Of a DNA stretch of 33,979 nucleotides, positions 1 through 33,979 are shown in pieces; the stretch's first letter is position 1, and every line of letters begins with the position of its first letter. The stretch is taken from contig CAMDDO010000033.1 of assembly GCA_945892755.1 (NCBI GenBank), positions 1 to 33,979 of the forward strand, read 5' to 3'. Source of the DNA: Rhizobium sp. Q54. Its GTDB lineage: Bacteria; Pseudomonadota; Alphaproteobacteria; UBA828. Both the position numbers and the translations under genes were made by a program. The notes beneath the pieces were generated by a model. It was given only the letters and a program-made list of their open reading frames with translations, was not told the DNA's origin and made no database searches.

Positions 1-899
1 ACGCGGCCGATCCGGCGCTGACGGTGGTTCGCCGACTGATCGAGGAACTGCCTGAGCGCGATCTTTCGGTGGTGGTGGATGGCCGGGCGATCGGGCGCAA
101 TTACAAGGTATCGAACCTGGCGAACGCCGTGCGCGCGGCGCGTCACGACCTGATCGTGATGGCCGATAGCGACACGCGAGTCGGCCCCGACTATTTGAAG
201 GCGATCGCCGCCGCGTTCGAGGCCGAAGGCGTCGGCGCGGTCACTTGCCTCTATCGCGGCGTGGCCGGCGAGGGGCGCGCCTCGACGCTTGGCGCCATCT
301 ACTTGAACGATTGGTACATGCCCTCGGTGCTGCTCGCCACCACGCTCGGCGGACTTCAGCCCTGCTTCGGCCAGACCATGGCTGTGCGCCGCGAGGTTCT
401 GAGCAAGATCGGCGGCCTCGAGTCGCTGAAAGACCATATCGCCGATGATTACATGCTAGGCGAGCTGGTCAATCGTGCCGGCTATCGCGTCGCGATCGCG
501 CCGACGCTGATCGACAACATCGTGTGCGAGGCGGATTTGCGGGCTTTGTTCCGGCACGAGCTGCGCTGGGCGCGCACGCTTCGAACGGTCAAGCCGTTCT
601 CCTATCCGCTCACGCTACTGACCGACGCGCTGCCGCTTTCGCTCATCGCCTTCGTCGCGAGCGGGCTGGCGGCCGAAGCCGGCATGATGTTCCTCGCAGC
701 GGTGGTGCTCAGGCTGGCGCAACACAGCGCGGCACGGCTTCGCTTCGGCAAGGGCGTGCCCTACAGACCGTGGCTCGTGCCCTTTCGCGACATGATCACC
801 TTCGCGGTCAGACTCGGCTGTTTCGTCGGCCAGGGCATTTCATGGCGCGGTCACCGCTTTACGCTGAAGCCAAGCGGCCAGATGATCGCGGTCGATTAA
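1..899 (+). CDS. hpnI: Hopanoid-associated glycosyltransferase HpnI, 5'-truncated by the window
   Basis: The reading frame is open from the first bases of the window and ends at TAA 897-899, so the true start lies upstream. About 299 residues are present; the family is usually near 380, so roughly the first fifth is missing. Visible GT2/GT21 (ceramide glucosyltransferase-like) signatures are the DSD metal-binding motif (MADSDTR), the FGQTMAVRR segment, the acceptor-site HIADDYMLG motif and HELRWARTLR, which stands for the (Q/R)xxRW motif. Hydrophobic segments follow near the C-terminus. From family knowledge, HpnI adds N-acetylglucosamine to bacteriohopanetetrol on the way to glucosaminyl and cyclitol-ether hopanoids. 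The next gene is hpnL-like, which supports the assignment. A ceramide or other lipid glucosyltransferase is the main alternative. Confidence 0.82.
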   Translation, partial: AADPALTVVRRLIEELPERDLSVVVDGRAIGRNYKVSNLANAVRAARHDLIVMADSDTRVGPDYLKAIAAAFEAEGVGAVTCLYRGVAGEGRASTLGAIYLNDWYMPSVLLATTLGGLQPCFGQTMAVRREVLSKIGGLESLKDHIADDYMLGELVNRAGYRVAIAPTLIDNIVCEADLRALFRHELRWARTLRTVKPFSYPLTLLTDALPLSLIAFVASGLAAEAGMMFLAAVVLRLAQHSAARLRFGKGVPYRPWLVPFRDMITFAVRLGCFVGQGISWRGHRFTLKPSGQMIAVD

Positions 900-960
900 T
901 CGGGCCCGATTGGTTCGGCGGTCGATTGCCGTAGCCGCTCGCGACCCACTAAAATCCAGC

Positions 961-2016
961 GTGCACGAGATCCCACAAGAGCCGAGCGCGACCGTGGCGA
1001 CGGTTGCGTCACCGGCAAAGCCTCGGCGCGGCGTTGCCACGCGCGCCTGGACATTGCTTTTCCTCTTGCTCGGCTTCGGCCTGATGGCCGGGCTGATCGC
1101 CTTCGAGGATGCCGGCGCGATTGGCGCGGCGATCGCCTCGGCCGGCTGGGGCATAGCCGCGATCACGTTGTTTCACCTCGTCCCCCTCGTGATCGATGCG
1201 CTGGGCATTAGAGCGCTCATCGCACGCGAACACCGGGTCTCGTTTTGGCGCATTGCGGGGCTTTATTGGATCGGCGAATCGATCAATACGCTCCTGCCGG
1301 TCGCCCAGATCGGCGGCGAGTTCGTGCGCACCCGCCTCCTGGTTATGGGCGGCATCCCGGGCGTCGCCGCCGGCGCCTATGTGATCGGCAATTTGACGCT
1401 CGGCGTGTTCACTCAGGGTCTGTTCGCGATCCTCGGCCTGATCATCCTCGTGCTGCAATATGGTGACGGCAATGACGCGGCGAGCCATGCCGCGATCGGC
1501 GCCGGAATCATCTTGGGCGGCGTCGCGTTGTTCTACCTCGCCCAGCGCATTGGCCTGTTCGGCTTTGTCGCGCGCCTGTTCAAGGCGCTCGGGCGCGGCA
1601 AGGATTGGTTCACGCTCGTCGGCGGCGCGGCCGAACTCGATGGCGCCATGCTGGCGCTCTATAAACGGCGCGGCGCGGTGTTCCGCGCCATGACGTGGCA
1701 ATTCGCATCGTGGCTTCTGGGCACCGGTGAGGTTTGGCTCGCGCTCCATTTCATGGGCCACGATGTCAGCCTTCTCGATGCCATGATGATTGAGGCGCTG
1801 GGCCAGGCGGTGCGCTCGGCAGCTTTTTTGGTGCCGGGCTCGCTCGGCGTGCAGGAAGGCGGCTATGTGCTGCTCGGCGCGGTGATCGGCCTGCCGCCGG
1901 AGATTTCGCTCGCGCTCTCTCTGATCAAGCGGGTGCGCGAGATCGGCCTCGGCGTGCCTGGCCTGATCGTCTGGCAGGTGATCGAGGGCCGCCGTTGGCT
2001 GATCCTCAGACGTTGA
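961..2016 (+). CDS. hpnL: HpnL-like integral membrane protein (LPG synthase TM / flippase-like family)
   Basis: A polytopic membrane protein of about 351 residues with some eight hydrophobic segments. It belongs to the group related to the membrane domain of lysylphosphatidylglycerol synthase. Conserved-looking features are the ESINTLLPVAQIGGEFVRTRLL stretch (approximately residues 102-123) and the PGSLGVQEGGYVLLG motif near the C-terminus, both typical of HpnL and related putative lipid transporters. The start is uncertain. The frame opens at TTG 910, while GTG 961 and GTG 994 are alternatives. I chose 961 because it leaves a short cytoplasmic lead before the first membrane segment, but no good Shine-Dalgarno sequence precedes any of them. 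It follows hpnI by about 60 bases on the same strand, which suggests a hopanoid operon. The role of HpnL in hopanoid transport is proposed, not proven. Confidence 0.78.
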   Translation: MHEIPQEPSATVATVASPAKPRRGVATRAWTLLFLLLGFGLMAGLIAFEDAGAIGAAIASAGWGIAAITLFHLVPLVIDALGIRALIAREHRVSFWRIAGLYWIGESINTLLPVAQIGGEFVRTRLLVMGGIPGVAAGAYVIGNLTLGVFTQGLFAILGLIILVLQYGDGNDAASHAAIGAGIILGGVALFYLAQRIGLFGFVARLFKALGRGKDWFTLVGGAAELDGAMLALYKRRGAVFRAMTWQFASWLLGTGEVWLALHFMGHDVSLLDAMMIEALGQAVRSAAFLVPGSLGVQEGGYVLLGAVIGLPPEISLALSLIKRVREIGLGVPGLIVWQVIEGRRWLILRR

Positions 2017-2078
2017 ATCCGTTTCTTGGGCTGTGCATCGCGGGTTAGCATCGGCGTGCCTGAAGGAGCGGCTTTGTC

Positions 2079-2777
2079 ATGACCCATCAGCGGTTCACCG
2101 ATATCGGCGCCTGTGTCTTTGATGCCTATGGCACGCTGTTCGATTTCAACAGCGCGGCGGCGAAATATCGGGCCGAGCTCGGCGACCAGGCCGACCGGCT
2201 CTCGGCGCTCTGGCGGACCAAGCAGCTCGAATACACGTGGCTGCGCAGCCTGATGGGCGCCTATGCTGATTTCTGGCAGGTCACTGGCGACGGGCTTGAT
2301 TTCGCGCTGAGCGCCCTCGGGCTCGACCGGCCGGGGCTCAAGGACCGCTTGATGGGCGCTTATCTCGAGCTTGGCGTCTATCCGGAGGTGCCGGCCATGC
2401 TCGGAACGCTGAAGGCCGCCGGCATGCGCACGGCGATCCTCTCCAATGGCGAACCCGGCATGTTGGCGGCGGCGGTGCGGAACGCCGGCATCGGCGATCT
2501 GATCGACGCCGTGCTCTCGGTCGATTCGGTCGGAATCTATAAGCCGCATGCCTCGGTCTACCGGTTGGCGATCGATCGGCTCGGCGTGCCGGCACGGCGC
2601 ATCAGCTTCCAATCATCGAACGCCTGGGATGCGGCGGGCGCCGCGCAGTTCGGCTTTCGCGTCGCCTGGATCAACCGCTTCGGCCAGAAGCCCGAAAATC
2701 TGCCGGCCAAGCCCGACGCCGAGCTCCGCTCGCTTGCCGAACTTCCCGCGCTTCTCGGACTGGGGAATCCGTCATGA
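2079..2777 (+). CDS. L-2-haloacid dehalogenase (haloacid dehalogenase type II)
   Basis: A 232-residue HAD-superfamily hydrolase with the full catalytic set of L-2-haloacid dehalogenases: nucleophile Asp15 in FDAYGTLFD with Thr19, Arg46 for halide and carboxylate binding, Ser122-Asn123 in ILSNG, Lys155 and Tyr161 in the IYKPHASVY segment, and Ser179, Asn181 and Asp184 in SSNAWDAAGA. The enzyme should hydrolyse L-2-haloalkanoates to D-2-hydroxyacids in the cytoplasm. The length is typical. The start ATG has a clear GAAGGAG ribosome site at 2061-2067. The stop overlaps the start of the next gene as ATGA, so the two are probably cotranslated. Retention of every catalytic residue favours true dehalogenase chemistry over a generic phosphatase, although the natural substrate is unknown. 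Confidence 0.88.
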   Translation: MTHQRFTDIGACVFDAYGTLFDFNSAAAKYRAELGDQADRLSALWRTKQLEYTWLRSLMGAYADFWQVTGDGLDFALSALGLDRPGLKDRLMGAYLELGVYPEVPAMLGTLKAAGMRTAILSNGEPGMLAAAVRNAGIGDLIDAVLSVDSVGIYKPHASVYRLAIDRLGVPARRISFQSSNAWDAAGAAQFGFRVAWINRFGQKPENLPAKPDAELRSLAELPALLGLGNPS

Positions 2778-3700
2778 CGATGTCAACGCTGCTTTCTCGC
2801 GGGGCGAGTGCGCTGCTTGCCATCGCCCTCGGTATCTGGTTCGAGCCGGCCCTGGCCGAGGATGCCAAGCCCGCCAGTCAAACCGCCGCCGACGAACAAC
2901 TCTATGTGGAAGCGCTCCAGGCTCTCCACCCCGCGGCGGAAAAGGGCGACGCTGACGCGCAGTTCGAGCTTGGGCTGCTTTATGACCAGGGTCATGGCGT
3001 GCCAATCGACCCGATCCAGGCCGCGATCTGGTTCAAGAAGGCGGCCGAGCAGGGCCATGCCGGCGCGCAACACGCGCTCGGCACCTATTACGAGCTTGGC
3101 AAGGGCCTGCCGCAAGACAACGCCTTGGCGATGCAATGGTATGACGCGGCGGCCAAGCAAGGCGATGCGCGCGCGCTGCGTAATCTCGGCAATTTCTATT
3201 TGGAGGGCAAAGGCGTCGCGGTCGATCACGCACGCGCCGCGACGTTGTTCCAGGAAGCCGCCGACAAGGGCAATTTTCGGGCGCTCAAGAACCTCGGCTA
3301 CATGTATTACTTCGGCGCCGGCGTTCCGAAGGACGTGACCAAGGCTGCGGCGCTGTTTCGCGTCGCGGCCGGCGGCGATGAAGCGAGCGCGCAATTCGCG
3401 CTTGGCTCGCTCTATTATGTCGGCGATGACGTGCCGCGCGATCTGGCAAAGGCGTTTGAATTGCTCAGGCGCTCGGCCGAACAGGGCTACGCCAAAGGTC
3501 AATTGCTGCTTGGGCGCATGTATGCGCGCGGCGAGGGCGTGGAAACCAATCCGGGTGAGGCCTGGTTCTGGCTGATCGTCGCCGAGGCGCAGGAGCCGGT
3601 CCTGGCGCGCCATTACATGAAGGAATTCGCCGATCAAGTCGGCGAGGCGGCGCGGCGCGACGCGGAAGCCCGTGCCGGGTTGTGGATGCCCCGCGATTGA
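2774..3700 (+). CDS. Secreted Sel1-repeat (TPR-like) protein
   Basis: A 308-residue protein with a signal peptide (hydrophobic residues about 10-22, probable cleavage after ALA at 28). It then has six consecutive Sel1-like repeats, recognisable by AxAQxxLGxxYxxGxGVPxD followed by KAxxWFxxAAxQG, starting near residues 56, 92, 128, 164, 200 and 236. Sel1 repeats form an alpha-helical solenoid used for protein-protein contacts; in alphaproteobacteria such proteins often act in the periplasm in envelope or exopolysaccharide signalling. No catalytic domain is visible. The start codon overlaps the dehalogenase stop (ATGA), so it is translationally coupled to that gene, although no functional link is obvious. 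The partner protein cannot be deduced. Confidence 0.85.
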   Translation: MTMSTLLSRGASALLAIALGIWFEPALAEDAKPASQTAADEQLYVEALQALHPAAEKGDADAQFELGLLYDQGHGVPIDPIQAAIWFKKAAEQGHAGAQHALGTYYELGKGLPQDNALAMQWYDAAAKQGDARALRNLGNFYLEGKGVAVDHARAATLFQEAADKGNFRALKNLGYMYYFGAGVPKDVTKAAALFRVAAGGDEASAQFALGSLYYVGDDVPRDLAKAFELLRRSAEQGYAKGQLLLGRMYARGEGVETNPGEAWFWLIVAEAQEPVLARHYMKEFADQVGEAARRDAEARAGLWMPRD

Positions 3701-3735
3701 TCGGGCGCGATGAGATCGAAGAAAGGGGAGACACG

Positions 3736-4029
3736 ATGAAGGGCTACGTCATCGCCGAGGTCGAAGTCACCGACCCGATCTTGTTCGAACAATACCGCGC
3801 GGGCGTGCCAGCCACGGTCGCAGCCCATGGCGGGCGCTATTTGGTGCGCGGTGGTGCGATCACGCCGGCCGAAGGCGGCTGGAATCCGAAGCGATTGATC
3901 ATTCTCGAATTCCCTGACGTCGCCGCGGCCAAGGCCTGGCACGATTCGGCGGCCTACGCGCCCATGAAGGCCATGCGCGAGCGTTCGGCGCGTTCCAAGA
4001 TCATTATCGTCGAGGGCGCCGCGCCTTAA
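3736..4029 (+). CDS. DUF1330 family protein
   Basis: A 97-residue protein of the DUF1330 family, a ferredoxin-like dimeric alpha/beta-barrel fold. Family features are the MKGYVIAEVEVTD start, the AAHGGRYLVRGG segment and the FPDVAAAKAWHDSAAYAPMK segment near the C-terminal half. I place the start at ATG 3736 because it has a strong purine-rich site (GGGGAG, 3725-3730) and the family always begins MKGY-like; the frame stays open upstream. The biochemical role of the family is not established. It follows the Sel1 gene by 35 bases. Its stop codon shares the TTAA at 4026-4029 with the stop of the convergent CoA-transferase gene. Confidence 0.85.
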   Translation: MKGYVIAEVEVTDPILFEQYRAGVPATVAAHGGRYLVRGGAITPAEGGWNPKRLIILEFPDVAAAKAWHDSAAYAPMKAMRERSARSKIIIVEGAAP

Positions 4030-5252
4030 TTTCCGTCTGGGCCGGCGACCACGCCTTGATCGTGCAATTTGCCGATTGCCGCGTCGCTTAGGCCCAGCAC
4101 TTCGGCGAGGATGGCGTCGGTGTCTTGGCCTAGCCTCGGCGCCGGGCCTGGGGCAACGCGAGGGGCCGCGCCGAATTCGAGCGGCGAGCCAGGCACACGG
4201 TAACGGCCAACCCCCGGTTGCTCGATCTCGGCAATCATCGGGTTGGCCGCCGGCGTGAAACGCCGATCGTGCCGCACCATCTCGCCGAAGCTCTGGTAGG
4301 GCCCCCACAGCACGCCCGCTCGATTGAGTGCGACTCCGACCTCTTCAAGCGTGTGCGCGGCGAACCAGGGCTCGAGCAGGCCGACCAGTGCGTCACGCCC
4401 GGCATAGCGATCGGCGTCCTTCCGAAAATCCAGGCCGCGCGCGGCTTCAAGCGCGCGCAAGGCCTCGAGTACGCCGGCCGCCTTTGCCAGGTCCTCGACA
4501 TGGCGCGCGGTGACGGTCGCCACCATCACGCGCGCTCCGCCCTTGGTCGGGAAGTCGCGCCCGAACGTGCCGAAGATCGCGTTGCCGAGGCGCGGCCGGT
4601 CCGCGTCATTGACCTCGACCTCGGCGGTGTAGCCGAGCGCGGCGGCCAGCGCGGCGCCGACGTTGAACAGCGAGAGCTTGACCAACTGGCCCTGCCCGGC
4701 GAGCCGGCGATGGCGTTCGGCCGCCAGAAGCCCGATCGCGGCGTGCAGCCCGCAAGTGAAATCCCACGCCGGAATTACGCTGTTGACCGGGCCGTCGGCG
4801 GGTTCCGGCCCGGTGACATAGGGGAAGCCCAGCGCGGCATTGACCGTGTAGTCGACCGCGGTCGTGCCATCGGGATTGCCCTGGATCAGCAGCATGATCA
4901 AATCGGCGCGACGCGCCTTGAGCGCGTCATAGCCGAGCCCATCACGCACCGGCAGGTTGCTCAGGAACAGCCCGCCACCCTCGCCCGGCGCCGTGATCAG
5001 CGCGGCGATCAGCTCGCGCCCCCTGGGGTCGGCGGTATTGACCGCCAAGGAGCGCTTGCCCTTGTTGAGGCCGGCCCAATAGAGGCTGTCGCCTTCGGCC
5101 GTCACCGGCCAGCGCCGATAGTCGACGCCGCCGCCGATCGGGTCGAAACGGATCACCTCGGCGCCGAGCTGGGCCAGTGTCATGCCGCCCAGGGGCGCCG
5201 CCACGAAGGCCGAGCCCTCGACCACGCGAAGGCCGGTTAGCAATCCGCTCAT
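4026..5252 (-). CDS. Family III CoA-transferase, 2-methylfumaryl-CoA isomerase-like
   Basis: A 408-residue CaiB/BaiF-type (class III) CoA-transferase. The catalytic aspartate is visible as Asp164 in VIPAWDFTCGLHAA, and the N-terminal VVEGSAFVAAPLGGMTLAQLG and LYWAGLNKGKRSLAV stretches are typical of this subgroup. From memory of the family, these stretches match 2-methylfumaryl-CoA isomerase (mesaconyl-CoA C1-C4 CoA transferase, EC 5.4.1.3) of the 3-hydroxypropionate cycle better than CaiB, Frc or Amacr. No other gene of that cycle is in the window, so the physiological substrate is uncertain. It is alone on its strand. Its ATG lies only 24 bases from the divergent ATG at 5277, so the two genes must share promoter DNA. 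Confidence 0.8.
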   Translation of the reverse strand: MSGLLTGLRVVEGSAFVAAPLGGMTLAQLGAEVIRFDPIGGGVDYRRWPVTAEGDSLYWAGLNKGKRSLAVNTADPRGRELIAALITAPGEGGGLFLSNLPVRDGLGYDALKARRADLIMLLIQGNPDGTTAVDYTVNAALGFPYVTGPEPADGPVNSVIPAWDFTCGLHAAIGLLAAERHRRLAGQGQLVKLSLFNVGAALAAALGYTAEVEVNDADRPRLGNAIFGTFGRDFPTKGGARVMVATVTARHVEDLAKAAGVLEALRALEAARGLDFRKDADRYAGRDALVGLLEPWFAAHTLEEVGVALNRAGVLWGPYQSFGEMVRHDRRFTPAANPMIAEIEQPGVGRYRVPGSPLEFGAAPRVAPGPAPRLGQDTDAILAEVLGLSDAAIGKLHDQGVVAGPDGN

Positions 5253-5276
5253 GATTTTGTCGATACCCTCTTTTGC

Positions 5277-6467
5277 ATGGCGCGCGACACGCTATTTAAT
5301 TGCGCCGTCGTGGTCGAGTCGCGCCACGCCACCGCTACGAGGAGTTCCCCGTCCATCTCGCCGAAGATTCGTCCCGCTCGCCTCAGCGATATCGCCGATC
5401 TGCTCCGCATCGAGGACACCTCGTTCGCCGGCGACCGGCTGGCGCGCCGGAACTTCCACTATTTGTTAACCAAGGGCAAGGTCAGCTGTCTGGTCCACGA
5501 GGACGAGGGACGCATCGGCGGCTACGCCATGCTGCTCTTTCACGCCGGCCTGCCGCTCGCCCGGCTCTACTCGTTCGCGGTCGAGTCGGCGCGGCGCAAG
5601 AACGGAATCGGACGGACCTTGCTTGAAGCCTGTGAAGACGAGGCGCACCGGCGCAATTGCACGCATTTGCGGCTCGAAGTGCGCCCCGATAACGATGCCG
5701 CGATCCGCTTCTATCGGCGCGTCGGCTTCCGCGAATTCGACACCGCGCCGGATTATTACGAGGACCACGCGACGGCGCTCCGCATGGAGAAGCCGCTGCG
5801 CCTCGAGCCGCCGCGCGCCCCCGCCGCCGTGCCCTATTACGCCCAGACGCTTGAATTCACCTGCGGCGCCGCGGCGCTGATGATGGCGATGGCCGCGCTC
5901 GATCCGGCCTTGCCGCTGGATCGGCGCACCGAGCTCAGGCTCTGGCGCGAATCGACAAGCATCTATATGACCTCGGGCCATGGCGGCAGCGACCCCTATG
6001 GGCTTGGGCTCGCGGCGGAGCGCCGTGGCTTCGATGTCGAGATCCGGGTCAGCGACCCGAACGAATTGTTTGTCGATGGCGTGAGAAGCGAAGAGAAGAA
6101 GGCCGTGATGCGCCTGGTCCAGCAGGATTTCCGCGCTCAGCTCGCGGAAACCTCGACGCGAATCCGGCACAAGCCACTTAAGGTCGCCGGACTCAGGCGA
6201 CGGCTCGATCGCGGCGCCGTGCCGATCGTGTTGATCAGCTACTACCGCTTTCATCAGCAGAAACTGCCGCACTGGCTGACCATCACCGGGGCGGACCAGC
6301 ATTTCATCTATGCCCACGATCCCTATGCCGGCACCGACAACAAGAAGACCGGGGCCGAATGCAAGAACCTGCCGATCACCCATGAGGACTTCGACCGCAT
6401 GTCGCGCTACGGCAAGGCACGGCTGCGCGCGGCTGTCGTCCTCACGCGGCCCGGCACCAAGCACTGA
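5277..6467 (+). CDS. GNAT acetyltransferase fused to a C39-like cysteine peptidase
   Basis: A 396-residue two-domain protein. Residues about 29-172 form a GNAT N-acetyltransferase: the acetyl-CoA pyrophosphate loop is RRKNGIG (106-112), followed by a typical [12 protein letters not shown] strand-helix. Residues about 185-390 are a papain-like C39-type peptidase: Cys196 in [13 protein letters not shown], His332 in LPHWLTI and Asp348 in YAHDPY form the expected triad. The fusion is known in bacteria and normally sits beside a RimK-type ATP-grasp ligase, as it does here 13 bases downstream. Iyer and Aravind's amidoligase survey proposed that such sets build or process peptides or peptide tags. 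The start is uncertain: ATG 5277 is only 24 bases from the divergent gene, and GTG 5310 downstream of an AT-rich TATTTAAT (5291-5298) is a fair alternative. Confidence 0.85.
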
Positions 6468-6480
6468 ATGGTGGATTGAG

Positions 6481-7980
6481 ATGCACGTTGTCGTCATCGA
6501 CCGGAAGATTCAGCTCCCGCTGCCCTACCGAAACTGGACGGTCATTCGCGACCGCGACTTCATCACCTCGCCCGAGCAATTCCAGGCGCGGCGCGACAAG
6601 GTGGTCAATCTGTGCGCCGATTACAGCTACCTCGGCTACGGCTATTACTGCTCGTTGCTCGCCGAAGCCCGCAAATTGAAGGTGATTCCCTCGGTCCGCA
6701 CGCTCTTGGAGTTGCGCGATCGCTCGATCTATCGCCACGCGCTGCCCGAGCTCGACGACGCGCTGCGCCAGCGCATGAAGAAGATCGAGGTGCCGGCGCT
6801 CAGTCGCTTCGCACTCGACGTCTATTTCGGGCGCCCCGATGACGAGCGCTTCACCGAATTCGCGCGCCGCGTGTTCGACCGCTTCCGATGCCCGATCTTG
6901 AGGGTCGAGGTCTCGGCCGAAGGGCGCTGGCATGTCGCACGCATCCGCCCGCTCTCCTTTGGCGAGCTCAGCCTCGAACAGCAGGACCGCTTCCGGACCG
7001 CGCTCGATGACTACACGCGCGCTTCCTGGCGCATTCCGAAGACGACCGTGGTGCCGAAATACTCGCTTGCCATCCTGCACGATCCGAACGAATCGATGCC
7101 GCCATCCTCTCCCCGCACATTGCAGAAGTTCATCCGCGTCGGCGAGCAGATGGGCGTCAAGGTCGAGCTGATCGAGCGCAAGGACTATGCCGAGCTTGCC
7201 GAGTATGACGCGCTGTTCATCCGCGCCACCACCGCGATCGACCACCACACCTTCCGCTTCGCCCGAAAGGCCGAATCGGAAGGCATGCCGGTGATCGACG
7301 ACCCGACTTCGATCCTGCGCTGCTGCAACAAGGTCTATCTCGCCGAGCTGTGCAAGGCCGACCGGATTCCAACCCCGCGCACGCTAATCATCGACCGCGG
7401 CACGGTTGATTCGGTCGAGCGCGAGATCGGCTATCCCGCCGTGCTCAAGATTCCGGATGGCTCGTTCTCGCGCGGCGTGGTCAAGGTCGAGAACCGCGAG
7501 CAGCTCCTCCAGCGTGCCGGCCTCCTGCTCAAGGAGTCCGACGTTATTCTCGCGCAGCAATATATCTATACGACGTTCGACTGGCGCGTCGGCGTGTTGC
7601 GCGGCGAGCCGCTTTACGTGTGCCAATACATGATGTCGCGCGGTCACTGGCAGATCGTGAAGCATGGCGACGATGGCCGCTTCCAAGAGGGTGGCGCGAC
7701 CACCTTCGCGGTCAAGGACGCGCCGCGCAACGTGGTCTCGCTGGCCGTGCGGGTCGCCAATCTGATCGGCGACGGGTTTTATGGCGTCGATATAAAGGAA
7801 ACCGCCGAAGGCCTCCACGTGATCGAAGTCAACGACAATCCGAGCATCGATACCGGCTATGAGGATCGGGTGCTGAAAGACGAGCTCTACCGCCGCATCA
7901 TCCAGGAATTCCTCCGCCGGCTCGAAGGCCGTCAATTGCTTGAACGGCCCGCCAAGCTCGCGGTCGTCGCGGCCGGCTGA
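6481..7980 (+). CDS. RimK-family ATP-grasp ligase with RLAN N-terminal domain
   Basis: A 499-residue protein. Residues 1 to about 160 match the RimK-like ATP-grasp N-terminal domain (RLAN). A pre-ATP-grasp region follows at about 190-285, and an ATP-grasp domain covers about 285-485. ATP-grasp signatures are Lys323 in [17 protein letters not shown] (glycine-rich loop), Asp437 in FYGVDIKE, and Glu449, Asn451 and Asn453 in [10 protein letters not shown] for Mg binding. The enzyme should form an amide bond through an acyl-phosphate, joining an amino acid or amine to a carboxylate; the substrate cannot be read from the sequence. I use ATG 6481 (MHVVVIDRK) because it begins the conserved domain and follows the GNAT-C39 stop by 13 bases; the frame is open further upstream but there overlaps the previous gene. 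The last 49 bases overlap the convergent exporter gene. Confidence 0.88.
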
Positions 7981-10304
7981 GCTTCGCTCTTGCCGCCGCC
8001 GCGATCGATCATGATCGCGAGCGCCGGCAGGATCAGAAGGTCGACGACGAAGGCGAGGCCGATGATCAGGGCCGCGAGCGCGCCGAGGCTCGCATTGACC
8101 TCAAAGCCCGAGGTGGCGAGCACGCCGAAGCCCGCGCAGAGCACGGCGGTCGTGGTCGCAAGCGCCGGCCCAACCGATTCGACCGCATAGATCGCCGCTT
8201 CGCTCGGCGCCATGGCGAGCGTGCGACGCGCACGCTGGTAGCGGCTCAAATAATGAATTGAATTGTCGACCACGACGCCGAGCGTCATGGCGACCACGGC
8301 CGAACTTGCCAGCCCAAGCTGCCCGACCAAATAGCCCCAAAGCCCAAGCGCAATCAGCGCCGGCACAAGATTGGGTAGCAAGGTGATGAGCCCAAACCGC
8401 AGGCTCCTGAACAACGCGACCAGGAGCAGCGAAACCAAGCCGAGCGCGACGCCCGTGCTGGTCAACATGTTGGTGATGTTCTGGCCGGAGACATGGGCAT
8501 ACATCATGCTGAGCCCAGTCGCCCGCGCATTGATCCCGGGCGGCGCGTTGTCGGCGACCCACGCCTCGGCCCGCCCCGCCAGGGCGCGCAATTCGCGCGC
8601 CGGGAGGCCGACGACGATGACGCCGAGACGCGAAGAGGAGGCGGTCAGATCAATCAGACCCGATTTTGGCGCGTCCTTGGGCGTTGCCTCGGCATAGGCC
8701 ATCAATAAGGTGCGCGCGGCGCCGGCCTCGGTGGGCAAGCGGTACTCGGTGTTATTTCCGTTCTGTCCTGCCTGGTTCAGGCGCTTCACGATGTCCGTCA
8801 GGCTCGAGACGTGAATCACACCCGACTGGGTTTGGTACCAGGTCGCGAAGTCGTCGAGAAACCTGAGGTACTTGTCATCGAGCGCGCCGAATGGTGCGCC
8901 GGCATTGACCACATGCTCGATCACGTCGGTGCCGGTGAGATTCGCCTCGACGAAATCGGTGGCGCGGCGAAACTCGTAGCGCTGGTCGAAATATTTGGTG
9001 AATTGGTCATTGAACGCGATCATGCCGACGCCCGGGCCAAAGCCGGCCACGAGAACAAGGCCGCCCGCGAGCGCCAAACGGCGATGGCGCACCAGCAACG
9101 AGCCGAGGCCGCGAAACAATCCGGCTTCTTTCTCGGCGCCGCGCGATGGTTTGAGCGGCAGAATGGCAAGCAGGGCCGGCAATAGCGTGAGCGAGAACAA
9201 GAGCGCCAGCATGACGCCGATCGCGGTCAGATTGCCGAGGTCGCGCATCGGGGGCGAAGGCGTCGTGTTCATGGCGAGGAAGCCCGCAGCGGTGGTCAGA
9301 CTGGTCATAACCACCGGCCAGAGATTGACCGAGAGCGCCTCGATGATCGCGGCACGCTTGTCGAGGCCGCGGGCCATGGCGCGCCGTACCGCGCTCACGA
9401 TATGCACGCTATCGCCGATCGAAACCGTGAGAATGATGGTGGGCGCTGCCGCCGAGGCCGGACTGAGGCTGAACCCCATCCAGCCCGCAAGGCCCATGGC
9501 GCCGATCACCGAGGCGCCGACCACCGCGAGCGACGCAACCGCGCCGGTGAACGAGCGAAGCAGGGCAATGAGCAAAAGGACGACCAGCGCGACCATGATC
9601 GGGCTGAGTTCCGCGAGGTCGCGTTCGGTCGCTTCGGCAAAAGCATGGCTGCCGATCAGGATTCCGGTCGCATGGAATTGCAACGTCGGAAAATCGGTCG
9701 CGAGCTCGGCCACGATCACCCGTATTTTGCCGACCAAGGTCGCCACCCCCTGGTCGTCGGTCACCACAGCATTCAAATTGACCGCGATCACATTGCCGGT
9801 CACCGCGACCAGCCGGCCGCGCAGGAGCGGCTCGGCGCGCGCCGCCTGGCCGGCGGCGAGCGCCTCGGCCCGATCGAGCCGCGCGGCATCGGCGATCAAG
9901 GGCGTCAAGGTCAGGCGGCCATCCTCGAAACGGGGCACCAGATAGTTGGTCGGCGAAACGATGCGCGTGATTTCGGGCAAGGTCTTCGCGGCCTCGACCA
10001 ATCGCGCTGCCGCGGCAAAAGCCTCTGGCGTAAAGGCCCCAAGACCCTGCGTCGGGCGCGCCTTCGGCGCGATCGCGATCAGCACGTTCTTGCCCTCGCC
10101 GAAATCGTGCTCGAAGGCGTTGAGCGTCTTTAGCGTCGGGTCGTCGGGCGCGAAGAACACGCTGGTATCGTTGCTGAAACGCAAATTGAGCCCGCCGGCG
10201 GCCGCGGCCAGCAGCGCGGTAACGCTAAGCGCCAGGATCAACCAGCGCGCACCGTGCAATCTTGCGATCAGCTCTGCCACGTCGTCCTCGATTTGGCATA
10301 GCAT
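7932..10304 (-). CDS. RND/MMPL-family transporter
   Basis: A 790-residue polytopic protein with two similar halves. Each has an N-terminal membrane helix, a large periplasmic loop and a cluster of five membrane helices. Typical RND (sterol-sensing-domain-like) motifs are [15 protein letters not shown] in the first half and [15 protein letters not shown] in the second, where the Asp residues would carry the proton relay. The extracytoplasmic part begins [16 protein letters not shown]. It is a proton-driven lipid or hydrophobic-compound exporter by family; the substrate is unknown. Hopanoid genes lie at the window edge, but the sequence does not resemble HpnN closely enough to name it so. No adaptor or outer-membrane channel gene is adjacent. 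ATG 10304 or an in-frame GTG eight codons further in could start it. Confidence 0.85.
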
Positions 10305-10351
10305 GGCGCACGAGCGACGATTCGAAAAGCCGCGGACGCCGGAGGTGAGTC

Positions 10352-10753
10352 ATGAGCCATGAAGCCGCCGTTCTGTTCGCCAATGAGTCGTTCTATGCCG
10401 CGTTCCTGGCGCGCGATATCGCCGCCATGACGGCTCTGTGGTCGGCGCATGAGGCGATCTGTTGCATCCACCCTGGCTGGAACGCCATCGAGGGCCACGA
10501 CGCGGTAATGAAAAGCTGGGCTTCAATCCTCCGTAGCCCGGACGCGCCGCGCATTCATTGCCGCGCGCCGCGCGCCTATGTCTATGGCGATACCGCATTC
10601 GTGGTCTGCTATGAGGTGATCGAGGGCGGCGTGCTCGTCGCCACCAATGGCTTCGTGCGCGAGCCCGGCGGCTGGCGCATGGTCCATCACCAGGCCGGCC
10701 CAGCCAATGACTTGCCGCAAGAGCCGCCGGCGCCGCCCGCAAAGGTTCATTGA
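10352..10753 (+). CDS. NTF2-like / SnoaL-type small protein
   Basis: A 133-residue protein with the pattern of the nuclear transport factor 2-like superfamily (SnoaL/DUF4440 type): an N-terminal helix with FYAAFLARDIAAMTALWS, then HPGWNAIEGHDAVMKSWASIL, and a C-terminal beta-sheet ending in NGFVREPGGWRMVHHQAGP. Members are ligand-binding proteins or small isomerase/hydratase-like enzymes, and the function of this one is unknown. A clear GGAGGTGAG ribosome site precedes ATG 10352. It is divergent from the RND gene across a 47-base gap. A perfect 14-base palindrome lies just past its stop. Confidence 0.82.
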   Translation: MSHEAAVLFANESFYAAFLARDIAAMTALWSAHEAICCIHPGWNAIEGHDAVMKSWASILRSPDAPRIHCRAPRAYVYGDTAFVVCYEVIEGGVLVATNGFVREPGGWRMVHHQAGPANDLPQEPPAPPAKVH

Positions 10754-10778
10754 GCGCTGGCTGGCCTCGCGGTCCGCG

Positions 10779-11120
10779 CTAGCGCGGTCGATCGCCTTTC
10801 TCGCCGGCCAGACCGAGCAGACCGCGCAGGCGACTGCGCATCTCGCGCCGCTGCGTGATTTTCTTGAGGGCCGGCGAGGGCAGATCGGCCGGCTCGATGA
10901 AGCCGCGACGCAATAGCGCCTCGATCAGATCTTCGATCACGCGCACGACGTCCAGATCGCTGTCGGCCAATCCGGCCCGAAGTCCATGTGCTTCATCGGC
11001 CGTGCCAAGAAACGCGACGATCTCGGGATGTCCCTTTGGCAGCTCTTCGGTTACCCCGTCGCGCGGTTGATTGTGCACCGCCACGATCAAGCCTTTGGTA
11101 TCGCGTTCGACAAAGGGCAT
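10779..11120 (-). CDS. Small conserved protein of unknown function (often misnamed tryptophan synthase beta-like)
   Basis: A 113-residue soluble protein beginning MPFVERDTKGLIVAVHNQP. Similar short proteins with an N-terminal MPFVxRD.xGxI, an acidic EELP segment and a helical core (SDLDVVRVIEDLIEALLRRGFI) are widespread in proteobacteria. They carry the misleading label tryptophan synthase beta-like although they have no catalytic domain. The C-terminus is basic. The start is fixed by AAGGAG seven bases before ATG 11120; the frame remains open for another 26 codons without a better start. It may share a transcript with the methyltransferase-like gene 90 bases upstream. Function unknown. Confidence 0.75.
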   Translation of the reverse strand: MPFVERDTKGLIVAVHNQPRDGVTEELPKGHPEIVAFLGTADEAHGLRAGLADSDLDVVRVIEDLIEALLRRGFIEPADLPSPALKKITQRREMRSRLRGLLGLAGEKGDRPR

Positions 11121-11210
11121 GGCGCGCTCCTTCGAGCTTGCTGAACCTGCATGATAGCGAGATGGGGCCGCCGCGACAGCCGAATTATACGCGACCAACG
11201 GGCACTTGCA

Positions 11211-12353
11211 CTAAGTACCCTCGCGCACCACGGCGAAGGCTTCGTTGGTAAACCAGAGGCCGCCGTGCTTGCGCAGGACATCGCTCGTCGAATCGAGATA
11301 GACGCCGCGCTCAAGCACCGGCAGAAGCCGCGCATCCTCGATTTGCGCGACATAGACGGCGGCGTTCCAGGCCGCCATCAGGGTCGAGGTGCCGATGCTT
11401 TCGCTCACTTCCGTCGGCAGAGTGTGCAGGCTGTAGCGGAAAAGTGCGCGCGAATCAGGGTAGGCCATGCAGCGCAGTCGCGGCTGCTCGTCCTTGAGCG
11501 CGGCCTGAAGCACTTTCACCAGGTCGCGGCGCGGCGTGACGAACGGATTCTCGTTCGGCCAAACCGCGCGAATGATGTCCATTCCGGGATCACGGCCGGT
11601 CGATTGGACCACGACCATACGGCCATTCGGGGCCAAGGCTCGGGCGAGCGGCGCCAAGACATTGCGTACCTTGGCTTCGGCCGACACCCGCGCCTGATAG
11701 GGCTGCGAGGCAAGCACCAGATCGTAAAGGCCTTCCACCTTGCCGGATCGCGGGATGATGTCGTCCAGCACGAACTCGTGGTCCTTGCGATAGATCACAA
11801 CCACCGAGGGCCGCTCATAGACCGGGTTACCGGTCTTCGGGTTGGTCTTGATGCGCCAGCCCGAGGCAAGCGTCGGCTGAAGCTTCTTGCGAATCTGCAA
11901 GTCGAAATCGTGCGTCGTGTTGCCTTCGAGCGGGAAGACATGCCAGTTGAGATCGGCCAACGCCGTCTCGTTGCGCGGCATGAGGCGTGGCGCCTCGGAA
12001 TAGAACATGTTGGTCGCCACGAACACCATTTGAGGGTGCTCGTAGAATCGATCGGGCAGCTTCTCGACCGTGAGGCGCACGTCTTCGAGGCTGATTTCCT
12101 TGCCGACCGCGAGGATTGGCACGGTCGGAAAACGCTGGTGGACGGCGCGCAGCACGCGCGTCAGCACCGTGCCATCACCCATACCGGCGTCGAACAGGCG
12201 AAGCGCCGGCGGCCTCGGCACGAGCAGCGGCAGTTCCTCGCCGATGCGCGCCGCCACCTCCCACTTCTCGCTGCAGGTGGTCACGAACATCAGGTACTTT
12301 TCGCGGTTGTCGTAGAAGCGAAACGGCAGCTTCCGATTTGAGGCTTTGGCCAC
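11211..12353 (-). CDS. Conserved SAM-methyltransferase-fold protein of unknown substrate
   Basis: A 380-residue protein with a Rossmann methyltransferase core. Motif I is FDAGMGDGTVLTRVL (residues about 54-68), and later features are the YDLVLASQPY and LAPNGRMVVVQSTG strands that match motifs IV and V. The N-terminus KLPFRFYDNREKYLMFVTTCSEKW and the C-terminal SIGTSTLMAAWNAAVYVAQIE are characteristic of a proteobacterial family without known substrate. The start is set at GTG 12353 because AGGAG lies 8 bases upstream (12362-12366). The frame runs open to 12677 and contains an ATG at 12404, but that extension has low-complexity Pro/Arg composition and covers the divergent folate gene. It is divergent from the MTHFR homologue, so a shared one-carbon or SAM theme is possible but only inferred. 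Confidence 0.78.
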   Translation of the reverse strand: MAKASNRKLPFRFYDNREKYLMFVTTCSEKWEVAARIGEELPLLVPRPPALRLFDAGMGDGTVLTRVLRAVHQRFPTVPILAVGKEISLEDVRLTVEKLPDRFYEHPQMVFVATNMFYSEAPRLMPRNETALADLNWHVFPLEGNTTHDFDLQIRKKLQPTLASGWRIKTNPKTGNPVYERPSVVVIYRKDHEFVLDDIIPRSGKVEGLYDLVLASQPYQARVSAEAKVRNVLAPLARALAPNGRMVVVQSTGRDPGMDIIRAVWPNENPFVTPRRDLVKVLQAALKDEQPRLRCMAYPDSRALFRYSLHTLPTEVSESIGTSTLMAAWNAAVYVAQIEDARLLPVLERGVYLDSTSDVLRKHGGLWFTNEAFAVVREGT

Positions 12354-12476
12354 GACGCGGGCTCCTAGCGGGTGCGGCCGCAACGCTGGCCGGGGGCGTA
12401 TCATAAGAGGTATAGGGCTGGGACGCGACGCACGTTGAGGATGAATGGGGCTCGGATAGTTCGGGGATGGAGAGAA

Positions 12477-13424
12477 ATGACGAATGCGATGGCGAGCGGC
12501 GGGCGCCGCCCGATGGGACAGCTCGAAACCGCCTTGAAGGCCGGCTGGTTCGCCGTGACGGCGGAAACCGGCCCGCCGGACTCGGCCGACCCCGAAGCGG
12601 TCTTGCGCCGGGCGGGTTGCCTGAAGGGCCTGGCCGACGCGGTCAACGTGCTTGATGGCGCCGGCGCGCGGGCTCATCTTTCACCCTTGGCGGCGGCGGC
12701 CATCCTGGTTCGCGCGGGGATCGACACGGTGCTCCAATTCACCATGCGCGACCGAAACCGCCTGGCGCTTCAGGCCGATGTGCTCGGCGCGGCGGCGCTT
12801 GGCGTCAGGAATATTCTTTGCCTGACCGGCGATGCGATCGACAAGGGCGATCAGCCCGAGGCCAAACCGGTCTTCGATCTCAAATCGGGCGACTTCATGG
12901 CGATCGTGAAGCGGATGCGTGACCAGGCCGAGCTGCCCTCTGGTCGCAAGCTCGAGGCGCCGCCGGATCTCCTGATCGGTGGCGCCGCGGCGCCGTCCGA
13001 GCCGGCGCCAGGCTTTGCCGCCGGCGACATCGGCGCCAAGCTCGGCGCCGGGGTGGATTTCATCCAGACCCAATTCTGCTTCGACCTTGGCATGTTGCGG
13101 CGTTACATGGCCCGCCTCGATGAGCTCGGCTTTCTTGGCAAAGTGCCGTTCCTGATCGGGCTCGGACCGCTGCGCTCGGCGAAATCGGCGCGCTGGATGA
13201 ACGAAAACCTGTTCGGCGTGCATATCCCCGACAATCTGATTGCGCGGCTCGAGGGCGCAGCCGATCAGGCCAGGGAGGGGCGCGCGATCTGCATCGAGCT
13301 GATGCACGAGCTTCGGGACGTGCCGGGAGTGTCGGGCGTGCATTTGATGGCGCCGCATAGCGAGGCGGCGTGTGCCCAGGTGATCGAAGAATCGGGGGTC
13401 CTCAAGGGCCGAGCGCGAACATAG
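12477..13424 (+). CDS. Methylenetetrahydrofolate reductase family protein
   Basis: A 315-residue TIM-barrel flavoprotein of the MetF/MTHFR family, which reduces 5,10-methylene-tetrahydrofolate to 5-methyl-tetrahydrofolate. The segment FAVTAETGPP carries the catalytic Glu (Glu30); FTMRDRNRLALQADVLGAAALG and NILCLTGD (about 113-119) are FAD- and folate-site motifs. The VTAE-type motif and the overall pattern resemble the divergent MTHFR branch of corrinoid or one-carbon pathways rather than E. coli MetF. I chose ATG 12477 (MTNAMASGG) because it has GGAGAG just upstream and begins close to the domain; the frame is open back to 12372. It ends at a strong hairpin (13428-13469). No metH or metE is visible nearby. 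Confidence 0.82.
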   Translation: MTNAMASGGRRPMGQLETALKAGWFAVTAETGPPDSADPEAVLRRAGCLKGLADAVNVLDGAGARAHLSPLAAAAILVRAGIDTVLQFTMRDRNRLALQADVLGAAALGVRNILCLTGDAIDKGDQPEAKPVFDLKSGDFMAIVKRMRDQAELPSGRKLEAPPDLLIGGAAAPSEPAPGFAAGDIGAKLGAGVDFIQTQFCFDLGMLRRYMARLDELGFLGKVPFLIGLGPLRSAKSARWMNENLFGVHIPDNLIARLEGAADQAREGRAICIELMHELRDVPGVSGVHLMAPHSEAACAQVIEESGVLKGRART

Positions 13425-13427
13425 CGC

Positions 13428-13469
13428 GATGCGGCCTCGGCCCGATTTGAGCGGAACGAGGCCGGCATC
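13428..13469. terminator. Hairpin between convergent genes, candidate bidirectional terminator
   Basis: The arms GATGCGGCCTCG (13428-13439) and CGAGGCCGGCATC (13457-13469) pair over 12 base pairs with a single bulged C and a 17-base loop. The hairpin sits directly between the stop of the MTHFR gene and the stop of the convergent exported-protein gene. There is no clean U-tract, so intrinsic termination is likely but not certain. Confidence 0.5.
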
Positions 13470-13481
13470 GCCAAACGACGA

Positions 13482-14375
13482 TCAGAAGCCGCGTACCTCG
13501 ATATCGCGGAACAGGACATCGCCCGTATTGTTGACCATGGCGATTCCGTCGAACCCCGATTTGATGCCCTGATCGGTGATCGAAAAGAGCTCTTCGCCGT
13601 CGAATGTGATGGTCATCAAGCCGCCGGCTGCGCGCTTCCAGCCGATCTTGTGCGCCCCGCCATCTTCCATCGCGATCGGCGGCGGGCCGCCATCGATCAC
13701 CGCGGTGCCCTTGCGGCTGAAGCGCGACAACTCAAAGACCGCCGACGCGGCGTCCGAGGAGTAGTTCAAGCGATAGCCGCTGGAACGATCCGCACCCTGA
13801 TAGACCACCCATTCGAAGTCGGCCGGTGTGTTGCGTGACAGCACCGAGCCCAGAATGTCGAAACTGTTGGTGATCTTGGCCGCGGTGAAGATCTCGGCGC
13901 GCTGTGTGCTGACCAGGCTGCCACCAGGGCCGCTCTTCTTGCCACTGCCCAAAATGGTGTCGAGGATCGAGCTGGCGGTGTCCTGTTTGCCGCCTTGCGT
14001 GCTCCCCGTGCCGGCGGGCCGGACGATGCTCCTGAGACCGCCCGTCTTCTCGAGCCCGAACTTGCCGGTGGCGATGGTCCATGCCGGGTTGCGCGTGATG
14101 TCGCCGTCGGTGAAGTTGTCCTTGATGAAGACCGGCACCTGCGAGGTGCCATAGGCGTCGAGCGCGTCGCGCAGATCCTCGAGGAAGCGCGGATCGGCTG
14201 CGCGCTGCCGCTCCGCGGTATCAATCAATGTATTGAGCCGCTGAATAAGCTCCTCGGTGCTGGCCACCGTCTGGGAGCCCTTCCATTCCGAATAGCGGAC
14301 GTCGGCAGCATGCAACGTCGTGATCGACGTGGTGCCGAGCGCGATGGCGGTAAGCAGCGCGGCCATTCTTTTCAT
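13482..14375 (-). CDS. Exported protein with a possible concanavalin-A-like domain, function unknown
   Basis: A 297-residue protein with an evident signal peptide (MKRMAALLTAIALGTTSI..., probable cleavage after LHA at about 23). The mature part starts with a helical region (residues about 38-75), then a beta-rich region: FIKDNFTDGDITRNPAWTIATGKF, a Gly/Ser-rich linker near 120-150, and the end GIAMVNNTGDVLFRDIEVRGF. Phrases such as NFTDGD..NPAWTI..GKF, YRLNYSS and FDGEELFSITD..IKSGFDGIAM resemble DUF1080/laminin-G-like jelly-roll proteins. No catalytic residues can be named. It is probably periplasmic or surface-located. The 5' side faces an AT-richer intergenic region. Confidence 0.72.
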   Translation of the reverse strand: MKRMAALLTAIALGTTSITTLHAADVRYSEWKGSQTVASTEELIQRLNTLIDTAERQRAADPRFLEDLRDALDAYGTSQVPVFIKDNFTDGDITRNPAWTIATGKFGLEKTGGLRSIVRPAGTGSTQGGKQDTASSILDTILGSGKKSGPGGSLVSTQRAEIFTAAKITNSFDILGSVLSRNTPADFEWVVYQGADRSSGYRLNYSSDAASAVFELSRFSRKGTAVIDGGPPPIAMEDGGAHKIGWKRAAGGLMTITFDGEELFSITDQGIKSGFDGIAMVNNTGDVLFRDIEVRGF

Positions 14376-14510
14376 GATGTCCTCGATGACTCATTCGACG
14401 TGAAGGATGCAGGTGATGAAAACGTCTTGGGCGCGATCGGATCGTGGAGCGCGTCTCGCGACGAGTCAAACGCCCGAAACACAATCACACCATTATGTGC
14501 ACACTATCTA

Positions 14511-14539
14511 TTGCGTCTCGCGTCAAAATTGATCAATAT
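14511..14539 (+). promoter_or_regulatory. Candidate sigma-70-type promoter for the 14574 locus
   Basis: TTGCGT (14511-14516) and CAATAT (14534-14539) are separated by exactly 17 bases in an AT-richer stretch. A palindrome TTGATCAA (14529-14536) lies inside and overlaps the -10, nested almost concentrically in the arms CGCGTC (14519-14524) and GACGCG (14543-14548), so an operator is possible. Transcription would start about 28 bases before ATG 14574. Confidence 0.4.
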
Positions 14540-14573
14540 CTCGACGCGAACAACGTCAACCCGGAGGAAGAGG

Positions 14574-14993
14574 ATGGAGTGGCACGCGTCGACAGCAGCG
14601 ATCATCGCGATCGATGCATACGCGTACAGTGTCGTGGATGAGGTCGGGGGTTTCATCCGCAATGGTACGCCAATCTCCATTGTCGAATCAGCGCGCATGC
14701 TGAAGTCGCGTCGCCTCCATCACTCGATCATCGCATTGCATGATGGAATCGACGCGGCGCCAAGGGTCGAATTCGACACGCGGCAGCAGCGGAACGCGCG
14801 CAAGATCGTCGGGACTAACAAACGCTCGACACCGTCGAACAAGAAAGACGCCACCCTGAAGGTCAAGCACGAGCAGGCCGGGCAAGTCCAGCAACCGGGC
14901 CGAAGCGAGGCGGGACATGAATCCCCCCTGGCTTCGTACACGGTCGGCTGGCGTTCGCATTCGGCGTCAACAACTATGGACTCGAGGGTATGA
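14574..14993 (+). CDS. Orphan small protein, perhaps the N-terminal part of a frameshifted gene
   Basis: An open frame of 139 residues starting MEWHASTAAIIAIDAYAYS, with a strong ribosome site (GGAGGAAG, 14563-14570) and a plausible promoter upstream. Third codon positions are GC-rich as in coding DNA of this window, but less strictly than in neighbours. I recognise no family. The first 60 residues look globular; the rest is polar and basic. Its TGA (14991-14993) overlaps the ATG at 14990 of the lysine-rich frame as ATGA, which would allow coupling. However, a C6 run at 14923-14928 marks a point where a -1 shift would instead continue as PPGFVHGRLAFAFGVNNYG and run straight into the lysine-rich tail, giving one protein of about 182 residues. 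The C-terminal 21 residues given here may therefore be false. Confidence 0.4.
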   Translation: MEWHASTAAIIAIDAYAYSVVDEVGGFIRNGTPISIVESARMLKSRRLHHSIIALHDGIDAAPRVEFDTRQQRNARKIVGTNKRSTPSNKKDATLKVKHEQAGQVQQPGRSEAGHESPLASYTVGWRSHSASTTMDSRV

Positions 14994-15118
14994 TGAGCGA
15001 ATTGCGGTCTATCAAAGCGACGGTTATGGCGTTAGCGGCCAAGAAGAAGGCTGCGGCCAAGAAGAAGCCCGGAGGCAAAAAGAAAGCCGCGAAGAAGAAG
15101 TCGAAAAAGCGGAAGTAG
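14990..15118 (+). CDS. Lysine/alanine-rich histone-H1-like small protein or C-terminal tail
   Basis: A frame of 42 residues, MMSELRSIKATVMALAAKKK followed by AAAKKKPGGKKKAAKKKSKKRK. The last 25 residues contain only Ala, Lys, Pro, Gly, Ser and Arg, as in bacterial histone H1-like tails (HctB/AlgP type) that bind DNA or RNA through charge. ATG 14993 is an alternative start, with GAGG at 14984-14987 placed five bases before it. The same frame is open back to 14921 and reads as plausible protein (GRLAFAFGVNNYGLEG) without a start codon, so this may be the tail of a longer protein. It is followed by a strong terminator hairpin. A nucleic-acid-binding role is inferred from composition only. Confidence 0.55.
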   Translation: MMSELRSIKATVMALAAKKKAAAKKKPGGKKKAAKKKSKKRK

Positions 15119-15156
15119 CCTTAGCGGCGACTGACAGACTCTAGCGATCGTTCGAT

Positions 15157-15186
15157 GGCCGGCGTGTGGGAAACCGCACGCCGGCC
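15157..15186. terminator. Strong hairpin terminator between the lysine-rich gene and truA
   Basis: GGCCGGCGTG (15157-15166) pairs perfectly with CACGCCGGCC (15177-15186). The stem extends by T-G and G-C pairs to 12 base pairs with loop GGAAAC, and TCTCTATTC follows on the plus strand. It lies 38 bases after the lysine-rich frame and 4 bases after the truA stop, so it can serve both transcripts. Confidence 0.7.
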
Positions 15187-15189
15187 TCT

Positions 15190-15930
15190 CTATTCGTAGC
15201 CGACGCGCACCAAATAGAGCCCGTGAGGCGGCGCGTTCGGCCCCCCCTTCGTGCGGTCGCGCGCCTCGCGCGCCGCCGCGACATGGGCCGGCGACCAGCG
15301 CCCGCGCCCGACCAAGCTCAGCGTGCCGACCATCGCGCGGACCTGATTGTGCAGGAATGAACGTGCCTCGGCCTCGATCACCAACTCATCGTCCTCGCGC
15401 CACAAATCCAGGCGATCGAGGGTCTTGATCGGCGATTTGGCCTGGCATTCGGCGGCGCGAAAGGTCGAAAAGTCGTGGCGTCCGACCAGATGCAAGGCCG
15501 CTTCCCGCATCCGCTCAAGGTCGAGCGCGGGACGCACGTGCCAGACGCGGTTGCGCTCGAGCGCGGCGGGCGCCGGCCGGTTGATGATGCGGTAGCGATA
15601 GAGCCGCAGCCGCGCGTGGCGGCGGGCATCGAAATCGTCATCGGCCCGCCGGGCTTCGAGCACCGCGATTGCATGAGGCCGGACATGGGCGTTCATCGCG
15701 TCGCGCAGCTTGGCCGGTTCGATCTCGCGCGCGAGGTCGAAATGCGCGCATTGGCCAAGCGCATGCACGCCGGCATCGGTGCGTCCCGCGCCATAGACGC
15801 GCACGTGCTCACCCGAGAAGCCGAACACGGCATCTTCCAGTGCCGCCTGGATCGACGGGCCATTGGCTTGGCGCTGCCAGCCGGCAAAGCCGGTGCCGTC
15901 ATATTCGACGATCAGGCGGAAGCGGGGCAT
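15190..15930 (-). CDS. truA: tRNA pseudouridine(38-40) synthase TruA
   Basis: A 246-residue cytoplasmic enzyme that isomerises uridines 38-40 in the anticodon arm of tRNAs. The N-terminal [12 protein letters not shown] motif and the catalytic Asp52 in [14 protein letters not shown] are diagnostic. The C-terminal half contains [20 protein letters not shown] and [13 protein letters not shown], both standard for TruA. Length is normal. Its start overlaps the end of fmt by 19 bases, so it is the last gene of def-fmt-truA, an order common in alphaproteobacteria. The transcript probably ends at the hairpin 15157-15186. Confidence 0.96.
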
Positions 15931-16835
15931 TCGAGTACCTCGCCCTTGGCGATCTCATAGCCGCGCAGCAACGCCTGGACCGCCATCGGCTTGCGCCCCG
16001 GGCGCTGGAGGACGGTCGGTCTGAACGCGCCGCCGATGGCGCAGGCAATCAAGAGCCCGTCGTCGAGCACGGTGCCTGGCGCTGCGTCATCGGCGCGCTC
16101 GACGACCTCGGCAGCCAACACCTTGATCCGCTCGTCGCGATGCAGGAAATGGGCGCCCGGTCTCGGACTGAGCGCGCGGGTCGCGCGCACGAGTTCGCTC
16201 GCGGGCTGGCGCCAGTCGAGCCGCTCATCGCTGGGCAACAGTTTCGCAGCATAGCGGGCTGTCGCGTCATCCTGCGGTACCGCCACGATCGTACCGTGCG
16301 ACAGGCCGTCCAGCGCCTCGATAAGCAGTGTGGCGGAGAGCTCGGCAAGCCGCTGGCGCAGCGCGCCGGCGGTTTCATCCGGGCCGATCGGAACGTGCCT
16401 CGCGAGCAGCATGGGGCCGGTATCGAGCCCCTCCGCCATCTGCATGATGGTGACGCCCGTCTCCCTATCGCCCGCCATGATGGCTCGCTCGATCGGTGCC
16501 GCGCCGCGCCAGCGCGGCAATAGCGACGCATGGGCATTGATACAGCCGAGCCGGGGCGCAGCGAGCACGGCGCGCGGTAGGATCAGACCATAAGCGACAA
16601 CCACCGCGGCATCGACCGTGAGCGCGCTGAAGGCCGCGCTCTCTTCGGCCGGCTTCAACGAGCGCGGCGTGCGCACCATGAGGCCAAGCGCACGCGCGCG
16701 CGCCTCGACCGCTGAGGGCTCGAGCCGCTGGCCACGCCCGGAGGGGCGCGGCGGTTGGCTATAGACGCACGCGATCTGATGTCCCGCGGCGACCAACGCG
16801 TCTAACGAAGGCACGGCGAAATCGGGTGTGCCCAT
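15912..16835 (-). CDS. fmt: Methionyl-tRNA formyltransferase Fmt (start codon anomalous)
   Basis: A formyltransferase that makes fMet-tRNA for initiation, using 10-formyl-tetrahydrofolate. Key residues are visible: Asn100, His102, the [11 protein letters not shown] loop (104-114) and Asp138 in GLDTGPMLL; the C-terminal OB-like tRNA-binding domain follows from about 195. ATG 16835 gives 307 residues but starts at MGTPDF, which removes the first beta strand. That strand is encoded just upstream in frame as RLRLVF before MGTPDF. No ATG, GTG or TTG lies between it and the in-frame stop at 16905-16907. An ATC codon at 16863-16865, six bases after GGGAG (16872-16876), would restore a normal length of about 317. 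This is either a near-cognate start or a point error. It overlaps truA downstream and follows def. Confidence 0.93.
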
Positions 16836-16900
16836 AAAGACGAGTCGAAGGCGCGTGGTGTCGATGGCTGGCTCCCGAGCCGCAGCGGATTTCCACTCAG

Positions 16901-16930
16901 TTCGTCATGCCCGGCCTTGACCTGGCAACC
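16901..16930. repeat. Partial copy of a palindromic intergenic repeat
   Basis: The stretch beginning TTCGTCATGCCCGGCCTTGACC closely matches the first arm of the repeat at 19377-19453. It lies between def and fmt, and its edge supplies the in-frame stop before fmt. The second arm is not evident, so this is a half or decayed copy. Confidence 0.6.
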
Positions 16931-16961
16931 ACGAAATATGGAATTCGAGATCTTGCCGCAG

Positions 16962-17483
16962 TCAGGCGCCAACCGCCTCGACGCGTTTGAGCTTCTGCAG
17001 CCGGCGCAGGATGATGCTGCGGCGCACCGCCGAAATGTGATCGACGAAGAGGATGCCTTCCAAGTGGTCGAGCTCGTGCTGAAGGCAGATCGCGGTCACG
17101 CCCTCGAATTCACGCTCCTGCTGGATTCCGGTCTCGTCCAGGTAGCGGACGCGCGCCTTGGAGGGGCGCTCGACCTCGGCGAACTGGTCGGGCAGCGACA
17201 GGCAGCCCTCTTCGTGCAGGAGCGTTTCGTCCCCCTGCCAGAGCAACTCGGGGTTGATCATTTTGATCGGCGCCGGCGGCTGATCCTTGAGGTGAACGTC
17301 GGCGACCACCAGTCGCTTCGGCACGCCGACCTGAATCGCTGCAAGGCCGATGCCGTCTTCGGCGTACATCGTCTCCAGCATGTCATCAAGCAGCGCGCGC
17401 ACACTGTCATCGACGGTCTCAACCGGGGTCGAGCGAACCTTCAGGCGTCGGTCCGGGGCAATGATGATCAGGCGACGCGCCAT
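16962..17483 (-). CDS. def: Peptide deformylase
   Basis: A 173-residue metalloenzyme that removes the formyl group from nascent proteins. All three motifs are intact: GIGLAAIQ (44-51), EGCLSLP (92-98, metal ligand Cys94) and QHELDH (135-140, His ligands and catalytic Glu). The C-terminal basic helix RRSIILRRLQKLKR is typical. I start at ATG 17483 (MARRLIIIAPDRRLK) because it matches the family; an upstream TTG at 17498 would add five residues. It is first in the def-fmt-truA operon; the 126-base gap to the fmt ATG holds the repeat at 16901-16930. It is divergent from rmuC. Confidence 0.95.
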   Translation of the reverse strand: MARRLIIIAPDRRLKVRSTPVETVDDSVRALLDDMLETMYAEDGIGLAAIQVGVPKRLVVADVHLKDQPPAPIKMINPELLWQGDETLLHEEGCLSLPDQFAEVERPSKARVRYLDETGIQQEREFEGVTAICLQHELDHLEGILFVDHISAVRRSIILRRLQKLKRVEAVGA

Positions 17484-17595
17484 GGCGGCAGAACTCAAAT
17501 GATTCCGGGGAAATGCGCCCGTTTAGGTAGGCTGCGACTTGGGCTTCGTCAAGCGGCATACGGGCGCTTTGACAGGGGCGTATCGGCGCGGTCAG

Positions 17596-18768
17596 ATGCT
17601 TGCCATGGACCCCATATTGCCGATTCTCCTCGGGCTTGTCGCGCTGGTCGCAGTCGTCGCGGCGGCGCTGCTCGGCTTCCGCGCGAACAGCCGTTCGGCG
17701 GCGCTCACGGCCGAAATGATGCGGCTCGGCGAACAGATGCGTGCCAAGGAGTCCGAGGCCGAAGCGCGGCTCAAAGGCTTGGCCGAGGCGCAAACCACCG
17801 GCCAGCACGCGCTCGCGGATCGTTTGACGCTGCAGGAACGCGTGCTGATGCGCGCCTTGGAAGAGAGATTGACCGAGGTATCGCAGCGTGTCGGGCTCGG
17901 CCTCGAAAAATCGACCAAGGAAACGCTCGAGACCATGGCCAAGTTACAGGAGCGGCTCGCCACCATCGATCAGGCCCAGGCCAATCTCGTGCAGCTCTCG
18001 ACCCAAGTGGTTGGCCTGCAGGATATTCTCGCCAACAAGCAGGCACGCGGCGCGTTCGGGGAAATCCAGCTTGAAAATCTGGTGAGCCAGGTTCTGCCGC
18101 CCGCGGCCTACCGATTCCAGGCCCAGCTCTCCAACGGCAAGCGTGCCGATTGTCTGCTTGATCTGCCGCTGCCGCCCGGTCCAATCGCGATCGACGCCAA
18201 GTTTCCGCTCGAGGGCTATCACGCGATTCGCGCCGCGACCGATGACGCCGGTCGGCAGACCGCCGCGCGCGTCTTCCGCCAATCGGTCCTGACCCACATC
18301 AAGGATATCGCGAGTCGCTACATTTTGCCGGGCGAGACCGCCGAATCCGCGCTCATGTTCCTGCCGAGCGAGGCGGTCTATGCCGAGCTCCATGCCGGCT
18401 TTCCCGACGTGCTCGAAGAATCCTATCGCAGCCGCGTTTTCATCGTCTCGCCGACCACGCTGTGGGCCACGCTCAACACCGTGCGAGCCATCTTGAAGGA
18501 TGTCCGCATGCGCGAGCAGGCCGGGTTGATCCAAAAAGAAGTGCGCACGCTCCTTGAGGACGTAAGCCGGCTCGACGGTCGCGCGGCCAATCTCGAGCGC
18601 CATTTCGACCAAGCGCGCGAAGACCTGCGTCAGCTTCGGATCTCGACCACGAAGATCGCCAGCCGTGGCGAGAAGATCGAAGATGTACGCCTGGAGGACG
18701 AGATTGCGTCGCCGTCACCTGGGCCGGAGGCCGAAGTTCCGCGCGTCAAAGCGGGCGGCGCGCCTTGA
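17596..18768 (+). CDS. rmuC: DNA recombination protein RmuC
   Basis: A protein of about 390 residues with an N-terminal membrane anchor ([22 protein letters not shown]), a coiled-coil region (approximately residues 30-140) and the RmuC nuclease-like core. Family landmarks are [16 protein letters not shown], the predicted PD-(D/E)xK active-site region [13 protein letters not shown], and [19 protein letters not shown]. RmuC limits DNA inversions and rearrangements in E. coli and is thought to be a nuclease. The start may be ATG 17596 or ATG 17605; further upstream the frame is open but not family-like. It is transcribed away from def, and its last 23 bases overlap the convergent recR. Confidence 0.93.
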
Positions 18769-19339
18769 GCGCGGCCGAGAGCGTGCCGTCGTCGAGATAG
18801 TCGAGTTCGCCGCCAACCGGCACGCCATGGGCGAGGCGACTGATGACCAAAGGCAAGCCGGCCAGGCGATCGGTCAGATAATGAGCCGTGGTCTGGCCCT
18901 CGACCGTCGCGCTGGTCGCGAGAATGACCTCTTTCACGGCGGGTTCCTTGGCGCGCGCGATCAATGGTGCGATCGCTAGGTCCTCGGGACCGATGCCGTC
19001 GAGCGCCGAAAGGAGGCCGCCGAGCACGTGGTAGCGGCCCTTGAAGCTGTGCGTGCGCTCAAGCGCCCAAAGATCGGCGACGTCTTCGACCACGCAGATG
19101 AGCGAAGCGTCGCGTGTCGAATCGGCGCAGATCGCGCACGGGCCGATCGAATCGAGATTGCCGCAAATCGGGCACGCTCTGACCGCGCTCGCGGCGGCTT
19201 CAAGCGCGCGGCGGAGCGGCTCCAGCAGGGCCTCGCGCCGCTTCAATAGGACCAGCGCCGCGCGTCGCGCCGAGCGCGGCCCCAGCCCCGGCAGCCGCGC
19301 CAGGCACTGGATCAAGGCGTCGATTTCCGGCCCGGCCAT
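18746..19339 (-). CDS. recR: Recombination protein RecR
   Basis: A 197-residue recombination mediator acting with RecF/RecO to load RecA on gapped DNA. It shows an N-terminal helix-hairpin-helix ([17 protein letters not shown]), a four-cysteine zinc finger (Cys56, Cys59, Cys68, Cys71) and a Toprim domain containing [13 protein letters not shown]. The [24 protein letters not shown] end is canonical. It is the last gene of the dnaX-ybaB-recR cluster. A palindromic repeat (19377-19453) separates it from ybaB, and its 3' end overlaps rmuC. Confidence 0.97.
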
Positions 19340-19376
19340 GGACTAAGGCCGATGTTCGAACACGCGTCGCCCCCTT

Positions 19377-19453
19377 TTCGTCATGCCCCGGCTTGACCGG
19401 GGCATCCAGGCTCAACGAAAGACTGGATTGCCGGGTCAAACCCGGCAATGACG
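19377..19453. repeat. Complete palindromic intergenic repeat between ybaB and recR
   Basis: The element starts TTCGTCATGCCCCGGCTTG and ends CCCGGCAATGACG. The outer arms CGTCATGCC and GGC(A)ATGACG are inverted, and inside each arm is a small hairpin (GCCCCGGcttgaCCGGGGC and TTGCCGGGtcaaaCCCGGCAA). Such REP-like elements occur in many copies in alphaproteobacterial genomes. It is transcribed within the dnaX operon and could affect recR mRNA. Confidence 0.75.
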
Positions 19454-19502
19454 GAGGGGGGAAGGCGCCGCGCGCGCATCATGCCGAGTGCCAAACTGGC
19501 GA

Positions 19503-19826
19503 TCAGAACGGCAAATTGAGTCCGCCCGGCAGTTTGAGGCCGCCGGTGATCTTCGCCATCTCGGCATTGACGTGCGCCTCGACCTTGTTCTTAGCGTCGT
19601 TGAAAGCGGCGACAATGAGGTCTTCCAACACCTCGATGTCGTCGGGCTTGGCGAGCGAGGGATCGAGTTTGATCTTGCGCATCTCGCCCTTGCCGTTGAG
19701 CGTGACCACGACCAACCCGCCGCCGGCCTGTCCCTCGATATCGAGTTTGCCGAGGCTCTCTTGCATCGCCGTCATGCGCGCCTGCATGACCTGCGCCTGC
19801 TTCATCATTTGTCCGATGTTCTTCAT
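19503..19826 (-). CDS. ybaB: Nucleoid-associated protein YbaB/EbfC
   Basis: A 107-residue dimeric DNA-binding protein. The pattern MKNIGQMMKQAQVMQARMTAMQE, then VTLNGKGEMRKIKLDPSL and DLIVAAFNDAKNKVEAHVNAEM, is diagnostic of the YbaB/EbfC family. Its ATG overlaps the dnaX stop (19823-19826, ATGA), so it is translationally coupled. The dnaX-ybaB-recR order is conserved across many bacteria. The protein condenses DNA and can influence transcription; a specific role here is not visible. Confidence 0.96.
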   Translation of the reverse strand: MKNIGQMMKQAQVMQARMTAMQESLGKLDIEGQAGGGLVVVTLNGKGEMRKIKLDPSLAKPDDIEVLEDLIVAAFNDAKNKVEAHVNAEMAKITGGLKLPGGLNLPF

Positions 19827-21592
19827 GGCTCCTCGTCCGGTTCGTCGATGTCGCGTGGGTCGGCCGTCGGCTCTGCAAGGTCCACGGCGCGCACCCGGCG
19901 CTTGACGTCGCTGATGCGCGCGCCGGGAAACAGCTCGAGCGCCGCTTTCACCACGGGGTGCCGCGCCGCCTGATCGAGCGCGCGCTTCCGGTCATGATTC
20001 GCTTGTTCTGCGAGCGTCGGCTCGCCCTCTTCATTCGATACGGCGACAACCCAGCGCTCGCCGGTCCAGTCCTGCAGGGTTCTGGAGAGCAGCGTCGGCA
20101 GCTTCTGCGCCGCGGCCGCGCTCAAGCGAAGCTCGATGCGCCCCGGCTCGAAGTGCACAAGATGCGCATCGTGCACGAGCAGCGAATGAAGGATCGGCTC
20201 GCGTTTGGACTCGGCCAACGCCACGACGTCGGCGAACGAGCGGGGACGGATCGGTTCCGGCCCTTGAGACGCGACCGCTTCGACGCGGAGCGCGGCTTGC
20301 GGCGCCCCGGCTGGCGCGGAGGAACGACTGCCCGACGGCGCCGTGGGCGCTACGCGCGGCGGCTCGGTACGCATGTCGCCACCCCGTGAGACCGGAATCG
20401 GAGGTGCCGGCGCGGCCTGTTGCGCGCCGCTTTCGCGGGCCAGCGCGGTCAGCGCCTCGGCCGGTGTCGGCAGGTTGGCGGCATAGGCCAGCCGGATCAG
20501 CGCCATTTCGACTGCCTGGAGCGAATCCGCCGCGACGCGTGCATCGCCCGCGCCTTTGAATAGAATCTGCCAAGCCCGGCTCAGCACCGGCATGGTAAGC
20601 GTCGCGGCGAGCGCGCGGCCCTTGGCGCGCTCGGCCTCCGGCACGGTCGGGTCGTCGGCCGCGCCGGGCAAGACCTTTAGTCGGGTCAGCCAATGGCTGA
20701 ACTCCAGAAGATCGGCAAGCACGACCGCCGGGTCCGCACCCGCCGAATATTGACGCTCGAGATTGGCAAGCGCGCCCGGTACGTCGCCTTTCATCAAGGC
20801 CTCGAACAACTCGATCACCTGCACGCGGTCGGCGAGGCCGAGCATGTCGCGTACCATCGGCTCGTCGATCGCGCCGCCGCCATGGGCGATCGCCTGATCC
20901 AAGAGCGACAGGCCGTCGCGCACCGAACCGTCGGCGGCACGCGCGATCAACGCGAGCGCGCCCGGTTCGATCGCGACGGTCTCGGTCTTCACGATGCGGC
21001 TGAAATGGCCGATCAGCGTCGCTGCCTCGACGCGCCGGAGATCGAAGCGTTGGCAGCGCGACAGCACGGTGACCGGCAGCTTCCGCACCTCGGTGGTCGC
21101 GAACAGAAAGATGACGTGCGGCGGCGGCTCCTCGAGCGTCTTCAGCAGCGCATTGAAGGCCGCGCCGGACAGCATGTGCACTTCGTCGATGATATAGACC
21201 TTGTAGCGCGCGATCGCCGGCTTGTAGCGCACGCCATCGATCAGCTCGCGCATGTCGCCGACGCCGGTGTGGCTCGCGGCGTCCATTTCGATCACGTCGA
21301 CGTGACGGTCCTCGGCGATCGAGACGCAGGGCTCGCACACGCCGCAAGGCTCGGGCGTCGGGCCGCTCTTGCCATCCGGGCCAACGCAATTCAACCCACG
21401 TGCGATGATGCGCGCCGTCGAGGTCTTGCCCACGCCGCGCACCCCGGTGAAGAGAAAGGCATGCGCGATCCGCCCCGATTTGAACGCGTTGGTCACCGTG
21501 CGCACCAGCGCGTCCTGGCCGATCAGCTCGGCCAGCGTTCGCGGCCGGTACTTCCGGGCGAGCACGCGATAGGGGGCGGCGCCGTCGCTCAT
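19823..21592 (-). CDS. dnaX: DNA polymerase III subunits gamma/tau
   Basis: A 589-residue clamp-loader ATPase. Visible parts are Walker A GVRGVGKTS (50-58), a zinc module with Cys69, Cys83, Cys86 and Cys89, Walker B IIDEVHML (134-141), and the SRC motif with the arginine finger (178-180). A Pro/Ala-rich linker (about 385-440) leads to a C-terminal polymerase-binding domain. I see no obvious A-rich slippery site of the E. coli type, so a shorter gamma form by frameshift is not supported. It is the first protein gene after ffs on the minus strand and overlaps ybaB by ATGA. Confidence 0.96.
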   Translation of the reverse strand: MSDGAAPYRVLARKYRPRTLAELIGQDALVRTVTNAFKSGRIAHAFLFTGVRGVGKTSTARIIARGLNCVGPDGKSGPTPEPCGVCEPCVSIAEDRHVDVIEMDAASHTGVGDMRELIDGVRYKPAIARYKVYIIDEVHMLSGAAFNALLKTLEEPPPHVIFLFATTEVRKLPVTVLSRCQRFDLRRVEAATLIGHFSRIVKTETVAIEPGALALIARAADGSVRDGLSLLDQAIAHGGGAIDEPMVRDMLGLADRVQVIELFEALMKGDVPGALANLERQYSAGADPAVVLADLLEFSHWLTRLKVLPGAADDPTVPEAERAKGRALAATLTMPVLSRAWQILFKGAGDARVAADSLQAVEMALIRLAYAANLPTPAEALTALARESGAQQAAPAPPIPVSRGGDMRTEPPRVAPTAPSGSRSSAPAGAPQAALRVEAVASQGPEPIRPRSFADVVALAESKREPILHSLLVHDAHLVHFEPGRIELRLSAAAAQKLPTLLSRTLQDWTGERWVVAVSNEEGEPTLAEQANHDRKRALDQAARHPVVKAALELFPGARISDVKRRVRAVDLAEPTADPRDIDEPDEEP

Positions 21593-21624
21593 GGTGATCC
21601 GTCTGGCCAGACAGGCAGGAGGGC

Positions 21625-21721
21625 GGGAGGCCGGACAAACGACCCGGCTCGAAACTCGTTACGGCTGCTTCCTTCCGGACCTGACCGGGTTGGCGAGGGA
21701 ACCGTCCATCGCCGACCTCCC
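21625..21721 (-). ncRNA. ffs: Signal recognition particle RNA (4.5S type)
   Basis: The minus strand carries the near-universal SRP RNA domain IV core GGTCAGGTCCGGAAGGAAGC (20 bases, complement of 21667-21686), with the GGAA tetraloop and the asymmetric internal loop that binds Ffh. The ends GGGAGGTCGG (5', from 21721) and CCGGCCTCCC (3', to 21625) pair over 10 base pairs, with one G-U, and define a 97-nt hairpin RNA. It lies 32 bases upstream of the dnaX start codon. The ffs-dnaX arrangement is common in alphaproteobacteria. The RNA is essential for co-translational membrane targeting with Ffh and FtsY. Confidence 0.93.
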
Positions 21722-21727
21722 ACGCCT

Positions 21728-21756
21728 AATATCGACCTTCCGCACCGGCGCTTCAA
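21728..21756 (-). promoter_or_regulatory. Candidate promoter of ffs with a palindrome over the -35
   Basis: Read on the minus strand, TTGAAG (21756-21751) and GATATT (21733-21728) have 17-base spacing and the -10 ends six bases before the RNA 5' end. The -35 is embedded in a perfect inverted repeat, GGCGCTT-C-AAGCGCC (21747-21761), which could be an operator. Confidence 0.5.
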
Positions 21757-21819
21757 GCGCCCCGGGCGATCACAGGGCCTCACTTTGACCAGATTCTGTC
21801 GCTGTGCCAGTCTCGCGCC

Positions 21820-22767
21820 ATGTACGGCTCGGCCCCGCCACGCGGCAATCCATTCTCCGGCGTTCCGCTGGATCGCATCCATCACCTGAGAGACGATCAG
21901 GCTTGGCTCGACGCGCGCCTGAGCGATCCCGCGACCCGCTTCGTCGCGGTGACCAAGAGTCGCAATCTGATTTTGAACGGCTCGGAAATGCGGGCTTTTT
22001 TCCACACCCGCGAGACCATCGCCGATTTGGTCACCGAGCGCAGCACCGTGGCGCTGCTCGGTTTGGGTGAGGAGCCGGCGGCGGAGGCCGCGCACTTTGC
22101 AATCGATTTGTCCGATGCGTCCGATGAAGAACTCATGGCGCGTTCGCCGTCCGCCGAGCTGATGGATCTGCGCCAGCTCGTCCAGGTCATTCCGAGCCAC
22201 GAGGCGGCGTTGCTCGCCTATGCCCGTGGTCTGCTCTATTGGCATTCGCGCCACCTATTCTGTGCCGTGTGCGGCGCGCTTAGCGTCTCGCGCTCCGCCG
22301 GGCATCTTCGTGTCTGCACCAATGAAGCGTGTGGGGCCTCGCATTTTCCGCGCACCGATACAGCGGTGATCATGCTCGTGCATGACGGCGATCGCTGCGT
22401 GATGAGCCGGCAATCCCATTGGCCGCTCGGCATGCATTCGACGCTCGCCGGTTTTCTTGAACCCGGCGAAAGTCTCGAAGAAGCCGTGGCACGCGAGGTC
22501 CATGAGGAAACCGGGTTGCGCGTCGCTGATGTGCGCTATCATTCCTCGCAACCTTGGCCGTTCCCGGCTTCGATCATGGTCGGCTTCTATGCCCGCGCGG
22601 CTGGCGGCGACTTTCGCCCCAATCTCGATGAGCTTGAAAGCGCGGGCTGGTATTCGCGCGAGCAACTCAAGGCCGCCCGCGAAGGCGAGACGTTTCATCT
22701 GCCCAATGCCTATTCGATCGCACGCCGGTTGATCGAAGACTGGCTCGAAGGGCGAGTCCAACTTTAG
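21820..22767 (+). CDS. nudC: NAD(+)/NADH pyrophosphatase NudC
   Basis: A 315-residue Nudix hydrolase that cleaves NADH and NAD+ and can remove NAD caps from RNA. It has a zinc ribbon (Cys148, Cys151, Cys166, Cys171), a complete Nudix box in GFLEPGESLEEAVAREVHEE (211-230) continuing into TGL, and the NudC-specific SQPWPFP motif (243-249). The N-terminal domain is also of the NudC type. The gene is divergent from ffs-dnaX. Its stop shares four bases with the stop of the convergent pheA gene. Confidence 0.93.
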   Translation: MYGSAPPRGNPFSGVPLDRIHHLRDDQAWLDARLSDPATRFVAVTKSRNLILNGSEMRAFFHTRETIADLVTERSTVALLGLGEEPAAEAAHFAIDLSDASDEELMARSPSAELMDLRQLVQVIPSHEAALLAYARGLLYWHSRHLFCAVCGALSVSRSAGHLRVCTNEACGASHFPRTDTAVIMLVHDGDRCVMSRQSHWPLGMHSTLAGFLEPGESLEEAVAREVHEETGLRVADVRYHSSQPWPFPASIMVGFYARAAGGDFRPNLDELESAGWYSREQLKAAREGETFHLPNAYSIARRLIEDWLEGRVQL

Positions 22768-23672
22768 GCGACGAACTGGGCGCTCTCGAAGCGATAGGGA
22801 TGGGCGCGGTAGGTGCCGAGCAGTTTCATCTCGCGCGAGAAGAATTTTAGCTCTTCAAGCGCGAGCGCGACATTGCGCTGCTTGGGGTGGCCCTCGATAT
22901 CGGCGTAAAAGCGCGTCGCGGTGAAGGCGCCGCCGACCATGTAGCTTTCGAGCTTGGTCATGTTGACGCCATTGGTCGCGAAGCCGCCGAGCGCCTTATA
23001 GAGCGCCGCCGACACGTTCCTGACATTGAACACGAACGAGGTGACCAGCCGGTCTTCCGACGGGTTCGGATTAATCGGCTCGCGCGCCAGAATAATAAAG
23101 CGTGTCGTGTTGTGCGCTTCATCCTCGATGCCGGCGACCAGCGTCTTCAGCCCATAGATCTTGGCCGCGAGCTCGGAGGCGATCGCGGCGCGCGTCGGGT
23201 CGTCGGCCCTGGCGACCTCGGCGGCGGCGCCGGCCGTGTCGACATGGACGATCGGCTTCAATTTCAGGCGCGCCACCAGCTTGCGGCATTGCGAGAGCGC
23301 GTGGACGTGCGAATGCACGGTCCTGACGCTTTTCAACGTGGCGCGCGGCGTGGCCAATAATTGATGGCGCACGCGGTGGAAGTGCTCGCCAACGATGTGC
23401 AGCCCCGAATCGGGCAAAAGTTGGTGAATATCGGCGACCCGCCCCGCGACCGAATTCTCGATCGGGATCATGGCGAGGCGCGCGCGCCCCTTGGCGACCG
23501 CCGCGAACGTGTCGGGGAAGCTCCGACAGGGCAGTGTCGTCATGGCGGGGAACGCTTCGCGACACGACAGGTCCGAATAGGCGCCCGGCTCGCCCTGAAA
23601 GGCGATGCTCTGCGCCGCTTGGCGCGCGGCTGTTCGGGCGGCGGCGCGAGGCTTCTGTTTCGGCTTGGTCAT
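22764..23672 (-). CDS. pheA: Prephenate dehydratase
   Basis: A 302-residue monofunctional prephenate dehydratase making phenylpyruvate for phenylalanine. The catalytic domain (about 22-200) contains the [13 protein letters not shown] start, [11 protein letters not shown], and the Thr-Arg-Phe motif (NTTRF, 188-192) essential for catalysis. A C-terminal ACT regulatory domain (about 208-290) includes [10 protein letters not shown], equivalent to the ESRP phenylalanine-binding site. There is no chorismate mutase domain. The first 20 residues are a basic extension. Its ATG overlaps the kdsB stop (ATGA), so the two are coupled. Confidence 0.95.
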
Positions 23673-24427
23673 GGCGCTCGAACAGGGCGGGTGCGGGCGA
23701 CGATCAAGGCTTCCGCCCGATCGAGGTCGGCCGGAGTATCGACACCGAGCGGTACGGTGTCAACGAACGCCACCTCGATGTGCATGCCGGCTTCCAGGGC
23801 GCGAAGCTGCTCGAGTCGCTCGCGCGTTTCGAGTCGGCTCGGCGGCAACCCGACGAAGCGCTCCAGGGCGTCACGCCGATAGGCGTAGAGCCCGATATGA
23901 TGGAACAGCGGGCCAACGCCATGCGGCGCGCTCGCACGCGTGAAATAGAGCGCGCGGCCATGCGCCGCGCCGGCCGCCACCGAGACCACGGCCTTCACGA
24001 CGTTCGGATCGGTGCGTTCCTCGGGCACGCGAATTTCGGCCGCCAGCGTGCCGATATCGACCGCCGGGTCATCGAGCAGGCCAAGCGCGGTTCGCGGCAG
24101 GGTCGGATCGAGCGTCGGCAGGTCGCCCTGCAAATTGAGTACGACATCGTGCGCGCGCGCCGGGTCGAGTTTTTGCAGCGCCTCGAAGATGCGGTCCGAA
24201 CCCGACGCATGAGCCGGGTCGGTCAAGACCGCTTCGCCGCCCGCTGCCTCGACCGCCGCCGCGATTTCGGGTTCGGCGCAGGCGACCGCGACGCGGCCGA
24301 CAGCCGCTTCGGTCGCGCGCCTCAGCACATGAACGATCATCGGCAGACCGCCAATGAGCGCGAGCGGTTTGCCCGGCAGCCGAGTCGAGGCCATCCGTGC
24401 CGGAATCAGAACGATCGGATTCTTCAA
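23669..24427 (-). CDS. kdsB: 3-deoxy-manno-octulosonate cytidylyltransferase (CMP-KDO synthetase)
   Basis: A 252-residue nucleotidyltransferase that activates KDO for lipopolysaccharide inner core. Motifs include [20 protein letters not shown] at the N-terminus (CTP binding), [22 protein letters not shown] (metal-binding Asp; QGDEP in most homologues), [17 protein letters not shown] and the C-terminal [13 protein letters not shown]. It shows the cell makes KDO-containing LPS. It is cotranscribed with pheA, and divergent from the cytochrome c gene across 126 bases. Confidence 0.95.
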
Positions 24428-24489
24428 TCTATTTTGCTCACCATCGGGCCAGTGGGCAGGCCTCGGCGAGGGTGCCGAGATGTTGGACA

Positions 24490-24519
24490 GGGCGGGGCGA
24501 AGCGGCTAATCTCCCGCCC
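24490..24519. other. Short inverted repeat between kdsB and the cytochrome c gene
   Basis: GGGCGGG (24490-24496) and CCCGCCC (24513-24519) form a 7-base-pair stem with a 16-base loop, 35 bases before the cytochrome ATG. It could be an operator or a leader hairpin; there is nothing else to decide between them. Confidence 0.3.
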
Positions 24520-24553
24520 CGTTCAAACCGCCTGCAGAGCGTTCGGGTACCAT

Positions 24554-25129
24554 ATGTCGACCTTCGAACTGAACAAAATCATTGGCGCGTGCCTCACGGC
24601 CGGCCTGATCGGCATGATCGCCTTCATGGTGCCGAAGCTCATCTTCGAGGAGCACGAAGGCACGGAGCAAGGTGGGACCGCCACGCACGTCGAGGCCGGC
24701 GCGGAGGCAGAGGGCGAAGCTGCTGCGGCCAAGGATGAGGCGCCAGACGCGGCCGAGGCCGCACCAGTCTCGCTCGGCGCGGCGATGGCCGCCGCCAACC
24801 CTGAGAACGGCGCCAAGGTCTTCAAGAAGTGCGCCGCGTGCCACACGGTCGAGAAGGGTGGCAAGGCGAAGGTCGGGCCGAATCTTTGGGGCATCACGAG
24901 CGCCAACGTGGCGTACATGGAAGGCTTCGCCTATTCGGAAGCGATGAAGGCGAAAGGCGGCCAGTGGAACCTCGACGCTCTCTATGCGTTCCTGGAAAGC
25001 CCTAAGGCCGCCGTCCCTGGTACCAAGATGGCGTTTGCCGGGTTGAAGAAATCGACTGACCGGGCCGACGTGCTGGCCTATCTGAACAGCCAAAGCGACG
25101 CACCGGCGCCGTTGCCGCCGGTCGAATAG
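24554..25129 (+). CDS. Membrane-anchored class I cytochrome c
   Basis: A 191-residue protein with an N-terminal uncleaved membrane anchor (residues about 8-30), an acidic Ala/Glu-rich linker (about 32-72) and a class I cytochrome c domain. Heme attachment is KKCAACHTVEKGG (Cys93, Cys96, His97); the sixth ligand is Met159 in GTKMAFAGL. This matches the alphaproteobacterial CycM/cytochrome c552 type, which carries electrons from the bc1 complex to terminal oxidases in the periplasm. ATG 24554 starts the anchor; the frame is open far upstream but only as a shadow of kdsB. The ribosome site is weak. It is convergent with the HprK-like gene. Confidence 0.92.
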   Translation: MSTFELNKIIGACLTAGLIGMIAFMVPKLIFEEHEGTEQGGTATHVEAGAEAEGEAAAAKDEAPDAAEAAPVSLGAAMAAANPENGAKVFKKCAACHTVEKGGKAKVGPNLWGITSANVAYMEGFAYSEAMKAKGGQWNLDALYAFLESPKAAVPGTKMAFAGLKKSTDRADVLAYLNSQSDAPAPLPPVE

Positions 25130-25141
25130 TCGCGCTCAAGT

Positions 25142-26038
25142 TCAGATTTCGGCTAAGAGGTCGAGCGCGGCGTCGATCTGATCCGGGCCGATCCTCAGGC
25201 GGTACAGGCTACCTTGGTCAGCTTGGCTCTTGATCAGGTGAACCACCGCGGTTGGATTGAAATCCGACGAAACGATGTTGCGCAGCGCGACCGAGAGCGC
25301 CGCACTCGGCTCGATCGCTTCGAGTTGGGTCTCGTCTGCCGTTCGCTCGACCTGAACCAACGCTCGGATCGGGCGTGTCTCGCCATAACTCAAGAAGCCG
25401 GGCAGCGTACGCGCCAGAATGATCCGCCGATCGGGCCCAACCGCGGCCTTTGCAAAGAGGTCCGAGGGAATGCCCGAGGCCAAGGCGGCGGCTTCGGCGT
25501 CGCCATGGCAACGCAGTTTCAGGCATCGGGGGAACGCCTGCACCGTCTGGCAGTCCGCTTCGAGTGCGACCCGATCGTCGCTGATCACCGTGAAGCCGCG
25601 GCGCCATGCCCGATAGAGCAGCGAGGTTTTGCCGGACTGCGCGGGCCCGTGGATAACCACGGTGCCACGGTCATGTTCGAACGCCGCGGCGTGGAACACC
25701 GTCCCCGCATAGGCCTCGATAAAGACCTGGCCGAGCGCCTCGAGGATCAAATAGGTCAGCTGGTCGTCACCCGCCGCCCAAGCCTGCCAGGCGCCGGTGC
25801 GTACGAGCGCGCCACCATCCTCACTGCGGACGCTCACCACCGCACCGTCTGAACTCGGCGACAACCGGTCTTCATGGCGCGCCGGGAGCGCGAGAAAGCG
25901 CTCGATCCGCTCGATCGTGGGCTGTTTGGTCGCTTCCAGATGGGCAGCGCAGCCATGCCAATCGAATGACACGATGGCGCCCGGTCCGCCCGTTTGGGCC
26001 ACCTCGGGTTCGTTACGCCTCGCCCTTCCGAGACTCAT
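25142..26038 (-). CDS. HprK-like P-loop kinase-family protein
   Basis: A 298-residue protein whose centre resembles the catalytic domain of HPr kinase. It has a FHAAAF strand, Walker A IHGPAQSGKTSLLYRAWRRG (129-148, Lys137), then FTVISDDRVAL with the acidic pair Asp154-Asp155 that acts as metal ligand/catalytic base in HprK. The N-terminal 110 residues are of unknown fold and there is no HPr-binding DRTU domain. HprK-related stand-alone proteins occur in proteobacteria near peptide-maturation or polysaccharide genes, with unproven substrates. No ptsH is in the window. The neighbour upstream on the same strand is a PPP-family phosphatase, which suggests an opposing pair. Kinase activity is inferred. 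Confidence 0.72.
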   Translation of the reverse strand: MSLGRARRNEPEVAQTGGPGAIVSFDWHGCAAHLEATKQPTIERIERFLALPARHEDRLSPSSDGAVVSVRSEDGGALVRTGAWQAWAAGDDQLTYLILEALGQVFIEAYAGTVFHAAAFEHDRGTVVIHGPAQSGKTSLLYRAWRRGFTVISDDRVALEADCQTVQAFPRCLKLRCHGDAEAAALASGIPSDLFAKAAVGPDRRIILARTLPGFLSYGETRPIRALVQVERTADETQLEAIEPSAALSVALRNIVSSDFNPTAVVHLIKSQADQGSLYRLRIGPDQIDAALDLLAEI

Positions 26039-26167
26039 TCGGCGACAACTCCGTCAATTCGAAGCCCAAAATCCTATGCGATTGACATTAGAATCGGCCA
26101 AAGGTCCAAGACTATACCGCCTATCACAATCGAGCCGTAATAAATCAGAGACCGGGGCCAAGGACAC

Positions 26168-26947
26168 TCAGGTTTGCAAGAGGCGTTGCGAGGCCGCCTC
26201 CAAGACGACACAGGTCAAACGGCCGGTGGCGAACGCGCCGGTGTCGAGGCCGATCCGGTTTCGGCACAGTTCTGCCTCCGGCGCGATCGTGTGGCCGTGC
26301 ACGACGACTTTGCCATGATCGGCCTCCGATCTCAGGAACTCATCGCGAATCCAGAGCAAGTCGTCGCGCGCCTGGGCGGCGAGCGGGACGCCCGGGCGGA
26401 TGCCGGCGTGAACGAACATGTAATCGCCGGCGACATGGGACGCCGGCAGGCCGGTCAGGAAATCCCGATGGCGCCGCGGCAGGCGAGATTTGAGCTCGTC
26501 CTGCAGGCGGCGCAAGGTCGCCGGCTCGTCGGCGTGACGCGGCGCGGCGACGCCATAGCTCCGCAACGTCTCGCTGCCGCCGTAATAGAGCCAGGTCGGG
26601 CCGACCGAAATATCGTCGAGAAAGCGCAACATCGACTCCTCGTGATTGCCGGCCAGCGCAACCAGGCGAATCGCCGGGCTGGCGAAATCGATCAGCCGGT
26701 CGAGCACGGCCGCGCTATTCGGGCCGCGATCGATGTAGTCGCCTAACGTCACGAGCGTGCAGAGGCCGGCCGGCCGATCTTTCGCATCAGCCAAGATCCG
26801 CTCGACCAGCCTGTCCAGCAAGTCGAGCCGGCCATGCACGTCACCGATCGCGTAGACCCGCGTACCCGGCGCGGCCTCGGCCGCCCGAGCGCCGACCATC
26901 GGCGTCGCCGATCGAGCCGTGGTTCGTGGGCGGCCAAGTCCAAACAT
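26168..26947 (-). CDS. PPP-family serine/threonine protein phosphatase / metallophosphoesterase
   Basis: A 259-residue phosphoesterase with the complete PPP signature: GDVHGR (35-40), GDYIDRG (69-75), GNHE (100-103), then VHAGIRPG and VVHGHT. These residues bind two metal ions. The spacing matches bacterial PrpA/lambda-type protein phosphatases and also ApaH-like diadenosine tetraphosphatases, so the substrate could be phosphoprotein or a nucleotide. The first 28 residues are a non-conserved extension and may not all be translated. It is the upstream partner of the HprK-like gene, with a 129-base gap that could hold a separate promoter. Confidence 0.85.
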   Translation of the reverse strand: MFGLGRPRTTARSATPMVGARAAEAAPGTRVYAIGDVHGRLDLLDRLVERILADAKDRPAGLCTLVTLGDYIDRGPNSAAVLDRLIDFASPAIRLVALAGNHEESMLRFLDDISVGPTWLYYGGSETLRSYGVAAPRHADEPATLRRLQDELKSRLPRRHRDFLTGLPASHVAGDYMFVHAGIRPGVPLAAQARDDLLWIRDEFLRSEADHGKVVVHGHTIAPEAELCRNRIGLDTGAFATGRLTCVVLEAASQRLLQT

Positions 26948-26970
26948 GATCGTCCGCGAGCTCCATTGGG

Positions 26971-29181
26971 TCAGTCCGAGGGCGTCCGACGTCCCGGCGG
27001 AGGAAGAACGTCGCGTTCGCCGCCGGGATTGTCGAACTTCGCCCAGCGCGCCCGCCCGCCGTGATTGTCGAGGCGATTGATCAACGCCGCAACAACGCCA
27101 CGCTCATAACGCTTGCCTGTCTCCCCGAGCAACACGTCAATCGCCGCGTCGATCGCGAGGCGCGGCCGGTAGGCCCGATCGCTGACCAGGCTGACAAAGG
27201 CATTGGCGACCGCGCAGACACGCGCGGTGGGCAAGATCGCCTCGCCGCCAATGCCCTTGGGCTCGCCGCTGCCGTCGACATGTTCCAGCATCTGCCGAAG
27301 CGTTTCGACCACCGGGCCGTCAAAGGCGACCCCGGCCAACAGGTCCGCGCTGGTCAAGACACTGGCATGGATCAGCTTTCGCTCTTCGGCGGTCAGCGGT
27401 CGGTTGGCCGTCAGAAGCTCCGCCGGCACGAAGATCTTGCCGAGGTTCATCAGCGAGCCGGCGATTTCCACGGTTTCCGTCAGCGTCGGCGCAAGATCCA
27501 TCTCCTCGGCGATCGCCTTCGCGACTTCCGCGACACGCATTGAATGGTTGGCCGAATAGGGGTCGCGTCGATCGACCACGCTCAACAAGATGTTGACCAG
27601 GTCGCGCAACCCACGCGCGCGCTTTTCGCGTTCGGTGATCGCTTCGGTGATGTCCTCATTGACGAGCAGCACCGAGCGCGGAATTCCGAAGGCTTCGCTG
27701 AGCGGAATATGCACCGACTGTACGACGCGCGCGTGGCCGTCGCCTTCGATCTGGTGGGTCTCCCTCACCGGGGTGCCGGTCTCCAGCGCCTGCCTGTTAT
27801 GGGCGTCGATGCGGCGGGCCGCGACAGGCCCAAACAGGGCAGCGAGGGCTTTGCCGATTAGCTCGGACGGCTCTAGTTTTACCGCTTGTGCCAGCGTGCG
27901 ATTGCCGTAGCGCACGACGCCCTTTTCATCGACGATCGCAATATCGTTTGGCTGAGAGTCGGTTACGAGTGTCAGAAAACGCTGGTGACGATCATGGCGC
28001 TGGGCGAGCGCGCGGAAGCGGGCTGCCGCTTCGCCAGCGCGCCGCGAGCTGGCGTGGAACCAGACCGCGATCAATGCGGCGCTGACCACGCCGATGATCA
28101 GAAAAAACGCGATCAGCAGGCGCTGGCGGCGGGCGTCCGATTCGGCCAGGGCTTCCTCGCGGTCGATCTTGTAGATCAGCACCCAGGGCATGCCGGTAAC
28201 TTTGCGCGATGTCGTCAGCACCTCATCGTCGCGATAGTCGCGCTTGATGGCGAAGCCGCCCGGCGTCGAGACGGCATAGGCCTCGGCAAGATCGGGGGTG
28301 TCGAGCGCGAGAGCATGTTCGAGCGGCTTCGCGGCGACTGGAATAGGCGAGAGAAAGCGCACGACTGCGCCTTCCTGGCGAACCAGCAGGGCTTCTGCCG
28401 TCGCCTCCGTCGCGCCGGGTTGCTTGAGCCGTGGGAAGAGTTCGGTCTCGATCAATTTGACGCCGATGACATAGCCGATCAGCGCGTCATCGCCGCCGTC
28501 CGATTGCAAGGCGCGCACCGGCGTCATGAAGCCCATGGTCGGCGCGCCGCCAAGGCCGGCATAGACATCGATCAGGCCATGCGCGCCTTTGGGCGTCGTG
28601 CGCAAGACCTCGCTCAGTTTTGCGTCGATCACCGGCATGCCCGGGGTCGCGACCAGGAGACGGCCTGAAGCGTCAAGCAGCGCGATGCCGGCGCTGCCCT
28701 CGCGCGTGACGTCGGCGGCGATTTCAGGTCCGGTGACTGGCCCAGTGAACCCGGCTTGATCGGCGGTCGCGATCAGCAGGTTTCGCAAATAGCTGCGTTC
28801 CGCGGGCTCGTCGGCAATCGCCTCGGTGTCGCCACCGGCCAGGGCGAGCTGCGTCATGTAGAGTTTCAGCGAGGTATTGGCCGCGAGCTCATCGAGCGTC
28901 TGATATTGGGCGCCGACCCATTGATCGACCGCTTCCAGGCGGCTTTCGATCACAATGCCGAGCCGGTCTTGCCAGGCGCGCATGTCGCGCTCGGCCTCGG
29001 CCGCGCCGAAGCGCAAAACGAAAAAGACGCCGACGCCAATGCCGATCAGCAGAAGGCCTATCGCAAAAAGGGCGCGCCGATCGAAACGGCGCCACGGGAC
29101 GGTCATGTCGCCGTCCAGAAGATCGCTAGGGGACACCGAGACCACGCGCCTACCTCGCTCTTGCTCAACGCTGGCGGCCAT
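26971..29181 (-). CDS. Cache-like / PAS / degenerate HD-GYP membrane sensor protein
   Basis: A 736-residue protein. A membrane helix (38-58), an extracytoplasmic dCache-like sensor (about 60-350) and a second helix (355-377) are followed by a PAS domain (about 400-515) and a C-terminal HD-GYP-like domain (525-700). The HD-GYP domain keeps His546 (NHSMRVA), Gly-Lys (581-582), His605 and DGSGEP (636-641). It has lost most metal ligands: the HD pair is Met578-Asn579, the HHE motif reads Met631-Leu632-Glu633, and the late Asp is Asn660. It is therefore probably not an active c-di-GMP phosphodiesterase but a sensor or binding protein. It is divergent from a LapG-like peptidase, with a CtrA-type box 16 bases upstream of the start. 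Confidence 0.85.
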   Translation of the reverse strand: MAASVEQERGRRVVSVSPSDLLDGDMTVPWRRFDRRALFAIGLLLIGIGVGVFFVLRFGAAEAERDMRAWQDRLGIVIESRLEAVDQWVGAQYQTLDELAANTSLKLYMTQLALAGGDTEAIADEPAERSYLRNLLIATADQAGFTGPVTGPEIAADVTREGSAGIALLDASGRLLVATPGMPVIDAKLSEVLRTTPKGAHGLIDVYAGLGGAPTMGFMTPVRALQSDGGDDALIGYVIGVKLIETELFPRLKQPGATEATAEALLVRQEGAVVRFLSPIPVAAKPLEHALALDTPDLAEAYAVSTPGGFAIKRDYRDDEVLTTSRKVTGMPWVLIYKIDREEALAESDARRQRLLIAFFLIIGVVSAALIAVWFHASSRRAGEAAARFRALAQRHDRHQRFLTLVTDSQPNDIAIVDEKGVVRYGNRTLAQAVKLEPSELIGKALAALFGPVAARRIDAHNRQALETGTPVRETHQIEGDGHARVVQSVHIPLSEAFGIPRSVLLVNEDITEAITEREKRARGLRDLVNILLSVVDRRDPYSANHSMRVAEVAKAIAEEMDLAPTLTETVEIAGSLMNLGKIFVPAELLTANRPLTAEERKLIHASVLTSADLLAGVAFDGPVVETLRQMLEHVDGSGEPKGIGGEAILPTARVCAVANAFVSLVSDRAYRPRLAIDAAIDVLLGETGKRYERGVVAALINRLDNHGGRARWAKFDNPGGERDVLPPPGRRTPSD

Positions 29182-29196
29182 CGAACACCATCCGGG

Positions 29197-29212
29197 TTAA
29201 GGCGGCGTTAAC
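29197..29212. promoter_or_regulatory. CtrA-type binding site
   Basis: TTAAGGCGGCGTTAAC matches the full CtrA consensus TTAA-N7-TTAAC without a mismatch, and is extended to the palindrome GGTTAA-N7-TTAACC (29195-29213). CtrA is the alphaproteobacterial cell-cycle and motility response regulator. The site lies between the divergent sensor gene (start 29181) and the LapG-like gene (start 29346), so it could control either or both. A half site TTAAG is at 29282. Confidence 0.6.
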
Positions 29213-29345
29213 CAACATTGGAGCGTAACCGTCGAAAAGGATTGGCCGAACAGCCCATAAAGACATTCGCGAAAGCAATCGTTAAGCGTCCCCCCGGCAT
29301 ACTCGCCTGAGGAGGCTGCTCTCGCGAGCCAAGGGATTTTGGGTC

Positions 29346-30038
29346 ATGCAACGTCGGATCTTTACCCGCCAGCGTCGCCGTCGCTCCGCCAAGCGAGCGG
29401 TGGTCGCGTTCGTCTTCGGCCTCGCCTTGCTATTCGCCTTCATGCCACGCGAAGCGGAGCCGGCGGTCTACCCGAAACTCTTCGGCACCAACGAAACCCG
29501 CAGCGACAATTTGCAGCCGTTCCCCAAATGGACCGGCGTCATCGGCCGATATTTCAAGGAACACGACATTCCGGACGGCAAATGCGATAGCGCCAAGTTC
29601 AACAAGTGCCATCTCGCCGAGTGGAAGGCGTTTCTGGTCAAGATCAAAGGCGAATCGAAATTGCGCCAGATCGAGCTCATCAACCGGCGCATGAATCAAT
29701 CGCCCTATATCCCCGATATCCGCAATTACGGCGTTGACGATTATTGGGCGACGCCCAAGCAGTTTCTCTATCGCGATGGCGATTGCGAGGACTACGCGAT
29801 CGCGAAATACATGTCGCTGCGCACGCTCGGCTATACGCCGGACGACCTTCGTCTGGTCGTGCTGCAGGACAACAATCTGCGAATCGCCCACGCCGTGCTG
29901 GTCGTCTATGTCGACGGAACGGCGATGGTGCTCGACAACCAGATCAAGCAGGTCGTCGAGCATTCGCGCATTCGTCACTACAGCCCGTATTATTCGATCA
30001 ACGAGTCCGCCTGGTGGCTTCATAAGAAGCTGAGATAG
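29346..30038 (+). CDS. Bacterial transglutaminase-like cysteine peptidase (BTLCP, LapG-like)
   Basis: A 230-residue protein with a highly basic N-terminus and a hydrophobic segment (17-33) that acts as a signal or anchor. The mature BTLCP (DUF920, peptidase C93) domain has catalytic Cys147 in RDGDCEDYAIAKY, His182 in RIAHAVLVVY and Asp197 in MVLDNQI. The family prototype LapG is a periplasmic Ca-dependent protease that releases the adhesin LapA and is held by the c-di-GMP receptor LapD. No LapA-like adhesin or LapD is in the window; the adjacent c-di-GMP-type sensor may belong to the same circuit. Cys80 and Cys88 could form a disulfide. Substrate unknown. Confidence 0.88.
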   Translation: MQRRIFTRQRRRRSAKRAVVAFVFGLALLFAFMPREAEPAVYPKLFGTNETRSDNLQPFPKWTGVIGRYFKEHDIPDGKCDSAKFNKCHLAEWKAFLVKIKGESKLRQIELINRRMNQSPYIPDIRNYGVDDYWATPKQFLYRDGDCEDYAIAKYMSLRTLGYTPDDLRLVVLQDNNLRIAHAVLVVYVDGTAMVLDNQIKQVVEHSRIRHYSPYYSINESAWWLHKKLR

Positions 30039-30072
30039 GCGCCACGCGCCGTCTCTTTACCGACCAGGTTCC

Positions 30073-30093
30073 GGCGGCCTACAGTCGGCCGCC
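30073..30093. terminator. GC-rich hairpin after the LapG-like gene
   Basis: GGCGGCC (30073-30079) and GGCCGCC (30087-30093) form a perfect 7-base-pair stem with a 7-base loop, 35 bases past the stop. There is no T-run after it, so it is a possible terminator or attenuator ahead of manC. Confidence 0.4.
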
Positions 30094-30158
30094 ATGCGAC
30101 ACCCAACGCGTTTCGAAATCGCGCAATCGGCGTCATGCGCGGCGCCGTGGAAGCGCCC

Positions 30159-31580
30159 ATGGCGCTGATCAGGCCGATTCTGCTGTCTGGCGGCGCGGGC
30201 ACGCGACTATGGCCGCTCTCGCGCGCCGACGAACCAAAACAGCTCCTGCCGCTCGTCACGCCGAACAGCCTGTTACAGGAGACCGCGCGGCGCTTCGTCG
30301 CCCCGGGTTTCGCGCCACCCATGGTGGTCTGCAATGAGGCGCATCGCTTCATCATCGCCGAGCAGATGCGCCAGATTGGCATCGCGCCGGCCTCGATCGT
30401 GCTCGAGCCGGTGGCGCGCAATACGGCACCGGCCGCCGCGGTCGCCGCGTTGATTGCGCTCAGGGAGGCCACGGACGCGGTCATTCTGTTGGCGCCGTCC
30501 GATCATGTCATCGCCGATCCCGCCGCCCTGCGTCGCGCGATTTCGCAAGCGCACCCCTTGGTTGAGCAGGGTCGGCTCGTCACCTTTGGAGTGCCGGCGC
30601 GCACGCCTCACACAGGCTACGGCTATCTCCGACGCGGCGCGGCATTGGCGCATGGTGCCTTCGCGCTCGATGCTTTCATCGAGAAACCGACCAAAGTCGT
30701 CGCAAGGACGCTGGTCGCCAGCGGCGATCATTTATGGAATAGCGGCCTCTTCTTGTTCGGTGCCAAGGCCTACCTCGATGAATTGGCGCAGGCCCGCCCG
30801 GCCATGGTGGCGCGTTGCCGCGAGGCCCTTGAGACCGCGACGAGCGATCTCGATTTCCTCCGGCTCGCGCGGGCGCCCTATGAGGCGATCGAGGCCGAAT
30901 CGATCGACTACGCCGTGATGGAGCACACGCGCCACGCCGCGGTCATGCCCATCGATGTCGGTTGGAACGATGTGGGTTCGTGGCGCGCGCTGCATGGGCT
31001 TGGCGCAAAGGACGCCGATGGCAACGTCTCGCTCGGCGATGTTGTGCTCGAGAGCACGCGCAACAGCTATGTGCGGAGCGAAGGGCCGCTCGTTGTGGCG
31101 CTTGGCCTCGACGACGCCGTGGTCGTGGCGACCGGCGACGTCGTATTAGTCGCCAAGTCCGACGCGCTCGACGGGGTGCGCGGCGTGGTTGAACGATTGG
31201 GGCGGGCGGGGCGGCCTGAAGTGCGCAGCCACGCCACGGTTCATCGGCCGTGGGGCAGCTATGAGGACATCAAATCGGGCCCGCGCTACAAGGTAAAATT
31301 ACTTCGCGTCAAACCGGGCGCGGCGCTTTCGCTGCAATATCACGATCGACGCGCCGAGCATTGGGTGGTGGTAGGCGGCGAGGCACACATCACGCGCGAT
31401 GACGAGACCATCGTGCTCAAGCCCGACCAATCGCTCTATGTGCCGGTCGGCGCGCGGCATCGCCTGGCCAATCCAGGCGCACAGCCGCTCGCGGTGATCG
31501 AGGTGCAGACCGGCGACTATCTCGCGGAGGACGATATCACCCGCCTCGACGATCGCTATGGGCGTGGCAACGGTACTTAA
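30159..31580 (+). CDS. manC: Mannose-1-phosphate guanylyltransferase / mannose-6-phosphate isomerase
   Basis: A bifunctional enzyme of about 473 residues that makes GDP-mannose for surface polysaccharides. The N-terminal nucleotidyltransferase shows LSGGAGTRLWPLSR (9-22), the FIEKP motif, LWNSGLFLF and PIDVGWNDVGSW. The C-terminal type II phosphomannose isomerase is a cupin with HRPWGSYE, LSLQYHDRRAEHW (metal-site histidines) and VGARHRLANPG. I start at ATG 30159 with GGAAG nearby; ATG 30135 would add eight residues. It is monocistronic here and shares its final four bases with the convergent BKACE gene. GDP-mannose could feed LPS or exopolysaccharide. Confidence 0.94.
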   Translation: MALIRPILLSGGAGTRLWPLSRADEPKQLLPLVTPNSLLQETARRFVAPGFAPPMVVCNEAHRFIIAEQMRQIGIAPASIVLEPVARNTAPAAAVAALIALREATDAVILLAPSDHVIADPAALRRAISQAHPLVEQGRLVTFGVPARTPHTGYGYLRRGAALAHGAFALDAFIEKPTKVVARTLVASGDHLWNSGLFLFGAKAYLDELAQARPAMVARCREALETATSDLDFLRLARAPYEAIEAESIDYAVMEHTRHAAVMPIDVGWNDVGSWRALHGLGAKDADGNVSLGDVVLESTRNSYVRSEGPLVVALGLDDAVVVATGDVVLVAKSDALDGVRGVVERLGRAGRPEVRSHATVHRPWGSYEDIKSGPRYKVKLLRVKPGAALSLQYHDRRAEHWVVVGGEAHITRDDETIVLKPDQSLYVPVGARHRLANPGAQPLAVIEVQTGDYLAEDDITRLDDRYGRGNGT

Positions 31581-32413
31581 AGAGAGAACAACGCGCGCGC
31601 CGCGTCGGCATCGGCAACCGCGCGGCCGATGCGGCGGGCATCAGCCGCGCTTTGAGCGATCAACGCCGCGTTATCCGTCGCGCGGCCGCCATCATGTAGA
31701 AAGAAGTTATTCTCAAAGCCCAGCCGGGCATGGCCACCCATCGCCATCGCGGCAAGCGCGCAAGCCCCTTCGCGCAGGCCGAAGGCACACATGCTCCAAA
31801 CGAAGCCGAGGCCGTCGCCGAGAAAGGGCAGCAGGTCGACCGGCTTGCTTTGCCCGTCCGACGAATAGCGCCCGAGCACAAAAAGTACCGAGGGCCGCGC
31901 ACCAGGAATCAAGCCGCGCTTCTTCAATTCGAGAAAGCGCGCGAGATCGTTCGTGTCATAGAGGATGTACTGAATCATCGTGCGCTCGCGATAAAGCCAG
32001 TCGAGCAATTTCGCGGTCTCGCTCTCGCTGGCCTGATCGGGCAAGAATTCGCGCGGCGCGACCGTTATGGCTTCGGGCTTCAGCGCATAAGCGAACGCGA
32101 TCTGCGCGTCGCGTTGATAACGCCCGGCCTGCTCGGTGGTGGCCTGCAGGATCAGGCGATCGCCGCACAATTTACGGATCGCCGCGATGGCTTCGCGACT
32201 GGCCTCGGCATCCAAGAGGTGCTTGCCGTCTTTATCGCGGGTGTGGAAGTGGATCATTGCCGCGCCTGCCTCCATCGCGGCCTTGGCGGTCTCGGCCACC
32301 TCAGCGTTCGTAATCGGTAGTTTCGGATGATCGGCCTTAGTGCGCCGTGCGCCATTGGGCGCGACCGAAAGAATGGCGGGCTCAACCCAGCCCGCGCCAG
32401 GATTCTCGGTCAT
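31577..32413 (-). CDS. Beta-keto acid cleavage enzyme (BKACE, DUF849)
   Basis: A 278-residue TIM-barrel enzyme of the BKACE family, whose founder Kce cleaves 3-keto-5-aminohexanoate with acetyl-CoA to give acetoacetate and a CoA thioester. Zinc ligands are visible: His55 and His57 in MIHFHTRD, and Glu234 in HARLGFENN. The N-terminal APNGARRTKADHPKLPIT segment is typical. The family acts on many beta-keto acids (for example dehydrocarnitine, beta-ketoadipate), so the substrate is open. Its ATG overlaps the upstream aminotransferase stop as ATGA, a strong operon sign. An aminotransferase feeding a beta-keto acid to a BKACE is the simplest reading. Confidence 0.9.
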   Translation of the reverse strand: MTENPGAGWVEPAILSVAPNGARRTKADHPKLPITNAEVAETAKAAMEAGAAMIHFHTRDKDGKHLLDAEASREAIAAIRKLCGDRLILQATTEQAGRYQRDAQIAFAYALKPEAITVAPREFLPDQASESETAKLLDWLYRERTMIQYILYDTNDLARFLELKKRGLIPGARPSVLFVLGRYSSDGQSKPVDLLPFLGDGLGFVWSMCAFGLREGACALAAMAMGGHARLGFENNFFLHDGGRATDNAALIAQSAADARRIGRAVADADAARALFSL

Positions 32414-33744
32414 GATTGGATCTCCGCGAGGGCGCGGTCGACCGCGCCGCCCAAGATCTGGACGATCTGTTGGATCTCATCACTGGTCGCGATGAAGGGC
32501 GGGGCCAATAGCACATGATCGCCCGCCACGCCATCGGCGGTGCCGCCGCCTGGATAGCACAACATGCCTCCCGCCATGGCTTGGCGCTTGATCCGCGCGT
32601 TCAACCCAAGGCCTGCATCGAAGGGTTGTTTGGTCTCGCGGTCCTTGACCAACTCAAGGCCATAAAACAACCCACGCCCGCGCACATCGCCGACATGGGG
32701 GTGCTGGTTGAAACGTTCGCGCAGCGCCTGGTCGAGCTCGGCGCCGCGCAGCCGAACATGGTCGAGCAGGTGCTCGCGCTCGATGGTTTCCTGCACGGCG
32801 AGCGCGGCGGCACAGGCCGTCGCATGGCCCATATAGGTGTGGCTGTGGCGAAACGCGCCCGAGCCGTCGACAATCGCACCGGCGATGCCTTTCGATATCA
32901 ACACCGCGCCGATCGGCTGATAGCCGGCGCCGAGCCCCTTCGCCAGAATCAACAAATCGGGCGCGATGCCTTCTTGTTCACAAGCATGACGCGTGCCGGT
33001 GCGCCCCATGCCGCACATCACCTCATCGAGGACTAAAAGCACCCCGTGGCGGTTGCACACCTCGCGCACGCGCTTGAAATAGCCCGGCACGGGCGGCGCT
33101 ACGCCAAGCGTCGCGCCAACCACCGTTTCGGCGATGAAGGCCGCGACCTTCTTGGGTCCGAGTTCTTGGATCGTGGCCTCAAGTTCATCGGCTAGACGCT
33201 GCGCGTAAGTGTCGTCGCTTTCCCCCAGCGCCTTGCCGCGATAGCCATGACAGGGCGAAACGTGCTCGGCCTCGAACAACAACGGCGCGAACAATGCGCG
33301 CCGCGCCGCGTGGCCGCCGACCGAGAGCGCGCCAAGCGTCGCGCCATGATAGCTCTGACGCCGCGCGATGACGTGGCCGCGCTCGGGCTCACCGCGTTCG
33401 ACGAAGTACTGCCGGGCAAGCTTGAGCGCCGCCTCGATGCCTTCCGAGCCCCCCGAAACAAACAACACGCGCTCGAGCCCCGCCGGCGCAGTCGCGATCA
33501 GTTTGTCGGCCAGCGTTTCCATCGCCTCGGTGGTGAAGAACGCGGTGTGGGCGTAGGCGATTTGATCGAGCTGCGCCTTGATCGCCGCGATCACGGCGGG
33601 GTGGCCGTGGCCGAGGCAGGAAACCGCCGCGCCGCCGCTCGCATCGACATAGCGGCGCCCCGCGCGATCGATCAAATGCACGCCCGCGCCGCCGACCGCG
33701 ATCGGCAGGGTCTCGCGCGGCGCGCGATGCAAGACATGACTCAT
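32410..33744 (-). CDS. Class III (omega) aminotransferase, PLP-dependent
   Basis: A 444-residue fold-type I aminotransferase. PLP lysine is Lys269 in LILAKGLGAGYQPIGAVL; Asp240 in VLLVLDEVMCGMGRTG binds the pyridine nitrogen; SGGSEGIEAALKLARQ (97-112) forms the phosphate cup. The subgroup resembles aspartate-aminotransferase-family/omega-amino acid:pyruvate enzymes that act on beta-alanine-like or polyamine-like amines. It is the first gene of the two-gene operon with BKACE. It probably converts an omega- or beta-amino acid to an oxo acid. It is divergent from the gene at 33841. Confidence 0.92.
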   Translation of the reverse strand: MSHVLHRAPRETLPIAVGGAGVHLIDRAGRRYVDASGGAAVSCLGHGHPAVIAAIKAQLDQIAYAHTAFFTTEAMETLADKLIATAPAGLERVLFVSGGSEGIEAALKLARQYFVERGEPERGHVIARRQSYHGATLGALSVGGHAARRALFAPLLFEAEHVSPCHGYRGKALGESDDTYAQRLADELEATIQELGPKKVAAFIAETVVGATLGVAPPVPGYFKRVREVCNRHGVLLVLDEVMCGMGRTGTRHACEQEGIAPDLLILAKGLGAGYQPIGAVLISKGIAGAIVDGSGAFRHSHTYMGHATACAAALAVQETIEREHLLDHVRLRGAELDQALRERFNQHPHVGDVRGRGLFYGLELVKDRETKQPFDAGLGLNARIKRQAMAGGMLCYPGGGTADGVAGDHVLLAPPFIATSDEIQQIVQILGGAVDRALAEIQS

Positions 33745-33840
33745 GGGCGGCGGCAGCGCTCGATCATGTCGGTGACGTTAGCAGGCTGCGCTGTCATCTG
33801 GAACCAGCCATAATGTCTCGAAACGAAGGGGCGGACCGCG

Positions 33841-33979
33841 ATGAACCAGACACCCTCGAACGGAGGGCAGGTGCCCGAGCCGGCGGCCAATAACCACGGC
33901 ATCGATACCACGCTGCCCGATGCCATGGCGTTGCGCGCCGAGGCGATCGGCGTGCACAAGGCGAAGCTCGATCTCTTCA
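33841..33979 (+). CDS. Probable formate/nitrite-type (FNT) channel, N-terminus only
   Basis: An open frame of 46 codons that runs off the window, starting MNQTPSNGGQVPEPAANNHG. The segment DTTLPDAMALRAEAIGVHKA, continuing KLDLF, matches the cytoplasmic N-terminal helix of formate/nitrite transporter (FocA/NirC) proteins, which read LLPPxMAxKAEEIGVxKA just before the first membrane helix. A purine-rich GAAGGGGCGG precedes ATG 33841 at a suitable distance. The membrane part is outside the window, so the call rests on this helix only. Confidence 0.6.
   Translation, partial: MNQTPSNGGQVPEPAANNHGIDTTLPDAMALRAEAIGVHKAKLDLF

Follow-up and report, generated by a model that had tools for sequence, protein, structure and literature searches.

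A conserved GNAT and RLAN/RimK-type ATP-grasp ligase gene pair with an optional C39-like peptidase domain

The two genes and their domains

The window analysed here is a stretch of 33,979 nucleotides, one contig (C33) of the 3.27 Mb genome of Rhizobium sp. Q54. It carries two adjacent genes on the plus strand: a gene fusing a GNAT acetyltransferase to a DUF3335 domain, a C39-like cysteine peptidase (5277–6467, +; 396 amino acids, TGA stop), and an RLAN/RimK-type ATP-grasp ligase gene (6481–7980, +; 499 amino acids), with a gap of 13 bases between the stop codon of the first and the ATG of the second (6468–6480, +). A gene for an MMPL/HAE3-like RND transporter (7932–10304, −), which is not part of the system, lies tail-to-tail with the ligase gene and overlaps it by 49 bases. 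On recheck, the coordinates, the 13-base gap and the 49-base overlap of the original prediction were exact. Divergent from the pair, 24 bases from the start of the fusion gene, is a gene for a CaiB-type CoA-transferase (4026–5252, −) that resembles 2-methylfumaryl-CoA isomerase (TIGR04253, 514 bits, cut-off 725); a CoA-transferase of this type adjoins the pair also in the same-genus loci L074 and L075. Elsewhere in the window, the open reading frames at 11211–12677, 13482–14375, 21589–22254 and 25142–26038 (all −; 221–488 amino acids) gave no Pfam match.

The GNAT domain of the fusion protein (5364–5795, +; about residues 30–173) is RimI/Ard1-like and matches Acetyltransf_1 in Pfam with an E value of 5.7e-19. 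Its R-x-x-G-x-G loop reads R107-K-N-G110-I-G112, and among 40 aligned GNAT-C39 relatives Gly110 is found in 37, Glu134 in all 40 and Tyr146 in 37 (Phe in the other 3); Tyr161 is a further residue of the domain. In a sequence alignment, Glu134 and Tyr146 correspond to Glu103 and Tyr115 of E. coli RimI, which we take to be the catalytic pair of that enzyme. While the RimI/Ard1 N-alpha-acetyltransferases are the closest GNATs by both sequence and fold, the domain scores 81.3 bits with the RimI model (TIGR01575), below the cut-off of 86.4. We rejected the housekeeping RimI as its identity, as a separate RimI scoring over the cut-off is encoded on contig C54.

The second domain (5829–6443, +; residues 185–389) matches DUF3335, "Peptidase_C39 like" (PF11814), with an E value of 4.2e-84 and 281.6 bits against a cut-off of 25. 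Among the same 40 relatives, the Cys–His–Asp triad is kept at Cys196 (39/40), His332 (39/40) and Asp348 (37/40, the other 3 having Glu), so that the domain assignment of the original prediction and the triad it named both held; Glu219, Trp333 and a GHGG motif are near-invariant outside the triad. From this residue pattern we predict a peptidase with an intact triad. No solved structure came up when the C39 domain by itself was searched against PDB sequences. The AlphaFold2 model of the whole protein has a mean pLDDT of 88.5. As residues 1–28 are unconserved and pLDDT is mostly below 50 up to residue 25, the actual start codon may lie downstream of 5277.

In the ligase, the RLAN domain (PF14401; 6553–6999, +; residues 25–173) was found with an E value of 3.4e-45 and 153.8 bits against a cut-off of 25, and has the invariant residues Asn43, Gly54-Tyr55-Tyr56 and Arg64. 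It is followed by a RimK/LysX-like stretch (7183–7854, +; residues about 235–458) in which the Pfam match to the RimK ATP-grasp reaches 33.4 bits (cut-off 21; E value 4e-8). The RLAN/RimK call and the complete ATP-grasp site that had been proposed were borne out, the ATP- and magnesium-site residues Lys323, Asp367, Arg369, Asp437, Glu449 and Asn451 being invariant in 62 aligned ligases. Lys439, within a GVDLK motif, is equally invariant, and aligned RimK and LysX sequences have different residues at that position. Structure comparison of the AlphaFold2 model (mean pLDDT 88.3) likened the fold to LysX/ArgX, RimK and Ddl. LysX/ArgX of LysW-dependent lysine and arginine biosynthesis are the closest ATP-grasp enzymes by sequence and fold (PDB 3vpd, 5k2m), but the window ligase carries RLAN and scores 85.7 bits with their model, far from the cut-off of 275.6. 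Because it likewise stays below the cut-offs of the RimK family (TIGR00768, 83.8 against 143.4 bits) and of the S6-ligase model (NF007764, 27.8 against 331 bits), we regard it as an enzyme that is predicted to act like the LysX/RimK-type ligases yet belongs to none of these families. Among sampled genomes, 44 of 385 from the window's class and 72 of 398 from its phylum carry RLAN, yet no paper turned up when the open literature was searched for its accession.

Conservation of the pair and variability of the peptidase domain

The homologues of the two genes, far from never being adjacent, keep close company: a GNAT adjoins the ligase in 114 of 117 homologous loci, in three gene orders, which upholds the proposed link between the genes. 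A search using the ligase only found a GNAT nearby in 79 of 80 loci, the remaining one (L120) being truncated by the contig end, and in a sample of the class collected with the RLAN HMM all 29 loci had one. The C39 domain accompanied the GNAT in 43/80 and 16/29 loci of these two sets; the set of 117 includes 13 loci picked for genomes without DUF3335, and its C39 share is no rate. The pairing persists through 7 changes of gene order on the ligase tree; the GNAT mostly diverges from the ligase in gammaproteobacterial loci and others, and once (L187) it lies downstream. In Azospirillum brasilense Sp7, plasmid ABSP7_p1 carries GNAT, C39 and ligase side by side. In genome G570 the ligase stands alone at its locus and an intact GNAT-C39 gene is found on another contig. 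The RLAN ligase at 7800–9389 of L223, on the P. aeruginosa plasmid pZYPA1927, has no GNAT nearby at this plasmid locus. Among the 385 class genomes, DUF3335 occurs in 34, and 27 have both RLAN and DUF3335, 17 RLAN only, 7 DUF3335 only and 334 neither (Fisher P value about 1e-23). We conclude, judging by gene neighbourhoods and trees, that GNAT and ligase form a conserved core inherited together; the pair is ancient, and its probable role is to make or edit a product of peptide-like nature. An alternative partner set is seen on a Legionella adelaidensis plasmid (L238, 41–3232), where the companions of an RLAN ligase are a ligase of GCS2 type and an N-formylglutamate amidohydrolase, and no GNAT.

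Judged by the distribution of the C39 domain across loci, acetyltransferase, peptidase and ligase are not equal members of the system. The domain is missing from about half of the loci, and on the ligase tree, built with FastTree, its presence or absence switches at least 27 times; at least 18 of these changes fall on branches supported at 95 or higher. The contrast can be seen between near relatives: in the same-genus L075, the ligase is 92% identical to that of the window and the GNAT is kept, but the C39 domain is replaced by a tail of about 50 residues. Genome G449 has two paralogous pairs, L190 with C39 and L191 lacking it, whose GNATs are 46% different and whose ligases are 25% different. 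Genome-wide profile searches showed DUF3335 to be absent from 17 RLAN genomes, that of L075 among them. At two loci the C39 domain is decaying beside an intact GNAT: in L110 (1830–2900) the fold is kept, but Ser replaces the catalytic Cys and Arg the catalytic His, and in L142 (1873–2993) two reading frames share the domain between them. By these comparisons, the peptidase is an optional fusion, repeatedly lost while GNAT and ligase persist, and since it is lost so often, an obligatory synthetic step is an unlikely role for it. Stand-alone DUF3335 loci (L219–L222) showed no clear partner in their lists of open reading frames; L221 encodes one protein with two tandem DUF3335 domains (7791–9722), and RLAN is not beside it.

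The same losses bear on a proposed acyl- or peptidyltransferase role of the C39-like domain, comparable to that of BtrH or phytochelatin synthase, in which it would move the ligase product to another amine. Transferases do occur among related papain-like families (PMC10318531), and the near-invariant Glu219, Trp333 and GHGG motif are positions of DUF3335's own beyond the triad. That C39-like folds include acyltransferases (BtrH) and phytochelatin synthase argues against a peptidase role, but the triad is complete and the repeated loss of the domain with GNAT and ligase retained speaks against an essential synthetic step; we consider a transferase improbable.

Neighbouring genes and candidate acceptors

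A conserved third gene, either a precursor or an exporter, had been suggested as a check on the system, and our survey found none. By Pfam, 110 neighbours from about 30 loci gave 130 families, none of which occurred in more than 4 of these neighbours, the commonest being GGDEF with 4. Clustering by sequence put no third family in more than 16 of the 117 loci. One cluster of ABC-ATPases spans 16 loci, and one of RND-sized proteins spans 10, of which six are from Ferrovibrio or are near-identical copies; both change place and strand between loci. The transporter next to the window pair had been suggested to export its product. Its gene overlaps the 3' end of the ligase gene, as a natural-product locus with an adjacent exporter might have it, but an MMPL homologue is near the pair in none of the 117 other loci, the same-genus L074 included, which refutes the exporter as a conserved feature and makes such a locus scarcely credible. 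PADLOC profiles for anti-phage defence gave no match, and a search for carriage by phages found only distant RimK-like matches, in cyanophages.

The search for a small precursor frame was equally barren: none near the pair is conserved across the 117 loci, the best family occurring in 8 loci, all related, and no nearer than 1.8 kb. Maturation of a ribosomal peptide in the manner of graspetides or microviridins, in which the ligase would modify the precursor, the C39 domain cut its leader and the GNAT cap it, could draw on the joint occurrence of ATP-grasp ligases and GNATs in microviridin clusters (PMC13039773). The missing precursor tells against it, as do the small gaps of the locus (24 bases on the divergent upstream side and 13 inside) and the fact that the ligase is nearest in sequence to LysX and RimK, and we hold it to be very unlikely. 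The microviridin protease NosP was rejected as a parallel, being an unrelated zinc protease. As neither a conserved third gene nor a small frame nor an MMPL gene was found near the pairs, the substrate is probably not encoded at the locus. A core pair with an optional peptidase and with no local gene for a substrate or an exporter narrows the experiment to the two genes.

RimB, the protease associated with the S6 glutamate ligase RimK, is an aspartic, retropepsin-type protease and thus of a different family from C39. In Pseudomonas, it trims the glutamate tail that RimK adds to S6, and E. coli does without it (PMC10092738); the system is similar to ours in that it pairs a RimK-like ligase with a protease missing in some lineages, and differs in that it has no GNAT and its ligase lacks the extra RLAN domain. 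A Glu-ended S6 tail was not found in the window's genus, the S6 of the window genome ending in GDGMDIGA, and LysW, on which LysX/ArgX depend, is absent from the window genome. S6 and LysW were accordingly rejected as acceptors, which leaves the two obvious protein candidates unsupported.

Proposed function and regulation

We tentatively favour, at somewhat less than an even chance, a module of two enzymes that forms amides on a peptide-like acceptor and whose editing domain is optional. The ligase would activate a carboxylate of the acceptor as an acyl phosphate and, if RimK, LysX and MptN are a guide, attach Glu or a similar amino acid; the GNAT would acetylate the free alpha-amine on that acceptor or on the product; and the C39 domain, where kept, would hydrolyse the product's amide bonds and in this way trim or recycle it, much like RimB in the RimK system. 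The acceptor, not encoded locally, would probably be a housekeeping peptide, protein or amino-acid derivative. The idea of the original prediction that the ligase makes an amide, the GNAT caps an amine and the peptidase trims or reverses remains the best reading. It is supported by a pairing that persists through 7 changes of order, by the unlinked GNAT-C39 retained in G570, by the co-occurrence of RLAN and DUF3335, by the dispensability of C39 and by the RimK/RimB precedent, as well as by the nearest characterised relatives acting on polypeptides (Ard1/RimI for the GNAT, LysX/ArgX/RimK for the ligase and C39 for the peptidase). Against it, neither enzyme reaches the cut-offs set for the characterised families.

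The main rival is a small-molecule pathway, in which the product of the pair, recycled by C39, would be a solute or metabolite of the N-acetylated di- or oligopeptide kind, similar to N-acetylglutaminylglutamine amide (NAGGN). In NAGGN synthase, GNAT and ligase are fused in one protein, which works with an amidotransferase. The match of the two activities to that enzyme (Ngg, TIGR03103), a GNAT and an ATP-grasp ligase acting together, and the failure to find a gene for a protein substrate near the pair are consistent with such a pathway; so is the Legionella plasmid ligase, whose GCS2 amino-acid ligase and N-formylglutamate amidohydrolase neighbours indicate N-acyl-glutamate chemistry. However, with TIGR03103 the window GNAT reaches 26 bits against a cut-off of 569 and the ligase gives no match, no protein of the window genome is over the cut-off, no amidotransferase is conserved beside the pair, and the GNAT is nearer to the protein N-alpha-acetyltransferases. 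We consider a metabolite of this kind possible, though on balance rather unlikely.

Iyer et al. in 2009 reportedly predicted GNAT-DUF3335 fusions together with RLAN ATP-grasp amidoligases. As far as that prediction is outlined, it involves the same Pfam families, PF11814 with GNAT and PF14401 with RimK, and the window pair is a further case of a kind already predicted from sequence, the fusion itself having been noted before. In a statement citing Iyer et al. 2009, a later paper describes DUF3335 as often fused to GNAT domains (PMC10318531), and its account of DUF3335-GNAT proteins gives neither a ligase partner nor a function. Relative to this paper, with Iyer et al. 2009 outside the comparison, the obligate GNAT-ligase pairing, the optional peptidase and the absence of a third gene are new.

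Also new is a predicted CpxR site for a P. aeruginosa homologue. Upstream of the RLAN ligase in L223 we found GTAAAGCTTGCGTAA, and the same site is listed for PA1345, "Hypothetical ATP-binding protein", as a motif prediction that was negative in DAP-seq (PMC12802237). Because the two sites are identical, the L223 ligase is apparently PA1345. A similar CpxR-like box lies at the same distance from the ligase in L191, and among the upstream regions of 37 ligases such boxes were seen only in L223, in L191 and, weakly, in L188. One could go further and picture a reversible, two-ended modification of a housekeeping protein, its N-terminus acetylated, its C-terminus extended and C39 acting as the eraser, under envelope-stress control in Pseudomonas through the apparent PA1345; we find this doubtful.

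The two enzymes of the module differ in their rates of evolution. Across the 117 loci, evolution is faster in the GNAT than in its ligase, above all where C39 is absent, and a fixed substrate shared by both enzymes fits less well with this. For ligases 2–15% apart, the median GNAT difference is 0.40 if either locus is without C39, against 0.09 otherwise, the pairs being phylogenetically clustered. Pairwise dN was lower than dS wherever both could be computed.
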